A stretch of DNA of 64,000 nucleotides from Geothermobacter ehrlichii. GTDB lineage: Bacteria; Desulfobacterota; Desulfuromonadia; Desulfuromonadales; Geothermobacteraceae. The notes under the pieces were generated by a model. That model did not search any database. It was not told the DNA's origin and saw nothing but the letters and a program-made list of their open reading frames with translations. The DNA is taken from NCBI RefSeq assembly GCF_008124615.1, contig NZ_VNIB01000002.1, positions 62,001-126,000 of the forward strand, read 5' to 3'. Each line of letters begins with the position of its first letter. Within the stretch, counting starts at the first letter, position 1. Below are positions 1 through 64,000 of this stretch, piece by piece. The translations under genes were made by a program, and so were the position numbers.

Positions 1-1
1 C

Positions 2-124
2 CTCCGGCAGGGACTGGAGACGCCCGGTCCGGTGATCATGGAATTCAAGGTCGCCAGGGAAGAGAACGTCCTCCCCATGGTTCCCGCCGGCCGCAGCATC
101 CATGAGATGGTGCTGGCATCCTGA
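2..124 (+). CDS. ilvB: Acetolactate synthase large subunit, C-terminal end (partial)
   Basis: The reading frame is open from the window edge and ends with TGA at 122-124, giving the last 40 residues of a protein. The tail contains a PGPVIMEFKV stretch followed by NVLPMVPAG, which is the usual C-terminus of the thiamine-diphosphate-dependent catalytic subunit of acetohydroxyacid synthase. It catalyses the first common step of valine, leucine and isoleucine synthesis. The identification is supported by ilvN starting 32 bases downstream in the same direction. The start and all cofactor-binding motifs lie outside the window. Confidence 0.85.
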   Translation, partial: LRQGLETPGPVIMEFKVAREENVLPMVPAGRSIHEMVLAS

Positions 125-156
125 TCCGTCTGCATTGTGACCAAGGAGGATAGAGC

Positions 157-654
157 ATGAGACATACCATTTCCGTTCTGGTTGAAAACGAATTCGGCGT
201 TCTGGCGCGCGTCGCCGGGCTCTTCTCCGGACGCGGATTCAATATCGAGAGCCTGTCGGTCGCGCCGACCCTCGATCCGAGCCTTTCGCGCATGACCATC
301 GTCACCACCGGTGATGACCGGATTCTCGAGCAGATCAACAAGCAGCTCAACAAGCTGATCGACACGGTGAAAGTGATCGATTTCACCAGCGAGGACTACG
401 TTGAACGGGAGCTGGCGATGATCAAGGTCAATGCCGACGAGTCGGTGCGGGCCGAGGTGCTGCGCATCGCCGACATCTTCCGCAGCAAGGTGGTCGATGT
501 CACACCCCGTTCCTATACTCTAGAGGTGACCGGCGCCCCGACCAAGATCGACGCCATCATCGAGCTGTTGCGGCCGATCGGCATCAAGGAACTGGTGCGT
601 ACCGGCCCGGTCGTTCTCGGCCGCGGCCCCAAGGGCTGGCGGCAGGCCGAATAG
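157..654 (+). CDS. ilvN: Acetolactate synthase small (regulatory) subunit
   Basis: 165 residues, the usual size for bacterial IlvN/IlvH. Residues about 4-75 form an ACT domain opening with HTISVLVENEFGVLARVAGLF, and the rest is the C-terminal half typical of the family (NADESVRAEVLRIADIFR, then VTGAPTKIDA). The subunit binds the catalytic subunit IlvB and gives it valine feedback control. The ATG follows a clear AAGGAGG site. It sits 32 bases after ilvB and 105 bases before ilvC, which has its own promoter candidate. Family assignment is secure. Confidence 0.96.
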   Translation: MRHTISVLVENEFGVLARVAGLFSGRGFNIESLSVAPTLDPSLSRMTIVTTGDDRILEQINKQLNKLIDTVKVIDFTSEDYVERELAMIKVNADESVRAEVLRIADIFRSKVVDVTPRSYTLEVTGAPTKIDAIIELLRPIGIKELVRTGPVVLGRGPKGWRQAE

Positions 655-683
655 GTTTCGGCCCGGCTGCCGGCGAAAGAATT

Positions 684-712
684 TTGCACGCCCTGTATGG
701 CTGTGCTATAAG
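684..712 (+). promoter_or_regulatory. Sigma70-type promoter candidate for ilvC
   Basis: TTGCAC at 684-689, a 17-base spacer and TATAAG at 707-712, with a TGC extended -10 directly upstream. It lies in the 105-base gap between ilvN and ilvC, so ilvC could be expressed separately from ilvBN as well as by read-through. This is pattern matching only. Confidence 0.5.
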
Positions 713-738
713 TCGCCCTGCGACTGAGCAACCACTAG

Positions 739-1770
<1,032 letters not shown>

Positions 1771-1835
1771 AATTGACCGGGCCGGGCCGACCGGAATGGC
1801 GGCCCGGCCGTTTCCCTTTCGAGGTTGTGCCCAAG

Positions 1836-2480
1836 GTGCTAGACCGGAATCAGCCGATAGCCGATGAAGGCTATCCCTTCATTGTCGTTCCCGCATTTCT
1901 GACCCTGATCTGCGCCCTGCTGGGCTGGAATCTGCCCACCCTGCTGCTGTTGGGGCTGACCCTGTTCATCATCTACTTCTTCCGCAACCCTGAGCGGGTC
2001 GTACCCGGGCAGCCCGGTGTCGTGGTCGCGCCGGCCGACGGCAGGATCGTCTATCTGGGCAAGGTCGACAGCGCGCCGATGCTCGAGGGCGAGGCGTTGA
2101 AGATCAGCATTTTCATGTCGGTCTTCAACGTCCATGTCAACCGTTTTCCCTGTACGGGCCGGGTGGTCGACAGCTACTATCGCAAGGGTCGGTTCTTCAA
2201 CGCCGCCCTGGACAAGGCGAGCGAGAAGAATGAACAGGCCGGTCTGCTCATCGAGGCGGACGACGGGACCAGGGTGGCCTGCGTCCAGATCGCCGGGCTG
2301 ATCGCGCGGCGGATCGTCTGCTATCCGGAGGTCGGCGATGCGCTTGAGGTCGGCGAGCGTTACGGGCTGATTCGCTTCGGCAGCAGGGTCGACATCTATC
2401 TGCCGGCGGAATTCGAGCCGAAAGTGACGCTCGGACAGACGACGGTGGGCGGAGAAACGGTACTGGGGAATCTGCAATGA
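1836..2480 (+). CDS. psd: Phosphatidylserine decarboxylase proenzyme, archaeal-type short form
   Basis: Converts phosphatidylserine to phosphatidylethanolamine at the inner membrane. The frame opens at a TTG at 1773, but conserved sequence begins only around NQPIADEGYPF, and GTG 1836 has a GAGG 11 bases upstream. I therefore choose GTG 1836 (214 residues, the normal size of the short family). Two hydrophobic helices occupy about residues 18-50. NPERVVPG and PADGRIVYLG are family motifs. FGSRVDIYLP near the C-terminus contains the Gly-Ser bond that self-cleaves to make the pyruvoyl cofactor. It overlaps pssA by 4 bases, so the last two steps of PE synthesis are coupled. The start is the main uncertainty. 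Confidence 0.93.
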   Translation: MLDRNQPIADEGYPFIVVPAFLTLICALLGWNLPTLLLLGLTLFIIYFFRNPERVVPGQPGVVVAPADGRIVYLGKVDSAPMLEGEALKISIFMSVFNVHVNRFPCTGRVVDSYYRKGRFFNAALDKASEKNEQAGLLIEADDGTRVACVQIAGLIARRIVCYPEVGDALEVGERYGLIRFGSRVDIYLPAEFEPKVTLGQTTVGGETVLGNLQ

Positions 2481-3286
2481 ATGTCAGCCAGATGAAGGAC
2501 CGCAAGCAGAATCTGCGCCGGGGAGTCTATCTGCTCCCCAACCTCTTCACCACCGGCGGGCTCTTTGCCGGCTTCTACAGCATCATTTCGACCATCCACG
2601 GCAACTACGATGTCGCCGCCTGGTTCATCCTGATCGCGACGGTCTTCGACGGTCTCGACGGTCGCGTTGCCCGCATGACCGGCACCACCAGCCGCTTCGG
2701 GGTCGAATACGACTCCCTGGCCGACCTGGTCGCCTTCGGGGTCGCGCCGGGGGTGCTGATGTACATGTGGGCCCTGCGCCCCTTCGGCAAGCTCGGCTGG
2801 CTGGCGGCCTTTCTCTACGTCGTCTGCGGTGCCTTGCGCCTGGCGCGCTTCAACGTGCAGATCAACACCGTCGAGTCGAAGCGCTTTCTCGGCCTGCCGA
2901 TCCCCGCCGCCGCCGGCATGGTCGCCTCCTGCGTGCTCCTTTTCTACTATCTTGGCGGCGCCGGCACCATCAAGAAGGTTTCTGTGCTGCTGCTCATCTA
3001 TTCCCTTGCCTTCCTGATGGTCAGCAGCATCCGCTACTATTCGTTCAAGGACCCCGAGCTGGTCAAGCGGCAGCCCTTCGGTTTTCTGGTGCTGCTCATC
3101 TTTCTCATCATCGTCATCGTCGCCCGTCCGGAGATCATGCTTTTTACCTTCGGTCTGATCTACGTCGTCTCCGGACCGCTTGGCCTTGTTTTCGGCGCCG
3201 GCAAGCATGGGCCGTGGGATGATTCGTCGGATCAGGTGGTGGCCGAAGTGAACGAGGAGAACGGTCTGTCCGGGGAAGATGAGTGA
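2477..3286 (+). CDS. pssA: CDP-diacylglycerol-serine O-phosphatidyltransferase
   Basis: 269-residue integral membrane enzyme that makes phosphatidylserine from CDP-diacylglycerol and serine, feeding Psd encoded just upstream (ATGA overlap). The CDP-alcohol phosphotransferase signature is complete around residues 55-85: DGLDGRVAR, then G and two further Asp in FGVEYDSLAD. About seven hydrophobic segments follow through to residue 240, then a short acidic tail. The stop is only 8 bases before the -35 of the leuA promoter, so the psd-pssA transcript probably ends in or reads into the T-box leader. Confidence 0.95.
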   Translation: MNVSQMKDRKQNLRRGVYLLPNLFTTGGLFAGFYSIISTIHGNYDVAAWFILIATVFDGLDGRVARMTGTTSRFGVEYDSLADLVAFGVAPGVLMYMWALRPFGKLGWLAAFLYVVCGALRLARFNVQINTVESKRFLGLPIPAAAGMVASCVLLFYYLGGAGTIKKVSVLLLIYSLAFLMVSSIRYYSFKDPELVKRQPFGFLVLLIFLIIVIVARPEIMLFTFGLIYVVSGPLGLVFGAGKHGPWDDSSDQVVAEVNEENGLSGEDE

Positions 3287-3293
3287 ATTTTTC

Positions 3294-3322
3294 TTGACAG
3301 CCCGCCGACGAGTCTGTTTTAT
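3294..3322 (+). promoter_or_regulatory. Promoter candidate of the leuA T-box transcript
   Basis: A perfect TTGACA at 3294-3299, a 17-base spacer and TTTTAT at 3317-3322. Transcription would begin near 3329, just before the start of the T-box leader, which is exactly where it is needed. The position relative to the leader raises confidence above that of a bare pattern match. Confidence 0.65.
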
Positions 3323-3329
3323 TGGGAGC

Positions 3330-3592
3330 TACATCGATAGCAAAGGCGTTGAAGAGGAGTAGTAGGCCTCCCTGCCGTTTCAGAGAGCCGGCGGTCGCTG
3401 CGAGCCGGTACGGAAAGGGGCTGAACTCGCCTTGGAGCCGCGATGGTCAACAGCCCGGTTGCGGGTTGCAGCCAGCGCCGTGAGCCTGCGTCAAGGGCGA
3501 ATGAAGGCCTTCCCTGCGGGGAGGGTGAAACAGGGTGGTACCGCGAAGCCTGAAGGCTCTCGCCCCTGACGGGGCGGGAGCTTTTTCTTTTT
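3330..3592 (+). promoter_or_regulatory. Leucine T-box leader (tRNA-sensing attenuator) of leuA
   Basis: The leader shows the T-box landmarks in order: GAAGAGGAGTAGTA at 3351-3364 (5' side of the specifier internal loop), AGAGAGCCGG at 3382-3391 (AG bulge region), GCTGCGAGCC in the distal loop, and GAA-CTC-G with the leucine specifier codon CTC at 3426-3428. The conserved T-box AGGGTGGTACCGCG is at 3532-3545. Its TGGT bulge is complementary to an ACCA end, fitting the A73 discriminator of tRNA-Leu. A GC-rich terminator with a T-tract follows. Uncharged tRNA-Leu should stabilise the antiterminator and switch on leuA. No pairing computation was run. Confidence 0.9.
3556..3592 (+). terminator. 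T-box regulated intrinsic terminator
   Basis: Stem GCTCTCGCCCC at 3556-3566 pairs with GGGGCGGGAGC at 3571-3581 (one mispair), loop TGAC, followed by TTTTTCTTTTT at 3582-3592. It starts 11 bases after the T-box motif, the normal arrangement for a mutually exclusive antiterminator. About 150 untranslated bases without other recognisable signals separate it from leuA. Confidence 0.88.
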
Positions 3593-3741
3593 GGGAGAGT
3601 TGACAACATCCGGCGAAAGGGGGTGGTCCTGCTGGAATCCGACCTGGGTGACCTGAAAGGAAGAGTTGTCGTGTATCGGTCAGCAAATGGAAACAAACAG
3701 CTGGACCCCGCCTTGCGGACGGTCCTGGACGGGAGGAAGGA

Positions 3742-5280
3742 ATGAGCGAAAAGAGACGGATCATCATTTTCGACACCACCTTGCGCGACGGCGAGCAGAG
3801 CCCTGGCGCCAGCATGAACATCGACGAGAAACTCAGGGTCGCCCATCAGCTCGAGAAGCTGAACGTCGATGTCATCGAGGCCGGGTTTCCGATCGCTTCG
3901 GACGGTGATTTCGAGGCGGTCAAGAAGATCGCCCAGACCATCAAGAAGCCCCAGATCGCCGGCCTTTGCCGGGCGAACTTCAAGGATATCGATCGCGCAT
4001 GGGAAGCGCTGGAACATGCCGGGGAGCGGGGACGCATCCATACCTTCATCGCCACCTCCGACATCCACATGGAGCGCAAGCTGCAGATGCCCCCGGAAAA
4101 GGTACTGGAAACCGCCGTCAGGGCGGTCGAGCATGCCAAGAAATATACCGACAACATCGAGTTTTCCTGCGAGGACGCCGTCCGGACCCGGTTGCCGTTT
4201 CTGGCCCAGGTGGTCGAGGCGGTCATCGACGCCGGTGCCACGACGGTCAACATCCCCGACACCGTCGGCTATGCCATCCCGCATGAATTCTACGAGATCA
4301 TCAAGTATCTTCGGGACAACGTAAGGAACATCGACCGGGCGATCATTTCCGTCCACTGCCACAACGATCTCGGCTTGGCGGTGGCCAACTCCCTGGCCGC
4401 CCTGCGGGCCGGGGCCGGCCAGATCGAGTGCACCATCAACGGCATCGGCGAGCGGGCGGGCAACTGCTCCCTCGAGGAGGTGGTCATGGCTCTGCGCACC
4501 CGCCATGACATCATGCCCTATACCACCGACGTGGTGACCGAGCATATCTATGCCAGCAGCCGGCTGCTCTCGACCGTGACCGGCATCTCCGTACAGCCCA
4601 ACAAGGCGATCGTCGGCGCCAACGCCTTTGCCCATGAAGCAGGCATTCATCAGCACGGCGTGCTCATGGACAAGGAAACCTACGAGATCATGACTCCCGA
4701 GTCGATCGGCCTGAACAAGAACAAGCTGGTGCTCGGCAAGCACTCCGGCCGTCACGCCTTTGTGGCGCGGCTGAAGGAGTTGGGCTATGATCTGGACAAG
4801 GACGATATCGAGCGGGCCTTTGTCCGCTTCAAGACCCTGGCCGACGCCAAGAAGGAGATCTTCGACGAGGACATCGACGCCATCGTTGCCGACGAGATCA
4901 TCCGCATCGACGAGCGCTACAAGCTGCTGCAGATGAACGTCACCTCCGGCTCTTTCGCCGCTCCTACGGCGACGGTGCAGATGGAGGTCGACGGCCAGAT
5001 CAGGAAAATAGCCGTGCTGGGCGCCGGGCCTGTCGACGCGACCTTCAAGGCGATCCGCGAGCTGACGGGCAGCCAGGCCAAGCTCGAACAGTACGCTGTC
5101 GGCGCCATCACCGGCGGTACCGACGCCCAGGGCGAATGCACGGTGCGTTTGCGCGAGGACGGTCGCGAGGTGATCGGACAGGGCGCCGACGAGGACATCA
5201 TCGTCGCTTCCGCCAAGGCCTATATTAACGCCCTGAACAAGATGGCGTCGGTGATGGAACGCCGCCGGGTTTCGATCTGA
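3742..5280 (+). CDS. leuA: 2-isopropylmalate synthase
   Basis: 512 residues, the usual length of the proteobacterial enzyme. It condenses 2-ketoisovalerate with acetyl-CoA, the committed step of leucine synthesis. The HMGL-like catalytic barrel opens with [13 protein letters not shown] (residues 10-22). HCHNDLGLA and [10 protein letters not shown] supply further active-site and metal-binding positions. The C-terminal 130 residues are the LeuA dimerisation/regulatory domain, which normally binds leucine. The ATG follows GGAGGAAGG. Expression is under the T-box, so the gene answers to tRNA-Leu charging while the enzyme answers to free leucine. Confidence 0.97.
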
Positions 5281-5309
5281 TTCGGTGCGATCAACGGGAA
5301 CGCTGATAC

Positions 5310-5337
5310 GACCGGCGGGGCGGGTGCCCCGCCGGTC
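5310..5337 (+). repeat. Perfect 12-bp hairpin between leuA and leuC
   Basis: Arms GACCGGCGGGGC (5310-5321) and GCCCCGCCGGTC (5326-5337) with a 4-base loop. It is followed by AATTTCGG rather than a T-tract, so it is a poor intrinsic terminator. It may act as a partial attenuator or an mRNA-stabilising stem within the leu transcript. Confidence 0.5.
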
Positions 5338-5370
5338 AATTTCGGTATCAGGGTTGAGCAAGGAGAAAAG

Positions 5371-6669
5371 ATGGGACAGACAATAGCAGAGAAGATTTTC
5401 GCCGCTCATCTGCGCGATGAGCCCTTTCCGGGAACCAAGGTTCTCGATCTCGACCGGGTGCTCTGCCATGAAATCACCACGCCGGTCGCCATTGCCGACC
5501 TCGAATGGCGGGGCAAGGACCGGGTCTTCGATCCCGACAAGATCAAGGCAGTCATCGACCATGTCACCCCCTCCAAGGACAGCAAGACGGCGCTGCAGGC
5601 CAAGATTCTGCGCGATTGGGCCCGCCGGCACCGGATCAGGGATTTCTTCGATGTCGGACGCAACGGCGTCTGTCACGCCATTTTTCCCGAAAAGGGCTAT
5701 ATCCGGCCCGGCTTCACCGTAATCATGGGCGATTCCCACACCTGCACCCACGGCGCTTTCGGCGCCTTTGCCGCCGGAGTCGGTACCACCGACCTCGAGG
5801 TCGGCATCCTCAAGGGGGTCTGCGCCTTTCGCGAACCGAAGACCATCAGGATCAATCTGACCGGCGAGCTCTCCGAAGGAGTCTACGCCAAGGATGTCAT
5901 ACTCCATGTCATCGGTCAGCTGGGTGTCAACGGTGCCACCGACCGGGTGATCGAGTTTCACGGCCCGGTCATCGCCGGCATGAGCATGGAATCGCGCATG
6001 ACCCTGTGCAACATGGCGATCGAGGCCGGCGGCACCTGCGGCATCTGCGAGCCGGACCGGGTGACCGTCGACTACCTCTGGCCGTTCATCAAGGACGAGT
6101 TCGAGTCGCCCGAAGCGGCGCTTGCCGAGTATCGCCGCTGGTGCGCCGATCCTGACGCCGAATACGCGAAGGTTTTCGATTTCGACGTCAGCAGTCTCGA
6201 ACCGCAGGTGACCTACGGCTACAAGCCCGACTGCGTCAAGCCGGTGGCCGAGATGGCGGGACAGCGGGTCGACCAGGTCTACATCGGCAGCTGCACCAAC
6301 GGCCGGATCGAGGATCTGCGGGAGGCGGCGCGCATTCTGCGTGGCCGGAAGATCGCCGATTCGGTGCGCGGCATCGTCTCGCCGGCCACGCCGCAGATTT
6401 TTCGGCAGGCGCTGGCCGAAGGGATCATCGATGTCTTCATGGAAGCCGGTTTTTGCGTCACCAATCCGACCTGCGGCGCCTGCCTGGGCATGAGCAACGG
6501 CGTTTTGGCCGAGGGCGAGGTGTGTGCGGCGACAACCAACCGCAACTTCAATGGACGCATGGGCAAGGGCGGCATGGTTCACCTGATGAGCCCCGCCACC
6601 GCGGCCGCCAGCGCCGTCACCGGTGTCATTACCGATGCCCGCGAGCTGCTGCGGCAGCCCGCGGCCTGA
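5371..6669 (+). CDS. leuC: 3-isopropylmalate dehydratase, large subunit
   Basis: 432 residues, the shorter LeuC/HacA-type subunit rather than the 465-residue enterobacterial form. It isomerises 2- to 3-isopropylmalate with a [4Fe-4S] cluster. Cluster ligands are visible as the Cys in GSCTNGR (about residue 308) and the pair in NPTCGACLGM (about residues 368-371). GDSHTCTHGAFGAF is a further aconitase-superfamily signature. The start has AAGGAG 5 bases upstream. leuD follows after 13 bases and encodes the partner subunit. Homoaconitase is a theoretical alternative, but the leu context argues for LeuC. Confidence 0.95.
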   Translation: MGQTIAEKIFAAHLRDEPFPGTKVLDLDRVLCHEITTPVAIADLEWRGKDRVFDPDKIKAVIDHVTPSKDSKTALQAKILRDWARRHRIRDFFDVGRNGVCHAIFPEKGYIRPGFTVIMGDSHTCTHGAFGAFAAGVGTTDLEVGILKGVCAFREPKTIRINLTGELSEGVYAKDVILHVIGQLGVNGATDRVIEFHGPVIAGMSMESRMTLCNMAIEAGGTCGICEPDRVTVDYLWPFIKDEFESPEAALAEYRRWCADPDAEYAKVFDFDVSSLEPQVTYGYKPDCVKPVAEMAGQRVDQVYIGSCTNGRIEDLREAARILRGRKIADSVRGIVSPATPQIFRQALAEGIIDVFMEAGFCVTNPTCGACLGMSNGVLAEGEVCAATTNRNFNGRMGKGGMVHLMSPATAAASAVTGVITDARELLRQPAA

Positions 6670-6682
6670 CAGGAGGATTCGC

Positions 6683-7216
6683 ATGACCAGCAAACAGTTC
6701 GGCGGACCGGCTCTGTTGCTCGACCGCTCCGATATCAATACCGATGAAATCATTCCGGCCAAGTACCTGACCGAAGTGACCAAGGAAGCGTTGCAGCCCT
6801 ACATGCTCGAGGATCTCAAGCTGGATGGATTCGATCCGAAATCGGAGCAGGTCAGGCAGGCGCGGGTGATTGTCACCCGCGAGAATTTCGGTTGCGGCTC
6901 TTCGCGCGAACACGCGCCCTGGGTATTCGAGGTCAACGGCGTTCACACCATCATCGCCGAGAGTTATGCCCGCATCTTCCGGCAGAACATGTTCAACTGC
7001 GGCATGCTGGCCATCGAGCTGCCGAAGGAGGACATCGACAGTCTGTTCGCTATGGGCAGGGCGGGGCAGCTGGTTGTCGACGTCGATGTTGACGGCCAGC
7101 GGTTGACGGCGCGGGCCGGCGGCGAAAGTCGTGAATTCGGCTTCGACATCAGCCCGTTCGACAAGGCCCTGGTCCTGGCAGGAGGCTGGGTCGAGTTTGC
7201 CGACGCAAGATACTGA
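6683..7216 (+). CDS. leuD: 3-isopropylmalate dehydratase, small subunit
   Basis: 177 residues, matching the short LeuD partner of HacA-type LeuC. The swivel domain signature RENFGCGSSREHAPWVF is near residues 64-80. The frame is open back to 6623, but ATG 6683 has an ideal AGGAGG seven bases upstream (6671-6676) and begins the conserved sequence, so this start is firm. It lies 13 bases after leuC and completes the isomerase complex. The leu transcript has no obvious strong terminator directly after it. Confidence 0.95.
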   Translation: MTSKQFGGPALLLDRSDINTDEIIPAKYLTEVTKEALQPYMLEDLKLDGFDPKSEQVRQARVIVTRENFGCGSSREHAPWVFEVNGVHTIIAESYARIFRQNMFNCGMLAIELPKEDIDSLFAMGRAGQLVVDVDVDGQRLTARAGGESREFGFDISPFDKALVLAGGWVEFADARY

Positions 7217-7557
7217 CCCCTGCATCCTGACCTTTTTCCGCAGCTTGGTTTGACGGCAAAGACCGGCCGGATGCTCGCATCCGGCCTCAGGCTGCTGGAA
7301 AAGGCCCGTTTGCGGCGGTTCCTCATTTCCCGGCATTTGGCATACAGGTCAAAATACGCCTCCTGCCTCGACATTCCGGATGCCAGGCACCAAGACCTTA
7401 TTGGTCAGTCTGGTTTGGCTTGTTTGGCCAGTTGGTCGCTACTTTTTTGGGGAGATGGGCTTTTTCTAACATTAATTTTCTGCGCTTTTCCGGACATTCG
7501 GCCGAAATGAAGTAAAATGATACGCATGCTGTCGCAGGCATTTTTCAGGAGGCTGAA
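7217..7557. other. Intergenic region after leuD
   Basis: 341 bases without a convincing gene. It contains a perfect 9-bp hairpin with arms GGCCGGATG (7265-7273) and CATCCGGCC (7278-7286), a CTCG tetraloop and no following T-tract, so it is at best a weak leuCD terminator. The middle of the region (about 7420-7520) is AT-richer than its surroundings. An 86-codon frame at 7250-7510 lacks a ribosome site and resembles no family. Confidence 0.6.
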
Positions 7558-7755
7558 ATGTCAGAGCAACTCTCATCCCAGCTGACCCGTGACGAACAGG
7601 ACCTGATCCGTTTCTACCGTGAACTGCCCCAGGAGAAGCAGCTCGAGATTCTTGAGGCGGCCGAATACGGCGTCAATGCCCTGCGGCGCATGCGTCTGCT
7701 TGCCGGCCGTCCGGTCGAAAAGGGGCTGTTCGATCCCGACGCCGGTCATGCCTGA
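7558..7755 (+). CDS. Small acidic protein of unknown function (65 residues)
   Basis: I do not recognise a family. The gene is probably real because an AGGAGG (7547-7552) sits correctly before the ATG and codon use resembles its neighbours. The product is predicted soluble and mostly helical: residues 10-45 form amphipathic helices rich in Glu, Gln and Leu (RDEQDLIRFYREL, then EKQLEILEAAEYG), followed by an Arg-rich turn LRRMRLLAGR and a short polar tail. No cysteines, signal peptide or membrane segment are present. It lies alone between leuD and leuB, with a repeat element directly downstream. Confidence 0.6.
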   Translation: MSEQLSSQLTRDEQDLIRFYRELPQEKQLEILEAAEYGVNALRRMRLLAGRPVEKGLFDPDAGHA

Positions 7756-7771
7756 CCGGTTTTTCCAATCC

Positions 7772-7933
7772 CCTGAATCAGTGAGCTCATCACCGGCGGA
7801 TAGCACAAGTCATTTACCCGCCTGCGTTTTTCAAAAATCACCGGCGAACCTGTGGGTGCGCCCAAGATTTTTGCAAACCGCATTCAGGCCAAGTACCTGT
7901 ACTCTCCATCCGGCGTGAACTCACTGATTCAGG
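7772..7933. repeat. MITE-like inverted-repeat element
   Basis: Perfect 14-bp terminal inverted repeats: CCTGAATCAGTGAG at 7772-7785 and CTCACTGATTCAGG at 7920-7933. The match continues imperfectly inward for about ten more bases (CACCGGCGGA against TCCGGCGTGA). A nested imperfect repeat built on TTTTTCAAAAATC and GATTTTTGCAAA lies inside. The 162-bp unit has no coding capacity. AATC occurs next to both ends (7767-7770 and 7934-7937), which could be a remnant target duplication. It ends 19 bases before the leuB -35 box. Confidence 0.65.
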
Positions 7934-7952
7934 AATCTGCGCCGCAAATTCG

Positions 7953-7981
7953 TTGACATCCGTCCTGCCTCTTCCTATAGT
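7953..7981 (+). promoter_or_regulatory. Strong Sigma70-type promoter for leuB
   Basis: TTGACA at 7953-7958, a 17-base spacer and TATAGT at 7976-7981, 82 bases before the leuB start codon. It is one of the best promoter matches in the window and implies leuB is transcribed apart from leuACD. Confidence 0.7.
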
Positions 7982-7994
7982 GGCTTCCGTTTAA

Positions 7995-9152
<1,158 letters not shown>

Positions 9153-9177
9153 TCCGGTGTGGCATCGACAAGATCCT

Positions 9178-9210
9178 CGGGCCCGGACCGTTTCCGGGCC
9201 CGGTCTGTTT
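9178..9210 (+). terminator. Terminator-like hairpin after leuB
   Basis: Perfect 10-bp arms CGGGCCCGGA (9178-9187) and TCCGGGCCCG (9193-9202), followed only by GTCTGTTT. The stem is strong but the T-tract is poor, so termination may be partial and ecfT may be transcribed by read-through. Confidence 0.5.
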
Positions 9211-9218
9211 GAGGGGTT

Positions 9219-10016
9219 GTGTCCGAGACCGTGTATCCGCTCCACTGCGACGAACGACATGCCGGCCCCGCCAGGGGGGCGCCGCGGTTTCTGCACCGGC
9301 TTGATCCGAGGGCGAAACTGGCTGTTGCCTGCTTGCTGATCGTGCTGGCCTTTCATGAGAACAGCGCCGGCGGCCTGTTGCTGCTGACCGGCGTTCTTGC
9401 CTTCGGCGCCCTGGCAGCGGGCGGGCCGAGGCCTGCCGACTGTCTGCGCTGGCTGCGGCCGTTGCGCTGGCTGTTGCTGTCGACGGTCCTGCTGCATCTG
9501 CTTTTCTCCCCCGGGCACACCCTGTTCGGGCTGCCCTGGCTGTCGCGCGACGGGTTGCTCTTCGGGCTCTGGACCTGCTGGCAGATTCTGCTGGCCTTCG
9601 GTTTTTCCTCCCTGCTGGCCGCCACGACCGAGAGCGAACGGCTGGCGCAGGCGCTCGGCTGGTTTTTGGCTCCCCTGAACCGGCTGGGACTGGCGAGCGG
9701 CTCCCTGCGCGTTCTGCTTCCCCTGGCGCTACAGCTGCTGCCAGAACTGCGGCGGGAAACCGGGGATGTCTGGCGAAGTCATTCCGAACTTGCCCGGCAG
9801 ATGGGCCGTGGCGCTCTCTTGCGGCGGGCCCGGGCGGCCGGCGAGCTGATCGAGATTCTGGTGATCAAACTGGCCGACCGGGCCGACCGGCTGGCGGTTT
9901 TGCGGGCCCATGCGGGACCGGCGGAGGCGGGAAGCGATCTGCCGCCCATGCCCTTTCCGGTTCGGTTGGGGACTTTGGCGGTCTGTTTCTTTCTGCTGTT
10001 GTGGATCTGGTCATGA
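9219..10016 (+). CDS. EcfT-like (CbiQ family) energy-coupling transmembrane protein
   Basis: 265 residues. FLHRLDPRAKL at residues 28-38 is the EcfT/CbiQ family entry motif. It is followed by five or so hydrophobic segments and a basic cytoplasmic region (SELARQMGRGALLRRARAAGE), which would be the coupling helices. The family normally links two ATPases to a vitamin- or metal-binding S-component. Here the usual Ala-Arg-Gly signatures look degenerate (ADRLAVLRAHAG), and no EcfA or S-component gene is in the window. GTG 9219 with GAGGGG upstream is the likely start. It overlaps truA by 4 bases. Confidence 0.8.
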   Translation: MSETVYPLHCDERHAGPARGAPRFLHRLDPRAKLAVACLLIVLAFHENSAGGLLLLTGVLAFGALAAGGPRPADCLRWLRPLRWLLLSTVLLHLLFSPGHTLFGLPWLSRDGLLFGLWTCWQILLAFGFSSLLAATTESERLAQALGWFLAPLNRLGLASGSLRVLLPLALQLLPELRRETGDVWRSHSELARQMGRGALLRRARAAGELIEILVIKLADRADRLAVLRAHAGPAEAGSDLPPMPFPVRLGTLAVCFFLLLWIWS

Positions 10017-10747
10017 CCTGCATCCGACTGACGCTCGAATATGACGGCACCGACTTCGCCGGCTGGCAGGTGCAACCGAACGGCCGGACGGTGCAGGAAG
10101 AACTGGAAAGGGCTCTGTCGCGTCTGCTCAAGGAGGAGGTTCGGGTGCATGCCTCCGGACGCACGGATGCCGGTGTGCACGCCCGGGAGCAGGTTGTGCA
10201 TTTCCATACCGGGAAGAAGCTGCCGCTCAAGGCCTATGTCGAGGGACTGCGCGCCCTTCTCCCCCGTGATCTGGCAGTTGTCGGCGCCAGTGAGGCCGGG
10301 GAGGGTTTCCACGCCCGCTTTTCGGCGCGGGGCAAGTGGTACCGTTACCGGATTCTGCGGACCGGCGTGCCGCACCCCCTGCAGGCCCGGTATTGCTGGC
10401 AGCTGGCCGGACCGCTGGAGGTGGCGGATATGCGCCGGGCGGCGGAACGGTTTGTCGGCGAGCACGATTTCGCCGCTTTTTGCGCTGCGGGCTCCGATGT
10501 CCGGACCACGGTCCGCCGCATCGATGCCTGCGAGCTGCGCGAGGACGGCGACCTGCTTCTTTTCGATGTCAGGGGGAGCGGTTTTCTGCGCAACATGGTC
10601 CGTATCATGGTCGGCACCCTGGTCGAAATCGGCCAGGGGAAGCGGCAGCCGGAGTCGATCGACAGACTGCTTGCCTCGGGGCGGCGGGAAGACGCCGGCA
10701 AGACGGCTCCGCCCCAGGGCCTCTGTCTGATGCGGGTCTTCTACTGA
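10013..10747 (+). CDS. truA: tRNA pseudouridine(38-40) synthase
   Basis: 244 residues, standard TruA length. It isomerises uridines 38, 39 and 40 in the tRNA anticodon arm. LEYDGTDFAGWQVQPN begins the fold, and the catalytic Asp52 lies in GRTDAGVHA. FHARFSARGKWYRY and the C-terminal SGFLRNMVRIMVGTL are family motifs. The frame is open a few codons upstream, but ATG 10013, overlapping the ecfT stop as ATGA, begins the conserved sequence. Translation is probably coupled to ecfT. Confidence 0.96.
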   Translation: MTCIRLTLEYDGTDFAGWQVQPNGRTVQEELERALSRLLKEEVRVHASGRTDAGVHAREQVVHFHTGKKLPLKAYVEGLRALLPRDLAVVGASEAGEGFHARFSARGKWYRYRILRTGVPHPLQARYCWQLAGPLEVADMRRAAERFVGEHDFAAFCAAGSDVRTTVRRIDACELREDGDLLLFDVRGSGFLRNMVRIMVGTLVEIGQGKRQPESIDRLLASGRREDAGKTAPPQGLCLMRVFY

Positions 10748-10855
10748 ACCCGCCTGTTGCAAACCGTGGAGCGGCGGTTATAGTCAAGAAGAATCCCGGA
10801 TCCGCCGATGGCTGCCCCCGCAAGTCCGGGACGATGAAAGGGGAGGTTCCGGAGT

Positions 10856-11302
10856 TTGAAGAGGGCGATGTGCATCCTGGTACCCATCGATTTCTCGGTC
10901 TACAGCTGGGAAAGTCTTCGCTATGCCGTCGGTCTGCAGGAGTTGGTCGAGCCGGTTCTGATTCTGCTGCATGTCCTGCCGCCGCTGGACGACAGTCTGC
11001 CCCTGTTCGCTCCTGACGCTCCGTTTCTGCTGGACCGTGAAAAGACGGCGTTCGACCACCTGCAGAAGGAAACGGCGCCGCATCTGCCGGAAGGCGGCGG
11101 CATCGAGGTCCGCTACCGGGTCGCCACCGGGGTACCTTTCAAGGAGATCTGCCGGGTCGCCGAGGAGGAAAAGGTCGAAATGATCGTCATCGGCACCCAC
11201 GGCCGGACCGGTCTTTCCCACCTGTTGATCGGCAGTACCGCCGAACGTGTGGTGCAGCACGCGTCCTGTCCGGTTCTGAGCATTCGACCCAAGCTGATCT
11301 GA
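10856..11302 (+). CDS. Universal stress protein, UspA family
   Basis: 148 residues with a single Usp domain. The N-terminus ILVPIDFS is the first beta strand. The C-terminal ATP-binding motif G-x2-G-x9-G-S/T is intact in GTHGRTGLSHLLIGST, so this is of the nucleotide-binding type. The start is TTG 10856, with GGAGG about ten bases upstream; ATG 10868 four codons later is the alternative and leaves the fold intact. It stands between truA and the rplM promoter with no functional partner evident. Confidence 0.88.
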   Translation: MKRAMCILVPIDFSVYSWESLRYAVGLQELVEPVLILLHVLPPLDDSLPLFAPDAPFLLDREKTAFDHLQKETAPHLPEGGGIEVRYRVATGVPFKEICRVAEEEKVEMIVIGTHGRTGLSHLLIGSTAERVVQHASCPVLSIRPKLI

Positions 11303-11314
11303 CGAAAAAGGCTC

Positions 11315-11343
11315 TTGACTTTCCGGCGGGTTTCAGCTAACTT
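11315..11343 (+). promoter_or_regulatory. Promoter candidate for rplM-rpsI
   Basis: TTGACT at 11315-11320, 17-base spacer, TAACTT at 11338-11343, leaving a leader of about 45 bases before rplM. The RplM/RpsI operon is often autoregulated through its leader, but no specific L13-binding structure was identified here. Confidence 0.5.
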
Positions 11344-11394
11344 CTGTGTTTCTGTGAGCCCCGTAAAATCACAGTTGCCAATAGAGAGGATAGC

Positions 11395-11829
11395 ATGAGC
11401 ACCAAAGCTGCAAACCCTGCCACCGTGCAGAAGAACTGGTACGTTGTCGACCTCGAGGGGAAGGTTCTCGGTCGCGCCGCCGCGCAGATCGCGCGCATCC
11501 TGCGTGGCAAGCACAAGCCGATTTACACTCCGCATGTCGATACCGGCGATTTCGTCATCGTTCTCAATGCCGACAAGGTCCGGCTGACCGGGAACAAGCT
11601 TGCTGCCAAGACCTATTATCGTCACTCCGGCTATCCGGGCGGCCTGAAGGAGATCACTGCCGAGAAGCTGCTGGAGAAAAAGCCCGAGGAGCTGATCAAG
11701 AAGGCTGTCAAGGGAATGCTCCCCAAGAACAGGCTCGGTCGGCAGATGTTCCGCAAGCTGAAGGTCTATACCGGTGCCGAGCATCCGCACGCGGCCCAGC
11801 AGCCGAAACCCCTTGAGATTCAGGACTGA
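11395..11829 (+). CDS. rplM: 50S ribosomal protein L13
   Basis: 144 residues, the standard size. [19 protein letters not shown] and [19 protein letters not shown] are diagnostic of L13, and the second half has the [10 protein letters not shown]-type motif ([13 protein letters not shown]). L13 is an early-assembling 23S rRNA-binding protein. The ATG follows GAGAGGATAGC. rpsI follows after 20 bases in the universally conserved rplM-rpsI pair. Confidence 0.98.
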
Positions 11830-11849
11830 GAACCAGGAGAAGATAGATC

Positions 11850-12242
11850 ATGGCCGAGCAGAAATACTATGCTACCGGGAAGAGGAAGAGTTCTGTCGCC
11901 CGGGTCTGGATCAAGCCGGGAACGGGAGTGATCACTGTCAACAAGCGGGACATCGACGAATACTTCGGTCGCGAAACCTCCAAGATGATCATTCGTCAGC
12001 CGCTGGAGTTGACCAACAACCTTGGCAAGTGGGATGTCTGGGTCAACGTCTGCGGCGGCGGCGCTTCCGGACAGGCAGGAGCCATCAAGCACGGCATCAC
12101 CAAGGCGCTGATCGAGGCTGATTCCGAGTTGCGGGGTGTGCTGAAAAAAGCCGGTTTCGTAACACGCGACAGCCGCGTCAAAGAGAGAAAGAAGTACGGT
12201 CGCCGCGGCGCCCGACGGAGCTTCCAGTTCTCCAAACGTTAA
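11850..12242 (+). CDS. rpsI: 30S ribosomal protein S9
   Basis: 130 residues. [19 protein letters not shown] opens the protein. [19 protein letters not shown] lies in the core, and the basic tail ends in QFSKR, the residues that contact the P-site tRNA. It is co-transcribed with rplM and followed 46 bases later by a strong intrinsic terminator. Confidence 0.98.
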
Positions 12243-12288
12243 GCATTCCGGTTTTTCTGGCGTTTGTTCGCCAGACCGAAATCCGCTG

Positions 12289-12322
12289 GGGGAGCCGCAT
12301 TTGCGACTCCCCTTTTTCTTTC
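12289..12322 (+). terminator. Intrinsic terminator of rplM-rpsI
   Basis: Stem GGGGAG-C-CGCA pairing with TGCG-A-CTCCCC (12289-12312) with one internal mismatch and a tight loop, followed by TTTTTCTTTC. The placement after rpsI fits an operon end. Confidence 0.85.
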
Positions 12323-12344
12323 GGTTCGACAACTCACAAAATAA

Positions 12345-12361
12345 GGTTTTTCGCAAAAACC
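12345..12361. repeat. Short perfect palindrome GGTTTTT-CGC-AAAAACC
   Basis: A 7-bp stem with a 3-base loop directly abutting the larger palindromic element at 12364. Because it has a run of T and a run of A, it could work as a weak bidirectional stop, or it could be the outer edge of the repeat unit. Confidence 0.4.
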
Positions 12362-12363
12362 GG

Positions 12364-12563
12364 CCACCAGGGCTCCAGGAACACCAAGAAAATCATTTTT
12401 AACGCAGAGACGCGGAGAGGAAGAGCCCGCGGCAAGAGACAGAAAAGATTCTGATTTCAAGCCTGCGAAAGTTACGCTTTTTCTCTCCGCCTCCGATCCT
12501 CTCTGTCTCCGCGTTGGAGAATTTCGTTTTTGACCTTTTGGGTGCCTTTGGTATCTTGGTGGC
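12364..12563. repeat. 200-bp imperfect palindromic repeat upstream of argC
   Basis: The left arm (12364-12419) and the reverse complement of the right arm (12499-12563) share the blocks CCACCA, CACC-A, AACGC and GGAGA/GAGAC in the same order. The arms carry stretches such as AACGCAGAGACGCGGAG and CTCTCTGTCTCCGCGTT. The whole unit is non-coding and has a base composition unlike adjacent genes. Such CACCAAG...AACGCAGAGACGCGGAG blocks look like a dispersed intergenic family, but copy number cannot be seen in one window. The argC leader runs straight out of it. Confidence 0.55.
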
Positions 12564-12621
12564 GGAGCGATGTTTGGGATGTAGGTCCGTTTCCTTTTTC
12601 CGAATCCACCAAGAGGTCGAG

Positions 12622-13659
12622 ATGAAAAAACGCGTTGCCGTTCTCGGAGGTAGTGGTTACACGGGGGTCGAGTTGCTGCGTCTGCTCGCATCACACCCGA
12701 AGGTCGAACTGGTCTGCGTGACTTCCCGGCAGTTTGCCGGGCAGAAGGTGGAGAATGTCTTTCCGTCCCTGCGCGGCATGTGCGGACTCGAGTTTACCGA
12801 CGGCGAACCCGCCGACATCGCCGGAGACGCCGATGTTGTCTTTACCGCCCTGCCGCATCAGGCCGCCATGGGGGTCGTTCCGGAACTGTTGCAGGCGGGA
12901 CTGAAGGTGGTCGACCTGTCGGCCGATTACCGGCTGCGTGACGCCGCGGTCTACGAGGAGTGGTACCAGCCCCACAGCAGCCCGCAGCTGCTGAAAGAAG
13001 CGGTCTACGGCCTGCCCGAACTCTTTCGTGATGACATCCGGCAGGCGCGGCTTGTCGCCAATCCTGGCTGTTATCCGACCAGTGTCGCTCTCGGCCTGGC
13101 CCCGTTGCTGAAAGATGGTCTGATCGCCCCCGACAGCCTGATCATCGACAGCAAGTCGGGAACCAGCGGCGCCGGCCGCTCCGCCAAGCTCGACAGCCTC
13201 TTTTGCGAGGTCAACGAGGGATTCAAGGCCTACGGCCTGCCGCGGCATCGTCATACGCCGGAAATCGAGCAGACCCTCGGCCAGCTTGCCGGCCAGCCGG
13301 TCAAGGTCAGCTTCACGCCGCACCTGCTGCCGGTCAATCGTGGCATTCTGTCGACCCTTTACGCGACATTGCTCAGGCCGGTCAGTCAGCCGGAGCTGGA
13401 CGAGCTCTATGCCCGTTTTTACCAGGATGAATTCTTTGTCCGCTGCACCGGCGGCGTACTGCCGAACATACGCCAGGTCGTCGGCAGTAACTTCTGCGAT
13501 GTCGGGGCCGTGGTCGATGGACGGACAGGCCGGGTCGTCGTGGTTTCGGTCATCGACAATCTGCTCAAGGGGGCTGCTGGGCAGGCGGTGCAGAATTTCA
13601 ACCTGTTGCTTGGCCTGGACGAAACGACCGGTTTGGAGGCGGTTGCCGTCTGGCCCTGA
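12622..13659 (+). CDS. argC: N-acetyl-gamma-glutamyl-phosphate reductase
   Basis: 345 residues. It reduces N-acetylglutamyl phosphate to the semialdehyde with NADPH in arginine synthesis. [18 protein letters not shown] is the N-terminal Rossmann motif. The catalytic Cys is in [11 protein letters not shown], and a conserved His lies in [10 protein letters not shown]. The frame is open from 12514, but ATG 12622, with AGAGG ten bases upstream, starts the conserved protein; the upstream part is repeat DNA. No other arg gene is adjacent. Confidence 0.95.
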
Positions 13660-13687
13660 GCGGTCGCGGGCTTGAAGAAGGAGTGCC

Positions 13688-13900
13688 ATGAACGGAGGTT
13701 GCAAAGCCGGAATCGACCACTGCAGCTGCACCTACACCAGCTGCGGCAAGCGGGGCAACTGCTGCCAGTGCGTCCTGTTTCACCGAAGCAGGGGGGAAGT
13801 CACCGGCTGTTTCTTTTCGCCGGAAGGGGAAAGAAGCTACGATCGTTCGCTGGAGAATTTCGTGCGCGACGCTGCGCGGCGGCAGGCGGCGGGAAGATAG
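13688..13900 (+). CDS. Cysteine-rich small protein, DUF6485-like
   Basis: 70 residues with eight cysteines in the first 55. The pattern C-x6-C-x-C-x5-C-x5-CC-x2-C then C later, followed by FHR and CFF, resembles the small DUF6485 group that I recall as CNCTY.GC.RHGKCCECV..HR. This suggests a metal-binding or Fe-S knuckle, but no function is established. The ATG has GGAG about 7 bases upstream. It follows argC by 28 bases and converges on the GGDEF gene, whose stop is 18 bases away. Confidence 0.75.
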   Translation: MNGGCKAGIDHCSCTYTSCGKRGNCCQCVLFHRSRGEVTGCFFSPEGERSYDRSLENFVRDAARRQAAGR

Positions 13901-13917
13901 CCAGACCGGGCGGCGGG

Positions 13918-16071
13918 TCAGGAGACGGCGTGAATCTCCTCCCGCCAGCTCACAACGCAGTTGCGTCCGTTTTCCTTGGCCCGATAGAGTGCCCGGTCGG
14001 CCATATCGAGCAGCTCGTAGATATCGGTGCTGTCGCCCGGATATTCGGCAATGCCCAGCGACAGCGTGAGGCAGCCGCCGGGCTGACTCTTCTCTTCGCC
14101 GGGGAAGTTCTCTGCCAGGATGTGGCTCCGGAGTTTTTCCGCCGCCGCTTCCGCCCCCGCCTTGTCCGTTTTGGGCAGCAGGATCACGAATTCCTCACCA
14201 CCAAAGCGACCGACCAGGTCGATGCCGCGGGTGTTCTGCAGCAGGATGTCCGCCACTTTCTTCAGGACAATATCTCCCTTGAGATGGCCGTGAGTGTCGT
14301 TGAAGGCCTTGAAATGGTCGATATCGGCCATGATCAGGCTGAAATGGGAATGAAAGCGCCTGGCCTGGGCCGCCTCGCGCTTGAGGATCATCTGGAAATG
14401 TCGGCGGTTGGCCAGTCCCGTCAGTTCGTCGGTATTCGACAGGTCGCGGGCCTTTTCGAACAGTTGGCTGTTGTCGATGGAGATGGCGGCCTGGTTGGCG
14501 ATAGCCTGCAGTAGCTTGAGCTCTTCGCCACTGAAAGCATCGGTTTCGATCTTGTGCAGGTTGAGAACGCCTACCAGCCGCTGCTTTACCACCAGCGGGA
14601 TGGCGACCATCGAGCCGCGGGAGTGGTGCCGCCCCTTGTAGCCGAGGGTGCGCTCGTCCTTCTGCAGGTCGGCGACATAGATGATCTTCTGGGCCAGCGC
14701 CGCCTTGCCGGTGATGCCCTCGCCCAGGCTGAATGAAACACCGCGCAGCAGGTCCTGGTCGATGCCGTGCGCCTTTCGGACCAGCAGTTCCTCGTTGCCC
14801 GGATTGTAGGTGAAGAGGACCACGCGGTCGCAGAGAAACTGGTCGATAATGGTCGCCAGCATCCGTTCGAAGAGAATGTCGAGGTCGAGGGACGAGGTCA
14901 TGGCCCGGTTCAGTTCCATCAGAGCAGACATCTCCTTCAGGCGCTTGCGCAACTCCCTGTTGACCCTTTCGATCTCCGCGTTTTTCGCCTCGAGGATCTC
15001 TTTGTAATGTTTTTCCTGGTCGAGGGTGGCCAGCTCCCTCTCCTTGGCGATCTTTTCCTGGTAGAGGATATCGAGCTGCCTAACCATGGTGTTGAACGAA
15101 CGGGTCAGGATGCCGAGTTCGTCTTCGGATCTGACCGGAATCTCGATCTGGAAGTTGCCTGCGCTGATGGTCTCAGTGGCCTTGGCCAGCTCTCTGACCG
15201 GTGCCAGCAGCCTGCGGATGTGGCGGCTGAAGAAGAGACCCGAGAAAAGCAGGGCGGCGGCGAGGGTCAGGCTGGAGCCCAGGGCCAGGTTGCCGGCCAG
15301 GGTCGTCAGGCCTATGGTCGAGATGCCGACCGCGAGAATGACCATGTCCGTCGTCCCCAAGGGGACGGCAAAAAGCTGGTATCTTTCCCACCCCGTTGGA
15401 ACCACGAGTTTTTTTCCAGCCGAAATTTCGGCAATTTGCTGGTTGTCCAGGCGGATCGGCGGGACGGTTCCGGTGGTGCCGGAAAGGTAGCGACCGTTGT
15501 AATCAAACAGAAAGCAGCGTCCCTGAAGGTTGCGCATCAGCCGCGAAAGAAAGGGTTTGCCCAGGGGTTCTGTACCGAGGAGAAAACGTGAGTGGCCATC
15601 GTTGGTTTGAAAAGGGCGGACCAGTACCAGCGCCGGACCGGTCCGGTCATCGTTCAGAAAGCGGATGCGTTCACGTCCGCTTTTGCCGGCATGTTTGAAA
15701 AGCTGGCGCAGTTCCCTGTTTTCTGTATGAACGATGTCGGTCGGCGTGAGGACGCGGAAGCGGTGCCGGTTCATGTCCTGAAGAATTTTGCGGTCATGCA
15801 GCGAACTGAGATCGATGCCCTGTTCCAGCATGGCGCTCACCAAGGCCGATTCACTCCGCAATCGGGCCTCCCGGTCGCGGATCGCCTGTTCGATGGTGGA
15901 CTGCATGGCCAGCAGGTTGCTGTCGATGGTATCGGAAAGGGTTTTCCGGGTCTGGTAGACGACGCCGAGGGTTGCTATGACGCCGAGAAGAACGAGCAGG
16001 ATGAAGAAAGGTGCCAGAATCCTGCCGGACAGCGGCAGGTTGCGCAGGCGTTGGAGGATGCCGCCGGTCAT
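13918..16071 (-). CDS. Membrane diguanylate cyclase with sensor, HAMP, GAF and GGDEF domains
   Basis: 717 residues. TM1 is at about 16-38. A periplasmic sensor of about 210 residues follows, then TM2 near 250-285, HAMP, a coiled coil, a GAF domain (about 385-535) and a C-terminal GGDEF domain (543-710). The active motif is GGEEF at 624-628, and an RGID inhibitory I-site lies at 615-618. An active, product-inhibited c-di-GMP synthase is therefore expected. The start overlaps the HD-GYP stop by 4 bases (16068-16071), so the two opposing enzymes are translated as a pair. The periplasmic domain looks double-CACHE-like, but its ligand is unknown. Confidence 0.92.
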   Translation of the reverse strand: MTGGILQRLRNLPLSGRILAPFFILLVLLGVIATLGVVYQTRKTLSDTIDSNLLAMQSTIEQAIRDREARLRSESALVSAMLEQGIDLSSLHDRKILQDMNRHRFRVLTPTDIVHTENRELRQLFKHAGKSGRERIRFLNDDRTGPALVLVRPFQTNDGHSRFLLGTEPLGKPFLSRLMRNLQGRCFLFDYNGRYLSGTTGTVPPIRLDNQQIAEISAGKKLVVPTGWERYQLFAVPLGTTDMVILAVGISTIGLTTLAGNLALGSSLTLAAALLFSGLFFSRHIRRLLAPVRELAKATETISAGNFQIEIPVRSEDELGILTRSFNTMVRQLDILYQEKIAKERELATLDQEKHYKEILEAKNAEIERVNRELRKRLKEMSALMELNRAMTSSLDLDILFERMLATIIDQFLCDRVVLFTYNPGNEELLVRKAHGIDQDLLRGVSFSLGEGITGKAALAQKIIYVADLQKDERTLGYKGRHHSRGSMVAIPLVVKQRLVGVLNLHKIETDAFSGEELKLLQAIANQAAISIDNSQLFEKARDLSNTDELTGLANRRHFQMILKREAAQARRFHSHFSLIMADIDHFKAFNDTHGHLKGDIVLKKVADILLQNTRGIDLVGRFGGEEFVILLPKTDKAGAEAAAEKLRSHILAENFPGEEKSQPGGCLTLSLGIAEYPGDSTDIYELLDMADRALYRAKENGRNCVVSWREEIHAVS

Positions 16072-18122
16072 GACGCGAAGACCTGACTGGCCTGGTCTTC
16101 CTGCTCCATCATGGCTAGAAAGGCCTGGGCGATATCGGGGTCGAACTGGGTACCGGCGTGCTCCCTGATTTCGGCAATTGCGACTTCGTGGCTCAGGGCC
16201 TTTCGGTAGGGACGGTCGGTGGTCATGGCGTCATAGGTGTCGGCGACGGCCAGAATCTTGGCCTCGATGAGCATCTCGTCCCCCTTGATGCCGCAGGGAT
16301 AGCCGCTGCCGTCGTAACGTTCGTGATGCTGCAGAATGATTTCCCGGACATGAGCGAGAAAACGGATCGGCTCCAGGATGTGGACTCCGATGGACGGATG
16401 TTGCCGAAGAGTGTGGATGTCGTCCTTGTCAAGGGCTTCTGTCTTGTGCAGAAGCGATTCGCAGATGCCGATCTTGCCGATGTCGTGCAGGATGGCCGCC
16501 TGCTCTATCTTGCGCTGTGTTTCGGCCGGCAGATCCATGAAGGCAGCCAGTCGCATGGCATAGCGTTTGACCCGTTCCGAATGCCCGCGGGTGTAGGCGT
16601 CACTCGCTTCGACCGCTGAAACCAGGGCCTGTACCGTACTCAGGTAGGTCTTTTCCTGCTCTTCGTAGAGTCGGGCGTTCTTGATGGCGACGCTCGCCTG
16701 GGCGGCGATGGTGGAAAGCAGTTCGAGGTCTTCGGAGGTAAAGCCCTGACCGTCGTGACGGTTGGCGATGGTCATGGTGCCGATGATCTCGTCGCCGCTT
16801 TTGAGCGGTGCGCAGACGACCGTTTCGCGGGTGAACCCCAGGCGGCTGACCCGACTGAATTCCCTGGCATGTTCGATGTCGGTGATCAGCAGCGGCTGCC
16901 GGTTGCGTACTACCCACTGGGAAACGCCCCCCGGTTTCATCGGGATCCGCATGCCGCGGTCGATGTGTTCGGGGATGCCTTCGGCCGCGCCGATGGTCAG
17001 GGTCCAGGAATCCTTTTCCAGCAGCAGGATGTATCCGATTCTTGCCTGCAGGGTTTCGACCGTCTGGTGGACCAGGGTGGTGAAGAGCTGGTCGAGATCC
17101 ATGGTGGCGTTGATGTCGAGTCCCATGCGGTGCAGGGCCTGCAGCCGGTTGACGGCGTCCTGCAGGTTGGTGTTGCGCTCCTCGAGTTCGCTGGCCAGGT
17201 CGGCGATCTTGTAGTTGGCTTCCTCGATCTCCTCGATGCGCTCCTCGAGGGTGATGTTGAGGTATTCGATCTCCTTGAGCCGTTCCTCGAGGGTGATGTT
17301 CATGCTCTGGATTTCATCGTGATGCGCCAGTTTCTCCTGGGCTATGGCCATCTCCCGTTCCTGGGAGACCGTCCGGTCGATCAGTTCCCGCAGCCGGTCG
17401 ACCATGCGGTTGAATTTTTCCGAGAGGATCGCCATTTCCTTCGAGCTGGTGATGTCGGTTCGGGCGTCATCGAAGTCGCCTTCCTCAAGATGGTTCATGG
17501 CCTTGGCGAAGCGGCGCAGGGGGCGGTCGACGTAGATGATGATAAAGGCGCTCAGGGCGACGACCATGATCAGCAGCAGTGCGAGAGAGGAGACGAGTGT
17601 GGCCTGCTTGCCCTTGCGCTGGATGGTCGCCATTTCGTCCAGGGAAAGATGGACATTGAGAATCCCGAGAACCTTGGCCTGGGGATCATGGCAGCGGTGG
17701 CAGACCGGGGCGTTTTCGATGGGAACGAGGGTGGAGTGGATTTCGTTGCCGGCGGTGGTATGGACAAAGGTATGTTCGTTTGAACGGTAGGCCAGCAGTT
17801 CGCTGCCCGGAACCAGGTCACCGACCTCTTCGGGCCTGGAGGAGATGAGAATGCGGCCGGAGTCGTCGAAGATATGGATGTCGTCGATGGCCGGTTCACG
17901 GCTGATGCGTTCAATGACCCGGGCGACTTCCTGGTTCTGGCCGGCGGCCATGTTGGCAATGATGCTGTTGCGGATGGTCTCTCCCAGCACCCGCCCGCTC
18001 TGGTCGGCGAAACGGCGCAGCATGGTTCTCTGGGTCTCCAGGTTGTGCCAGAGTGCCAGGCCCACTGCCAGGACCATGATGGCGGTGGTCAAACCGAGGA
18101 TTTTGACCTTGAGAGAATTCAT
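16068..18122 (-). CDS. HD-GYP phosphodiesterase with periplasmic c-type haem motif
   Basis: 684 residues. TM1 is at 5-26. A periplasmic domain (27-176) contains CHRCH at 141-145, a CxxCH haem-attachment site. TM2 is at 177-198, then HAMP, a long coiled coil with a repeated NITLEER heptad, a GAF domain (about 330-480) and an HD-GYP domain. HD is at 546-547, HHE at 599-601 and DGSGYP at 604-609, so the c-di-GMP phosphodiesterase site looks complete. The haem could sense redox state, O2, NO or CO. No good ribosome site precedes the ATG. It lies upstream of, and overlaps, the diguanylate cyclase. Confidence 0.92.
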   Translation of the reverse strand: MNSLKVKILGLTTAIMVLAVGLALWHNLETQRTMLRRFADQSGRVLGETIRNSIIANMAAGQNQEVARVIERISREPAIDDIHIFDDSGRILISSRPEEVGDLVPGSELLAYRSNEHTFVHTTAGNEIHSTLVPIENAPVCHRCHDPQAKVLGILNVHLSLDEMATIQRKGKQATLVSSLALLLIMVVALSAFIIIYVDRPLRRFAKAMNHLEEGDFDDARTDITSSKEMAILSEKFNRMVDRLRELIDRTVSQEREMAIAQEKLAHHDEIQSMNITLEERLKEIEYLNITLEERIEEIEEANYKIADLASELEERNTNLQDAVNRLQALHRMGLDINATMDLDQLFTTLVHQTVETLQARIGYILLLEKDSWTLTIGAAEGIPEHIDRGMRIPMKPGGVSQWVVRNRQPLLITDIEHAREFSRVSRLGFTRETVVCAPLKSGDEIIGTMTIANRHDGQGFTSEDLELLSTIAAQASVAIKNARLYEEQEKTYLSTVQALVSAVEASDAYTRGHSERVKRYAMRLAAFMDLPAETQRKIEQAAILHDIGKIGICESLLHKTEALDKDDIHTLRQHPSIGVHILEPIRFLAHVREIILQHHERYDGSGYPCGIKGDEMLIEAKILAVADTYDAMTTDRPYRKALSHEVAIAEIREHAGTQFDPDIAQAFLAMMEQEDQASQVFAS

Positions 18123-18294
18123 GCCAGCGTTATTGCCACCCGAAGTTGGAGTCCGCAGGCCGGTGTTATCCCGAAATTGCGGTGAAAAGCCTGAATGTCC
18201 CGTATACGTTCGTTCGGTCCGCCTTCACGGACGCAGCGAAGCAAAACATCTGAAAACATGACGGTTCCCGCCGCCGGACGAAGTATTGACAGGG

Positions 18295-18306
18295 TGCACC
18301 GGTGCA
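18295..18306. promoter_or_regulatory. 12-bp perfect palindrome between divergent genes
   Basis: TGCACCGGTGCA at 18295-18306 reads identically on both strands. It begins 3 bases after a TTGACA (18286-18291) and lies between the divergent HD-GYP and DUF2065-like genes. It could be a dimeric regulator site, but a single copy of this length can arise by chance. Confidence 0.3.
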
Positions 18307-18388
18307 ATCAAGAATGGTCCCGTGCTATACAAGCTCAGTCTGTTGCAATTAATCTGCCATCCAAGATATAGAAAATTTTAAGGTTTTT

Positions 18389-18577
18389 ATGGAAAAACTG
18401 ATGCTCGGTTTCGGCCTGATGCTGGTTTTCGAGGGAGTTCCCTGGTTCCTGTCTCCCGAACGGATGCGGCGTTTCGTCCTGCGGCTGTCGACGCTTCCGG
18501 AAGGTTCTTTGCGCCTGACGGGATTTCTGAGCATGATGGCCGGCCTGCTGGTGGTCTATCTGGCGACCGGCGGCTAG
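18389..18577 (+). CDS. DUF2065 (YjeT-like) small membrane protein
   Basis: 62 residues with two hydrophobic helices: LMLGFGLMLVFEGVPWFL near the N-terminus and LTGFLSMMAGLLVVYLAT at the C-terminus, joined by a basic linker (RMRRFVLRL). The pattern of an early LVFEG and a mid RLTGF matches the DUF2065 family. These are inner-membrane proteins of unknown function, often near hflC or purA in other bacteria. Here it is next to queA. The ribosome site is weak (AAGG nine bases upstream). Confidence 0.75.
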   Translation: MEKLMLGFGLMLVFEGVPWFLSPERMRRFVLRLSTLPEGSLRLTGFLSMMAGLLVVYLATGG

Positions 18578-18702
18578 GTCCGATGGCGGAGTGGAAGCTG
18601 GACCTGGCCGGTTGAACTGCGTTGACTTTCGCCGTCGAGTATGGTCTTGTTAGTCCCCCGTTTCCGACTGACGCCCTGCTGAATCGACTGGCCCGGAATC
18701 GC

Positions 18703-20885
<2,183 letters not shown>

Positions 20886-20957
20886 CGGACCGGAGACTGC
20901 CGGCCGAAACGTTTTATCATTTATCAATCAACGAAAGACCCAGCCAAGGAGGAACAC

Positions 20958-21281
20958 ATGGTTTCAACTGCTTACGCCATGGCGGCCAACGGCGGCGCAG
21001 GAGCGCAGCAGAACCCTTACAGCGGCATCATCATGCTCGTCATCATGTTTGCCATCTTCTATTTTCTGCTCATCCGTCCGCAGCAGAAAAGGGCCAAGCA
21101 GCACCGGCAGCTGATCGAGAATCTCAAGGTCGGTGACCAGGTGACGACGGCCGGCGGCATCCATGGCCGCATCAGTGCCCTGGCTGACGACGTGGTGACC
21201 GTCGAGATCGCCCAGGGCGTCAAGGTCAAGTTCAGTCGCAGCTCCATCGTGGCCGTACCCGGACAGAACAGCGACCAGTAG
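20958..21281 (+). CDS. yajC: Preprotein translocase subunit YajC
   Basis: 107 residues with one transmembrane helix (about 24-42: GIIMLVIMFAIFYFLLI), followed by RPQQKRAKQHRQLIENL and a small beta domain (GDQVTTAGGIHGRI), the standard YajC layout. YajC is an accessory partner of SecDF at the SecYEG translocon. A strong AAGGAGG precedes the ATG. secD starts 73 bases downstream. Confidence 0.96.
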   Translation: MVSTAYAMAANGGAGAQQNPYSGIIMLVIMFAIFYFLLIRPQQKRAKQHRQLIENLKVGDQVTTAGGIHGRISALADDVVTVEIAQGVKVKFSRSSIVAVPGQNSDQ

Positions 21282-21353
21282 TCCGTTGGCGGCAACGGCC
21301 AGTCAAAGCCGGCCCGACCGGCGCATGTTCCCCTGAAAGGAGTTCAATCTGTC

Positions 21354-22955
21354 ATGTCCAGGAGTTTGAAGTGGCGGGGCCTGCTGGTCCTGTTCTGCCT
21401 GCTGCTCGCATTCGTCGCCCTGGCGCCGACCCTGGTCGGCAAGGATAGCCTGCCGGGCTGGTGGCCTGACGCCTTTGCGCCGATCCAGAAGGGGCTCGAC
21501 CTGCAGGGCGGCATGCATCTGGTTCTCGGCGTCGATGTGGACAAGGCCGTTGAAGCGCGAATCGACAGTCTCGTCGACCAGGTAGAGGGGCTGCTCAAGG
21601 AGAAGGATGTCATCTACAAGCGGGTGGAGCGGCAGCAGGTCGACCGTCTGGCCGTCATCGTCTATGACGAGGAGGCTGCCCGCCAGGTCGATGCCATCAT
21701 GCAGGAGAATTTCCCCAGCCTTGAGGCGCTGACCCTGCCCGCCGAGGGGGGCTATATCCAGAAGCATTACCGGCTCAGCGACCAGGAAATCGCCAGTATC
21801 CGCGACTATGCCATCCGCCAGGCCCTGGAAACCCTGCGCAACCGGGTTGACGAGTTCGGCGTTTCCGAGCCGACCCTGCAGCTGCAGAGCGGCAACCGGA
21901 TTCTGGTCCAGCTGCCGGGGATCAAGGATCCGGAACGGGCCATTTCCCTGCTCGGCCAGACCGCCCGGCTCGAATTCAAGATGGTCCTGGACGATGTCAA
22001 CCCGCAGGAGGCGCTGAAAGGAAATCTGCCGCGCGGCGCCCAGGTGCTCTACCTGCGCAACGTCAACCGGCGGACGGGGGCGGTGACCGAGACTCCCATC
22101 GTGGTCGAGAGCAAGGCGGTGATGACCGGCGATCTGCTGTCCAACGCCCAGGTCCGCATCGATTCCCGCTTCAACGAACCCTATGTGGCCATCGATTTCA
22201 ACGCCATCGGCGCCAAGCGCTTCGATCAGGTGACGGTGGCGAATGTCGGCCGGCGCATGGCCATCGTGCTTGACGACACCGTATACTCGGCGCCGGTCAT
22301 CCGCGAGAGGATCTCCGGCGGCAGTGCCCAGATCAGCGGCTCCTTCACCGAACAGGAGGCGACCGACCTGGCCATCGTTCTGCGTGCCGGCTCCCTGCCG
22401 GCGCCGGTCAAGATTCTCGAAGACCGTACCGTCGGGCCTTCGCTCGGCAAGGATTCGATCGACAAGGGCCGCATGTCGATCATCATCGGCGGCATCCTGG
22501 TGCTGCTGGCCATGGTGGCCTACTATCGCCTCTCCGGCGTCATCGCCAACATTGCCCTGATCCTCAACGTCGTCTTCATCATGGCACTGCTGGCGCTGTT
22601 CAAGGCGACTCTGACCCTGCCGGGCATCGCCGGTATCGTGCTCACCGTCGGCATGGCGGTCGACGCCAACGTGCTGATCTTCGAGAGGATCCGGGAGGAG
22701 CTGCGCCTGGGCAAGAGCCCCCGCGCCGCCATCGACGCCGGCTATGGCAAGGCCTTTCTGACCATCGTCGACGCCAACGTGACTACGCTGATCGCCGCCC
22801 TGGTTCTGTTCCAGTTCGGTACCGGGCCGGTCAAGGGGTTTGCCGTGACGCTCTCCATCGGCATTCTCGCCTCGATGTTCACGGCGATCTATGTTACGCG
22901 TCTGATCTATGATTTCTTCCTTGACCGCCGCCAGGTCAAGAGCCTGAGCATCTGA
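21354..22955 (+). CDS. secD: Protein translocase subunit SecD
   Basis: 533 residues. There is one N-terminal membrane helix (9-27), a large periplasmic domain with GLDLQGGMHLVLGVD and LRNRVDEFGVSEPTLQ, and five C-terminal RND-type helices including GIVLTVGMAVDANVLIFERIREE. SecDF uses the proton or sodium motive force to complete translocation of secreted proteins. Length and motifs are typical of delta-type SecD. It is separated from secF by only 13 bases. Confidence 0.97.
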   Translation: MSRSLKWRGLLVLFCLLLAFVALAPTLVGKDSLPGWWPDAFAPIQKGLDLQGGMHLVLGVDVDKAVEARIDSLVDQVEGLLKEKDVIYKRVERQQVDRLAVIVYDEEAARQVDAIMQENFPSLEALTLPAEGGYIQKHYRLSDQEIASIRDYAIRQALETLRNRVDEFGVSEPTLQLQSGNRILVQLPGIKDPERAISLLGQTARLEFKMVLDDVNPQEALKGNLPRGAQVLYLRNVNRRTGAVTETPIVVESKAVMTGDLLSNAQVRIDSRFNEPYVAIDFNAIGAKRFDQVTVANVGRRMAIVLDDTVYSAPVIRERISGGSAQISGSFTEQEATDLAIVLRAGSLPAPVKILEDRTVGPSLGKDSIDKGRMSIIIGGILVLLAMVAYYRLSGVIANIALILNVVFIMALLALFKATLTLPGIAGIVLTVGMAVDANVLIFERIREELRLGKSPRAAIDAGYGKAFLTIVDANVTTLIAALVLFQFGTGPVKGFAVTLSIGILASMFTAIYVTRLIYDFFLDRRQVKSLSI

Positions 22956-22968
22956 GAAGGAGGCGGCC

Positions 22969-23901
22969 ATGCAACTGATCAAACCGGATGTCAATTTCGA
23001 TTTCGTCGGCCAGCGCAAGCTGGCGTTCGGCCTTTCCGTACTGCTGATTCTGGTCGGCCTCGTCTCCCTGGTGGTCAAGGGCGGGCCCAATTACGGCATT
23101 GATTTCGCCGGCGGCTCCCTGGCGCAGGTCCGGTTCGCCGAAACCACCTCGGCGGCCGAGATCAAGGAGGCCCTGGCGCCTCTGAACATGGGTGGCGTTG
23201 TCGTCCAGCAGTTCGGGGATGACGCCAACGAATTTCTGATCCGTGCCCAGGCGACCAGTTCGGAGCTCAAGGGGCTCGGCAAGAAGGTCAAGGAGACGCT
23301 CGAGGCGCGTTACGGCGCCGGCAAGGTCGATATCCGCCGGGTCGAAATGGTCGGCCCACAGGTCGGCAAGGACCTGCGGCAGAAGGGGATGAAAGCCGTT
23401 CTCTTCGCCATGATCGCCATCCTGATCTATATCACCCTCAGGTTCGAGTTCCGGTTCGCCGTCGGCGCCGTGCTCGCCCTGGTGCATGACGTGCTGATCA
23501 CCCTCGGCGCCTTCTCGCTGTTCAACAAGGAGATCGACCTGCCGATCATCGCCGCCTTTCTCGCCATCATCGGTTATTCGCTGAACGACACCATCATCGT
23601 CTACGACCGTATCCGTGAGAACATGGGGCGCTATCACAAGGAACGCTTTCCCATTATCGTCAATCGCAGCATCAACGAAACCCTGTCGCGCACCATTCTC
23701 ACCTCCGGCACGACCCTGCTGGTGGTGCTGGCGCTCTTCATCTTCGGCGGCGGGGTGATCCACAACTTCGCTTTCGCCCTTCTGGTCGGCGTCGTCATCG
23801 GCACCTATTCGTCCATCTTCGTCGCCAGTCCCCTGCTTATCCTCTGGCAGGACGTCAAGCGCCGCCGCGCCGAGGTGAAGGCGGTGGGAGGTAAGGCCTG
23901 A
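22969..23901 (+). CDS. secF: Protein translocase subunit SecF
   Basis: 310 residues with six helices. GINFAGG-type motif GIDFAGGSLAQV follows TM1, and IIGYSLNDTIIVYDRIRE is the diagnostic TM motif paired with SecD. ATG 22969 has GAAGGAGG upstream. Its TGA overlaps the ATG of the TPR gene by one base, so that protein is tied to the translocon operon. Confidence 0.97.
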   Translation: MQLIKPDVNFDFVGQRKLAFGLSVLLILVGLVSLVVKGGPNYGIDFAGGSLAQVRFAETTSAAEIKEALAPLNMGGVVVQQFGDDANEFLIRAQATSSELKGLGKKVKETLEARYGAGKVDIRRVEMVGPQVGKDLRQKGMKAVLFAMIAILIYITLRFEFRFAVGAVLALVHDVLITLGAFSLFNKEIDLPIIAAFLAIIGYSLNDTIIVYDRIRENMGRYHKERFPIIVNRSINETLSRTILTSGTTLLVVLALFIFGGGVIHNFAFALLVGVVIGTYSSIFVASPLLILWQDVKRRRAEVKAVGGKA

Positions 23902-24497
23902 TGAAAAACAAGGAAACCCTGGTCTTCACCATCATTGCCTTCATCGTCGGCATCCTGGTCGGCTTCATGATTGGAACCAAGGTCGGTGGTGGTGGCCCGG
24001 TAGTGACGGCGCCGCCGGTTCAGGCGCCGCCGGTCGTCAACCATCAGCAGAATATCCGCCGACTGGAGGAACTGCTGGCCAAGGAGCCGGAGAATCGCAA
24101 CGCCTGGGTGCAGCTGGGCAACACCTATTTCGATTCCCAGCAGCCGATGAAGGCGATCGAGGCCTATGGCAAGGCGCTGGAGCTCGATGGCAACGATCCC
24201 AACGTGCTGACCGACCAGGGGATCATGTTCCGCCGGATGGGCTGGTTCGACCGGGCGATCGCCAACTTCGAGAAGGCGGCCGAAATCGATCCGCAACATG
24301 CCCAGAGCCTGTACAACCTCGGAGTGGTCTATCGCTACGATCTGCAGGATTTTCCCAATGCCGTCAAGGCGTGGGAAAAGTTTCTCGCTCTCAATCCTTC
24401 CGGTCCCGGTGCCGAGCAGGTGCGCAAGGAACTCGAGTTTCTGAAGTCCCATCCGCCGATTCCGGCGGGTCAGCCGGCTCCGTCGGCGGGGCAATAG
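23901..24497 (+). CDS. Membrane-anchored TPR protein
   Basis: 198 residues. The N-terminal helix (8-26, FTIIAFIVGILVGFMIG) anchors the protein, with a Pro-Val-rich linker to residue 48. Three tetratricopeptide repeats follow (starting at about residues 65, 99 and 133: AWVQLGNTYF, VLTDQGIMFRR, SLYNLGVVYR), then a Pro-rich tail. The body is probably periplasmic. The one-base overlap with secF suggests a role in folding or sorting exported proteins, but this is inference only. It resembles CcmH/NrfG-like TPR domains, without any cytochrome-maturation neighbours. Confidence 0.8.
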   Translation: MKNKETLVFTIIAFIVGILVGFMIGTKVGGGGPVVTAPPVQAPPVVNHQQNIRRLEELLAKEPENRNAWVQLGNTYFDSQQPMKAIEAYGKALELDGNDPNVLTDQGIMFRRMGWFDRAIANFEKAAEIDPQHAQSLYNLGVVYRYDLQDFPNAVKAWEKFLALNPSGPGAEQVRKELEFLKSHPPIPAGQPAPSAGQ

Positions 24498-24557
24498 GTA
24501 AGGAGGCCGGGCGCAAGCCCGGCCGTCTGTTTTCGGGGACTTTTCCCTTTGCGATCG

Positions 24558-25409
24558 ATGCGTCTGCTGTCGCTCATATCGTTGCTGGCAATCACCTTGC
24601 TGACCGCCTGCACCCCTGCGCGTCTATACCGGGCGGAGGTGTTGCACGGGGATGTCGTCTGGCAGGGGAGGGTTGACATTGCCGGCGATCTGGTGCTGGC
24701 GGAAGACAGCCGGCTGACCATCCTTCCGGGAACGGAGGTCATTTTCCATTCTCCCGCGCCCGGTGACGACCGCTGGCGGGAGCATCCCAATTTCACCGGA
24801 TCCGAGCTGATCGTCCGGGGAGTCATTGATGCTCGCGGAACGGCACAGGCCCCCATCCGCTTCCGGCCGGCGACACGGACCATCGCGCCCGGAAGCTGGG
24901 GCGGAATCAACATCGGCGACAGTTCCGAAGCAGTCTTCGCCTACTGCCGTTTCGAGGGGGCCGACAGCGCCCTGCATGCCCAGAATTCCACCGTCTACGT
25001 CGAACAGAGCGTTTTTCGTCGCAACCGGATCGCCGTGCGCTTTCATTCCAGCGAGATTCTGATCGAGCACAACCGCTTCGAGCGAAACGGCAGCGGCATC
25101 CGTTTTCATTATGGATCACCGGTGATCTGTCACAACGAATTTGTCGACAACGGCCGCAGCATCTTCATTACCGCGCATCCGAAAGAGGTGCACATCGAGT
25201 ACAACAACTTCGTCAGCGCGGTCGATTATCATCTGGTGCTGGGCGAAGAGGTTCCGGAGGATGTGCCGGCGGGTCGCAACTGGTGGGGCGGTACGGAGCC
25301 GGAGCGCATCGGGGAGTTGCTGTTCGATCGCCAGCGCGATCCCTATCTCGGACGGATCGAGATTCAGCCCCTGCTGAAAGCCCCGGTCGATGGAGCCGGA
25401 CCGCGATGA
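24558..25409 (+). CDS. Lipoprotein with right-handed beta-helix repeats
   Basis: 283 residues. The signal peptide ends in a lipobox LLTAC with Cys at about residue 20. ITVRGVIDARGTAQAPIRF-type coils (ELIVRGVIDARGTAQ) and repeated rungs of about 22 residues (VYVEQSVFRRNRIAV, ILIEHNRFERNGSGI, PVICHNEFVDNGRSI, VHIEYNNFVSA) indicate a parallel beta-helix of the NosD/pectate-lyase type. The closing NWWGG motif is common in such proteins. No catalytic residues are recognisable. ATG 24558 is preferred over TTG 24549. The stop overlaps recJ by 4 bases. Confidence 0.82.
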   Translation: MRLLSLISLLAITLLTACTPARLYRAEVLHGDVVWQGRVDIAGDLVLAEDSRLTILPGTEVIFHSPAPGDDRWREHPNFTGSELIVRGVIDARGTAQAPIRFRPATRTIAPGSWGGINIGDSSEAVFAYCRFEGADSALHAQNSTVYVEQSVFRRNRIAVRFHSSEILIEHNRFERNGSGIRFHYGSPVICHNEFVDNGRSIFITAHPKEVHIEYNNFVSAVDYHLVLGEEVPEDVPAGRNWWGGTEPERIGELLFDRQRDPYLGRIEIQPLLKAPVDGAGPR

Positions 25410-27130
25410 AGCCGGTGCAGCTTCGCCGTTGGCGGTCCAGGGACGAGACGTCCTCCGAAGCGGTTGGCCGGCTGGTGTCGGCCCTTGGCATCCATCCTCT
25501 GACGGCGAGGGTTCTGCTCGGCCGGGCGATTGATGACGAAGCCGCGGCCAGGGCTTTCTTCAGCCCGCGTCTGGCCGATCTTCCCGACCCCTTTCTGCTT
25601 CGCGGCATGCCGGAGGCGGTCGAGCGCCTGACCGCCGCCCTCAAGCGGGATGAGGCAATCGCCGTGCACGGCGACTACGATGTCGACGGCATCACCGCCA
25701 CCGCCCTGCTGGTCGCCGTTTTGAGCCGGCTCGGTGGCCGGGTCGACTACCATATTCCCCTGCGCCTGAAGGACGGCTACGGACTCTCCGCGGCGGCGCT
25801 GAAACAGGCCGCCGGACAGGGAAGCCGGGTCGTTGTCTCCGTCGACTGTGGCGTTTCGGCCCTGCAGGAGGCCGAGCTGGCCGCAAGCCTCGGCCTCGAT
25901 CTGATCATCACCGATCACCATCAGCCTCCCGAGACGCTTCCCGGGGCCACCGCCCTGGTCAATCCCCACCAGCCGGGCTGTGCCTTTCCCGACAAGTACC
26001 TGTCCGGGGTAGGGGTGGCCTTCATGCTGCTGGTCGCCCTGCGCCGTCGGTTGCGGCAACAGGGCTGGTTCGCCAGCCGGCCGGAGCCGGACCTGCGCGA
26101 CTGGCTCGATCTGGTTGCTCTTGGCACCGTCGCCGACCTCGTTCCGCTCAGGGGGATCAACCGGGCCTTCGTCCGGCACGGTCTGTGGCTGATGGAGCGG
26201 CAGCCCCGTCCGGGTATCGGCGCCCTGAAACGGGTCGCCGGCGTACGCGAGGTCACAGCCGGCGCCGTCGGCTTTCGCCTGGCTCCCCGGCTCAATGCCG
26301 CCGGCCGGCTGGAGGATGCGGCAACCGGTGTGCGTCTGCTGCTGAGCGAGGATGCACGCCAGGCCGGGGAACTGGCCGAGCGCCTGGATGCCTGGAACCG
26401 GGAGCGGCAGCAGATCGAGCAGCAGACCTTCGACGCGGCGGTACAAAAGCTTGCCGGTTTACCGGAGAATTACACCATCGTGCTGGCGGATGACTCCTGG
26501 CACCAGGGTGTCATCGGCATCGTCGCCAGTCGCCTGGTGGAGCGCTATGGACGGCCGACCCTGCTGATCGCTCTCGACGGGGATCTGGGCAAGGGATCGG
26601 GGCGTTCGATCCGCGGTTTTCACCTCTACCAGGGATTGCAGCAATGCGCCGACCATCTTTCCGGCTTCGGCGGCCACGAGTACGCGGCCGGTTTTTCGCT
26701 GTCGCGTTCGGCGGTCGGGGAGCTGGCGGCTGCCTTCGAACGAACGGCCAGACAGCTTCTGGCCGCCGACGATCTGCGGCCGGTTCTGCTCCATGACGGC
26801 GTGGTGCAGCTGGACGAGATCGATCCGGAACTGGTCGACGAGCTGGAGCGCCTGGCGCCTTTCGGCATGGGGAATCCGGAGCCGGTCTTTGTCGCCGAAC
26901 AGGTGGAGCTGCACCGGATCGAAACGGTCGGCGACGGCAGACATCTGCGCTGTCTGGTGCGGCAGGCTGGAACCAGCCTGCCGGCCATCGCCTTCAACAT
27001 GGGACCGCAGGCGGAGTCGTTGCGCGGTTTCCACGACATTCTCTTCACCCCCGCCTTCAACCGCTGGAACGGCCGTGTCAGTCTGCAGCTGCGGCTGAAA
27101 GACCTGCGGCCGGCATCTCCGGCGGCATGA
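25406..27130 (+). CDS. recJ: Single-stranded-DNA-specific exonuclease RecJ
   Basis: 574 residues, typical of RecJ. It is a Mn2+-dependent 5'-3' single-strand exonuclease for recombination and mismatch repair. DHH-family motifs are present: HGDYDVDGITATAL (about 92-105), VDCGVSA, ITDHHQPPETLP and GTVADLVPL. The DHHA1 motif appears as SGFGGHEYAAGFSL. The frame is open from 25283, but the ATG overlapping the lipoprotein stop (ATGA at 25406) is the natural start. It appears to end the sec operon; 27 bases separate it from the convergent aminotransferase gene. Confidence 0.95.
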   Translation: MKPVQLRRWRSRDETSSEAVGRLVSALGIHPLTARVLLGRAIDDEAAARAFFSPRLADLPDPFLLRGMPEAVERLTAALKRDEAIAVHGDYDVDGITATALLVAVLSRLGGRVDYHIPLRLKDGYGLSAAALKQAAGQGSRVVVSVDCGVSALQEAELAASLGLDLIITDHHQPPETLPGATALVNPHQPGCAFPDKYLSGVGVAFMLLVALRRRLRQQGWFASRPEPDLRDWLDLVALGTVADLVPLRGINRAFVRHGLWLMERQPRPGIGALKRVAGVREVTAGAVGFRLAPRLNAAGRLEDAATGVRLLLSEDARQAGELAERLDAWNRERQQIEQQTFDAAVQKLAGLPENYTIVLADDSWHQGVIGIVASRLVERYGRPTLLIALDGDLGKGSGRSIRGFHLYQGLQQCADHLSGFGGHEYAAGFSLSRSAVGELAAAFERTARQLLAADDLRPVLLHDGVVQLDEIDPELVDELERLAPFGMGNPEPVFVAEQVELHRIETVGDGRHLRCLVRQAGTSLPAIAFNMGPQAESLRGFHDILFTPAFNRWNGRVSLQLRLKDLRPASPAA

Positions 27131-27157
27131 ACCGCCGTATCGATTTTTTCCTTTGGC

Positions 27158-28345
27158 CTAGGCCAGATTGAAGTCGGCCGCCAGTTGCTCCCACGCCGGC
27201 AGACTGCGCTCGATCACCTCGAGGTCGATACAGTAGGCGATGCGGAAGTAGCCCGGCGCGCCGAAGCCGCTGCCCGGAACCAGCAGGATGTTCCGCGCCT
27301 GGGCGCGGCGGACGAATTCGACGTCGTCTTCGATGGGCGATTGCGGAAAGAGGTAGAAGGCGCCGCCCGGCTTGACCATCCTGAAGCCGAGTCCGGTCAG
27401 GCGCTCGTAGAGCAGATCCCGTTTCTGCTGGTAGGGCGTGATCGGAACGCTCTCTTCCTGCAGTCCGGCCACCAGCCTTTGGGCCAGGGCCGGAGCGTTG
27501 ACGAAGCCGAGAACCCGGTTGCAGAAGACGGCTCCGGCCATGAAGGCCTCGCAGTCGGCCATTTTGGGGCTGGCGGCGAGAAAGCCGATGCGCTCGCCCG
27601 GCAGGGCGAGGTCCTTGGAGTGGGATGTGACGATGACAGCATTGTCGATGCAGCTGAAGACGGACGGCACCCGGATGCCGTCATAGGCGATGCGGGCGTA
27701 GGGTTCGTCCGAAATGACCACCACTGCGCGGCCGGTCTTCTTTTCGTGCTGCTGCAGCAGGGCGTTGAGCCGCCGCAGATCCTCGGCCGGGTAGACGACG
27801 CCGGTCGGGTTGTTGGGCGAATTGACGATGATGGCGGCGGTCTTCGGGCCGAGGGCGGCTTCGATGGCCGCCAGGTCGAGCTGAAAATCCGTGCCGGTCG
27901 GCACCTCTTTGGCGCAGCCGCCGTGATTGTCGATGTAGAACTTGTATTCGACGAAGTAGGGGGTGAGGATGATGACCTCGTCGCCGGGATTGAGCAGGGT
28001 CTTGAGCACCACGTTCAGGGCACCGCCGGCGCCGCAGGTCATGATCACCTGGTCGCCGGTGACGGTCAGGCCGCTTTCCCGGCTCAGCCGCGCCGCCACC
28101 GCGGCCCTGGTTTCGTCGTAACCGGCATTGCTCATGTAGCGGTGCATGCCCGGTTCCGGGTTGGCGGCCAGCTCGCGCAGCCGCCGGTGGAAGGCGGGCG
28201 GTGGCTCGACCGTCGGGTTGCCGAGGGTGAAATCGAAGACATTTTCCGGTCCGTGGATTTCCCGGAGGCGGGCGCCCTCCTCGAACATCTTGCGAATCCA
28301 GGACGAACGGTCGATAAAGGTCTGAATCTTGTCGGCGACAGGCAT
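27158..28345 (-). CDS. Pyridoxal-phosphate aminotransferase, class I/II
   Basis: 395 residues of the fold-type I aminotransferase family. VFDFTLGNPTVEPPPAF, NSPNNPTGVVYP and the PLP-lysine region SHSKDLALPGERIGF are visible, with a C-terminal FRIAYC supplying the substrate-carboxylate Arg. Substrate specificity cannot be read off; aspartate or aromatic amino acids are the best candidates. It is divergent from pheA-tyrA-aroA with 218 bases between them, so a role in the final transamination to phenylalanine and tyrosine is reasonable inference. Alanine aminotransferase (AlaA-like) remains possible. Confidence 0.88.
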   Translation of the reverse strand: MPVADKIQTFIDRSSWIRKMFEEGARLREIHGPENVFDFTLGNPTVEPPPAFHRRLRELAANPEPGMHRYMSNAGYDETRAAVAARLSRESGLTVTGDQVIMTCGAGGALNVVLKTLLNPGDEVIILTPYFVEYKFYIDNHGGCAKEVPTGTDFQLDLAAIEAALGPKTAAIIVNSPNNPTGVVYPAEDLRRLNALLQQHEKKTGRAVVVISDEPYARIAYDGIRVPSVFSCIDNAVIVTSHSKDLALPGERIGFLAASPKMADCEAFMAGAVFCNRVLGFVNAPALAQRLVAGLQEESVPITPYQQKRDLLYERLTGLGFRMVKPGGAFYLFPQSPIEDDVEFVRRAQARNILLVPGSGFGAPGYFRIAYCIDLEVIERSLPAWEQLAADFNLA

Positions 28346-28504
28346 GGGTTGCAGGCTCCTTGAGAGTGGCGATGGTCCCTTCGCGGGGCGTCGCAGCAGT
28401 TTACGGGGTTCGCGGGGCGAAAATCAAGAACGACCTGTGGATCCTGGCGCCGGGATGAGGCGGTCGAACAATTGTTTGGCGTCCTGCAAACGGGGGCGGT
28501 AGGT

Positions 28505-28533
28505 TTGCTTTTTGCCGGTGAATCGGCTAATGT
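28505..28533 (+). promoter_or_regulatory. Promoter candidate for the pheA-rpsA gene string
   Basis: TTGCTT at 28505-28510, 17-base spacer, TAATGT at 28528-28533, 30 bases before pheA. It is a moderate match in the only sizeable gap upstream of this string. Confidence 0.45.
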
Positions 28534-28563
28534 TTCGTTCCGCCTGAAAGGGGGAGCCAAGGC

Positions 28564-29637
28564 ATGGACCAGAAACATCTGCAGCGGCTGCGTGAACGGA
28601 TCGACGCCATCGACGATCGCATTCTCGACCTGCTCAACCAGCGGGCGAAGGTGGTCATCGAGGTCGGCAAGGCCAAGAAGGGAGCCCGCGCCGACTTCTA
28701 CGTTCCCAGCCGGGAGAAGGCCATTTTCGACCGGCTGATCTTGAAAAACAGCGGCCCATTCCCCGAAGAAGGGGTGCGTCGGGTCTTCCGCGAGATCATC
28801 TCGGCCTCGCTTTCCCTCGAAGAGCCGATGAAGGTCGCCTTTCTCGGCCCGCAGGCGACCTTCACTCATGTCGCCGCCATGCAGCAGTTCGGGCATTCGG
28901 CCAAGCTGGTTCCGCAAAAGAGCATTCCCGCCGTGTTCGAGGAGGTAGGGCGCGGCCGGGCCCACTACGGGGTGGTGCCGGTCGAGAACTCCAACGAGGG
29001 GATTGTCAATCACACCCTCGACATGTTCCTCGATTCGGAGTTGAAGATCATCACCGAGATTCTGCTCGAAATCTCCCACGACCTTCTTTCCCGCAGCGGA
29101 CGGATGCAGGATATCCGCAAGGTTGTCTCCCATCCACAGGCGCTGGCCCAGTGTCGGGGCTGGCTGGAAGAGAACCTGCCGGACGCCAGTCTGGTCGATG
29201 TCGCCAGCACGGCTCTTGCCGCCCGGATCGTTGCCGAGGACGAAAATGCCGCCGCCATCGCCAGCGAGCAGGCTGGGGCCATGTACGGGCTGAAGGTGGT
29301 GAAGAAGAAGATCGAGGACAATCCGAACAACTTTACCCGGTTTCTGGTGATCGGCCGCAACACGCCGCCGCGCAGCGGCAAGGACAAGACCTCGCTCATG
29401 TTCAGCGTCAAGGACGAACCGGGCATTCTCTACCGCATGCTCGAACCCTTCAGCCAGAGAGGGATCAACCTGTGCAAGATCGAGAGCCGGCCACTGCGCA
29501 GTAAGGCCTGGGAATACATCTTCTTTCTCGATCTCGATGGTCATATTGACGACCAGGAAGTGGCCGACGCCATTCGCGATCTGGGTAAATACTGCCAGTT
29601 TCTCAAGATTCTCGGATCCTATCCCAAGGTGCTCTGA
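28564..29637 (+). CDS. pheA: Bifunctional chorismate mutase / prephenate dehydratase
   Basis: 357 residues, the P-protein fusion. Residues 1-85 are an AroQ-type chorismate mutase (LRERIDAIDDRILDLLNQRAKV). About 92-270 is prephenate dehydratase (VAFLGPQATFTH, and the catalytic TRF in NNFTRFLVIG). About 280-357 is an ACT domain with ESRP for phenylalanine feedback. A GGGAGCC site precedes the ATG. tyrA starts in the last base of the stop codon, so the phenylalanine and tyrosine branches are translationally coupled. Confidence 0.97.
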   Translation: MDQKHLQRLRERIDAIDDRILDLLNQRAKVVIEVGKAKKGARADFYVPSREKAIFDRLILKNSGPFPEEGVRRVFREIISASLSLEEPMKVAFLGPQATFTHVAAMQQFGHSAKLVPQKSIPAVFEEVGRGRAHYGVVPVENSNEGIVNHTLDMFLDSELKIITEILLEISHDLLSRSGRMQDIRKVVSHPQALAQCRGWLEENLPDASLVDVASTALAARIVAEDENAAAIASEQAGAMYGLKVVKKKIEDNPNNFTRFLVIGRNTPPRSGKDKTSLMFSVKDEPGILYRMLEPFSQRGINLCKIESRPLRSKAWEYIFFLDLDGHIDDQEVADAIRDLGKYCQFLKILGSYPKVL

Positions 29638-30512
29638 TGTCTACTCAAGACCGATTTTTCATCGACCGGCTCGCCATTGTCGGCGTCGGCCTGATCGGCG
29701 GTTCTCTCGCCCTGGCTCTGAAGGAGGCAGGCTGTGTCGGTGAGGTGACCGGCATCGGCCGGGGACTGCCCAACCTGAACCTGGCTCTGGAGCTCGGGGT
29801 CGTCGACAAGATCACCCGGGAGCTGGAAGAGGGCGTGCAGCAGGCCGACGTGGTCTTTCTGGCCACCCCGGTCATGACCATTCCCGACCTTGCCCGCCGA
29901 GTTCTTCCGGCCATGAAACCGGGCGCGATCCTCACCGACGGTGGCAGCGTCAAGGGGGAGATCGTCGAACGGATCGAGCCGTACCTGTCCGGCGAGGTCG
30001 CCTTTGTCCCTGGTCATCCCATCGCCGGGACCGAAAAGAGCGGCGCCGCCGCCGCCTTTCCGACCCTGTATCGTGACCGCCGCTGCATCCTTACCCCGAC
30101 TGAAAGGACACCGGCCGCAGCGACCGCGCTCATTCGCCGGATGTGGGAAACGGTCGGCAGCGAGGTGGTGGTCATGGATGTCGACAAGCACGATCGGATT
30201 CTGGCGGCCATCAGCCACCTGCCGCACATGATAGCCTACACCCTGGTCAACGCCGTCGGCTCCTACGACCATTTCGAGGAGAACATTCTCGAATACTCGG
30301 CCGGCGGCTTCCGGGATTTCACCCGCATCGCCTCGTCCGATCCTGCCATGTGGCGCGACATTGCCCTGAGCAACCGGCAGGCTCTGCTCGAAATGCTCGA
30401 GCGTTACGAGAACTTTCTCGGCGAACTGAAGCGGGACATCGCCGCTGCCGACGGACAGAAGCTGTTTGAATTCTTTCTCAATTCCAAGACCTTGCGCGAC
30501 GCTATCCTGTAA
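29637..30512 (+). CDS. tyrA: Prephenate dehydrogenase
   Basis: 291 residues without a mutase or ACT domain. The NAD-binding motif GVGLIGGSLALAL is at about residues 16-28. DGGSVKGEIV and FVPGHPIAGTEKSG carry active-site positions, and RDFTRIASSDPAMWRDI is a C-terminal family motif. It oxidatively decarboxylates prephenate to 4-hydroxyphenylpyruvate. The lack of an ACT domain suggests feedback is weaker or exerted elsewhere. The one-base overlap with pheA secures the start. Confidence 0.95.
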   Translation: MSTQDRFFIDRLAIVGVGLIGGSLALALKEAGCVGEVTGIGRGLPNLNLALELGVVDKITRELEEGVQQADVVFLATPVMTIPDLARRVLPAMKPGAILTDGGSVKGEIVERIEPYLSGEVAFVPGHPIAGTEKSGAAAAFPTLYRDRRCILTPTERTPAAATALIRRMWETVGSEVVVMDVDKHDRILAAISHLPHMIAYTLVNAVGSYDHFEENILEYSAGGFRDFTRIASSDPAMWRDIALSNRQALLEMLERYENFLGELKRDIAAADGQKLFEFFLNSKTLRDAIL

Positions 30513-30513
30513 A

Positions 30514-31821
30514 ATGGTTCAAGTCATGAATACGACCGAAACGATTCAGCCGGCACGCCGGATCGCCGGCGAGATCGAGGTGCCGGGCGACAAGTCGATC
30601 TCGCACCGTTCCGTCATGTTCGGCGCCCTGGCCCGGGGCCGCACCCTTGTCACCGGATTTCTCCAGGGCGAGGACAACTACGCCACCCTCAATGCCTTTC
30701 GCATGATGGGGGTCTCTATCTGCGAATGCGGTGAGGGTCGGCTGGAGATCGACGGCGCCGGACTCGATGGACTGAGGGAGCCGGCCGATGTTCTCGACTG
30801 CGGCAATTCCGGCACTACCATGCGCCTGATGGCCGGGCTGCTCTCCGGCCAGAACTTCTTTGCCGTTCTCACCGGCGACCAGTACCTGCGCCGGCGTCCC
30901 ATGCGTCGGGTGACCGTGCCGCTGCGGCAGATGGGGGCCCGCATCCAGGGGCGGGAAGACGGCGAAAAGGCGCCGCTCGCCATTCAGGGCGGTCCTTTGT
31001 CCGGCATTGCCTGGAATTCGCCTGTTGCCAGCGCACAGGTCAAGTCGGCTCTGCTGCTCGCCGGCCTTTACGCCGAGGGCCCGACCACGGTTTTCGAGCC
31101 GCACCTGTCGCGGGACCACAGCGAGCGGATGCTGTCCCATTTCGGCGCCCGGGTCGAAAGGCTGGAAAACGGGGTGCGCATCGAACCCCGACCCGATTTG
31201 CGGGGAGGCGAGATCGCCGTTCCCGGCGACATCTCCTCGGCCGCCTTTCTCATCGTGGCGGCGCTGATCGTCCCCGGCAGCGAGCTGCTGATCCGCAACG
31301 TCGGTGTCAACCCGACGCGCAGCGGCATCATCGACATCCTCCAGGCCATGGGGGGGGATCTGAAACTCGAAAATTTCCGGGAGCGCTCGGGCGAGCCGGT
31401 CGCCGACCTGCTGGTCAGGCACAGCCGCCTCGAGGGGATAGAAATCGGTGGTGAGCTGATTCCGCGGGCCATTGACGAGCTGCCGGTGGTCAGTGTAGCC
31501 GCCGCTTTCGCCGAGGGCGAAACCCTGATCCGCGACGCCCGGGAGCTGCGGGTCAAGGAGACCGACCGGATTGCCGCCATGGTCAGCGAACTGGACCGGA
31601 TCGGCGCCGAAGTCGAGGCTCTGGAGGATGGCATGCGCATCGTCGGCTGCGAGCAGCTCGCCGGCGGCGAGGTCGATTCCTGGGGGGATCACCGGATTGC
31701 CATGAGCATGGCCGTAGCCGGCTTGCGCTGCCGCGAGCCGCTGTCCATCGGCAACACGGCCTGTACCCGCACTTCTTTCCCCGGTTTCTGGGACCTGCTG
31801 CGGAAGGTCAGCCATGACTGA
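30514..31821 (+). CDS. aroA: 3-phosphoshikimate 1-carboxyvinyltransferase (EPSP synthase)
   Basis: 435 residues from ATG 30514; ATG 30526 four codons later is an equal alternative, since neither has a clear ribosome site. IEVPGDKSISHRSVMFGALARG, the LDCGNSGTTMRLMAGLL loop and RVKETDRI (here LRVKETDRIAAM) are diagnostic. The enzyme makes EPSP from shikimate-3-phosphate and PEP. It supplies the chorismate consumed by PheA and TyrA just upstream. It overlaps cmk by 8 bases. Confidence 0.95.
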   Translation: MVQVMNTTETIQPARRIAGEIEVPGDKSISHRSVMFGALARGRTLVTGFLQGEDNYATLNAFRMMGVSICECGEGRLEIDGAGLDGLREPADVLDCGNSGTTMRLMAGLLSGQNFFAVLTGDQYLRRRPMRRVTVPLRQMGARIQGREDGEKAPLAIQGGPLSGIAWNSPVASAQVKSALLLAGLYAEGPTTVFEPHLSRDHSERMLSHFGARVERLENGVRIEPRPDLRGGEIAVPGDISSAAFLIVAALIVPGSELLIRNVGVNPTRSGIIDILQAMGGDLKLENFRERSGEPVADLLVRHSRLEGIEIGGELIPRAIDELPVVSVAAAFAEGETLIRDARELRVKETDRIAAMVSELDRIGAEVEALEDGMRIVGCEQLAGGEVDSWGDHRIAMSMAVAGLRCREPLSIGNTACTRTSFPGFWDLLRKVSHD

Positions 31822-32539
31822 GGTGCGACGGGAACTGATCATCGCCATCGACGGTCCGTCCGGTTCCGGCAAGAGCACGCTGAGCCGGCTGCTGGCTGAG
31901 CGTCTCGGCTACCTGAATATCGACACCGGAGCGATGTACCGCTCGGTGGCCCTGGCGGCCAGCCGGGCCGGCATCGATCCCGGAGAGGAAGAGCGGTTGG
32001 CGGCCTTGTGCGCCGGTCTCGACATCCGCTTCCGGCAGAACGGCGACGGCGGGCTTCGTGTCCTGCTGAACGGTGAGGATGTCAGCGGCCCGATCCGGCA
32101 GCCCGCCATCAGCCGGCTGACTCCCCGGATCGCCAGCGTGCCCGCCGTCCGCGAGGCCTTGGTTGCCCAGCAGCGCCGTCTGGGCGCCGAGGGCGGTGTG
32201 GTGCTCGAGGGGAGGGACATCGGCAGTGTGGTCTTCCCCGATGCCGATATCAAGTTCTATCTTTTCGCTTCCGCCGAAGAGCGGGGCAGGCGCCGCTGGC
32301 TCGAACTGAAGGCGAAAGGATTCGAAGTCGAGCTCGATCAGACCATTCGCGAGGTCGAAGAGCGGGACCGCACCGACATGGAACGTGAGGTCGCGCCGCT
32401 GATCCGGCCCGAAGACGCCGTCGATATCGACACCGGCGGGCTGTCGATCGACGAGGTTCTCGAGCGCCTGCTGGCCGCGGTCGAGACCATCCGGAGACGC
32501 CGGGGGCTGCCCCCGATTAAGGAGTCGTGTCATGCCTGA
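31814..32539 (+). CDS. cmk: Cytidylate kinase
   Basis: 241 residues. P-loop GPSGSGKST is at about residues 14-22. NIDTGAMYRSVAL and EGRDIGSVVFPDA are CMP-kinase signatures, and the LID region contains RRRWLELKAKG with EVEERDRTDMER. It phosphorylates CMP and dCMP. It lies in the widely conserved aroA-cmk-ispH-rpsA order, overlapping both neighbours (8 bases at each end). Confidence 0.96.
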   Translation: MTEVRRELIIAIDGPSGSGKSTLSRLLAERLGYLNIDTGAMYRSVALAASRAGIDPGEEERLAALCAGLDIRFRQNGDGGLRVLLNGEDVSGPIRQPAISRLTPRIASVPAVREALVAQQRRLGAEGGVVLEGRDIGSVVFPDADIKFYLFASAEERGRRRWLELKAKGFEVELDQTIREVEERDRTDMEREVAPLIRPEDAVDIDTGGLSIDEVLERLLAAVETIRRRRGLPPIKESCHA

Positions 32540-33377
32540 AATACTGTTGGCCAAAAGCGCCGGTTACTGTTTCGGTGTCAAACGAGCCACCCAGATGGCT
32601 TTTGAGGCGGCCGACGAGCATGAGGATATCTGTTCGCTGGGGCCGATCATCCATTCGCCGCAACTGGTGAAAAGGCTCGAGGGGCAGGGGGTTCGGGTCG
32701 TCGACGCAGTGGGGGCGGTCGAAAACGAAGCGGTCATCATCCGCTCGCACGGAATTACCGCCGGCGAACTCGACGAGCTGAAAAAGAAGCAGGTCACCAT
32801 CGTCGACGCCACCTGCCCCTTCGTCAAGAAGGCGCAGGAACATGCGGCGCGTCTGAACGGCGAGGGATACCACCTGGTGCTGGTCGGCGAGGAGGAGCAC
32901 CCCGAAGTCCAGGGCATCATCTCCTACGCCGAAAAGGATCGTGTCCATGTCGTCGCCAATGTCGAGCAGGCGGAAGCCCTGCCACGTTTCAGCAGGTTGG
33001 CGGTCATCGCTCAGACGACGCAGGCCTTCGACAACTTCCGTGACATCATCGCCGTCTGCCTGACCAAGGCCCGGGAGTTGCGCGTCTACAATACCATTTG
33101 CGACGCCACCTCGGTCCGGCAGAAAGAGGCCAGGGACATTGCCTCCCGGGTCGAACTGATGCTGGTGGTCGGTGGCTACAACAGCGCCAACACCACCCGG
33201 CTTGCCGCCATCTGCCGGGAGATCCAGCCCCGGACCCACCATGTCGAGACAGCGGACGATCTCGATCCCGCCTGGTTCGCCGGTGTCGTACGGGTCGGCG
33301 TCACCGCAGGGGCCTCGACGCCCGACTGGCTGATCGAGCAGGTGCTGGAGCGGATTGAAGAAGTCGGCGAAAAATAG
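32532..33377 (+). CDS. ispH: 4-hydroxy-3-methylbut-2-enyl diphosphate reductase
   Basis: 281 residues. It performs the last step of the MEP isoprenoid pathway with a [4Fe-4S] cluster. The three cluster Cys are visible at 13 (AGYCFGV), 95 (VDATCPFV) and 190 (NTICDAT). His41, His73 and His123 sit in the expected substrate-binding motifs (IIHSP, RSHG, EEHPEV). AAGGAG upstream of ATG 32532, inside the end of cmk, supports the start. There is no S1 fusion; rpsA is separate. Confidence 0.96.
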   Translation: MPEILLAKSAGYCFGVKRATQMAFEAADEHEDICSLGPIIHSPQLVKRLEGQGVRVVDAVGAVENEAVIIRSHGITAGELDELKKKQVTIVDATCPFVKKAQEHAARLNGEGYHLVLVGEEEHPEVQGIISYAEKDRVHVVANVEQAEALPRFSRLAVIAQTTQAFDNFRDIIAVCLTKARELRVYNTICDATSVRQKEARDIASRVELMLVVGGYNSANTTRLAAICREIQPRTHHVETADDLDPAWFAGVVRVGVTAGASTPDWLIEQVLERIEEVGEK

Positions 33378-33387
33378 ATAATTCTAT

Positions 33388-33416
33388 TTGTTTTTTATTT
33401 GGCCATGTGCTAATTT
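33388..33416 (+). promoter_or_regulatory. Promoter candidate for rpsA
   Basis: TTGTTT at 33388-33393, 17-base spacer, TAATTT at 33411-33416 with an extended TGC in front. The 115-base gap before rpsA is markedly AT-rich here, as expected for a strong ribosomal promoter in a GC-rich genome. Confidence 0.5.
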
Positions 33417-33492
33417 CACGATTTCCGGGGGGCGTTTTCGGCGCATCCGGACTGCCGATGAGGCAGAACATCCTTAGGGGGTAACTGGGTTA

Positions 33493-35241
33493 ATGGTGGA
33501 TAACAACGAACTGACCAACCAAGAAAACGAACTGCTCGAAAACGAAGAGGTGGAAGACACCGAGGAGATGGAGAGCTTTGCCGAGCTCTTTGAAAACAGC
33601 CTGAAAGACAGGGAGATCCGGCGCGGCAATGTCGTGCAGGGGACTGTCGTTCAGATCAATTCCGATTCCGTCATCGTCGATGTCGGCGGCAAATCGGAGG
33701 GCGTCATCAGCATCAGCGAATTTGCCGGCGAAGATGGTGAGATCGATATCAAGGTCGGTGATACTTTCGATGTCATGATCGAAAGTACCGAGAACGAGGC
33801 TGGTCTGATCAGTCTCTCGAAGGAGAAGGCCGACCGGCAGAAGGTCTGGGCCACTCTGGAAGAGGGGGCAGTCGTCGAGGGTCGCATCGCGTCCCGGATC
33901 AAGGGCGGACTGACCGTCGACATCGGGGTCAACGCCTTCCTGCCCGGTTCGCAGGTCGACTTGCGTCCGGTGCGCAATCTCGACAAGCTGATCGGCGAAA
34001 CCTTCCAGTTCAAGATCATCAAGCTGAACAAGCGGCGGGGCAATATCGTTCTGTCGCGCCGGGTGCTGCTCGAGGAGGAGCGTGCCAGCCTGCGGGAAGA
34101 GACGCTGAAGGTGCTCGAGGAAGGCAAGGTGATGGAAGGCGTGGTCAAGAACCTGACCGACTACGGCGCCTTTATCGACCTTGGCGGCATCGACGGCCTG
34201 CTTCATATCACCGACATGTCCTGGGGACGGGTCAATCATCCCTCCGACATCCTCGCCGTCGGTGACAAGATCAACGTCAAAATTCTCAAGTACGACCAGG
34301 AGAAGGAGCGGGTCTCCCTCGGCCTGAAGCAGATTACGCCCGATCCCTGGCTGTCGGTTGCCGACAAGTACGAGATCGGCGCGAAAGTAGGCGGCAAGGT
34401 CGTCAGCCTGACCGATTACGGTGCCTTCGTCGAGCTCGAGGAAGGCGTCGAGGGCCTGATTCACGTTTCGGAGATGAGCTGGACCAAGCGGGTCAAGCAT
34501 CCTAACAAGATCCTCAGCGTCGGCGATGAGGTCGAGTCGGTGGTTCTGGCCGTCGACACCGAAAACCGCCGCATTTCCCTCGGCCTGAAGCAGGTCGAAC
34601 CCAACCCCTGGGATGTGGTCGGCGAGAAATTTCCGGCCGGTACCATCATCGAGGGACAGGTCAAGAATATCACCGATTTCGGTATTTTCGTCGGCGTCGA
34701 TGAGGGCATCGACGGCCTGGTGCACATTTCCGATCTCTCTTGGACCAAGCGGGTCAAGCATCCCTCCGAACTTTACAAGAAGGGGGACGTTGTCAAGGCG
34801 GTTGTGCTCAGCATCGACCGCGAGAACGAGCGTTTCTCTCTCGGCATCAAGCAGCTGGTACCCGATCCGTGGACCGAGATTCCGCAGCGTTACTCTCCGG
34901 GGACCATCATCAAGGGCAAGGTGACCTCGGTAACCGATTTCGGCATCTTCCTGGAGCTTGAGGAAGGGATCGAAGGCCTGATTCACGTGTCCGAAATCAG
35001 CCACGAGAAGGTCGATACCCCGAAGAGCTTCGCCCAGGTCGGCGACGAGCTGGAAGCCTGCGTGCTCAACGTCGACACCCAAGATCGCAAGATTGCCCTT
35101 TCGATCAAGCAGCTCGACGAGCAGAAGCAGAAGGCCCAGATCAACGAACTGATCGGCGCCGAAAAGAGCGCCACCTCGAACCTCGGGGAACTTCTGCAGG
35201 GTGCTTTCGGCAAGGCCGGGGCCAAAGACAAGAAAGACTGA
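33493..35241 (+). CDS. rpsA: 30S ribosomal protein S1
   Basis: 582 residues with six S1 RNA-binding domains after an acidic N-terminal segment (ELLENEEVEDTEEMESF). Repeated units such as VTDYGAFVELEEGVEGLIHVSEMSW and KHP...VGDEVE recur about every 86 residues; the last domain begins near residue 470. S1 brings mRNA to the 30S subunit. Length exceeds the E. coli form because of the acidic head and a C-terminal Gln/Lys-rich tail. It ends in a strong terminator. Confidence 0.97.
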   Translation: MVDNNELTNQENELLENEEVEDTEEMESFAELFENSLKDREIRRGNVVQGTVVQINSDSVIVDVGGKSEGVISISEFAGEDGEIDIKVGDTFDVMIESTENEAGLISLSKEKADRQKVWATLEEGAVVEGRIASRIKGGLTVDIGVNAFLPGSQVDLRPVRNLDKLIGETFQFKIIKLNKRRGNIVLSRRVLLEEERASLREETLKVLEEGKVMEGVVKNLTDYGAFIDLGGIDGLLHITDMSWGRVNHPSDILAVGDKINVKILKYDQEKERVSLGLKQITPDPWLSVADKYEIGAKVGGKVVSLTDYGAFVELEEGVEGLIHVSEMSWTKRVKHPNKILSVGDEVESVVLAVDTENRRISLGLKQVEPNPWDVVGEKFPAGTIIEGQVKNITDFGIFVGVDEGIDGLVHISDLSWTKRVKHPSELYKKGDVVKAVVLSIDRENERFSLGIKQLVPDPWTEIPQRYSPGTIIKGKVTSVTDFGIFLELEEGIEGLIHVSEISHEKVDTPKSFAQVGDELEACVLNVDTQDRKIALSIKQLDEQKQKAQINELIGAEKSATSNLGELLQGAFGKAGAKDKKD

Positions 35242-35253
35242 TAAACCATCTGT

Positions 35254-35294
35254 GGGGGGACCGGTTGTACAGGGACCGGTCCCCCCGTCTCTTT
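35254..35294 (+). terminator. Intrinsic terminator of rpsA
   Basis: Perfect 12-bp stem: GGGGGGACCGGT (35254-35265) and ACCGGTCCCCCC (35275-35286) with a 9-base loop, then GTCTCTTTT. It lies 13 bases after the rpsA stop. Confidence 0.85.
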
Positions 35295-35388
35295 TCGGTC
35301 GGGCCATCAGCCAGGGAACGGCCGAATTCTACGCCATGAAAAACCTCGACAGGATGCCGAAGCGGCGGCTTCGGCGCGGGGAGCCGGT

Positions 35389-36276
35389 ATGAGAAAACAT
35401 CCGTTTTTGATGGCGCTACTCCTGGTCGGGTCTGTCTTTGCCTTCTTTTTCGTTTCCGTCGTGGTGCTAGCCATGGTCTTCGGTCGGCCGACCGCCTTTC
35501 ACGTTGGCGAGAAGGTTGCCGTGGTTGAAATTCAGGGAGTCATCTCCTCGTCTCGCGACATCATGGAGGAGCTGGTCGACTATCGGGAGAACCCGACGGT
35601 CAAGGCGGTGGTGCTGCGCATCAATTCCCCCGGTGGTGCTGTAGGCCCGGCACAGGAAATCTACGAAGAAGTCGGCAAACTGGCCAAGGTCAAGCCGGTT
35701 GTGGTGTCGATGGGAGCGGTAGCTGCTTCGGGCGGCTATTATGTCGCCGTGCCTGCCAGCCGCATTCTGGCCAATCCGGGTACGCTGACAGGGAGCATCG
35801 GCGTCATCATGCAGTTCACCAACATCGAGGAACTGCTGGCCAAGATAGGGCTGAAGAGTCAGGTGGTCAAAAGCGGAGCCCACAAGGACATCGGTTCGGT
35901 GACCCGGCCGATGACCGAGCAGGAGAGGGAGATTCTGCAACAGCTGATCGACGATGTGCACCAGCAGTTCGTCACGGCCATCGCCGAAGGTCGCAAGATG
36001 GATCTGAAGCGGGTCAAGGAGCTGGCCGATGGGCGGATCTATACCGGTCGGCAGGCGCTCAAGATCGGCCTTGTCGACGAACTCGGCAATCTGCAGGACG
36101 CCGTGGCGCTGGCCGGCAAGATGGGCGGCATCCAGGGACGGCCGCAGGTGATCTATCCCGCGTCCGATCGGCCCGGTTTGCTGCGCTATCTGCTCGAGGA
36201 AGGAAGGACACAGCTCGGTCAGGTCCTGAACGGGAAGGAACTGTCCGGACTCAAGTTTCTCTGGACTGGATTTTGA
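35389..36276 (+). CDS. sppA: Signal peptide peptidase SppA, short form
   Basis: 295 residues. TM helix at about 8-30, then a ClpP-like serine protease domain. Ser114 in VAASGGYY and Lys166 in SGAHKDIGS form the Ser/Lys dyad with the 52-residue spacing of the Bacillus enzyme. RINSPGGAVGPAQEIY and GTLTGSIGVIM are further motifs. It degrades cleaved signal peptides in the membrane. A GGGGAG site precedes the ATG. ihfB follows 13 bases later. Confidence 0.94.
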   Translation: MRKHPFLMALLLVGSVFAFFFVSVVVLAMVFGRPTAFHVGEKVAVVEIQGVISSSRDIMEELVDYRENPTVKAVVLRINSPGGAVGPAQEIYEEVGKLAKVKPVVVSMGAVAASGGYYVAVPASRILANPGTLTGSIGVIMQFTNIEELLAKIGLKSQVVKSGAHKDIGSVTRPMTEQEREILQQLIDDVHQQFVTAIAEGRKMDLKRVKELADGRIYTGRQALKIGLVDELGNLQDAVALAGKMGGIQGRPQVIYPASDRPGLLRYLLEEGRTQLGQVLNGKELSGLKFLWTGF

Positions 36277-36289
36277 TCAGGAGGTAGGC

Positions 36290-36583
36290 ATGACCAAGAG
36301 TGAACTGATTGAAAAACTCTCCTACAATGCCGGGGGACTGAACAAGAAGGAAGCCGAGGTCGTGGTCAACACGATTTTCGAGAGTATCGGCAACGCCCTG
36401 GCCCAGGGAGATCGGGTCGAAATTCGCGGCTTCGGGTCGTTCACTGTCCGTGAGCGCGAAGCGCGTCAGGCCCGCAATCCCAAAAGCGGCGAAATCGTCT
36501 CTATCCCGGCCAAGAAAACGCCTTTTTTCAAGACGGGCAAGGAGTTGCGTGCCCGGGTCAACAACGGCAACGGCGCTTCCTGA
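36290..36583 (+). CDS. ihfB: Integration host factor beta subunit-like DNA-binding protein
   Basis: 97 residues of the HU/IHF family. MTKSELIEKL, VEIRGFGSFTVRERE and ARNPKSGEIVSIPAKKTPFFKTGKELR resemble IHF-beta more than HU. The Pro that intercalates and bends DNA is in RNPKSG. It functions as a nucleoid and promoter architecture protein, often with Sigma54 promoters, and one such promoter candidate lies at 57.7 kb. AGGAGG precedes the ATG and a terminator follows. Confidence 0.9.
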   Translation: MTKSELIEKLSYNAGGLNKKEAEVVVNTIFESIGNALAQGDRVEIRGFGSFTVREREARQARNPKSGEIVSIPAKKTPFFKTGKELRARVNNGNGAS

Positions 36584-36615
36584 ACGGGAAGCGGTTCCCC
36601 CTGCAAGAACGAACG

Positions 36616-36646
36616 AAAGGCTCCGCGATTTCATCGCGGGGCCTTT
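36616..36646 (+). terminator. Intrinsic terminator of sppA-ihfB
   Basis: AAAGGC-T-CCGCGAT pairs with ATCGCGG-G-GCCTTTT (36616-36646) around a TTC loop. The T run is short (four), but the stem is stable and the location is 33 bases after ihfB. Confidence 0.75.
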
Positions 36647-36842
36647 TGCCGCAAGGTCGATCCGGGATGCCGGTCGCGGTTTCAGGCATGAACCCCTTTT
36701 TTCGTATCCGACTGGGCCGGCGGCCTGCTTCAGGCTTCCCGCTCCCGGGCGGGCTTGCTCACCACATGCCGACGCGGCCTGGGTCAAACTGTCTGTTGGT
36801 CATGACTGGAAACCGGCGTGCCGTGCATCCCAGAAACCTGGA
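36647..36842. other. Intergenic stretch without recognised features
   Basis: This is the middle of the 325-base gap between ihfB and the RluA-family gene. I find no gene with a ribosome site, no tRNA-like fold and no repeat. Its ends hold the ihfB terminator and the next promoter. Confidence 0.5.
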
Positions 36843-36871
36843 TTGATCTCTCCTTTCCTTTAATCTAGCAT
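36843..36871 (+). promoter_or_regulatory. Promoter candidate for the RluA-family gene and lgt
   Basis: TTGATC at 36843-36848, 17-base spacer, TAGCAT at 36866-36871, 38 bases before the GTG start. Confidence 0.42.
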
Positions 36872-36908
36872 GGAAAACGCTCCTGTCAAAACGGGAGGAT
36901 GATCCACG

Positions 36909-37922
36909 GTGGCTCAAGAGGGAGACGGAGTTTTCCAGTTGCCTGTAGCAGGCCCGAAGCACTTGATTTTTCACGTTGACGAAGCTCATCACGGGCAGCG
37001 TCTCGATCGCTTTCTGACGGCGGTCTGTCCAGCCATCAGCCGAGGTGACTGGAAAAGAATCATCTCTGTCGGCGGAGTCCATCTCGACGGCCGGCGGATG
37101 AGCCAGTGCTCGCTGCCCATTGCCGCCGGCTGTTCGGTCGAGGTCTTCATCGACGGCCGGCCGCTGGAGAAGTGGCTGCCGACAGATGAGCAGATACTCT
37201 GGCGGGACGACTATCTGCTGGCCCTGAACAAGCCGGCCGGCATCGACTGCCAGCCGACTCCGGCCCGGTTCCAGGGAACGGTCTACCAGGGAGTGCTCGA
37301 TCTTCTGGGGCGCCGGCATCGCTTCGGCCGAAAGCCGGAGATCGGCATGGTCCAGCGCCTCGACCGCGACACCTCGGGGGTGATGGTTTTCAGTATCCAT
37401 CCCCGGGCGCACCGCGGACTGACCCGGCAGTTTTCGGAGCACAGCGCCCGCAAGTTCTACCTGGCCCTGGTTCATGGCCGGCCGGAGGTCGAGAACGGTG
37501 AATTTCGCTCCTGCCTGGCCCGCATCCGGGCGACGAATCTGGTGCGTTCCGTCGAAAGGGGAGGACGGCATGCCCACACCCGATACCGGGTTCTGCAATC
37601 GTCCGAGCAGGCTTCGCTGGTATTGGTCGAGCCGGTCACCGGCCGGTCCCATCAGATCCGGGCGCATTTCTCCGAGGCTGGCTGTCCCCTCGTTGGTGAC
37701 GTGAAATACGGCGGCGATCCTGCCCTGGCCGGCGTGGATCTGGCCGGCCACCTGCTGCATGCCTGGCGACTGGCGATAAACCATCCCGTGACCGGCGAGC
37801 CGATGGTACTGGCAGCGCCGCTGCCGGTTCTGTGGCGGCGACTGCTTGCATGTCTGGAGCTGGATTTGCCCGATGCATCGTCCGTCGGAGACATGGGGGG
37901 GCCGACTGTCGGTTCCGTCTGA
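36909..37922 (+). CDS. RluA-family pseudouridine synthase
   Basis: 337 residues. An S4-like RNA-binding segment (about 28-80: HGQRLDRFLTAVCPAISRGDWKR) precedes the catalytic domain. The catalytic Asp is in MVQRLDRDTSGVMVF. LNKPAGI and PVTGRSHQIRAHF are family motifs. It modifies rRNA or tRNA uridines; which of the RluA/RluC/RluD targets it acts on cannot be decided. The start is GTG 36909 behind GGGAGG; an ATG ten bases earlier is out of frame. lgt follows 40 bases later. Confidence 0.92.
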   Translation: MAQEGDGVFQLPVAGPKHLIFHVDEAHHGQRLDRFLTAVCPAISRGDWKRIISVGGVHLDGRRMSQCSLPIAAGCSVEVFIDGRPLEKWLPTDEQILWRDDYLLALNKPAGIDCQPTPARFQGTVYQGVLDLLGRRHRFGRKPEIGMVQRLDRDTSGVMVFSIHPRAHRGLTRQFSEHSARKFYLALVHGRPEVENGEFRSCLARIRATNLVRSVERGGRHAHTRYRVLQSSEQASLVLVEPVTGRSHQIRAHFSEAGCPLVGDVKYGGDPALAGVDLAGHLLHAWRLAINHPVTGEPMVLAAPLPVLWRRLLACLELDLPDASSVGDMGGPTVGSV

Positions 37923-37962
37923 ACGAACAGCTGTTACAGCCGGCCTGTCATCTGGAGTAAAC

Positions 37963-38745
37963 ATGCTGACCTACCCGAATTTCGATCCTGTCATCGTTCG
38001 CGTCGGGCCGCTGGCGATCCGCTGGTACGGCCTGATGTATCTCATCGGTTTTGCCGCCGCCTGGTTTCTGATCGGATTTCTGGCCCGGAAACGGCAGCTC
38101 GATCTGACCGGAGACCGTCTGTCCGATCTCCTTTTTCACGGGGTGCTGGGCGTGATTCTCGGCGGCCGGATCGGTTACGTGATTTTCTACAATTTCGGAT
38201 ACTTCGTTCGCCATCCGCTCGAAATTTTCGCCGTCTGGCAGGGGGGGATGAGTTTTCACGGCGGACTGATCGGCGTGACGCTGGCCGGGCTATGGTTCTG
38301 CCGCAAAAACAGGCTGCCGCCGATGCTGACCGCCGATATCATTGCCACCAGTGCCACCATCGGGCTCGGTCTCGGTCGGCTGGGGAATTTCATCAATGGG
38401 GAGCTCTGGGGCCGGGTGACCGATGTCCCCTGGGGCATGGTCTTTCCGCAGGCCGGTCTGATGCCGCGTCATCCGAGCCAGCTCTACGAACTGGCTCTGG
38501 AGGGCGTCGTGCTCTTTCTGATTCTCTTCTGGCTGAATATGCGGCAGGTGTGGGAGGGGATCCCCTTTTTCACCTTCTTCCTCGGTTACGGCGTTTTCCG
38601 TTTCATCGTCGAGTTCTTTCGTCAGCCCGATCCGCAGCTCGGTTTCCTCTGGGGAGGAGCGACCATGGGACAGCTTCTCTCCCTGCCGATGGTGATTTTC
38701 GGCCTGGGCGGTCTGTGCTGGGTTTTCAAAAGGAGGGGCGGTTGA
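37963..38745 (+). CDS. lgt: Prolipoprotein diacylglyceryl transferase
   Basis: 260 residues with seven membrane helices. RWYGLMYLIGF, the MSFHGGLIG loop and the signature GLGRLGNFINGELWGR are present, followed by HPSQLYE. It attaches diacylglycerol from phosphatidylglycerol to the lipobox Cys of prolipoproteins, several of which are encoded in this window. The upstream in-frame extension to 37846 overlaps the previous gene and is not used; ATG 37963 has TGGAG in front. It shares its stop with the HAD gene start (TGATG). Confidence 0.96.
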   Translation: MLTYPNFDPVIVRVGPLAIRWYGLMYLIGFAAAWFLIGFLARKRQLDLTGDRLSDLLFHGVLGVILGGRIGYVIFYNFGYFVRHPLEIFAVWQGGMSFHGGLIGVTLAGLWFCRKNRLPPMLTADIIATSATIGLGLGRLGNFINGELWGRVTDVPWGMVFPQAGLMPRHPSQLYELALEGVVLFLILFWLNMRQVWEGIPFFTFFLGYGVFRFIVEFFRQPDPQLGFLWGGATMGQLLSLPMVIFGLGGLCWVFKRRGG

Positions 38746-39377
38746 TGCAGGTACGCGGTCTCGTCTACGACTGTGACGGGGTGCTGTTCGAAAGCCGCCG
38801 GGCCAACCTGGCCTATTACAACGCCATCCTGCAGGCATTCGGCCATGAGCCGGTGACCGAAGACCAGCAGGAGCTGGCCCGGCTCTGCCACACCGCCGAC
38901 AGCGCCACGGTTCTGCGGCGGCTGCTCGGTCCCGGGTTGGCCGAGCGGGCGCTGGAGATGGCCTCCCGGCTCGACTATCGCCAGTTCATCGGTTTCATGT
39001 CCCCCGAGCCGGGCATGGTCGATACACTGCGTACCCTGGCCCGGCGCCTTCCCTTGGCCGTGGCCACCAACCGGGGAGGCAGCATGCCGGCTATCCTGTG
39101 CCACTTCGAGCTCGAATCCTGTTTTTCGGCGGTGGTGACCAGTCGTGACGTGCAGCGACCCAAGCCGGCTCCCGACATGCTTCTGCTGGCGGCCGAACGG
39201 CTGGACGTGGCACCGCACAGTCTGCTCTTCGTCGGCGATTCCCATCTCGACCGCCAAGCTGCCGAAGCCGCCGGCATGCCTTTTGTCGCCTACGGCGGCG
39301 AGGTGACGGGAGACTGGACGGTCAATTCCCATCGCGAGCTGAGAGAGCTGGTGGATCGCGTCAGCGCAGATGCTTGA
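38745..39377 (+). CDS. HAD-superfamily phosphatase (phosphoglycolate phosphatase-like)
   Basis: 210 residues. HAD motif I is YDCDGVLFESR (nucleophile and acid Asp), motif II TNRGGS, motif III Lys in QRPKPAPDM, and motif IV VGDSHLDRQAA. The helical cap makes it a subclass IA enzyme similar to Gph or PpaX. The substrate is not determinable. It is translationally coupled to lgt, and its 3' end overlaps the convergent RsbW-like gene by 17 bases. Confidence 0.88.
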   Translation: MQVRGLVYDCDGVLFESRRANLAYYNAILQAFGHEPVTEDQQELARLCHTADSATVLRRLLGPGLAERALEMASRLDYRQFIGFMSPEPGMVDTLRTLARRLPLAVATNRGGSMPAILCHFELESCFSAVVTSRDVQRPKPAPDMLLLAAERLDVAPHSLLFVGDSHLDRQAAEAAGMPFVAYGGEVTGDWTVNSHRELRELVDRVSADA

Positions 39378-39780
39378 TCATTTCCAGGACATATCCGTCC
39401 TCGTGTTGCTGATAGTCGACCTCGTCCATGAGAGAACGGATGATATAGACACCCCGGCCGTGTTCGTCCAGCCGGCGGAATTCGTGATTGCCGAGGGCCG
39501 TCAGATCGAATCCTGATCCCTGATCGTAGACCCTGATGATCAGGCGGTCGTTTTTGACCCCTATGCAGACCCGGATCTCCTTCTCCGGATCGTCCTCGTT
39601 GGCATGCCGGATGGCGTTGGTGATCGCCTCGGTCAGGACCAGGTTGATGTGGTAGGCGAGCTCCTCCCTGTCCCCCCGGTAACTTCTGAGGGTATGGGCG
39701 ATATCTTCGCCGATCCTGCCGATCAGACCGAGATAGCGGGTCTGGTTGGGGACTCTGATATCGATCTTCAGCCGCTCCAT
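39361..39780 (-). CDS. RsbW/SpoIIAB-like ATP-binding anti-sigma (kinase) protein
   Basis: 139 residues, a lone GHKL ATPase domain. The N-box is LVLTEAITNAIRHAN (about 47-61), the G1 box DQGSGFD and the G2 box GRGVYIIRSLMDEV. Such proteins phosphorylate a STAS antagonist and sequester a partner until the antagonist is dephosphorylated. The STAS gene is directly upstream, and the phosphatase is upstream of that. No sigma factor gene is adjacent, so the sequestered partner may be something else. It is the last gene of the four-gene operon. Confidence 0.92.
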   Translation of the reverse strand: MERLKIDIRVPNQTRYLGLIGRIGEDIAHTLRSYRGDREELAYHINLVLTEAITNAIRHANEDDPEKEIRVCIGVKNDRLIIRVYDQGSGFDLTALGNHEFRRLDEHGRGVYIIRSLMDEVDYQQHEDGYVLEMIKHLR

Positions 39781-39794
39781 GATTTCCAGGACGA

Positions 39795-39820
39795 ACCGGG
39801 AGGCCGATCGACCTCCCGGT
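39795..39820 (-). repeat. Intercistronic hairpin between STAS and RsbW-like genes
   Basis: Perfect 9-bp arms ACCGGGAGG and CCTCCCGGT around CCGATCGA, located 12 bases after the STAS stop and with no T-tract. It could slow decay of the upstream message, favouring antagonist over kinase, or mask the kinase ribosome site. Confidence 0.5.
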
Positions 39821-39832
39821 GATCATCCAGAT

Positions 39833-40171
39833 TTATTCGAAGCTGGCCAGCGCTTCGTCGGCGTTGGGGTAGATTTCGAAGACGCGGTGCAGGCGTGTCA
39901 GTTCGAACATCGATTTGACCTGCGGCTGCAGGCCGCAGAGCTTCAGGCTGCCGTTGCGGGCGCTGGCGTTCTTGAAGCCTGAGACGAGGGCGCCCAGTCC
40001 CGACGAATCGACGAACCGGACCTCTTCGAGGTTGACGACAAGGTTGTTCTTGCCCTCTTCGAACAGGTTGAGCATCTGGGTTTTCAGCTCGCCGCTGTTG
40101 TGGGCGTCGAGGCGCTCCTCCTTGACGTTGATGAGAACCGCGGCTTCTCTTTCATCGATCTGGACAATCAT
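39833..40171 (-). CDS. STAS-domain anti-sigma factor antagonist (RsbV/SpoIIAA-like)
   Basis: 112 residues, a single STAS domain. VRFVDSSGLGALV contains the conserved phosphorylatable serine (Ser56 or Ser57). The length and the Asp-Ser-Ser-Gly motif are standard for RsbV. In the expected cycle the downstream kinase phosphorylates it, and the upstream PP2C domain removes the phosphate. A good AAAGGAG site precedes its ATG. Confidence 0.94.
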   Translation of the reverse strand: MIVQIDEREAAVLINVKEERLDAHNSGELKTQMLNLFEEGKNNLVVNLEEVRFVDSSGLGALVSGFKNASARNGSLKLCGLQPQVKSMFELTRLHRVFEIYPNADEALASFE

Positions 40172-40255
40172 CGTATAGTCTCCTTTGCTGACGGGTCTGG
40201 TATGAATCGGACAGCCGGTGAGGCTGTTTCAGGATACCATTTCTGTCTTTTCTTT

Positions 40256-43200
40256 TCAGCTTTCCGTTCCTGCCGCGCTGTCGTCGACTGGCTCGATTTT
40301 CATGACCACCAGGGAAATGTCGTCCCGGAAGCTGTGACTGCCGGTGAATAGCCTGACCTGCTGCAGCAGGTATTCGATGATCTCCTGCGGCGATCTGTCG
40401 GCGCAGGAGGTGAAGAGTTCGGCCAGGCGCTGGTCACCGAAAAAGTCGCCGCGACTGTTCTCCGCCTCGATAATGCCGTCGGTGAACAGGAGCAGCAGGT
40501 CCCCCGGCTCCAGCCTGGCGGTGCGGGTTTCGAAACTGACCGATTTCTTGACGCCGAGAATCAGGCCGTCGGCATCGAGCCGTTCGATTTCGCCGGTCGA
40601 CGGTCGGAAGAGGATGGGCGGGTTGTGTCCGGCGCTGGAATAGAGCAGCCTGTTCTGATGCGGCAGGTAGCGCATGTAGATCAGGGTGATGAAGAGTTCG
40701 GCCTTGGTCAGGTCGTCGTAGAAGAATTCGTTGAGGGACTGCAGAACACTCTCGATCGATTCGATCCTGCCGGCGTGGGCCCGGATGAAGGTTCGGGTTT
40801 CGGCCATGATCAGGGCGGAGCCGACATTGTGGCCGGAGACGTCGGCGATGACCAGGTCGAGGGTCTCGTCATCCCGCTGCAGGTAGTCGTAGTAGTCGCC
40901 GCCGACTTCTTTTGCCGGCACGCAAATCCCGGCGAGACTGACTCCGGGTATCTGGGGAGTGGTCTGGGGCAGCAGGCTGAGCTGGATGGTCTTGGCGATC
41001 TCCATCTCCTTCTGCTGCTCGCGCGCCGCTATCAGGTCGCGGGTCTGCTGGTTGTTGCGCCAGGCGACGCCGACCTGACCGGCCAGGCTGGTGAAGAGCT
41101 CGATGAATTCGTCGGTGAAAATCCCCTTGGCCGTGCGCGAGAAGGCGGAGAGTACGCCGATCGGTTCTCCTTCCATGGTGATGGGCGCGTGGGCGAAGGA
41201 GAGGATACCTTCACGGCGGGCGATCTGCACCGTCTGTGGCCGGTTGACCAGTTCGTCGGTGTCGTTGACCACTACCGGCGTGTTGGTGAGAAAAGCCTCG
41301 CCGATGCTTGTTTCCATGGTCAGCTCCCGCGCCGACTGGCCGAGATGTTCCGAACTCATCCCCTTCTGGCTGCAGACCTTGAGCGTCATGGTTTCGTCGT
41401 CGAGCAGCCGGATGACCACCAGGTCGAACTTGAACTGCTGCACCAGCAGCTCGAGAATGTTGTCAAAGATCGTCTGCAGCGGCGCGCCGCTTGCGACCAC
41501 CCTTGCCGCCTCGTAAAGGACCGAAAGCTGCTCGCGGCTTGAAGTGCGGCTGAGGGTGACCGAGCCGAAAATGTCGAAGACGTCCTCCATCTTGCTGCCG
41601 CGCGTTGCCAGGTAGTTTTCGACGATGATGTGGGCAGCCGCGGCACCGACTGAGCCCGCCAGGGTGCGTTCGGTGAACCGCTTCAGATTGGGCAGCTCGT
41701 ATTCGGAAAGGCGGCCGCGCTGGTCGATTTCGCGGTCGCCGATATATTCGGCAATAGCCGTATGGGCCTGTTTTTCGCCAATGAACTTGGTCATCAGATC
41801 GACGAACTCCATGATCGTCGGCGCTTTGCTGATGCGCTGCCGTTCGATGGGAAGCGTGCGCCCGCCGAAGACGCCGATGAATTTGTCCGCCTGTTCCTCT
41901 TCGTTTTTCGAAGGGCTGGTCAAAAGGGAGAGGGTGAGGAAAGCGCCGATGTTGAAGAAGAGGGCCCAGAAGAGGGAATGGGACCACATGTCGAAGCCGC
42001 TCAGGCCGAAGAGCTCGAGGGGGCGCAGGATTGACACACCGAACGGCCCTTCGTCGAGTATGCTGCTGTCCAGCCAGCCCGAACGCGCGAATGAGGGGAT
42101 GATCAGGGTGTAGAACCAGACGATGAACCCGAGAATCAGTCCCGTGGCCGCTCCCTTGCGGTTGGCCCGTCGCCAGTAGAGACCGCCGACCAGGCTGGGG
42201 GCGAACTGGGTTGCGGCGATGAAGGAGATGAGGCCGATGTTGACCAGTGCGTATGAGTCGCCGATGACCCGGTAGAAGAGATAACCGAGAAAGACCACCA
42301 ACAGAATGGCCAGGCGTTTGAGGTTGAGCAGCACCACCCAGTAATTGTCGACGACGATGCGGAACTTGAGAATCAGGGGGATGATCAGCTGATTCAGGAT
42401 CATGGTCGCCAAGGCGACCGACGAGATCATGACCATGCCGGCCGCGGCCGACAGGCCGCCGACAAAGGCGAGCAGTCCCAGCCAGTAATGCCCGGTCTCG
42501 ATGGGCAGGTGCAGGACGAAGTAGTCGGCGTTGCCGGTATCGCCGCCGTTGAGGAGCAGGCCGCCAAGGGCGATGGGAATGACGAAAATGTTGATGGCGA
42601 AGATATAGGCCGGAAAGCGCCACATGGCGTGGCGGATGTGGTTTTCATCCGAGTTTTCGATGACCATGATATGGAACTGGCGTGGCAGGAACATGAAGGC
42701 CATCATCGAAATGAAGGTCAGACTGAACCAGGAGATGTAAGGGATCTGTTCGGTGTCGATGACCACCAGGTTGACGCGCTCGGGAAATTCCCTGAGAAAA
42801 CGGTCGAAAATATCGGTAAAACCGTCGAAAAGTCCGTAGGTAACGAAAACGCCGACCGCCATGAAGGCCACAAGCTTGATGATCGATTCCAGGGCGATGG
42901 CGGCGACCATGCCCTCATGCTGTTCGGACGCGTCGAGATGGCGTGCCCCGAAGAGCACGCCGAAAAGACCGAGCAGCAGGGCGGTGATGAAGGCGGTGTC
43001 GACGTAGCCGGGAAGCCGCGGCAGGAAATGCCCCACCCCTTCACTGACCACGGCCGGCGGCAGGGTCAGGATGTCGAATGTATGGGAGACCGCCTTGAGC
43101 TGCAGGGCGATGTAGGGCATGATGCCCACCACCGAAAAGATGGTGACCAGGGCGCCGAGGTAGGCCGATTTTCCGTAGCGGCTGGAAATGAAGTCGGCGA

Positions 43201-43504
43201 TGGTAGTGATGTTCTGTTCCTTGCTGACGCGGACGATGCGGCGCAGCAGAAACCACCAGGTGAAGGCGATGAGGGTCGGCCCCAGATAGATGGTCAGAAA
43301 ATCGAGGCCGATGGTCGCCGCCCGGCCGACGCTGCCGTAGAAGGTCCAGGAGGTGCAGTAGACGCCGAGCGACAGGGAGTAGATGGCCGGGTTGGAAATG
43401 ATGCTCCGACCCGCTTCCCGTCTCTTGTCGGCATAATAGGCGACAAGGAAGAGCAGCCCGAGATAGAGCAGGGAGATGGTAGCGACAAGTTTGACTGAAA
43501 TCAT
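40256..43504 (-). CDS. Symporter-like sensor fused to STAC, GAF and RsbU-type PP2C phosphatase
   Basis: 1082 residues. About 1-530 is a sodium/solute symporter (SSS, SLC5-like) domain with some 13 helices (SNPAIYSLSLGVYCTSWTFYG, DFISSRYGKSAYLG). About 570-650 resembles the STAC linker seen in CbrA-like kinases (LKRFTERTLAGSVGAAAAHII). About 680-825 is GAF. About 838-1072 is a SpoIIE/RsbU PP2C domain with EIAKTIQLSLLP, KEVGGDYYDY, IADVSGHNVGSAL, FTDGIIEA and FRDDISLVV, so the metal-binding Asp residues are present. It should dephosphorylate the STAS protein encoded next. It overlaps the small upstream membrane gene by 4 bases. Confidence 0.9.
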   Translation of the reverse strand: MISVKLVATISLLYLGLLFLVAYYADKRREAGRSIISNPAIYSLSLGVYCTSWTFYGSVGRAATIGLDFLTIYLGPTLIAFTWWFLLRRIVRVSKEQNITTIADFISSRYGKSAYLGALVTIFSVVGIMPYIALQLKAVSHTFDILTLPPAVVSEGVGHFLPRLPGYVDTAFITALLLGLFGVLFGARHLDASEQHEGMVAAIALESIIKLVAFMAVGVFVTYGLFDGFTDIFDRFLREFPERVNLVVIDTEQIPYISWFSLTFISMMAFMFLPRQFHIMVIENSDENHIRHAMWRFPAYIFAINIFVIPIALGGLLLNGGDTGNADYFVLHLPIETGHYWLGLLAFVGGLSAAAGMVMISSVALATMILNQLIIPLILKFRIVVDNYWVVLLNLKRLAILLVVFLGYLFYRVIGDSYALVNIGLISFIAATQFAPSLVGGLYWRRANRKGAATGLILGFIVWFYTLIIPSFARSGWLDSSILDEGPFGVSILRPLELFGLSGFDMWSHSLFWALFFNIGAFLTLSLLTSPSKNEEEQADKFIGVFGGRTLPIERQRISKAPTIMEFVDLMTKFIGEKQAHTAIAEYIGDREIDQRGRLSEYELPNLKRFTERTLAGSVGAAAAHIIVENYLATRGSKMEDVFDIFGSVTLSRTSSREQLSVLYEAARVVASGAPLQTIFDNILELLVQQFKFDLVVIRLLDDETMTLKVCSQKGMSSEHLGQSARELTMETSIGEAFLTNTPVVVNDTDELVNRPQTVQIARREGILSFAHAPITMEGEPIGVLSAFSRTAKGIFTDEFIELFTSLAGQVGVAWRNNQQTRDLIAAREQQKEMEIAKTIQLSLLPQTTPQIPGVSLAGICVPAKEVGGDYYDYLQRDDETLDLVIADVSGHNVGSALIMAETRTFIRAHAGRIESIESVLQSLNEFFYDDLTKAELFITLIYMRYLPHQNRLLYSSAGHNPPILFRPSTGEIERLDADGLILGVKKSVSFETRTARLEPGDLLLLFTDGIIEAENSRGDFFGDQRLAELFTSCADRSPQEIIEYLLQQVRLFTGSHSFRDDISLVVMKIEPVDDSAAGTES

Positions 43505-43746
43505 GGAAGTTTCAGGTCGTCTCCGTTGCCATGGCTGTCGTCATGGTCGAGCTGAAGGGAGAACAGGAAGATGACCAGGATTGACAGTGGCCATCCGAGC
43601 ATCAGGTAGAGGACCAGAACGGGAATGCCGAACAGGGTATCAGGCTTGTTGAAGATATGAATGAAGGGATAGTTGAGCATGATGATGCCCAGCAGAAAGC
43701 AGAGAATCCAGGCTTCGCGCAGCCGGTGTGGTTCGCTCTTCTTCAT
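43501..43746 (-). CDS. Small two-helix membrane protein upstream of the symporter-phosphatase
   Basis: 81 residues from the ATG at 43746, which follows GGAAAAGG; the longer frame to 43881 has no ribosome site. Two hydrophobic stretches (about 12-30 and 39-63: WILCFLLGIIMLNYPFI, FGIPVLVLYLMLGWPLSILVIFLF) are joined by a short NKPD turn. A basic head and a His/Asp-rich tail (DHDDSHGNGDD) flank them. The layout resembles small subunits found beside SSS transporters, but I cannot name a family. The ATGA overlap with the next gene implies it partners the symporter-like sensor. Confidence 0.75.
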   Translation of the reverse strand: MKKSEPHRLREAWILCFLLGIIMLNYPFIHIFNKPDTLFGIPVLVLYLMLGWPLSILVIFLFSLQLDHDDSHGNGDDLKLP

Positions 43747-43874
43747 GGCCTTTTCCGGTCCCCCGTTTTTGCCCCGCCGCACCTGGGGTTTTGCGCGGCA
43801 ATGCCGGCTCTGCGCTTGACGCCTGCGCCGGGGCCTGTAACAATGGCAAAATCCCGTGTGGGCCAGGGCGATAC

Positions 43875-43903
43875 TTGTCAACTTAACCCGTTGAATTTAC
43901 AAT
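43875..43903 (+). promoter_or_regulatory. Promoter candidate for the TPR-lipoprotein operon
   Basis: TTGTCA at 43875-43880, 17-base spacer, TACAAT at 43898-43903, in an AT-rich divergent intergenic region. A leader of about 140 bases separates it from the 44049 start. Confidence 0.6.
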
Positions 43904-44048
43904 TACATTAACACAGTTGCCGGAGCTGTAAAGAGATCGGTTTCCGGTTGTTTCCCGCAACGGGGCGAAAGAGAACTCCCGGCTCCCCGTTTTTTTCTGG
44001 CCTGAATCCCGCCATCCTCCGCCGGGGGACGGCGCTGTCTGAGGATCG

Positions 44049-45779
44049 ATGCAGCCTTTGACGAAATTCATCCCGCTTGTTCTGGTCTTTTTCACGGTTC
44101 TTCTCTTCTGGGGCTGTTCGCCCGCAGGCCGAAACGTGGCAGGTACCCCGGCAAACCCGGCCGGCCGGGGGCTTCGCCTGCCCGATCCTGAATCGCTCGC
44201 ATTCTATCACTACACCCGGGCACGGCTGCTGGCGAACGATGGCCAGCTTCAGGAAGCGGAAGCCGCTCTGTTGTCGGCGCTCGACTTCGATCCACGTTCG
44301 AGTCAACTGAGGCTTTATCTTGGGCAGTTGCGGTTGCAGATGGACGATCCCAAAGGCGCGGCGCGGGCGGTCGAGGAAGCCCTGATCGAAGCGCCCGACT
44401 TTCTCGATGGCCACCTTTTCCTTGGCGGTCTCTACTTCAATCTGCGCGATTATCGTCTGGCCGCGGCCCATTTTGCCGAGGCGGCCCGAATCGCCCCGGA
44501 AAGGGAAGCCGTCTGGTTGCATCTGGGGCTTTCCTATTTCAGGCTCGGCGAGCACGACAAGGCGGTCGAGGTTTTCAAAAACTTTCTGGACAAAAAGCCC
44601 GATTCGGCCGCCGGGCTGGTTCAGCTGGCACGCAGCTACCGAGCGGCGGAACGTTTTGACGAGGCCGAAACGGCCTACCAGCATCTGATCGATCTGCAGC
44701 CTGACCATCCCGTGGGTTATCTCGAGCTGGGAGAGATGCTGATCGAGCAGGGAAATTTCGCGGCGGCGGAAAGGGTTTTCCGGCTGGGCGTAGACCGGGT
44801 CGGGCAGCCGAACCTGCTGCGGCATCGCCTGGTCGGTATCCTGGTTCGCCAGCAGCGTCCGGACGAGGCCCTTGACCTGCTCGACGTACTGCTGCGCGAC
44901 AATCCGGATGATCTTGAGGCCAAGCGCAAAACCGGCCTGCTGCTGCTGGAAAAAGGGGACTGGAGTAGGGCCGCCCGGGCGTTCAGGCAGGTGCTGGAAC
45001 GCCGGCCGGATCTCGACCGTGTTCGTTATTTTCTTGGCCTGGCCCAGGAACGTGGCGGACGCTGGCAGGAGGCGCTGGCGACTTTCGAACTTATCTCCGA
45101 CACGTCCGAGCTCCATCCTGACGCCGTCTTTCACCGGGCTTTCGTCCTGCAGCAGATGGAGCGGTTTGAACAGGCTGTTGCCCTTCTGCTGGAGCTGATC
45201 GATTCTGGACATGGACGATCGGACGTTTACGATTATCTTGCGGCGCTGTACGACCGACTGGGGCAGAAAGAGAAAGCCCTGCAGACTCTCGAAAAGGGGT
45301 ACGGTCTCTATCCCGATGCCATCGATCTTCTGTATCGGCAGGGAGTGGTCCTTGAGCGAAACGGTGAACACGAAGCGGCGGTCGACATCATGCGCCAGGT
45401 TCTGGTCCGTGATCCGGATCATCCCGAGGCTCTCAACCATGTCGCCTACAGTTACGCCGAGGCCGACAAAAATCTCGACGTCGCCCTCGAAATGGTGCAA
45501 AAAGCGCTGAAACGGAAGCAGGCGCCCCATATCTACGACACCCTGGGCTGGGTCTATTACCGGCTAGGGAGGCTGACCGAGGCCCGGAGCGCCCTGGAAA
45601 AGGCCATTTCCGGTTTGCCGCAGGACGCCATTGTCTGGGACCATCTGGCGACGGTCTATGCCGAACTCGGCGAGAGCGCCATGGCCGCGGAGGCCTGGAA
45701 GAAGTCGCTGGAACTGAAACCCGACCAGCCCGGCATAGCCGACAAACTGAACCGGCTGGAGAAAGCAGGTCGTCGATGA
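44049..45779 (+). CDS. TPR-repeat lipoprotein
   Basis: 576 residues. The signal peptide ends in a lipobox-like FWGC (Cys at about 23). At least 13 tetratricopeptide repeats fill residues 50-565 (for example YHYTRARLLANDGQLQEAEAALLSA). The last ones end in NHVAYSYAEADKNLDVALEM and DTLGWVYYRLGRLTEARSAL, a pairing common in outer-membrane TPR proteins of delta-type bacteria. It is likely an outer-membrane scaffold facing the periplasm, with unknown partners. It overlaps the LolB-like gene by 4 bases, so the products probably act together. Confidence 0.85.
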   Translation: MQPLTKFIPLVLVFFTVLLFWGCSPAGRNVAGTPANPAGRGLRLPDPESLAFYHYTRARLLANDGQLQEAEAALLSALDFDPRSSQLRLYLGQLRLQMDDPKGAARAVEEALIEAPDFLDGHLFLGGLYFNLRDYRLAAAHFAEAARIAPEREAVWLHLGLSYFRLGEHDKAVEVFKNFLDKKPDSAAGLVQLARSYRAAERFDEAETAYQHLIDLQPDHPVGYLELGEMLIEQGNFAAAERVFRLGVDRVGQPNLLRHRLVGILVRQQRPDEALDLLDVLLRDNPDDLEAKRKTGLLLLEKGDWSRAARAFRQVLERRPDLDRVRYFLGLAQERGGRWQEALATFELISDTSELHPDAVFHRAFVLQQMERFEQAVALLLELIDSGHGRSDVYDYLAALYDRLGQKEKALQTLEKGYGLYPDAIDLLYRQGVVLERNGEHEAAVDIMRQVLVRDPDHPEALNHVAYSYAEADKNLDVALEMVQKALKRKQAPHIYDTLGWVYYRLGRLTEARSALEKAISGLPQDAIVWDHLATVYAELGESAMAAEAWKKSLELKPDQPGIADKLNRLEKAGRR

Positions 45780-46543
45780 ACCGCGTGCTTCTGCATTTGC
45801 TCATGCTGCTCTCGCTGGCCGCCTGCGCACCGCTGGCCGGCAGGGAGGCTGCTCCGGTTGCCGTCGATCCCGCTCCGCTTCTCGCCAGTGTGCGTCGGGC
45901 CGCCGACCTGGCTGACAGTCTGCGCGGCCTGGCTCAGGTCAGCAGTGACAGTCCGGGAGGACATTTCAGCGCCAGCCAGGCCATCCTTGCCGCCAGGCCG
46001 GACCGGCTTCGGACCGAGGCTTTGAGCATGTTCGGTTCGCCTCTGATGATTTTGGCGACCGACGGCGCCACCCTGCACGCCTGGCTGCCGGGACAGAACC
46101 GTTTCTATGCCGGGCCGGCGACAGCGGACAATCTCCGCCGCTTTCTGCATCTGCCTCTTTCCCTGCCCGATCTGGTGCGCCTGCTGCACTATGACATTCC
46201 GCTGATGGGGGGCGAGGCTGCAGGTAGCAGGGTCGGGGATGCCTGGCAACTGGTGGTGACCGAGGGGGAGCGGCGGGCGGTTGTCCGTTTCGACGCGAAG
46301 TTGCGGCCGGTTTCTTTCCGGCTGTTAACAGGCGAAAAGGAGCTGTTCAGCGTCAGTTACGGGCATTTTGCCGCCAGTGACGGCTTTCCGCGCCGCATTC
46401 GTTTCGAACAGAGGTCCGAGAACAGAAGACTGCAGATCGATTTCAAAAGCCTGGAACTCGGTCCCGGGCTCGATGACAGCCTTTTTCGCCTGAAGCCGCC
46501 GGCAGGTGCGGTTTTCTATCCGCTGCAAGGAGCCGATTCATGA
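45776..46543 (+). CDS. LolB/DUF4292-like outer-membrane lipoprotein
   Basis: 255 residues. The lipobox LAAC gives a mature start at about Cys17. The pattern of a small N-terminal helix region, RPDRLRTEALSMFGSPLMILATDG, then FRLLTGEKELFSVSYG and a terminal beta segment DSLFRLKPPAG, resembles the LolA/LolB fold group (DUF4292). By analogy it may carry lipoproteins or lipids to the outer membrane, but a dedicated LolB role is unproven. It overlaps both neighbours by 4 bases. Confidence 0.75.
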   Translation: MNRVLLHLLMLLSLAACAPLAGREAAPVAVDPAPLLASVRRAADLADSLRGLAQVSSDSPGGHFSASQAILAARPDRLRTEALSMFGSPLMILATDGATLHAWLPGQNRFYAGPATADNLRRFLHLPLSLPDLVRLLHYDIPLMGGEAAGSRVGDAWQLVVTEGERRAVVRFDAKLRPVSFRLLTGEKELFSVSYGHFAASDGFPRRIRFEQRSENRRLQIDFKSLELGPGLDDSLFRLKPPAGAVFYPLQGADS

Positions 46544-48168
46544 ACAGAACGACAGTTCTGGCCGCTCTGTTTCTTCTGGCCGTTCTGGGGCTTGGAGGGT
46601 GCAAGGAAAGGACGGCCGAGGTCGCCATGCCGGAAAAGGATGCCCCCCCGGCCTACGGCGATACCTTCATCGAGGCGTCGATTGCCGAACCGAGCAATCT
46701 GCTGCCCATCCTGGCCACCGATGCCTCGTCGGCCGACATCAACGGCCTGGTCTACAACGGGCTGGTGCGCTACAACAAGGATCTCATCCTCGAGGGGGAG
46801 CTTGCCGAATCCTGGGAGATTTCCCCGGACAACCTGACCATTACCTTTCACCTGCGCAAGGGAGTCAAGTGGCACGACGGTACCCCCTTCACCTCGGCCG
46901 ACGTGCTGTTCACCTACCGGCTTTACGTCGACCCCAATACCCCGACCGCCTACGCCGAGGCCTACCGGCAGGTGGAGAAGGCCGAGGCGCCCGATCCCTA
47001 CACCTTTCGCGTGACCTATCCCAAACCCTACGCCCCGGCACTCGGCAGCTGGGGAATGAACATCCTGCCCAAGCACCTGCTCGAAGGCAAGGATATCACC
47101 AAAAGTCCGCTGTCTCGTCATCCCGTCGGTACCGGGCCCTATCGGTTTGTCGAGTGGAAGCCGGGTGAAAAGGTCGTTCTCGAGGCCAACGAGAATTATT
47201 TCGAGGGGCGTCCCTACATCAAGCGGGTGGTTTACCGTATCGTTCCCGACCAGTCGACCCAGTTCATGGAATTGCGCTCCGGCGGGCTCGACTTCATGGA
47301 GCTGACGCCGATCCAGTATCGGACACAGACCGACACGACGGCCTTCAAGCGGTTGTTCGCCAAGTACCGCTATCTGGCATTCAGCTACACCTATCTCGGC
47401 TACAATCTCGAGCGTCCCCTGCTCCAGGACCGGCGGGTCCGGCAGGCTCTGAGTTACGCCATCGACAAGCAGGAGATCATCGAGGGGGTGCTGTTGGGGC
47501 TGGGCCAGGTGGCCACCGGGCCCTACAAGCCGGATACCTGGGTTTACAATGCCAACGTAAAGCGGTACAGTCACGACCCGGACAGGGCGCGACGCCTGTT
47601 GGCCGAAGCCGGCTGGAAGGATACGGATGGTGACGGAATACTGGACCGCGATGGCGTTCCCTTCCGTTTCACCATTGTCACCAACCAGGGGAACGACTTG
47701 CGCGTCAAGTCGGCCGAGATCATCCAGCGCCGGCTCAAGGAGATCGGCATCGAGGTCAAAATCCGTGTGGTGGAATGGGCGACCTTTCTCAAGGAGTTCA
47801 TCCATCCCGGCAATTTCGACGCCTGCATTCTCGGTTGGCGTGGCGGGCCCGAGCCCGACCAGTACAATATCTGGCATTCGAGCAAGATTGGTCCCAGGCA
47901 GCTCAACTTCATTCACTATCGCAATTCCGAGGTGGATGAGCTGCTCGAAAGGGGGCGCCGGACCTTCGATCGGGCTGAGCGGAAGAAGATCTATGACCGG
48001 TTCCAGGAGATTCTGGCCGAGGACCAGCCTTATACCTTCCTCTACGTTGCCGAGGCGCTGCCGGCCGTCTCACGCCGTTTCCGTGGTATCGAACCGGCGC
48101 CGGCCGGCATTTTTCACAATTTCATCCGCTGGTACGTTCCGGCCGGTGAGCAGAAATACGCCCGCTAG
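46540..48168 (+). CDS. Oligopeptide/dipeptide-type ABC substrate-binding lipoprotein
   Basis: 542 residues, family 5 solute-binding protein (DppA/OppA-like). A lipobox LGGC is at about residues 18-21. [47 protein letters not shown] and [14 protein letters not shown] are family signatures. [12 protein letters not shown] is intact. The ligand may be a peptide but could be nickel or another small solute. Two permease genes follow, but with other genes between them and no ATPase genes in the window. Confidence 0.92.
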
Positions 48169-48203
48169 GAGCGGGACGAAATGGGGGCAGGGGAGGTGAC
48201 CAG

Positions 48204-49178
48204 GTGCTGAGATATCTCGGCAAACGGCTGTTGCTGATGATTCCGCTGCTGATCGGGATCACCCTGATCTCCTTCGTCGTCATTCATCTGGCGCCGGGAG
48301 AGCCGACCGACCTGCAGACGGAACTGAATCCCGAAGCCAGCGTCGAGCTGCGTGATCGCCTGCGCGCCCAGTACGGCCTCGACCGGCCGATACACGTCCA
48401 GTATGTCGACTGGCTCGGACGGATGGCGAAACTCGATTTCGGCCGCTCGTTCTCCGGCGACCACCGGCCGGTTCTAGACAAGATTCTGGAGCGGTTGCCG
48501 GTCACCATCCTGATCAACGTGCTGTCGATCACCCTGATTCTCGTCGTCGCCATCCCGGTGGGAATCCTGTCCGCACTGCGACGCAATTCGCTGTTCGACC
48601 GGGCAACGACGGTGCTGGTCTTCATCGGCTTTGCCATGCCGTCATTCTGGCTGGCGTTGCTGATGATGGACTATCTCGGCGTCCGGCTCGGCCTTTTTCC
48701 CATCGCTGGCCTGCGTTCGCTGGGGCATGAATACCTGAGCACGTTCGGCCAGGTGAAGGACTATGTCGCCCATCTGGTCATGCCGGTGTTCGTTTCCGCC
48801 TTCGGCGGTTTGGCCGGATTCAGCCGCTACATGCGTTCGAACATGTTGGAAGTCATCCGACAGGATTACATTCTGACCGCCCGCGCCAAGGGGCTGCCGG
48901 AAAGGGTGGTGATCTGGCGACACGCCCTGCGCAATGCCCTGCTGCCGCTGATCACCATTCTTGGCCTTTCGGTCCCTGGGCTGATTGGTGGCAGCGTCAT
49001 CTTCGAGACCATTTTTGCCATACCCGGCATGGGCAAGCTTTTCTACGACGGTGTCATGATGCGCGACTACCCCCTGATCATGGGCGTGCTTGTCCTCGGC
49101 GCCATGCTGACGCTGGTCGGCAATCTACTGGCCGACATCGGTTACGCCCTTGCTGATCCGCGCATCAGAAAGTCCTGA
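48204..49178 (+). CDS. ABC transporter permease, DppB/OppB family
   Basis: 324 residues with six helices. [29 protein letters not shown] at the N-terminus and the EAA-like loop [24 protein letters not shown] are typical of Dpp[18 protein letters not shown] is the standard periplasmic motif. GTG 48204 follows GGGGAGG. It pairs with the DppC-type permease 1.5 kb downstream. Confidence 0.93.
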
Positions 49179-49194
49179 CCGCAGGACGTCAGTC

Positions 49195-49968
49195 ATGAGG
49201 TATTCGTACATGATTTTCAGATGGTGTTGTGTTGGACTGCTCATTCTGTTTGTGGCCGGTTGCGCCGTTCACCGTCAGTCCGAGGTGGTGATTGTCGATA
49301 CCGACGATGATGGCATTATCGACGCTCTCGATCGATGCCCGCAAACACCCCCGAAACAGGCTGTCGACCGTTTCGGCTGCTCGGACGACGCCGACCATGA
49401 CGGTGTGTTCGACAGTGACGACCGCTGTCCGGATACCCCGCCGCAGGTGGTGGTCGACCTGAAAGGATGTGGCAGGGACGGCGATGGCGACGGCGTGTTC
49501 GACGGTATCGACCGCTGTCCCAAGACGCCGGCCGGCGTTGCTGTCGACGCGGAAGGTTGCCGTCGCAGGGAACCCGCTGGTGAACGGATGCCTGAACCGG
49601 AGCCGGACAACGTTCAGACACCCGAGTCGCTCGAGCTCAGCCTGCGTTTCCATACAGGGAGCTGCCGGCTTCTGCCCGGTAATCGCGACGAACTGGAACG
49701 GGGCATCCGTTTTCTGCGACGACATGCCGCCGCCGAGGTCGTGGTGGAAGGACATACCGACAGCGTCGGGCCGGCCGGTTACAATCTCAAACTATCGAAA
49801 AAGCGCGCCGAGGTCGTGGCCCTGATGTTGCGGCAGGCGCTTGGGACCGATGCGCCCCGCATGCGGGTCGTCGGCTTCGGCGAAACCCGGCCGGTTGCCG
49901 ACAACGCCACCCAGCAGGGACGCGAACGCAACCGCCGGGTCGTGCTTCGCATCATCAACAGACACTGA
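49195..49968 (+). CDS. OmpA-family lipoprotein with thrombospondin type 3 calcium repeats
   Basis: 257 residues. A signal peptide ends in a lipobox FVAGC. Three Asp-rich TSP3 repeats follow (DTDDDGIIDALDRCP, DADHDGVFDSDDRCP, DGDGDGVFDGIDRCP), each closed by CP and TPP/TPA. The C-terminal OmpA domain (about 150-255) has the peptidoglycan-binding EGHTDSVGPAGYNLKLSKKRAEVV and ERNRRVVL. It should tether outer membrane to cell wall. It sits oddly between the two permease genes. ATG 49195 is used rather than the earlier in-frame codon. Confidence 0.9.
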   Translation: MRYSYMIFRWCCVGLLILFVAGCAVHRQSEVVIVDTDDDGIIDALDRCPQTPPKQAVDRFGCSDDADHDGVFDSDDRCPDTPPQVVVDLKGCGRDGDGDGVFDGIDRCPKTPAGVAVDAEGCRRREPAGERMPEPEPDNVQTPESLELSLRFHTGSCRLLPGNRDELERGIRFLRRHAAAEVVVEGHTDSVGPAGYNLKLSKKRAEVVALMLRQALGTDAPRMRVVGFGETRPVADNATQQGRERNRRVVLRIINRH

Positions 49969-50022
49969 TATCGGTCGCCACCGGCCGTGAAAGGGGTTGG
50001 CGCCCAACGGCGCCGGCAGGAC

Positions 50023-50667
50023 ATGAAGAAGATGGCACGCAAGAATCTGAAACTGGGAGAAATGCTCGTCGGCGCGGGCATCATCGATGAATTCCAGCTC
50101 AACTCGGCCCTGTCGCTGCAGCGGAATCTCGGCGGCCGGCTCGGGCAGGCACTGATCCGACTCGGTTACATCAGCGAGGACAGGCTGCTGAGCTTTCTGT
50201 CCGAGCAGCTCAATTGCCCGCGGGTGAACCTGGCGGAGGAAAGGATACCGGCTGATCTGAGGGAGCTCGTTCCCGAAGAGAAGGCGCGGCAGTTCAACGT
50301 CGTGCCGATCCGTCGCGGTGCCATGTCGGGAACGGCCTATCTGCTGGTGGCCATGAGCGATCCGACCAACCTGATGGTCATCGATGCCCTGCAGTTCATG
50401 ACCGGCTGTCGTATCCGGCCGGCCATCGCCCCGGAAAGCGAGATCAGCCAGGCGATCGATCGCTGCTACGGCAGGGACGGGAGCGAAGCGCCGCATCCGC
50501 CGTTGCGACAGGACGGCGACGGCCCGGTTGCCGGCAGCAAACGGCAGGGTGTCGAAAACGGTGTGCTGCAGCGCCCCCGTTCCACCGAGATGAAGCTGCA
50601 GGCGCTGCTGCAGAAGCTGCACGAACTCGGCGTACTGACCCGGCAGGAATACGAGGAACTGAAGTGA
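50023..50667 (+). CDS. MshEN/GspE N-terminal domain protein without ATPase
   Basis: 214 residues from ATG 50023 (GTG 49987 and ATG 50032 are alternatives). Residues about 8-75 contain two tandem copies of the MshEN motif: LGEMLVGAGIIDEFQLNSALSLQ then LGQALIRLGYISEDRLLSFLSEQ. These are the c-di-GMP-binding motif of MshE/PilB-type ATPases. The rest of the GspE N-domain follows (YLLVAMSDPTNLMVIDALQF), but there is no Walker A or ATPase domain. The tail has a SHOCT-like helix (LQKLHELGVLTRQEYEEL). It may be a stand-alone c-di-GMP adaptor. Confidence 0.82.
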   Translation: MKKMARKNLKLGEMLVGAGIIDEFQLNSALSLQRNLGGRLGQALIRLGYISEDRLLSFLSEQLNCPRVNLAEERIPADLRELVPEEKARQFNVVPIRRGAMSGTAYLLVAMSDPTNLMVIDALQFMTGCRIRPAIAPESEISQAIDRCYGRDGSEAPHPPLRQDGDGPVAGSKRQGVENGVLQRPRSTEMKLQALLQKLHELGVLTRQEYEELK

Positions 50668-50679
50668 GTCACGGCTGAC

Positions 50680-51525
50680 ATGGCGCGAGGTTTTTTCAAG
50701 GAAATCGTCTGGCGGCGGTTGCGGCACAATCGCATGGCCATGGTCGGGGCGGGGCTGGTTCTGGTCATGTGCCTGCTGGCTCTTGTCGCCCCTCTTTCGT
50801 CGGTCGATCCCGGTGCCATCGATATCGGTGCCCGGCTGCAGCCGCCCGGTCCGGGCCACTGGCTCGGGACCGACGATCTGGGACGGGATGTCTTCATCCG
50901 TCTCTGCCACGGCGCCCGCATCTCGCTGCTGGTCGGTTTTGTCGCCGTAGGCATCGCCACCTTCATCGGCGTGATCCTCGGCGCCGTGGCCGGTTACTAC
51001 GGTGGTGTCTGGGATGCGGTTATCATGCGCTTCGTCGACATCATGCTCTGTTTTCCGTCCTTCTTTCTCATCCTTGCCGTCATCGCCTTTCTTGAACCGT
51101 CGATCTGGAACATCATGATCATCATCGGCCTGACCGGCTGGATGGGCGTGACGCGCCTGGTACGGGCCGAGTTCCTCTCCCTGCGCGAACGGGAATTCGT
51201 CCTGGCCGCAAGGATCATCGGCGCGTCCGATTTCAGGATTATCTTCCGTCACATTTTGCCCAATGCCCTTTCTCCTGTTCTGGTTCACGCCACTCTCGGG
51301 GTCGCCGGCGCCATTCTGACCGAAAGCGCCCTGTCCTTTCTCGGCATCGGCGTTCAGCCGCCGACGCCCTCCTGGGGCAACATGCTCATTGCCGGCAAGC
51401 AGATGCTGGGGACCGCCTGGTGGCTTTCGGCCTTTCCCGGCCTGGCCATCCTGCTGACCGTGCTCGGTTACAACCTGCTGGGCGAGGGGATCCGTGACGC
51501 CCTCGACCCGAGAATCAGGGACTAG
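50680..51525 (+). CDS. ABC transporter permease, DppC/OppC family
   Basis: 281 residues with six helices. WRRLRHNRMAMVGAGLVLVM at the start and GTDDLGRDVFIRLCHGARISLLVGF are diagnostic of DppC. The EAA loop is ARIIGASDFRIIFRHILPNALSPVLV. SFLGIGVQPPTPSWGNML is the usual C-terminal motif. It belongs with the DppB-like gene at 48204. No ATP-binding DppD/DppF gene is found before or after it within the window. Confidence 0.93.
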   Translation: MARGFFKEIVWRRLRHNRMAMVGAGLVLVMCLLALVAPLSSVDPGAIDIGARLQPPGPGHWLGTDDLGRDVFIRLCHGARISLLVGFVAVGIATFIGVILGAVAGYYGGVWDAVIMRFVDIMLCFPSFFLILAVIAFLEPSIWNIMIIIGLTGWMGVTRLVRAEFLSLREREFVLAARIIGASDFRIIFRHILPNALSPVLVHATLGVAGAILTESALSFLGIGVQPPTPSWGNMLIAGKQMLGTAWWLSAFPGLAILLTVLGYNLLGEGIRDALDPRIRD

Positions 51526-51529
51526 GCGC

Positions 51530-51961
51530 ATGAAAGTGCAACCGATGATCGCCGCCGATCCCGAAACCTTGGTTCGGCAACGGGTGGAAGCCTTTCGCCG
51601 GCGGGATTTCGGTTTTATCTACGATTCCTACCATCCCGAAGCGCTCTTCCGGCAACAGTTTCCCGACCGCGACGGCTATCTGCGTTACGCAAAAGAGGAG
51701 ATCGCGTCGCAGATGCGCATTGAACGATTCCGGATTCTGAAGGCCCGGCAGCGTCAGGAGCGGGCGGAGGTGATTTTTCACCAGCTGCTGATGACCGCTT
51801 CCGGCGCCCAGGAAAGTTTCGAAATGGCCCTGCTGGAGCGGATCGGCGGTCGCTGGCTCTACCTGGGCAGCCAGCGCATGGATCGCGCCATGTTTCAGGG
51901 CCGGCCCGAAGAGCTCGGCTTTGCCGATTTCGAAACGGCGCCGGAGCGGATCTTCTTCTGA
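51530..51961 (+). CDS. NTF2-like / YchJ-type domain protein
   Basis: 143 residues. VRQRVEAFRRRDFGFIYDSYHPEALFRQQFPDR followed by alternating strands (RIERFRILKARQRQERAEVIFHQLL) and GGRWLYLGSQ resembles the NTF2-like central domain of YchJ proteins without SEC-C zinc motifs. Catalytic function is unknown. ATG 51530 is 4 bases after the dppC-like stop. mutM follows after 36 bases. Confidence 0.65.
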   Translation: MKVQPMIAADPETLVRQRVEAFRRRDFGFIYDSYHPEALFRQQFPDRDGYLRYAKEEIASQMRIERFRILKARQRQERAEVIFHQLLMTASGAQESFEMALLERIGGRWLYLGSQRMDRAMFQGRPEELGFADFETAPERIFF

Positions 51962-51997
51962 TGACCAGATGTTGCCGGTGGCGAACGGAGGCTGTCC

Positions 51998-52810
51998 ATG
52001 CCTGAACTGCCCGAGGTGGAAACGACCCGTCGGGGGATCGAGCCGTTGCTGCGAGGCCGGCGCGTCAGCGGCCTGACCCTGAGGGCCGCGGGGCTTCGCC
52101 GGCCCTTCGCCACCGATCTCGCCGACCGGCTGACCGGTCGCAGGCTTAGGGCCGTGCGCCGGCGGGCCAAGTATCTGCTGTTCGACTTCGCCCACGGCAG
52201 TCTGTTGCTGCATCTCGGCATGTCCGGCAGCTTGCGGGTGGTCGATTCGGAGGCCCCCGCCGGCAGGCACGACCATGTCGACATCGATTTTTCCGGCCGC
52301 ATCCTGCGCATGACCGATCCCCGGAAGTTCGGCGTTCTGCTCTGGGCCGGAACCGACGTCGACTCCCACCCCTTGCTGAGGTATCTGGGGCCCGAACCTT
52401 TGTCCGACGCCTTCGACGGCGCCTACCTGCTTGGTCGCTGCCGAAAACGGCGGACTGCGATCAAGGCCCTGCTCATGGACCAGAAAGTGGTTGTCGGTGT
52501 CGGCAACATCTACGCCAGCGAGGCACTCTTTCGCGCCGGAATTCGCCCGGATCGCCCCTGTGGTCGGCTGTCGGCCGCGGAGTGCGACCGGCTCGTAGCG
52601 GCGGTCAGGGACGTTTTGACGCGAGCGATTGCGGCTGGAGGTACGACGCTGCGCGATTTTCAGCGGGCGGACGGTCGCCCCGGCTACTTCAGTCTCGAGT
52701 TGCAGGTCTACGGACGCGGCGGCGAACCCTGCGTCGCCTGCGGTCAGGAACTCGAACAGATGCGGCTTGCCGGCCGTTCCACCTTTTTCTGCCGCTACTG
52801 CCAGCACTGA
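51998..52810 (+). CDS. mutM: Formamidopyrimidine-DNA glycosylase
   Basis: 270 residues. It excises 8-oxoguanine and formamidopyrimidines with associated AP-lyase activity. The N-terminus MPELPEVE exposes the catalytic Pro and Glu after Met removal. RRAKYLLFDF carries the conserved Lys, GVGNIYASEALF is the helix-two-turn-helix, and the C-terminal zinc finger is CVACG...CRYC. All key residues are present. Confidence 0.97.
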   Translation: MPELPEVETTRRGIEPLLRGRRVSGLTLRAAGLRRPFATDLADRLTGRRLRAVRRRAKYLLFDFAHGSLLLHLGMSGSLRVVDSEAPAGRHDHVDIDFSGRILRMTDPRKFGVLLWAGTDVDSHPLLRYLGPEPLSDAFDGAYLLGRCRKRRTAIKALLMDQKVVVGVGNIYASEALFRAGIRPDRPCGRLSAAECDRLVAAVRDVLTRAIAAGGTTLRDFQRADGRPGYFSLELQVYGRGGEPCVACGQELEQMRLAGRSTFFCRYCQH

Positions 52811-52825
52811 ATTCGGGAGGACGCC

Positions 52826-53239
52826 ATGAACGGTTTCCGCTTCACCGTGCCCATCAGGGTTCGGGTTGCTGACATCAACTACGGCGGCCATGTCTCCAAT
52901 GCCGTGGTGCTCAACTTCTTTCAGGACGGCCGGATCGGCTACCTCGAACGGATCGGCGGTTTCAGCGAGCTCGATATCGGTGGCTGCGGCATCATCCTTC
53001 CCGAAGCGCACGTTCACTATCGCGCCGAGATGTTTTTCGGCGACGAACTGCTGATCGGCGTGCGTGCGCGCGATCTGGGCCGTTCTTCATTCGTCGTCGA
53101 TTACCGCATCGAGCGGGCGGGAGAGGTGACGGCCGAAGGCTGGACCAGCCTGGTCGCCTTCGATTACGCGCGGCGCAGGGCGGTCCGTTTGCCGGCAGCT
53201 TTTGTCGAGGCGGTCAGAAAATTCGAAGAGATGGAGTGA
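52826..53239 (+). CDS. Acyl-CoA thioesterase, 4HBT/YbgC-like
   Basis: 137 residues, a single hotdog fold. RVRVADINYGGHVSNAVVLNFFQDGRIGYLERIG is the 4HBT signature, with Asp at the catalytic position. It hydrolyses an acyl-CoA of unknown chain length. An acidic GGGAGG site precedes the ATG. It is followed 3 bases later by the zinc-ribbon gene. Confidence 0.88.
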   Translation: MNGFRFTVPIRVRVADINYGGHVSNAVVLNFFQDGRIGYLERIGGFSELDIGGCGIILPEAHVHYRAEMFFGDELLIGVRARDLGRSSFVVDYRIERAGEVTAEGWTSLVAFDYARRRAVRLPAAFVEAVRKFEEME

Positions 53240-53242
53240 GCG

Positions 53243-53425
53243 ATGGACGAGATTCGGGTTTGCCAGATCTGCGGTTACCAGAGGGGATTCCACGTTGCCG
53301 TCAGGAAGGTGGACGGCGGCCAGAAGGTCGTGCTTATCTGTCCCGACTGCGGCCAGAGTGTCGATCCGGGCTGGATGGTCACCAGATTGCACATGCCGCC
53401 CCAGCACGGACGCCGGTACGAATAG
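53243..53425 (+). CDS. Small zinc-ribbon protein
   Basis: 60 residues with two CxxC knuckles, CQICG (residues 7-11) and CPDCG (about 34-38), separated by a short beta segment. This forms a plausible zinc ribbon. I do not recognise a named family. The GAGTGAGCG context gives a reasonable start. It lies directly behind the thioesterase gene and in front of a terminator, so it ends this operon. Confidence 0.7.
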   Translation: MDEIRVCQICGYQRGFHVAVRKVDGGQKVVLICPDCGQSVDPGWMVTRLHMPPQHGRRYE

Positions 53426-53428
53426 CCG

Positions 53429-53462
53429 GGGCGGCTCGAAGCATCGAGCCGCCCATTCTTTT
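53429..53462 (+). terminator. Intrinsic terminator after the mutM-thioesterase operon
   Basis: Perfect 11-bp stem GGGCGGCTCGA (53429-53439) and TCGAGCCGCCC (53444-53454) with an AGCA loop, then ATTCTTTT. Confidence 0.82.
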
Positions 53463-53471
53463 CATCGGGGG

Positions 53472-53939
53472 TCAATGTGCCGGCACGATCCGTTCGAGGG
53501 TCAGTTCGTAGCGCAGGGCTTCGCCGGCCAGCGGGTGGTTGGTGTCGAGGGTGACGAAGTCGGCGCCGATCTCCGTCACCCAGGCTGGATAGACCTCGTC
53601 GTTGTCTCCTGCCAGTTCGAGCATCATGTGCTCCTGCAGGGTGAAATCTTCCGGAAATTCGCTGCGGGGCACGGCGATGATGCCCCGTTCGTCCCTTTCG
53701 CCGAAGGCCTGTTCGGCCGTCAGCTCGACCACCCGGGTTTCACCCACTTCCATTCCGATGACCGCCTCCTCCAGGGCGGGGAAGACCTCGTCGCCGCCAA
53801 TGGTGAATTCGAGGGGGCCTTCGCCGCCGCAACCGCAGTCGTCGCCATGTAGCTCGTCCGATGAATCGAAAACGGTTCCGTCACTGAGAGTGGCGACGAA
53901 GGTGAAGCTGACCCGGTCGCCCGGTTTGACCTTGCTCAT
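53472..53939 (-). CDS. FKBP-type peptidyl-prolyl isomerase, SlyD-like
   Basis: 155 residues. VKPGDRVSFTFVATLSDGTVFDSS opens the FKBP domain, and GGDEVFPALEEAVIGMEVGE is the FKBP core. The insert-in-flap chaperone domain follows (EQAFGERDERGIIAVPRSEFPED). The short His/Cys metal-binding tail of E. coli SlyD is absent; instead an early CGCGG cluster is present. It acts as a cytoplasmic folding helper. Probably monocistronic. Confidence 0.93.
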   Translation of the reverse strand: MSKVKPGDRVSFTFVATLSDGTVFDSSDELHGDDCGCGGEGPLEFTIGGDEVFPALEEAVIGMEVGETRVVELTAEQAFGERDERGIIAVPRSEFPEDFTLQEHMMLELAGDNDEVYPAWVTEIGADFVTLDTNHPLAGEALRYELTLERIVPAH

Positions 53940-54040
53940 GCGCTGTCCTTTCTGCTGCTTTTGTCATCGATGGGAGCGGGGAAGTGCCCCCGCCCCGTTT
54001 ATTCAACCCTAACCCGGTTCGCCGTTGGCGGCAAGGGCTC

Positions 54041-54077
54041 AGAACAGAAAGGCCCCGGACATGTCTGTCCGGGGCCT
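54041..54077 (-). terminator. Terminator candidate downstream of fumarase (minus strand)
   Basis: Perfect 12-bp stem, plus-strand arms AGGCCCCGGACA (54050-54061) and TGTCCGGGGCCT (54066-54077). On the minus strand it is followed by TTCTGTTCT. It lies 130 bases after the fumarase stop; the stretch between (54078-54208) holds no recognised feature. Confidence 0.6.
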
Positions 54078-54208
54078 GCGTGGGAAATGAAAAACGTCAT
54101 GAGGGCAGGCAGGACAAGGCGAAAACAGCCAAAGCGCAGTTTGCAAAGCCGCTAGATGAACGTTTGAGGCTGTTTCCAACGCCGTATCGCCAACCGCAAA
54201 ATAGTTTT

Positions 54209-55831
54209 TCAGAGTCCGAGCTGCTTGAAGAAGTCGTTCCCCTTGTTGTCGACCAGGATATAGGCCGGGAAGTTCTCGACCTCGATCTTCCACACCGCCT
54301 CCATGCCGAGCTCGGGAAAGTCGATGCATTCGACCTTCTTGATGTTCTGGTCGGCCAGCAGGGCGGCCGGGCCGCCGATGGAGCCGAGGTAGAAGCCGCC
54401 GTGCTTCTTGCAGGCGTCGGTCACCTGCTGGCTGCGGTTCCCCTTGGCGATCATCACCAGCGAACCGCCGTGCGACTGCAGCAGGTCGACGTACGAATCC
54501 ATGCGGCCGGCGGTGGTCGGACCGAAGGAGCCGGAGGGGCGTCCCGGCGGGGTTTTGGCCGGACCGGCGTAGTAGATGGGATGTTTCTTCAGGTAGTCCG
54601 GCAGCGGCTTGCCGGCATCGAGAATCTCCTTGAACCTGGCGTGGGCGATGTCGCGGCCGACGACGATGGTGCCGCTGAGCAGCAGGGCGTCGCCCACCTT
54701 CAGCTTGTCGAGCTCGGCCAGGATTTTCTCCATCGGCTGGTCGAGGTCGATCTTGTGCCCGTGTTCGTGTCTGGCCAGCCGCAGCTCTTCCGGCAGCAGG
54801 CGGCCCGGATCGCGGTCGAGCTGCTCGACGAAAAGGCCTTCGCGGGTGATCTTGGCCTTGATGTTGCGGTCGGCGGAACAGGAGACCGCCATGCCTACCG
54901 GGCAGGAAGCGCCGTGGCGGGGCAGCCGGATGACGCGGACGTCATGGGCGAAATACTTGCCGCCGAACTGGGCACCGATGCCGAGCTTGTGCGCCGCTTG
55001 CAGCAGTTTCTCTTCCAGTTCGACATCGCGGAAGGCGCGCCCGTGCTCGTTGCCGCTGGTCGGCAGGCCGTCAAGGTACTTGGTCGAAGCCAGCTTGACC
55101 GTCTTCATGCAGGCGTCAGCCGAGGTGCCGCCGATGACGAAGGCGATGTGGTAGGGCGGGCAGGCGGCGGTGCCCAGGGTCTTCATCTTTTCGATCAGGA
55201 ACTTTTCCAGCTTTTCGGGATTGAGCAGCGCCTTGGTCTCCTGAAAGAGCATGGTCTTGTTGGCGCTGCCGCCGCCCTTGGCGAGAAAGAGAAACTTGTA
55301 GGCGTCGCCGTCGGTTGCGTAGATGTCGATCTGCGCCGGCAGGTTGGTGCCGGTATTCTTTTCGGTGTACATGTCGAGGGCCACGGTCTGGCTGTAGCGC
55401 AGGTTTTCCTCGGTGTAGGTCTTGAAGACCCCTTTGGAAATCCACTCCGCATCGTCGACGCCGGTCCAGACCCGCTGTCCCTTCTTGGCGATGACGGTGG
55501 CAGTGCCGGTATCCTGGCAGATCGGCAGTTCGAACTTGGCGGCGACCATGGCGTTGCGCAAGAAGGCCATGGCGACCCCCTTGTCATTCATCGACGCCTC
55601 GGGGTCTGAGAGGATCTTGGCGACCATCTCGTTGTGCTCCGGGCGCAGCAGAAAAGAGACGTCGCGCATGGCGGTGTTGGTCAGCACCGTCAGCGCCTCC
55701 GGGTCGACCTTGAGAACCTCCCTGCCGTCGAAACTTTCGACGGAGACATACTTTTCGGATCCTTCGATCTTGTAGTAGCTGGTTTTGTCCTCGCTCAGGG
55801 GGAAGGGCTCCTGATAGAAGAAGTCGGGCAT
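54209..55831 (-). CDS. Fumarate hydratase, class I ([4Fe-4S])
   Basis: 540 residues, the single-chain form with both alpha and beta parts as in FumA/FumB. The iron-sulfur Cys residues are in [15 protein letters not shown] and [15 protein letters not shown] and [11 protein letters not shown] are in the beta part. It interconverts fumarate and malate in the TCA cycle; class I enzymes are oxygen-sensitive, which fits an anaerobe. AGGAGAG precedes the ATG. It is divergent from ilvA. Confidence 0.95.
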
Positions 55832-55902
55832 GGTCTACTCTCCTTTGCTCTGGGAATGCAGGCCGCGAACGGGAAAGGACAGGGCCTGATAACAGCCGTT
55901 GC

Positions 55903-55930
55903 ATTATAGGGAAATTGTATACACATGCAA
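55903..55930 (-). promoter_or_regulatory. Promoter candidate for fumarase
   Basis: On the minus strand a perfect TATAAT (plus 55903-55908) lies 16 bases after TTGCAT (plus 55925-55930). The region is symmetrical, with TTGCAT at both ends and GTATAC in the middle, so an operator for a dimeric regulator may overlap it. Confidence 0.45.
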
Positions 55931-56033
55931 AGTTAAAAAAGGTCTCATTCCGGCGCGGGAAACGGGTTTTTGTCAGCCATTCTTTGCATTTGCCGGTGGT
56001 TTTGCTATGGTGTCGCGACAGACGGGGGATGCC

Positions 56034-57542
56034 ATGCAGAAGATCCTGAAGAATATCCTGACCTCACGGGTTTACGAGGCGGCGGTCGAGACGCCGCTTG
56101 AACGGGCCGAAAACCTCGGGCGGAGGCTCGGCAACCGGATTCTGCTCAAGCGGGAGGATCTGCAGCCGGTCTTTTCCTTCAAGATCCGTGGGGCCTACAA
56201 CCGGATCGCCCACCTGAGCGAGGACGAGCGCCGCAGGGGGGTGATCGCCGCTTCCGCCGGCAACCACGCCCAGGGCGTGGCCTTTTCCGCCCGCAAGCTG
56301 GGCATTCCCGCCACCATCGTCATGCCGGCGACCACGCCGCAGATCAAGGTCGACGCTGTCCGAAAAATGGGGGCACAGGTGGTGCTCAGGGGAGACAGCT
56401 ACTCTGAAGCGGCCGAGCACTGCCAGCACCTGGTCGCACAGACGGGGATGGTGTTCGTCCATCCCTTCGACGACGAGCTGGTCATCGCCGGCCAGGGGAC
56501 GGTGGCCGACGAAATCCTGCGGCAGAATTCCGGCTCGCTCGACGCCGTTTTCGTACCCGTCGGCGGCGGTGGACTCATCTCGGGAATCGCCGCCTACATC
56601 AAGGCATTGCGGCCCGAAATCCGGGTGATCGGCGTGCAGCCGAAAGAGAGTTCCGCCATGGCGCAATCGGTCCGGCAGGGGAGGCGGATTCGCCTCGACT
56701 CGGTCGGCATATTCGCCGATGGCGTCGCCGTGCGCGAGGTTGGCCGGCTGACCTTCAATGCCTGTCGCAGCTATGTCGACGAGTTCATCCAGGTCGACAT
56801 CGACGAGATCTGCAGCGCCATCAAGGCCATCTACCAGGATACCCGGTCGATCGTCGAGCCGGCCGGCGCCCTCGGGGTGGCCGGAATGGTCCGCTATGTC
56901 GAACGGGAAAGGGCCCGGGGGATGACCCTGGTCGCGGTCAACTCCGGCGCCAACATGAACTTCGAGCGGCTGCGTTACGTGGCCGAGCGGACCCAGGTCG
57001 GCGAAGGCCAGGAGGCCCTGTTCGCCGTCACCATCCCCGAGAAACCAGGTTCCCTGCGCCGCTTCTGCAACGAGATCGTCGGTGACCGGAACATCACCGA
57101 GTTCAACTACCGTCTGGCTGGCCGGCAGGAAGCACAGATTTTTGTCGGCATCTCGGTACGCAGCAGCGAAGAACGTTTCTCTTTTGCCCGTGAACTCAAT
57201 GCCGCCGGTTTTCGCAACGTTGATCTGACCGAAAACGAGTTGGCCAAGACCCATGTCCGCTACATGGTCGGCGGCCGCAGCGAAGCGGCGGTCGGCGAGG
57301 TAGTCTACCGCTTCTGGTTCCCCGAGCGCCCCGGGGCCCTGACGCGTTTTCTCGCTGCCATGGGCGAAAACTGGAATATCTCCATGTTTCACTACCGGAT
57401 GCAGGGCGGTGACTACGGCCGGGTGCTCATCGGTCTGGAGATACCACCGGACGAGCAGGATGAGCTGCAGGACTTTCTCGACCAGCTCGGCTACCACTAT
57501 ATCGAGGAGACGGGCAACCCCGCCTATCGGCTTTTTCTATAG
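56034..57542 (+). CDS. ilvA: Threonine ammonia-lyase, biosynthetic
   Basis: 502 residues. It converts threonine to 2-oxobutyrate, committing it to isoleucine. The PLP Lys lies in PVFSFKIRGAYNR. The Gly-rich PLP phosphate loop is VPVGGGGLISG. Two C-terminal ACT-like regulatory domains (about 325-400 and 420-500: ALFAVTIPEKPGSLRRFC, YRFWFPERPGALTRFL) make it the isoleucine-feedback form. ATG 56034 is chosen; the frame is open to 55899, but that extension would overlap the fumarase promoter and has no homology. A terminator follows. Confidence 0.95.
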   Translation: MQKILKNILTSRVYEAAVETPLERAENLGRRLGNRILLKREDLQPVFSFKIRGAYNRIAHLSEDERRRGVIAASAGNHAQGVAFSARKLGIPATIVMPATTPQIKVDAVRKMGAQVVLRGDSYSEAAEHCQHLVAQTGMVFVHPFDDELVIAGQGTVADEILRQNSGSLDAVFVPVGGGGLISGIAAYIKALRPEIRVIGVQPKESSAMAQSVRQGRRIRLDSVGIFADGVAVREVGRLTFNACRSYVDEFIQVDIDEICSAIKAIYQDTRSIVEPAGALGVAGMVRYVERERARGMTLVAVNSGANMNFERLRYVAERTQVGEGQEALFAVTIPEKPGSLRRFCNEIVGDRNITEFNYRLAGRQEAQIFVGISVRSSEERFSFARELNAAGFRNVDLTENELAKTHVRYMVGGRSEAAVGEVVYRFWFPERPGALTRFLAAMGENWNISMFHYRMQGGDYGRVLIGLEIPPDEQDELQDFLDQLGYHYIEETGNPAYRLFL

Positions 57543-57625
57543 CATTCCCTGAACAGGATGTTGGAAACATTCCGGCTTGCAGCGGGTTTTCGTTTCCTCG
57601 GCCGCCGTCATTTTGTCATCGAAGC

Positions 57626-57661
57626 GCTCCGGACACTCTTTCCGGAGCTTTTTTTGTTTTT
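57626..57661 (+). terminator. Intrinsic terminator of ilvA
   Basis: Stem GCTCCGGA (57626-57633) and TCCGGAGC (57641-57648) with a 7-base loop, then TTTTTTTGTTTTTC. A clear stop 84 bases after ilvA. Confidence 0.88.
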
Positions 57662-57678
57662 CACCCTGGTGTGGACGC

Positions 57679-57694
57679 TGGCATGCGGAATGCA
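57679..57694 (+). promoter_or_regulatory. Sigma54 (RpoN)-type -24/-12 promoter candidate
   Basis: CTGGCATGCGGAATGCA contains GG and GC separated by exactly 10 bases and matches most of the CTGGCACG-N4-TTGCA consensus. It lies 61 bases before the kinase GTG start. No activator binding site was identified. The match is good but single. Confidence 0.5.
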
Positions 57695-57755
57695 TGAGTA
57701 AAAGAGAGCGCTAATAAAATTCCATTCACGCGTCTCTTTCAGGCCGGAGGGTTGT

Positions 57756-59807
57756 GTGGCTGCCAGAGTGCTCATCGTTGACGATGACAGGCTCATGCGC
57801 CAGGTCCTCGGTGATCTGCTTCGGGAAAACGGTTTTGTGGTCATCGAGGCTGTCGACGGCAGGGAGGCCTGTGAAAGATGCCTTCGGGCCTCCCCCGACG
57901 CTGTCATTCTCGATCTGGTGATGCCGGTGATGGACGGCGCCGAGACCTGCAGGACTCTTCGAAAACAGCCTCAATTCAGGCATCTTCCCATTCTGATGCT
58001 CACCTCGCGGGTCGATTCGCCCGGTACGGTCAATCCCTTTACCCTCGGCGCAGACGACTATCTGGCCAAGCCGTTCGATGCCGAGGATCTGCTGGCCCGG
58101 CTGCAGGCGTGCATCATCAAGAAGAACGCCCAGGAAGCGCTGGAAACCCGGGCCAGGGATTACCGGGCGCTGCTCGACATCTCCGAATCGATCGCCGACA
58201 GCGTCGAAACCGGCCAGATCCTGCGCCGTATCGTTCGCAAAATCGCCGGTCATATCGCGGACATCGAACGCTGCAGCATCGCCGTCATTCAGGAAGACGG
58301 TGCCGCCGGCTACATTCTCGCCTCGAGCGACGATGATTCGCTCAGGGAATTGCGCATCGACCTCGGCAACTATCCCGAAATCAGGCAGGTCATCGAAAGC
58401 GGTGAGCCGCTGCTGGTGACCGACATCGAAAGCGATCCCCTGTTCGACCGGGTCCGTCACCTGCTGATCGATCGTGATTTCAACGCCGTTCTGGTGTTGC
58501 CGGTTCACCACCAGCAGAGGGTGATCGGGGTGATGGTCCTGCGCGCCCGCCGGGAGCGGCCGGCTCTCAGTCCGAGCGAAATCGAATTCTGCCAGCTGAT
58601 CGCCGACGTGGCGGCCGGTCCGCTGACCAATGCCCGGTTCTTCAGTCATCTGCGCCGTGAATCGGCGGCCCTGCGCCAGGCCAAGTCGGTGCTGGAAGAC
58701 GAGTTGCGCATCAAGGCCATCTACGAGGAGCTGTTCGACAATGCCTCTGACGGCCTGGTGGCCGTCAACGCGGCCGGGCAGATCGAGTTTGTCAACCGGC
58801 GGGCCCTGGAGATGGTTGGACTGACGCGTGACGAACTGCAGGGGGCGCTGGTGGAGAACCTGCTCGACCGGCCGGCTCTGCGCCGGGCCATCGTCTGCTG
58901 GCGTTCCGGCCGCGGGGAGGAGGAGGGCGGACGCGTCCGTTTCGATCTCGTCATGCAGACCCGCAACCGGGGACGGCGCTGCTTTTCCGTCAGCGCCAAC
59001 CGCGAGCCGGTACTGAACGATCTGACCATCGTCGCCTTTCGTGACGTCACCGAAAAGCGCCGCATGGAGGCCGAGCTGCGTCAGACCCATGCCCACCTCG
59101 CCGAGTCGAATCGCCGGCTGCGCGAGCTCGACCGGTTCCGGGCCGAATTTCTCAACACCGCCACCCACGAACTGCGGGTACCGGTGACCATCGTCCACGG
59201 TTACTGTGCCCTGCTGCGTGACAGCCTGGGGAACGCCCTGAACGGCAGCCAGCGGGAGTTTCTCGACGCCGCCTTCGAAAGCAGCGAACGGTTGGTCGAC
59301 CTGGTCAACAACATGCTCGACCTTTCCCGTTTCGAGGCGGGAAAGATGCGCATCGACATGGGACCGAACGACATTGTCGACACCGTTTTCGAGGTTTGCC
59401 ACGATCTCGGTTCCATCGCCGAAAAAGAGGGCCTGACGCTCAGAATCGACCCGCCGCCGGAGCGCAAGGCCCTGTTCGACCGGCAGACCATCCAGAGGGT
59501 GCTGGTCAATCTGCTCAGCAACGCCATCAAGTTCACCCCGGCCGGGGGCGAGGTGCGGATCCGTTTCGACCGGAACGAGCATGAGCTGCTGGTTTCGGTC
59601 GAGGATACCGGCAAGGGGATACCGGCCGAGCAGTTGCCGCAGCTCTTCGACGAATTCACCCAGGTCGGCCGCGACGATGCCCGGCGCGGCAGTGGCCTCG
59701 GCCTGTCCATCTGTCGCAAGATCGTCGAATCGCACGGTGGCCGCATCTGGGCCGAAAGCCGGCCCGGATGCGGCAGCCGCTTCACCTTCACCCTGCCGCT
59801 GGCCTGA
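57756..59807 (+). CDS. REC-GAF-PAS sensor histidine kinase
   Basis: 683 residues. A receiver domain is N-terminal (LIVDDDRLMRQ, phosphoacceptor Asp53 in LDLVMPVMDG, Lys in LAKPFD). A GAF domain follows (about 135-295), then PAS (about 325-440), then HisKA with His in FLNTATHELRVPV. The HATPase_c domain has N-box LLSNAIKFTP, G1 EDTGKGIP and G2 RRGSGLGLSIC. There are no membrane segments, so the protein is cytoplasmic and its input REC is probably phosphorylated by another kinase. Start GTG 57756 with GGAGG 5 bases before. No partner response regulator is adjacent. Confidence 0.9.
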   Translation: MAARVLIVDDDRLMRQVLGDLLRENGFVVIEAVDGREACERCLRASPDAVILDLVMPVMDGAETCRTLRKQPQFRHLPILMLTSRVDSPGTVNPFTLGADDYLAKPFDAEDLLARLQACIIKKNAQEALETRARDYRALLDISESIADSVETGQILRRIVRKIAGHIADIERCSIAVIQEDGAAGYILASSDDDSLRELRIDLGNYPEIRQVIESGEPLLVTDIESDPLFDRVRHLLIDRDFNAVLVLPVHHQQRVIGVMVLRARRERPALSPSEIEFCQLIADVAAGPLTNARFFSHLRRESAALRQAKSVLEDELRIKAIYEELFDNASDGLVAVNAAGQIEFVNRRALEMVGLTRDELQGALVENLLDRPALRRAIVCWRSGRGEEEGGRVRFDLVMQTRNRGRRCFSVSANREPVLNDLTIVAFRDVTEKRRMEAELRQTHAHLAESNRRLRELDRFRAEFLNTATHELRVPVTIVHGYCALLRDSLGNALNGSQREFLDAAFESSERLVDLVNNMLDLSRFEAGKMRIDMGPNDIVDTVFEVCHDLGSIAEKEGLTLRIDPPPERKALFDRQTIQRVLVNLLSNAIKFTPAGGEVRIRFDRNEHELLVSVEDTGKGIPAEQLPQLFDEFTQVGRDDARRGSGLGLSICRKIVESHGGRIWAESRPGCGSRFTFTLPLA

Positions 59808-60037
59808 GAGCGGCCTGTCGTTACCCGCATGCAGGTCCGCTCGCTATTGCGTCATGGAGACCATCCCTCAGGTCGCTCTGCTGCATGCTTTCAGTTTGCC
59901 GCCATCACGCCGTTTTTTCAGTCGTTTTAACTGACGGATTTTGTCAGAAAAATAATTGACAGCATCACTCAGGTATGTTAGTTGTTTGGGCATCGTCCGC
60001 AAGGGGACGATGCGATTACCGAGGGACGGAGGCTGCC
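59808..60037. other. Intergenic region before cysE
   Basis: 230 bases. Nothing gene-like is visible. A promoter candidate lies at 59956-59983: TTGACA, 16 bases, TTAGTT (or TAGTTG with 17). This would drive the cysE-iscR-iscS-iscU string. No IscR operator was recognised with confidence. Confidence 0.5.
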
Positions 60038-60733
60038 GTGTTTCAGACATTGCGCGAAGACTTCAAGGTTGTTTTCGAGAGGGATCCCGCCGTACGCAGC
60101 GTGCTGGAGATTATCCTCTGCTATCCGGGTTTCCATGCCATCCTCTTCTACCGGCTGGCGCACTGGCTCTGGACCCGCAAATTCTACCTGCTCGGCCGCT
60201 TCGTTTCGCATCTCGGGCGGTTCTTCACCGGCATCGAAATCCATCCCGGGGCCAGAATCGGCAAGGGGTTCTTCATCGATCACGGCATGGGCGTGGTCAT
60301 TGGCGAGACGGCCGAGATAGGCGACAACTGCACCCTCTACCACGGCGTCACTCTCGGCGGTACCTCCTGGGCCAAGGAGAAGCGGCATCCGACGCTCGGC
60401 GACAATGTTATCGTCGGTTCCGGCGCCAAGGTTCTTGGCCCGTTTCGTGTCGGCGACAACAGCAAGATCGGCTCGAACTCGGTGGTGGTCAAGGAGGTTC
60501 CAGACAATTCGACGGTGGTCGGCATTCCCGGCAAGGTGGTGATTTCCGAGGGCAGAAAGGCCGAGCAGAAGGTCGATCTCGAGCACGGCAAGCTGCCCGA
60601 CCCCGAGGCCAAGGCCATCTCCTGCCTCTTCGACCAGATCCGGACCCTCGAGAAGCAGGTGAAGGAGTTGACCGCCGAACAGGAGCGCCTCCGGGCCGAG
60701 CTGGCGGCACAGGACCAGGCCAAGAGTGCCTGA
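60038..60733 (+). CDS. cysE: Serine O-acetyltransferase
   Basis: 231 residues, the shorter CysE type found beside isc genes. After a helical N-terminal domain, left-handed beta-helix hexapeptide repeats run from about residue 65 to 170 ([57 protein letters not shown]). [11 protein letters not shown] and [12 protein letters not shown] carry catalytic positions. A charged coiled-coil tail follows. It supplies O-acetylserine for cysteine synthesis, the substrate of IscS encoded downstream. Start GTG 60038 with ACGGAGG. Confidence 0.95.
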
Positions 60734-60751
60734 GGAAAAAGAGGACGGTTC

Positions 60752-61174
60752 ATGCGTCTGTCGACAAAGGCCCAGTATGCGGTGCGGGCCATGGTCAGTC
60801 TCAGCCTCCACGCCGACGAAGGGCCGGTTTCCATCAAGGACATTTCGGCCCGGGAAGCGATTTCGCTTCCCTACCTGGAGCAGCTTTTCGTCAAGCTGCG
60901 GCGGGGAGAGATCGTCACCAGCGTGCGGGGTCCCGGCGGCGGTTACCGGCTGGCCCGTCCGGCTTCGGACATTCGCATCGACGAGATCATCGACAGCGTC
61001 GAGGAGACGCTGGTTCCCGTCTCATGCATGGATGAGAAGGGCCGCTGTGTCTGCGACGACCAGTGCGTCACCCACAATGTCTGGCAGGGGCTGGGAGAGC
61101 GGATCCGTTCCTTTCTCGCCTCGATCACCCTCGAGGATCTGACCCGCGAGGCCAGGCAGAAGTTAGAACAATAA
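60752..61174 (+). CDS. iscR: Rrf2-family Fe-S cluster regulator, IscR-like
   Basis: 140 residues. The winged helix (AQYAVRAMVSLSLHADEGPVSIKDISAREAISLPYLEQLF) is typical of Rrf2 proteins. Cluster ligands match IscR: Cys92, Cys99 (or Cys101), Cys105 and His108. It probably senses Fe-S or cysteine supply and represses this operon. In many delta-type bacteria the homologue is annotated simply as Rrf2. It lies 18 bases after cysE and 43 before iscS. Confidence 0.92.
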   Translation: MRLSTKAQYAVRAMVSLSLHADEGPVSIKDISAREAISLPYLEQLFVKLRRGEIVTSVRGPGGGYRLARPASDIRIDEIIDSVEETLVPVSCMDEKGRCVCDDQCVTHNVWQGLGERIRSFLASITLEDLTREARQKLEQ

Positions 61175-61217
61175 AGGAATTTTCGGGCCTGCGCATCGGG
61201 CCTGCAGGAGGCAAAAG

Positions 61218-62429
61218 GTGAAACAGATCTATCTCGACAACAACGCCACCACTCCGGTCCATCCCGAAGTTCTGGAGGCGATGCTTCCCTTCTACCGCGA
61301 CCAGTTCGGCAACCCCTCCAGCGTTCACTGGGCGGGGAGGGCCGTGTCCGGAGCGGTCGAAAAGGCGCGGGAGCAGGTGGCCGCCCTGATCAACTGCTCG
61401 CCGGCGGAGGTCGTCTTTACCTCCTGCGGCAGCGAAGGCGACAACATGGCCCTGAAGGGGACGGTCGACGCTCTGCGCGACAAGGGGAATCACATCATCA
61501 CCACCAAGGTGGAACATCCCGCCGTGCTCGAAACCTGCAAGTATCTCGAGCGCACCGGCTGCGAAGTGACCTATCTCTCCGTCGACCAGGACGGCATGCT
61601 CGATCTGGCCGAGCTGGAAGCCGCCATCACCGAAAGGACCATTCTGATTTCGGTGATGTGGGGCAACAACGAAACCGGCAATATCTTTCCCATCGAGGAG
61701 ATCGGGCAGATCGCCCGCAAGTACAAGATCCGTTTCCATACCGACGCGGTGCAGGCGGTGGGCAAGGTTCCGGTCGATGTGAAGAAGGCCGGCGTCGACA
61801 TGCTGGTGCTTTCGGGGCACAAGATCGGTGCGCCCAAAGGGGTCGGCGCCATCTACATCAAGCGGGGCACCCGCATGACGCCGCTGCTGCACGGTGGGCA
61901 CCAGGAGCGGAACCGGCGCGCCGGCACTCACAACGTCGCCGGCATTGTCGCCCTCGGCAAGGCCTGTGAGATAGCCGGCCGCGACCTGGAGAAGAACGCC
62001 GCCCACATGCGTCGGCTGCGCGACAAGCTCGAGGCGGGAATCAAGGCTGCCATTCCGCAGATCAAGCTGAACGGTCATCCCGATCCCGACAAGCGGCTGC
62101 CCAACACCCTCAATGTCAGCTTCGCCTACATTGAGGGTGAATCGCTGCTGCTCAATCTCGACATGTACGGCATCGCCGCTTCCAGCGGTTCGGCCTGCAC
62201 CTCCGGCTCGCTGGAGCCGTCGCACGTGCTGGGCGCCATGTGCGTCGAGGTGACCCTGGCGCATTCGAGCACCCGCTTCTCCCTGGGGCCGCAGAATACC
62301 GAAGAGGAGATCGATTTCGTCCTCGACGTACTGCCCAAGACCGTCCAGCGGCTGCGCGAAATGAGCCCCCTGTACAACTGCCGCAACGAAGAACAGTGCG
62401 AAACCTGCGAAACCATCCGGCGACTCTGA
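61218..62429 (+). CDS. iscS: Cysteine desulfurase, IscS/NifS type
   Basis: 403 residues. It removes sulfur from cysteine for Fe-S clusters and thio-tRNA. The N-terminus IYLDNNATTPVHPEVLEAMLPFY is NifS-like. The PLP-binding Lys is in LSGHKIGAPKG, and the persulfide Cys is in SSGSACTSGSLEPSHVL. A C-terminal tail adds three Cys (NCRNEEQCETC), a feature of this subgroup. AGGAGG precedes the start. iscU follows after 29 bases. Confidence 0.96.
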   Translation: MKQIYLDNNATTPVHPEVLEAMLPFYRDQFGNPSSVHWAGRAVSGAVEKAREQVAALINCSPAEVVFTSCGSEGDNMALKGTVDALRDKGNHIITTKVEHPAVLETCKYLERTGCEVTYLSVDQDGMLDLAELEAAITERTILISVMWGNNETGNIFPIEEIGQIARKYKIRFHTDAVQAVGKVPVDVKKAGVDMLVLSGHKIGAPKGVGAIYIKRGTRMTPLLHGGHQERNRRAGTHNVAGIVALGKACEIAGRDLEKNAAHMRRLRDKLEAGIKAAIPQIKLNGHPDPDKRLPNTLNVSFAYIEGESLLLNLDMYGIAASSGSACTSGSLEPSHVLGAMCVEVTLAHSSTRFSLGPQNTEEEIDFVLDVLPKTVQRLREMSPLYNCRNEEQCETCETIRRL

Positions 62430-62458
62430 CCTGAAACATGTGAAGGAGACAGTGAACG

Positions 62459-62833
62459 ATGTACACCGAAAAAGTCATGGACCATTTCCAGAACCCGCGC
62501 AATGTCGGCGAGATTCCCGATGCCGACGGAGTCGGTGAGGTGGGCAACGCCTCCTGTGGCGATATCATGAAGATCTACCTCAAGGTCGAGAACGACGTCA
62601 TCAAGGACATCAAGTTCAAGACCTTCGGCTGCGGCGCCGCCATCGCCACGTCGTCGATGGTGACCGAAATGGCCCTGGGCAAGACCATCGACGAGGCGCT
62701 GGAGCTGACCAATCAGGCTGTCGCCGAGGCCCTCGACGGGCTGCCGGCGCAGAAGATGCACTGTTCCAACCTGGCGGCCGACGCGCTGCACGAGGCGATC
62801 AAGAACTACCGGGAAAACCGGAAGAAGAACTGA
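62459..62833 (+). CDS. iscU: Fe-S cluster assembly scaffold, IscU/NifU N-terminal type
   Basis: 124 residues. The three scaffold Cys are present: GNASCGD, FGCGAAIATSS and KMHCSNLA. The sequence ends after the NifU-N domain, with no Fe-S binding or NFU domain, so it is a scaffold only. It partners IscS encoded upstream. No HscA/HscB/Fdx genes follow; a terminator then mnmA comes next. Confidence 0.96.
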   Translation: MYTEKVMDHFQNPRNVGEIPDADGVGEVGNASCGDIMKIYLKVENDVIKDIKFKTFGCGAAIATSSMVTEMALGKTIDEALELTNQAVAEALDGLPAQKMHCSNLAADALHEAIKNYRENRKKN

Positions 62834-62864
62834 CGTCGCCGCAAGGTGCCGTCGTCAGACCGGG

Positions 62865-62901
62865 AGGGCAGGCCGCGCGGCGGTTTGCCCTTCTGTTTTT
62901 T
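62865..62901 (+). terminator. Intrinsic terminator of the cysE-isc operon
   Basis: AGGGCA (62865-62870) pairs with TGCCCT (62886-62891), with an inner CCGC-GCG-GCGG stem separated by symmetric internal mismatches, followed by TTCTG and six T. Confidence 0.75.
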
Positions 62902-62987
62902 CCGGTCGTCGGCCCGCTGGCGTTTTCCCCGGCTTTCGGCTATAGTTGCGGCGCTTCGGACCCGCACAAGAGGATGTAGTCACACCG

Positions 62988-64000
62988 ATGGACGATCTGC
63001 TGCTGACAAAGGAAAGAAAGCGTGTCGTCGTCGCCATGAGCGGCGGCGTCGACTCCTCGGTCACCGCCGCCCTGCTCAAGGAGCGAGGACACGAGGTGAT
63101 CGGCATGACCATGCAGATCTGGGACTATTCCCGCTTCGAGGCGCCGGATGGCGAGACCTTCGGCACCTGCTGCTCGCTGGACGACGTCTATGACGCCCGC
63201 CGGGTCGCCGAACAGCTCGACATCCCCTTCTACGTGATCAATTTCGAGGACGCTTTCCAGCAGGCGGTCATCGATCCTTTCTGCGACGCCTATTTCAACG
63301 GACGCACGCCCAATCCCTGTGTGCTGTGCAACCAGATTCTCAAGTTCGAACGGCTGCTGCGCAAGGCCCGCGAGCTGCAGGCCGACTATCTGGTGACCGG
63401 CCATTACGCCCGCATCGAGTTCGCCGACGGCCGCTACCGCCTGCGCAAGGGGCTGGATGACAGCAAGGACCAGTCGTACTTTCTCTTCACCCTGACCCAG
63501 GAGCAGATGGCGATGGTCCGGTTTCCGCTGGGAGACATGACCAAACAGGAGGTCAGGGAGCACGCCGAACGTCTGGGCCTGCGGGTGGCGGAAAAGCCCG
63601 AAAGCCAGGATATCTGTTTCGTTCCCGACGGTGACTATGTGCGTTTTCTCGAGGAGGAACGCGGCGCCGGCCGCAAGGACGGCGACATCGTTCACGTCAG
63701 CGGCAAGGTGCTGGGACGTCACCGGGGAACCTACCGTTACACCATCGGCCAGCGGCGGGGGCTTGGCCTGAGCTGGAGCGAGCCGCTGTACGTTGTCGCC
63801 ATCGACGCCGAAAAGAACCGGGTCGTCGTCGGCGAAAAACGCCACCTTGCAGCCGGGGAGCTGCACATGGAGCAGGTCAACTGGCTGATCGCCCCGCCTG
63901 TCGGGGCCTTTCGCGCCGCCTGCCGCATCCGGTACCGGCACCGGGAGGTGCCGGCAAGCGTCAAAGCGGTCGATGGCGGCCGCGTCCGCGTGGTTTTCGA
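62988..64000 (+). CDS. mnmA: tRNA-specific 2-thiouridylase MnmA (partial, runs off the window)
   Basis: The frame is open from ATG 62988 to the window end (337 codons). The PP-loop SGGVDSSV is at residues 18-25. Catalytic Cys residues are in [10 protein letters not shown] and [10 protein letters not shown], and [19 protein letters not shown] is the central domain motif. It forms 2-thiouridine at position 34 of tRNA using sulfur delivered from IscS, encoded just upstream. A terminator lies between them, so expression may be separate. The C-terminus is outside the window. Confidence 0.95.

Follow-up and report, generated by a model that had tools for sequence, protein, structure and literature searches.

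The four-gene unit and its products

The window, which is the whole stretch of 64,000 nt of the Geothermobacter ehrlichii contig NZ_VNIB01000002.1 that was analysed, harbors a four-gene unit at 39361-43746 on the minus strand. Its genes and features are as follows:

43501..43746, minus strand: small ORF encoding an 81-aa protein, predicted to be a two-helix membrane protein and CbrX-like accessory
40256..43504, minus strand: 1082-aa SSS(SLC5)-STAC-GAF-SpoIIE transporter-like phosphatase (domain and fold matches, homologues through the class)
41915..43504, minus strand: SSS/SLC5 transporter-like domain, residues about 1-530 (CbrA alignment, predicted fold)
42875..42877, minus strand: Lys210 codon, aligned with CbrA Lys196 in the Na2 site
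41600..41836, minus strand: STAC domain of four short helices, residues about 557-635 (CbrA alignment, structure model)
41063..41482, minus strand: GAF domain, residues 675-814 (Pfam, solved GAF 2qyb)
40976..41113, minus strand: long signalling helix, residues 798-843 (structure model, kinase/phosphatase alignment)
40295..40870, minus strand: SpoIIE/RsbU-type PP2C phosphatase domain, residues 879-1070 (Pfam)
39833..40171, minus strand: STAS anti-sigma-factor-antagonist-like protein with a DSSG motif (S56, S57; profile matches, conservation)
39361..39780, minus strand: RsbW/SpoIIAB-like GHKL serine kinase (profile matches, conservation)

The stop of the small gene lies over the start of the next one (ATGA, a 4-nt overlap), and gaps of 84 nt (main ORF to STAS gene) and 52 nt (STAS gene to RsbW-like gene) follow further down the unit, in agreement with the earlier note, which had called the four genes overlapping or closely spaced. 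No stop interrupts the 1082-aa reading frame, and the matches listed through the class include full-length homologues (43-80% identity), so that the fusion is not an artefact. A comparison for a shared promoter gave little, seven upstream stretches aligning poorly (42% mean column identity), with CTTTACAG common to four of them. A promoter scan gave two sites, both on the opposite strand and in a number about as in shuffles. Terminator-like sites numbered 9 against 4.2 in shuffles, and two of the 9 are minus-strand sites that fall within the main ORF.

Domain searches bore out both halves of the reading as a symporter-like domain fused to an RsbU/SpoIIE phosphatase. For the first half the Pfam SSF match is weak (E 3.4e-8), while residues 7-635 align with the CbrA SLC5-STAC structure 10ed_A (E 4e-77, phmmer against PDB chains) and the predicted SLC5 fold resembles SSS transporters with Z up to 34.6 in a structure comparison of the model. 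Mean pLDDT was 77 and pTM 0.52, and therefore the relative placement of the domains in the model was left unused. No STAC profile matched the protein in Pfam or NCBIfam; the STAC domain is assigned because of the CbrA alignment, which reaches CbrA residue 595, and the helices predicted at 564-575, 577-588, 604-619 and 621-633, the listed VIA-align rows barely testing this region and 10ed being absent from both lists. The GAF domain matches Pfam GAF_2 at 675-814 (E 9.6e-18). A Geobacter sulfurreducens GAF, from a 'putative membrane protein' (PDB 2qyb), has 82% identity with the corresponding domain of an operon-type homologue (L114); it was solved as the GAF alone, under an entry title that names no function. 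Among the Pfam matches of the 1082-aa protein HisKA and HATPase_c are absent and SpoIIE is present instead (879-1070, E 8.2e-53), with D870, D873, D888, D1009, D1061 and D1062 retained in 79/79 rows.

Lys210 is a lysine in all 79 phosphatase-type rows and in 47/53 tree rows, the exceptions being L149 (an operon-type row, with V), L148 (with a gap) and 4/21 kinase rows (with E). The equivalent K196 of CbrA is described as sitting in the Na2 site of a proton-coupled protein (PMC13022988, preprint). The earlier note had proposed examining the sodium-site residues, and by alignment the presumed Na2 position holds a conserved lysine, as in CbrA. Sodium coupling of the receptor is therefore unlikely, and sodium symport was set aside as the coupling mode.

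Both downstream products carry intact motifs. The STAS protein matches its Pfam profile with E 6.7e-21 and passes the TIGR00377 cut-off (82.6 vs 53.45). S56 and S57 are conserved across 67 rows (one exception at most), and from relatives we take the phosphorylated serine to lie within DSSG. The RsbW-like protein matches HATPase_c_2 (Pfam, E 9.2e-26) with N, G1 and G2 boxes present, and its E51, N55, D86, G88, G90 and G108-R109-G110 are conserved across 66 rows (again one exception at most). It scores below the RsbW equivalog cut-offs (68 and 63.9 bits vs 145 and 155.05).

Distribution of the unit and a probable exchange of output

The survey of the architecture across genomes, suggested earlier, gave a receptor match in 118/136 genomes of the order (E 1e-100 or better) and a homologue in 243/277 genomes of the class (E 1e-70 or better), partial matches included in both counts. 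STAS and RsbW genes follow the receptor in 63 of the 75 distinct full-length receptors with enough flank, and the small gene precedes the receptor in 63/63 of these loci; the remaining 12 receptors have neither STAS nor RsbW adjoining. Domain matches and gene order thus sustain the claim of a SSS-STAC-GAF receptor with serine-phosphatase output, STAS protein and RsbW-like kinase in one conserved unit. By eye, no sigma factor or cyclase was recognised among neighbour clusters occurring in at least 4 of 43 named loci. A response-regulator-like gene lies downstream of the unit in four loci.

The small first gene, left without interpretation in the earlier note, probably encodes a CbrX-type accessory. 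Its two helices were read from the sequence, and a profile of the small family finds an ORF directly upstream in 14/21 kinase-type loci (E below 1e-3). A PDB search for homology to Pseudomonas CbrX gave no match, either with the sequence of the small protein or with a 12-row profile. For CbrA, STAC contact, CbrX binding and K196 are described in a preprint (PMC13022988), according to which CbrX is dispensable for growth on histidine.

Among the matches listed outside the class, all end at or before residue 847 and are without the phosphatase. A scan of genome contigs, which reached close relatives only, gave 46 loci. Of these, 43 match the SSS half and are titled Desulfuromonadales, Deltaproteobacteria or by genus, except one Chloroflexi (L049); outside them stand L080 (a 99-residue match) and L078 and L079 (Ignavibacteria), which match the GAF-SpoIIE part alone. 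The SSS-STAC part is also matched by 64 plasmid records, and 5/5 of those scanned with Pfam are kinases. HisKA was found in 20/20 kinase-labelled relatives scanned with Pfam; labels were set before the scans, which then confirmed 20 of 21, the truncated ORF L150 being left out.

The 21 kinase rows lie on one side of a single branch (SH-aLRT 98) of the receptor tree, which was built by a quick method, with 17/50 inner branches open and long end branches for L148, L149, L152, L133 and L134. In an alignment of both types, kinase and phosphatase versions part in the helix after the GAF. Because a single branch separates the types and the sequences part at this helix, the split is most simply read as one exchange of output; the tree being unrooted, we infer the direction from kinase to phosphatase from breadth. 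The architecture is less singular than it had appeared, since SSS proteins with GAF and PP2C_SIG domains are already listed for Actinobacteria (PMC7918813), and the SSS-GAF-PP2C combination is therefore not unheard of. Apart from that review remark, a literature search covering few subscription journals gave no description of the phosphatase version.

Proposed signal path, its input and its target

We consider it probable that the unit comprises a CbrA-type SLC5-STAC receptor in which a SpoIIE/RsbU-type PP2C phosphatase has taken the place of the histidine kinase and feeds a STAS-RsbW partner switch. A small solute would occupy or move through the SLC5 domain, in a step that is probably proton-coupled or proton-gated rather than sodium-driven, because the Na2 position is taken up by a lysine. 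From beneath the transporter the STAC domain, together with the GAF as a second, cytoplasmic input, would relay the change to the long helix. Judging from related families, this helix would set how the phosphatase domains pair and how active they are. By family analogy the probable substrate of the phosphatase is the STAS protein of the adjacent gene, which it would dephosphorylate at the DSSG serine. In the manner of other partner switches, the unphosphorylated STAS protein would then capture the RsbW-like kinase and free the other partner of the kinase, encoded elsewhere. The CbrX-like protein may, as its family suggests, pack against the SLC5 domain, and its gene would couple translation.

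Against this proposal weigh the 12/75 receptors with no neighbouring STAS-RsbW pair and one family (f4) in which STAS and RsbW are kept in place without the receptor in 8/8 genomes examined. Since the pair persists there, the switch has work of its own, and the receptor is one input of a STAS-RsbW switch that does not depend on it. A 1.6-1.7 kb ORF between the TPR and STAS genes (L166, L169) was considered as a replacement receptor in f4; it was not taken as such because it resembles, by eye, the gene upstream of the unit in eight other loci. Of the four long-gap loci in f4 (L166, L167, L169 and L171), ORFs were read in L166 and L169.

As to the input, the receptor could possibly sense acetate or another monocarboxylate and so report electron-donor supply, much as CrbS and RpuS serve acetate and pyruvate use (PMC9100948); we hold this tentatively. 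The best-scoring symporter model for the main protein is MctP (NF046076; E 7.3e-14, residues 77-471), with 51.3 bits far under the cut-off of 625. Symporters of the TIGR03648 type, which we take to move acetate, are present in 16/17 hand-picked receptor-bearing genomes, and family f4 is without both the receptor (14/14) and TIGR03648 (14/14, E 1e-60). However, f4 is a single lineage, so that the joint absence counts as one event, and genome G009 carries the receptor without TIGR03648. The nine-residue signature (pocket plus lysine) is moreover common to many kinases with unassigned ligands, and a monocarboxylate ligand stays a weak lead.

It is rather unlikely that the SLC5 part is a working transporter, or no more than a membrane anchor, with the real input being the GAF or another cytoplasmic signal and the solute going unread at the membrane. 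Such a reading is favored by conservation of the GAF region in a 23-row alignment and by CbrA, whose overproduced remainder is reported to answer carbon availability without the membrane part (PMC6591292). However, the pocket and Lys210 positions hardly vary across 68 rows, most of them of the operon type, and are more variable in 11 receptors that lack STAS-RsbW. This pattern suggests a site under selection and specific for its ligand; both STAC and the small gene are retained as well. Since the CbrA membrane part is not essential for signalling under that overproduction and CbrX is dispensable, the transporter part of the proposed receptor may still only modulate, with the GAF or another cytosolic signal dominating.

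Concerning the target, the RsbW-like protein might be an anti-sigma factor of RpoS, given that CrsR-CrsA (Shewanella) and HsbR-HsbA (Pseudomonas) are described as controlling RpoS (PMC6482189), a suggestion we regard as doubtful. Throughout the order there are RpoS-like matches, mostly in ORFs 300-390 aa long. In a TIGR02394 search, 130 of 136 genomes had a match at E 1e-60 or better, and 0/136 had one above the curated RpoS cut-off; the profile also matches RpoD-like ORFs of about 600 aa. Genomes that have the receptor and genomes that lack it both carry RpoS-like genes (12/14 f4 genomes have a TIGR02394 match near E 1e-100), therefore there is no specific association. Other partners are possible, for example FliA/FlgM or a cyclase, and RpoS as the final partner is a weak lead. 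A SiaABCD-like switch ending in a diguanylate cyclase is very improbable: SiaA is the best NCBIfam match of the 1082-aa protein (E 4e-14) and 6k4e (SiaA) a close structural match (Z 26.0), but the score is 52.1 bits against a cut-off of 700 and no cyclase was recognised by eye among the conserved neighbours.

Significance and comparison with known systems

Acetate is the main electron donor of many class members. A wider scenario, which we offer as speculative and think unlikely in full, is that the class ancestor swapped kinase for phosphatase at one helix point and so made solute supply, perhaps of acetate, feed directly into a partner switch over a global regulator (RpoS, for instance). In later copies that lack STAS-RsbW neighbours the pocket would have changed, and they would report other solutes to the same switch. 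The locus represents an exchange of output domain made in nature behind one transporter-like receptor, at full length and across the class, and the linking helix shows where the join lies. For metal-reducing bacteria such as Geobacter it indicates a probable solute input as well as a conserved STAS-RsbW switch. It offers a natural test, across the Geobacter/Desulfuromonas group, of the rewiring of a receptor to a different kind of signal, and a direct test of whether sensor-linker modules are exchangeable between PP2C phosphatases and histidine kinases, as was proposed in 2025 (PMC12143880).

Among the closest known systems is CbrA-CbrX of Pseudomonas (SLC5-STAC-PAS-histidine kinase), which shares the SLC5-STAC half, the Na2 lysine and the overlapping upstream gene for a small two-helix protein. 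In contrast, GAF stands here for PAS, a PP2C phosphatase for the histidine kinase and STAS plus RsbW for CbrB, and the pockets differ at three of eight positions (T51, T54 and S266 here; S53, A56 and F248 in CbrA). CrbS and RpuS are SLC5-STAC hybrid kinases with the same receptor architecture; unlike the phosphatase found here, their output is a histidine kinase with a response regulator. The Sinorhizobium fredii plasmid receptor (L133), presumably RpuS-like, has 6/9 signature residues. RsbU, RsbP, RsbZ and SiaA resemble the present protein in their PP2C domains with intact motifs behind a helical linker and in their STAS and kinase partners. We know of no SLC5-STAC receptor in these systems, and compared with them the present unit contains neither a sigma factor gene nor one for a cyclase. 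For PP2C phosphatases, control through the linker has been described (PMC12143880). Finally, the Actinobacterial proteins combine SSS, HATPase_c, GAF and PP2C_SIG, whereas no ATPase domain is present here; they were noticed by domain search, in a review section that makes no mention of STAC (PMC7918813).

Domain architecture of the four-gene unit

Genome analysis led to four ORFs on the minus strand, which the earlier note had described as a closely spaced operon with a STAS protein and an RsbW-like ATPase downstream of a fused receptor:

43501-43746, minus strand: 81-aa protein, no significant Pfam match
40256-43504, minus strand: 1082-aa receptor, Pfam SpoIIE, GAF_2 and weak SSF
39833-40171, minus strand: STAS protein, Pfam STAS (E-value = 6.7e-21)
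39361-39780, minus strand: RsbW-like ATPase, Pfam HATPase_c_2 (E-value = 9.2e-26)

The first two genes overlap by an ATGA and the next two gaps are 84 and 52 nt, so that both the spacing and the downstream pair are as described. The claimed fusion is also borne out, as the 1082-aa protein harbors strong Pfam matches to SpoIIE (residues 879-1070, E-value = 8.2e-53) and GAF_2 (residues 675-814, E-value = 9.6e-18). The SSF match is weak (E-value = 3.4e-8); at the level of sequence, firm evidence for the transporter part comes from the PDB chain search, in which residues 7-635 align with the SLC5-STAC chain of the Pseudomonas kinase CbrA (10ed_A, E-value = 4e-77). The same search matched the GAF domain with 2qyb (E-value = 3.1e-30), a GAF structure released in 2007 from a "putative membrane protein" of Geobacter sulfurreducens; it shares 82% identity with the corresponding domain of L114, an operon-type homologue. 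In the predicted structure (23-row input, mean pLDDT 77, pTM 0.52), compared by a scored list with Z values and by Foldseek, residues 1-552 match SSS transporters (Z up to 34.6), 671-818 match 2qyb (Z = 21.4) and 822-1077 match the SiaA and Rv1364c phosphatases (Z = 26.0 and 25.7). The model places four short helices at residues 564-633, where STAC sits, and a single long helix at 798-843.

Catalytic residues are invariant or nearly so. D870, D873, D888, D1009, D1061 and D1062 of the PP2C domain are present in 79/79 aligned rows; the STAS serines S56 and S57 are conserved in all but at most one of 67 rows, and E51, N55, D86, G88, G90 and G108-R109-G110 of the ATPase in all but at most one of 66. 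The sodium site, raised in the earlier note, was examined by alignment to CbrA; the presumed Na2 position carries a lysine: Lys210, present in 79/79 aligned rows, is aligned with K196, reported to occupy the Na2 site in the solved CbrA structure (PMC13022988). In the 53-row tree set, position 210 is K in 47, E in four kinases, V in one operon-type receptor (L149) and a gap in one (L148). The kinase-type receptors with Glu at this position are L139, L140, L143 and L153. Eight pocket positions of CbrA, mapped on the 10ed_A alignment, correspond to Y49, T51, W53, T54, F69, Y73, S266 and F428, each being the commonest residue at its position (59-68 of 68 rows, mostly operon type and including one L126 copy that lacks STAS-RsbW). 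The same signature occurs in many kinases and therefore does not name the ligand.

Distribution and synteny

Surveying the architecture across genomes, as the earlier note had proposed, matched the receptor in 118/136 genomes of the Desulfuromonadales (E-value of 1e-100 or better) and 243/277 of the Desulfuromonadia (1e-70 or better), counts which include partial matches at contig ends and in which a low-scoring match could be of the kinase type. Among 81 full-length homologues of distinct sequence, 75 had enough flank for gene order; STAS and RsbW lie downstream of the receptor in 63, all with the small gene upstream (overlapping by 4 nt in 29), and neither is found there in 12. Neighbours were named by reading their sequences across 43 named loci that differ in length. 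Those most often present besides the unit, a TPR lipoprotein (35/43), an oligopeptide-binding protein (31/43), Lgt (24/43) and a HAD phosphatase (19/43), run in the opposite direction, the exceptions being a same-strand upstream gene (8 loci) and a response-regulator-like gene (4 loci); the unit common to the loci is therefore these four genes. A unit with 63% identity occurs in a record titled Chloroflexi (L049), perhaps a misassigned bin. The stretch CTTTACAG is common to four of seven aligned upstream regions (window 43880-43970, L035, L036 and L056), near the divergent TPR gene.

CbrX of Pseudomonas is described as translationally coupled to cbrA (PMC6591292) and, by cryo-EM, as packing on the SLC5 domain (PMC13022988). 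A profile built from 78 small proteins of the unit matches an ORF immediately preceding the SSS-STAC kinase gene in three of five plasmid loci (Cupriavidus, E-value = 3.5e-15; Paracoccus, 2e-8 and 3.4e-8), with no match upstream of the kinase in the Sinorhizobium or Azospirillum loci. Counting those three, 14 of 21 kinase-labelled loci have an upstream match (E-value below 1e-3); among the seven without one, L137 and L144 have little or no upstream sequence. Direct homology with CbrX was not demonstrated by PDB search.

Uncoupled loci and the proposed switch

Receptor and switch also occur apart. Family f4 of the order has no receptor in 14/14 genomes (1e-100); four further order genomes without a match at this threshold are 71-91% complete. 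In all eight f4 genomes examined (L166-L173), STAS and RsbW stay between the same flanking genes, with receptor and small gene missing; the STAS DSSG is intact in all eight, while for the RsbW boxes the reading covers seven, L168 not being caught by the pattern. By reading, a kinase/ATP-binding-like gene lies between TPR and STAS in L166 (8576-10186) and L169 (8889-10634), and a similar gene is upstream of the unit in eight other loci. The TIGR03648 symporter was not found in 14/14 f4 genomes at 1e-60 and is present in 16/17 hand-picked receptor-bearing genomes (not in G009). This joint absence, which counts as one evolutionary event, loosely links the receptor to monocarboxylate use.

Full-length phosphatase-type receptors without STAS-RsbW are those of L110, L112, L113, L118, L120, L122, L124, L125, L126 (two copies), L041 and L075 (the same locus as L127); the small gene lies beside just one of them, an L126 copy. 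Several carry changed pocket residues: among 11, Y49 and Y73 are found in six, S266 in seven and F428 in eight. Apparent TRAP transporter genes, read from the sequences, lie beside the receptors of L041, L075 and L125, and an oxidoreductase gene beside that of L126. Such receptors may sense different solutes and signal to the same switch. Outside the window, contig C16 of the same genome has a SpoIIE domain next to three HATPase_c_2 domains (18433-20172), possibly another partner-switch set.

In the best-supported model, a solute would control the phosphatase and thereby set the phosphorylation of the STAS protein, whose state would determine whether the other partner of the RsbW-like kinase is free. 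For the linker step the model follows work on RsbU, in which PP2C phosphatases, histidine kinases and cyclases are proposed to exchange sensors via a shared coiled-coil linker (PMC12143880). CrsR-CrsA and HsbR-HsbA offer RpoS as a precedent for that partner (PMC6482189), but co-occurrence of RpoS and receptor across genomes does not discriminate.

Kinase and phosphatase outputs

In a draw of 395 Desulfobacterota genomes, with the best two candidates per genome scored, 78 had a match at 1e-90 or better, 17 of them within the class. Among the listed matches outside the class, none extends past query residue 847, and most lie in ORFs of 900-1490 aa. Of 21 kinase-labelled relatives, 20 were scanned with Pfam; HisKA was found in all 20 and HATPase_c in 19, L153 being cut by a contig end. 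Kinase-type SSS-STAC receptors also occur in the order itself (L146 and L147, both scanned, and L150, a truncated ORF left out of the scan). In L148, also of this order, a SpoIIE domain starts before the contig end. In the SSS-STAC tree (quick method, unrooted), a single branch (SH-aLRT 98) separates the 21 kinase rows from the rest. Phosphatase and kinase sequences diverge in the helix after GAF, past which the former continue into a motif like EMEIAKxIQxSLLP and the latter into the HisKA H-box. The simplest reading is that the class ancestor exchanged the kinase for the phosphatase once.

Using SMART, a review of 2021 noted SSS-HATPase_c proteins with GAF and PP2C_SIG domains in Actinobacteria (PMC7918813). 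Our literature searches showed no study of the SSS-STAC-GAF-SpoIIE/STAS/RsbW system. Compared with SSS-STAC kinases, the receptor is shared, whereas the output differs.
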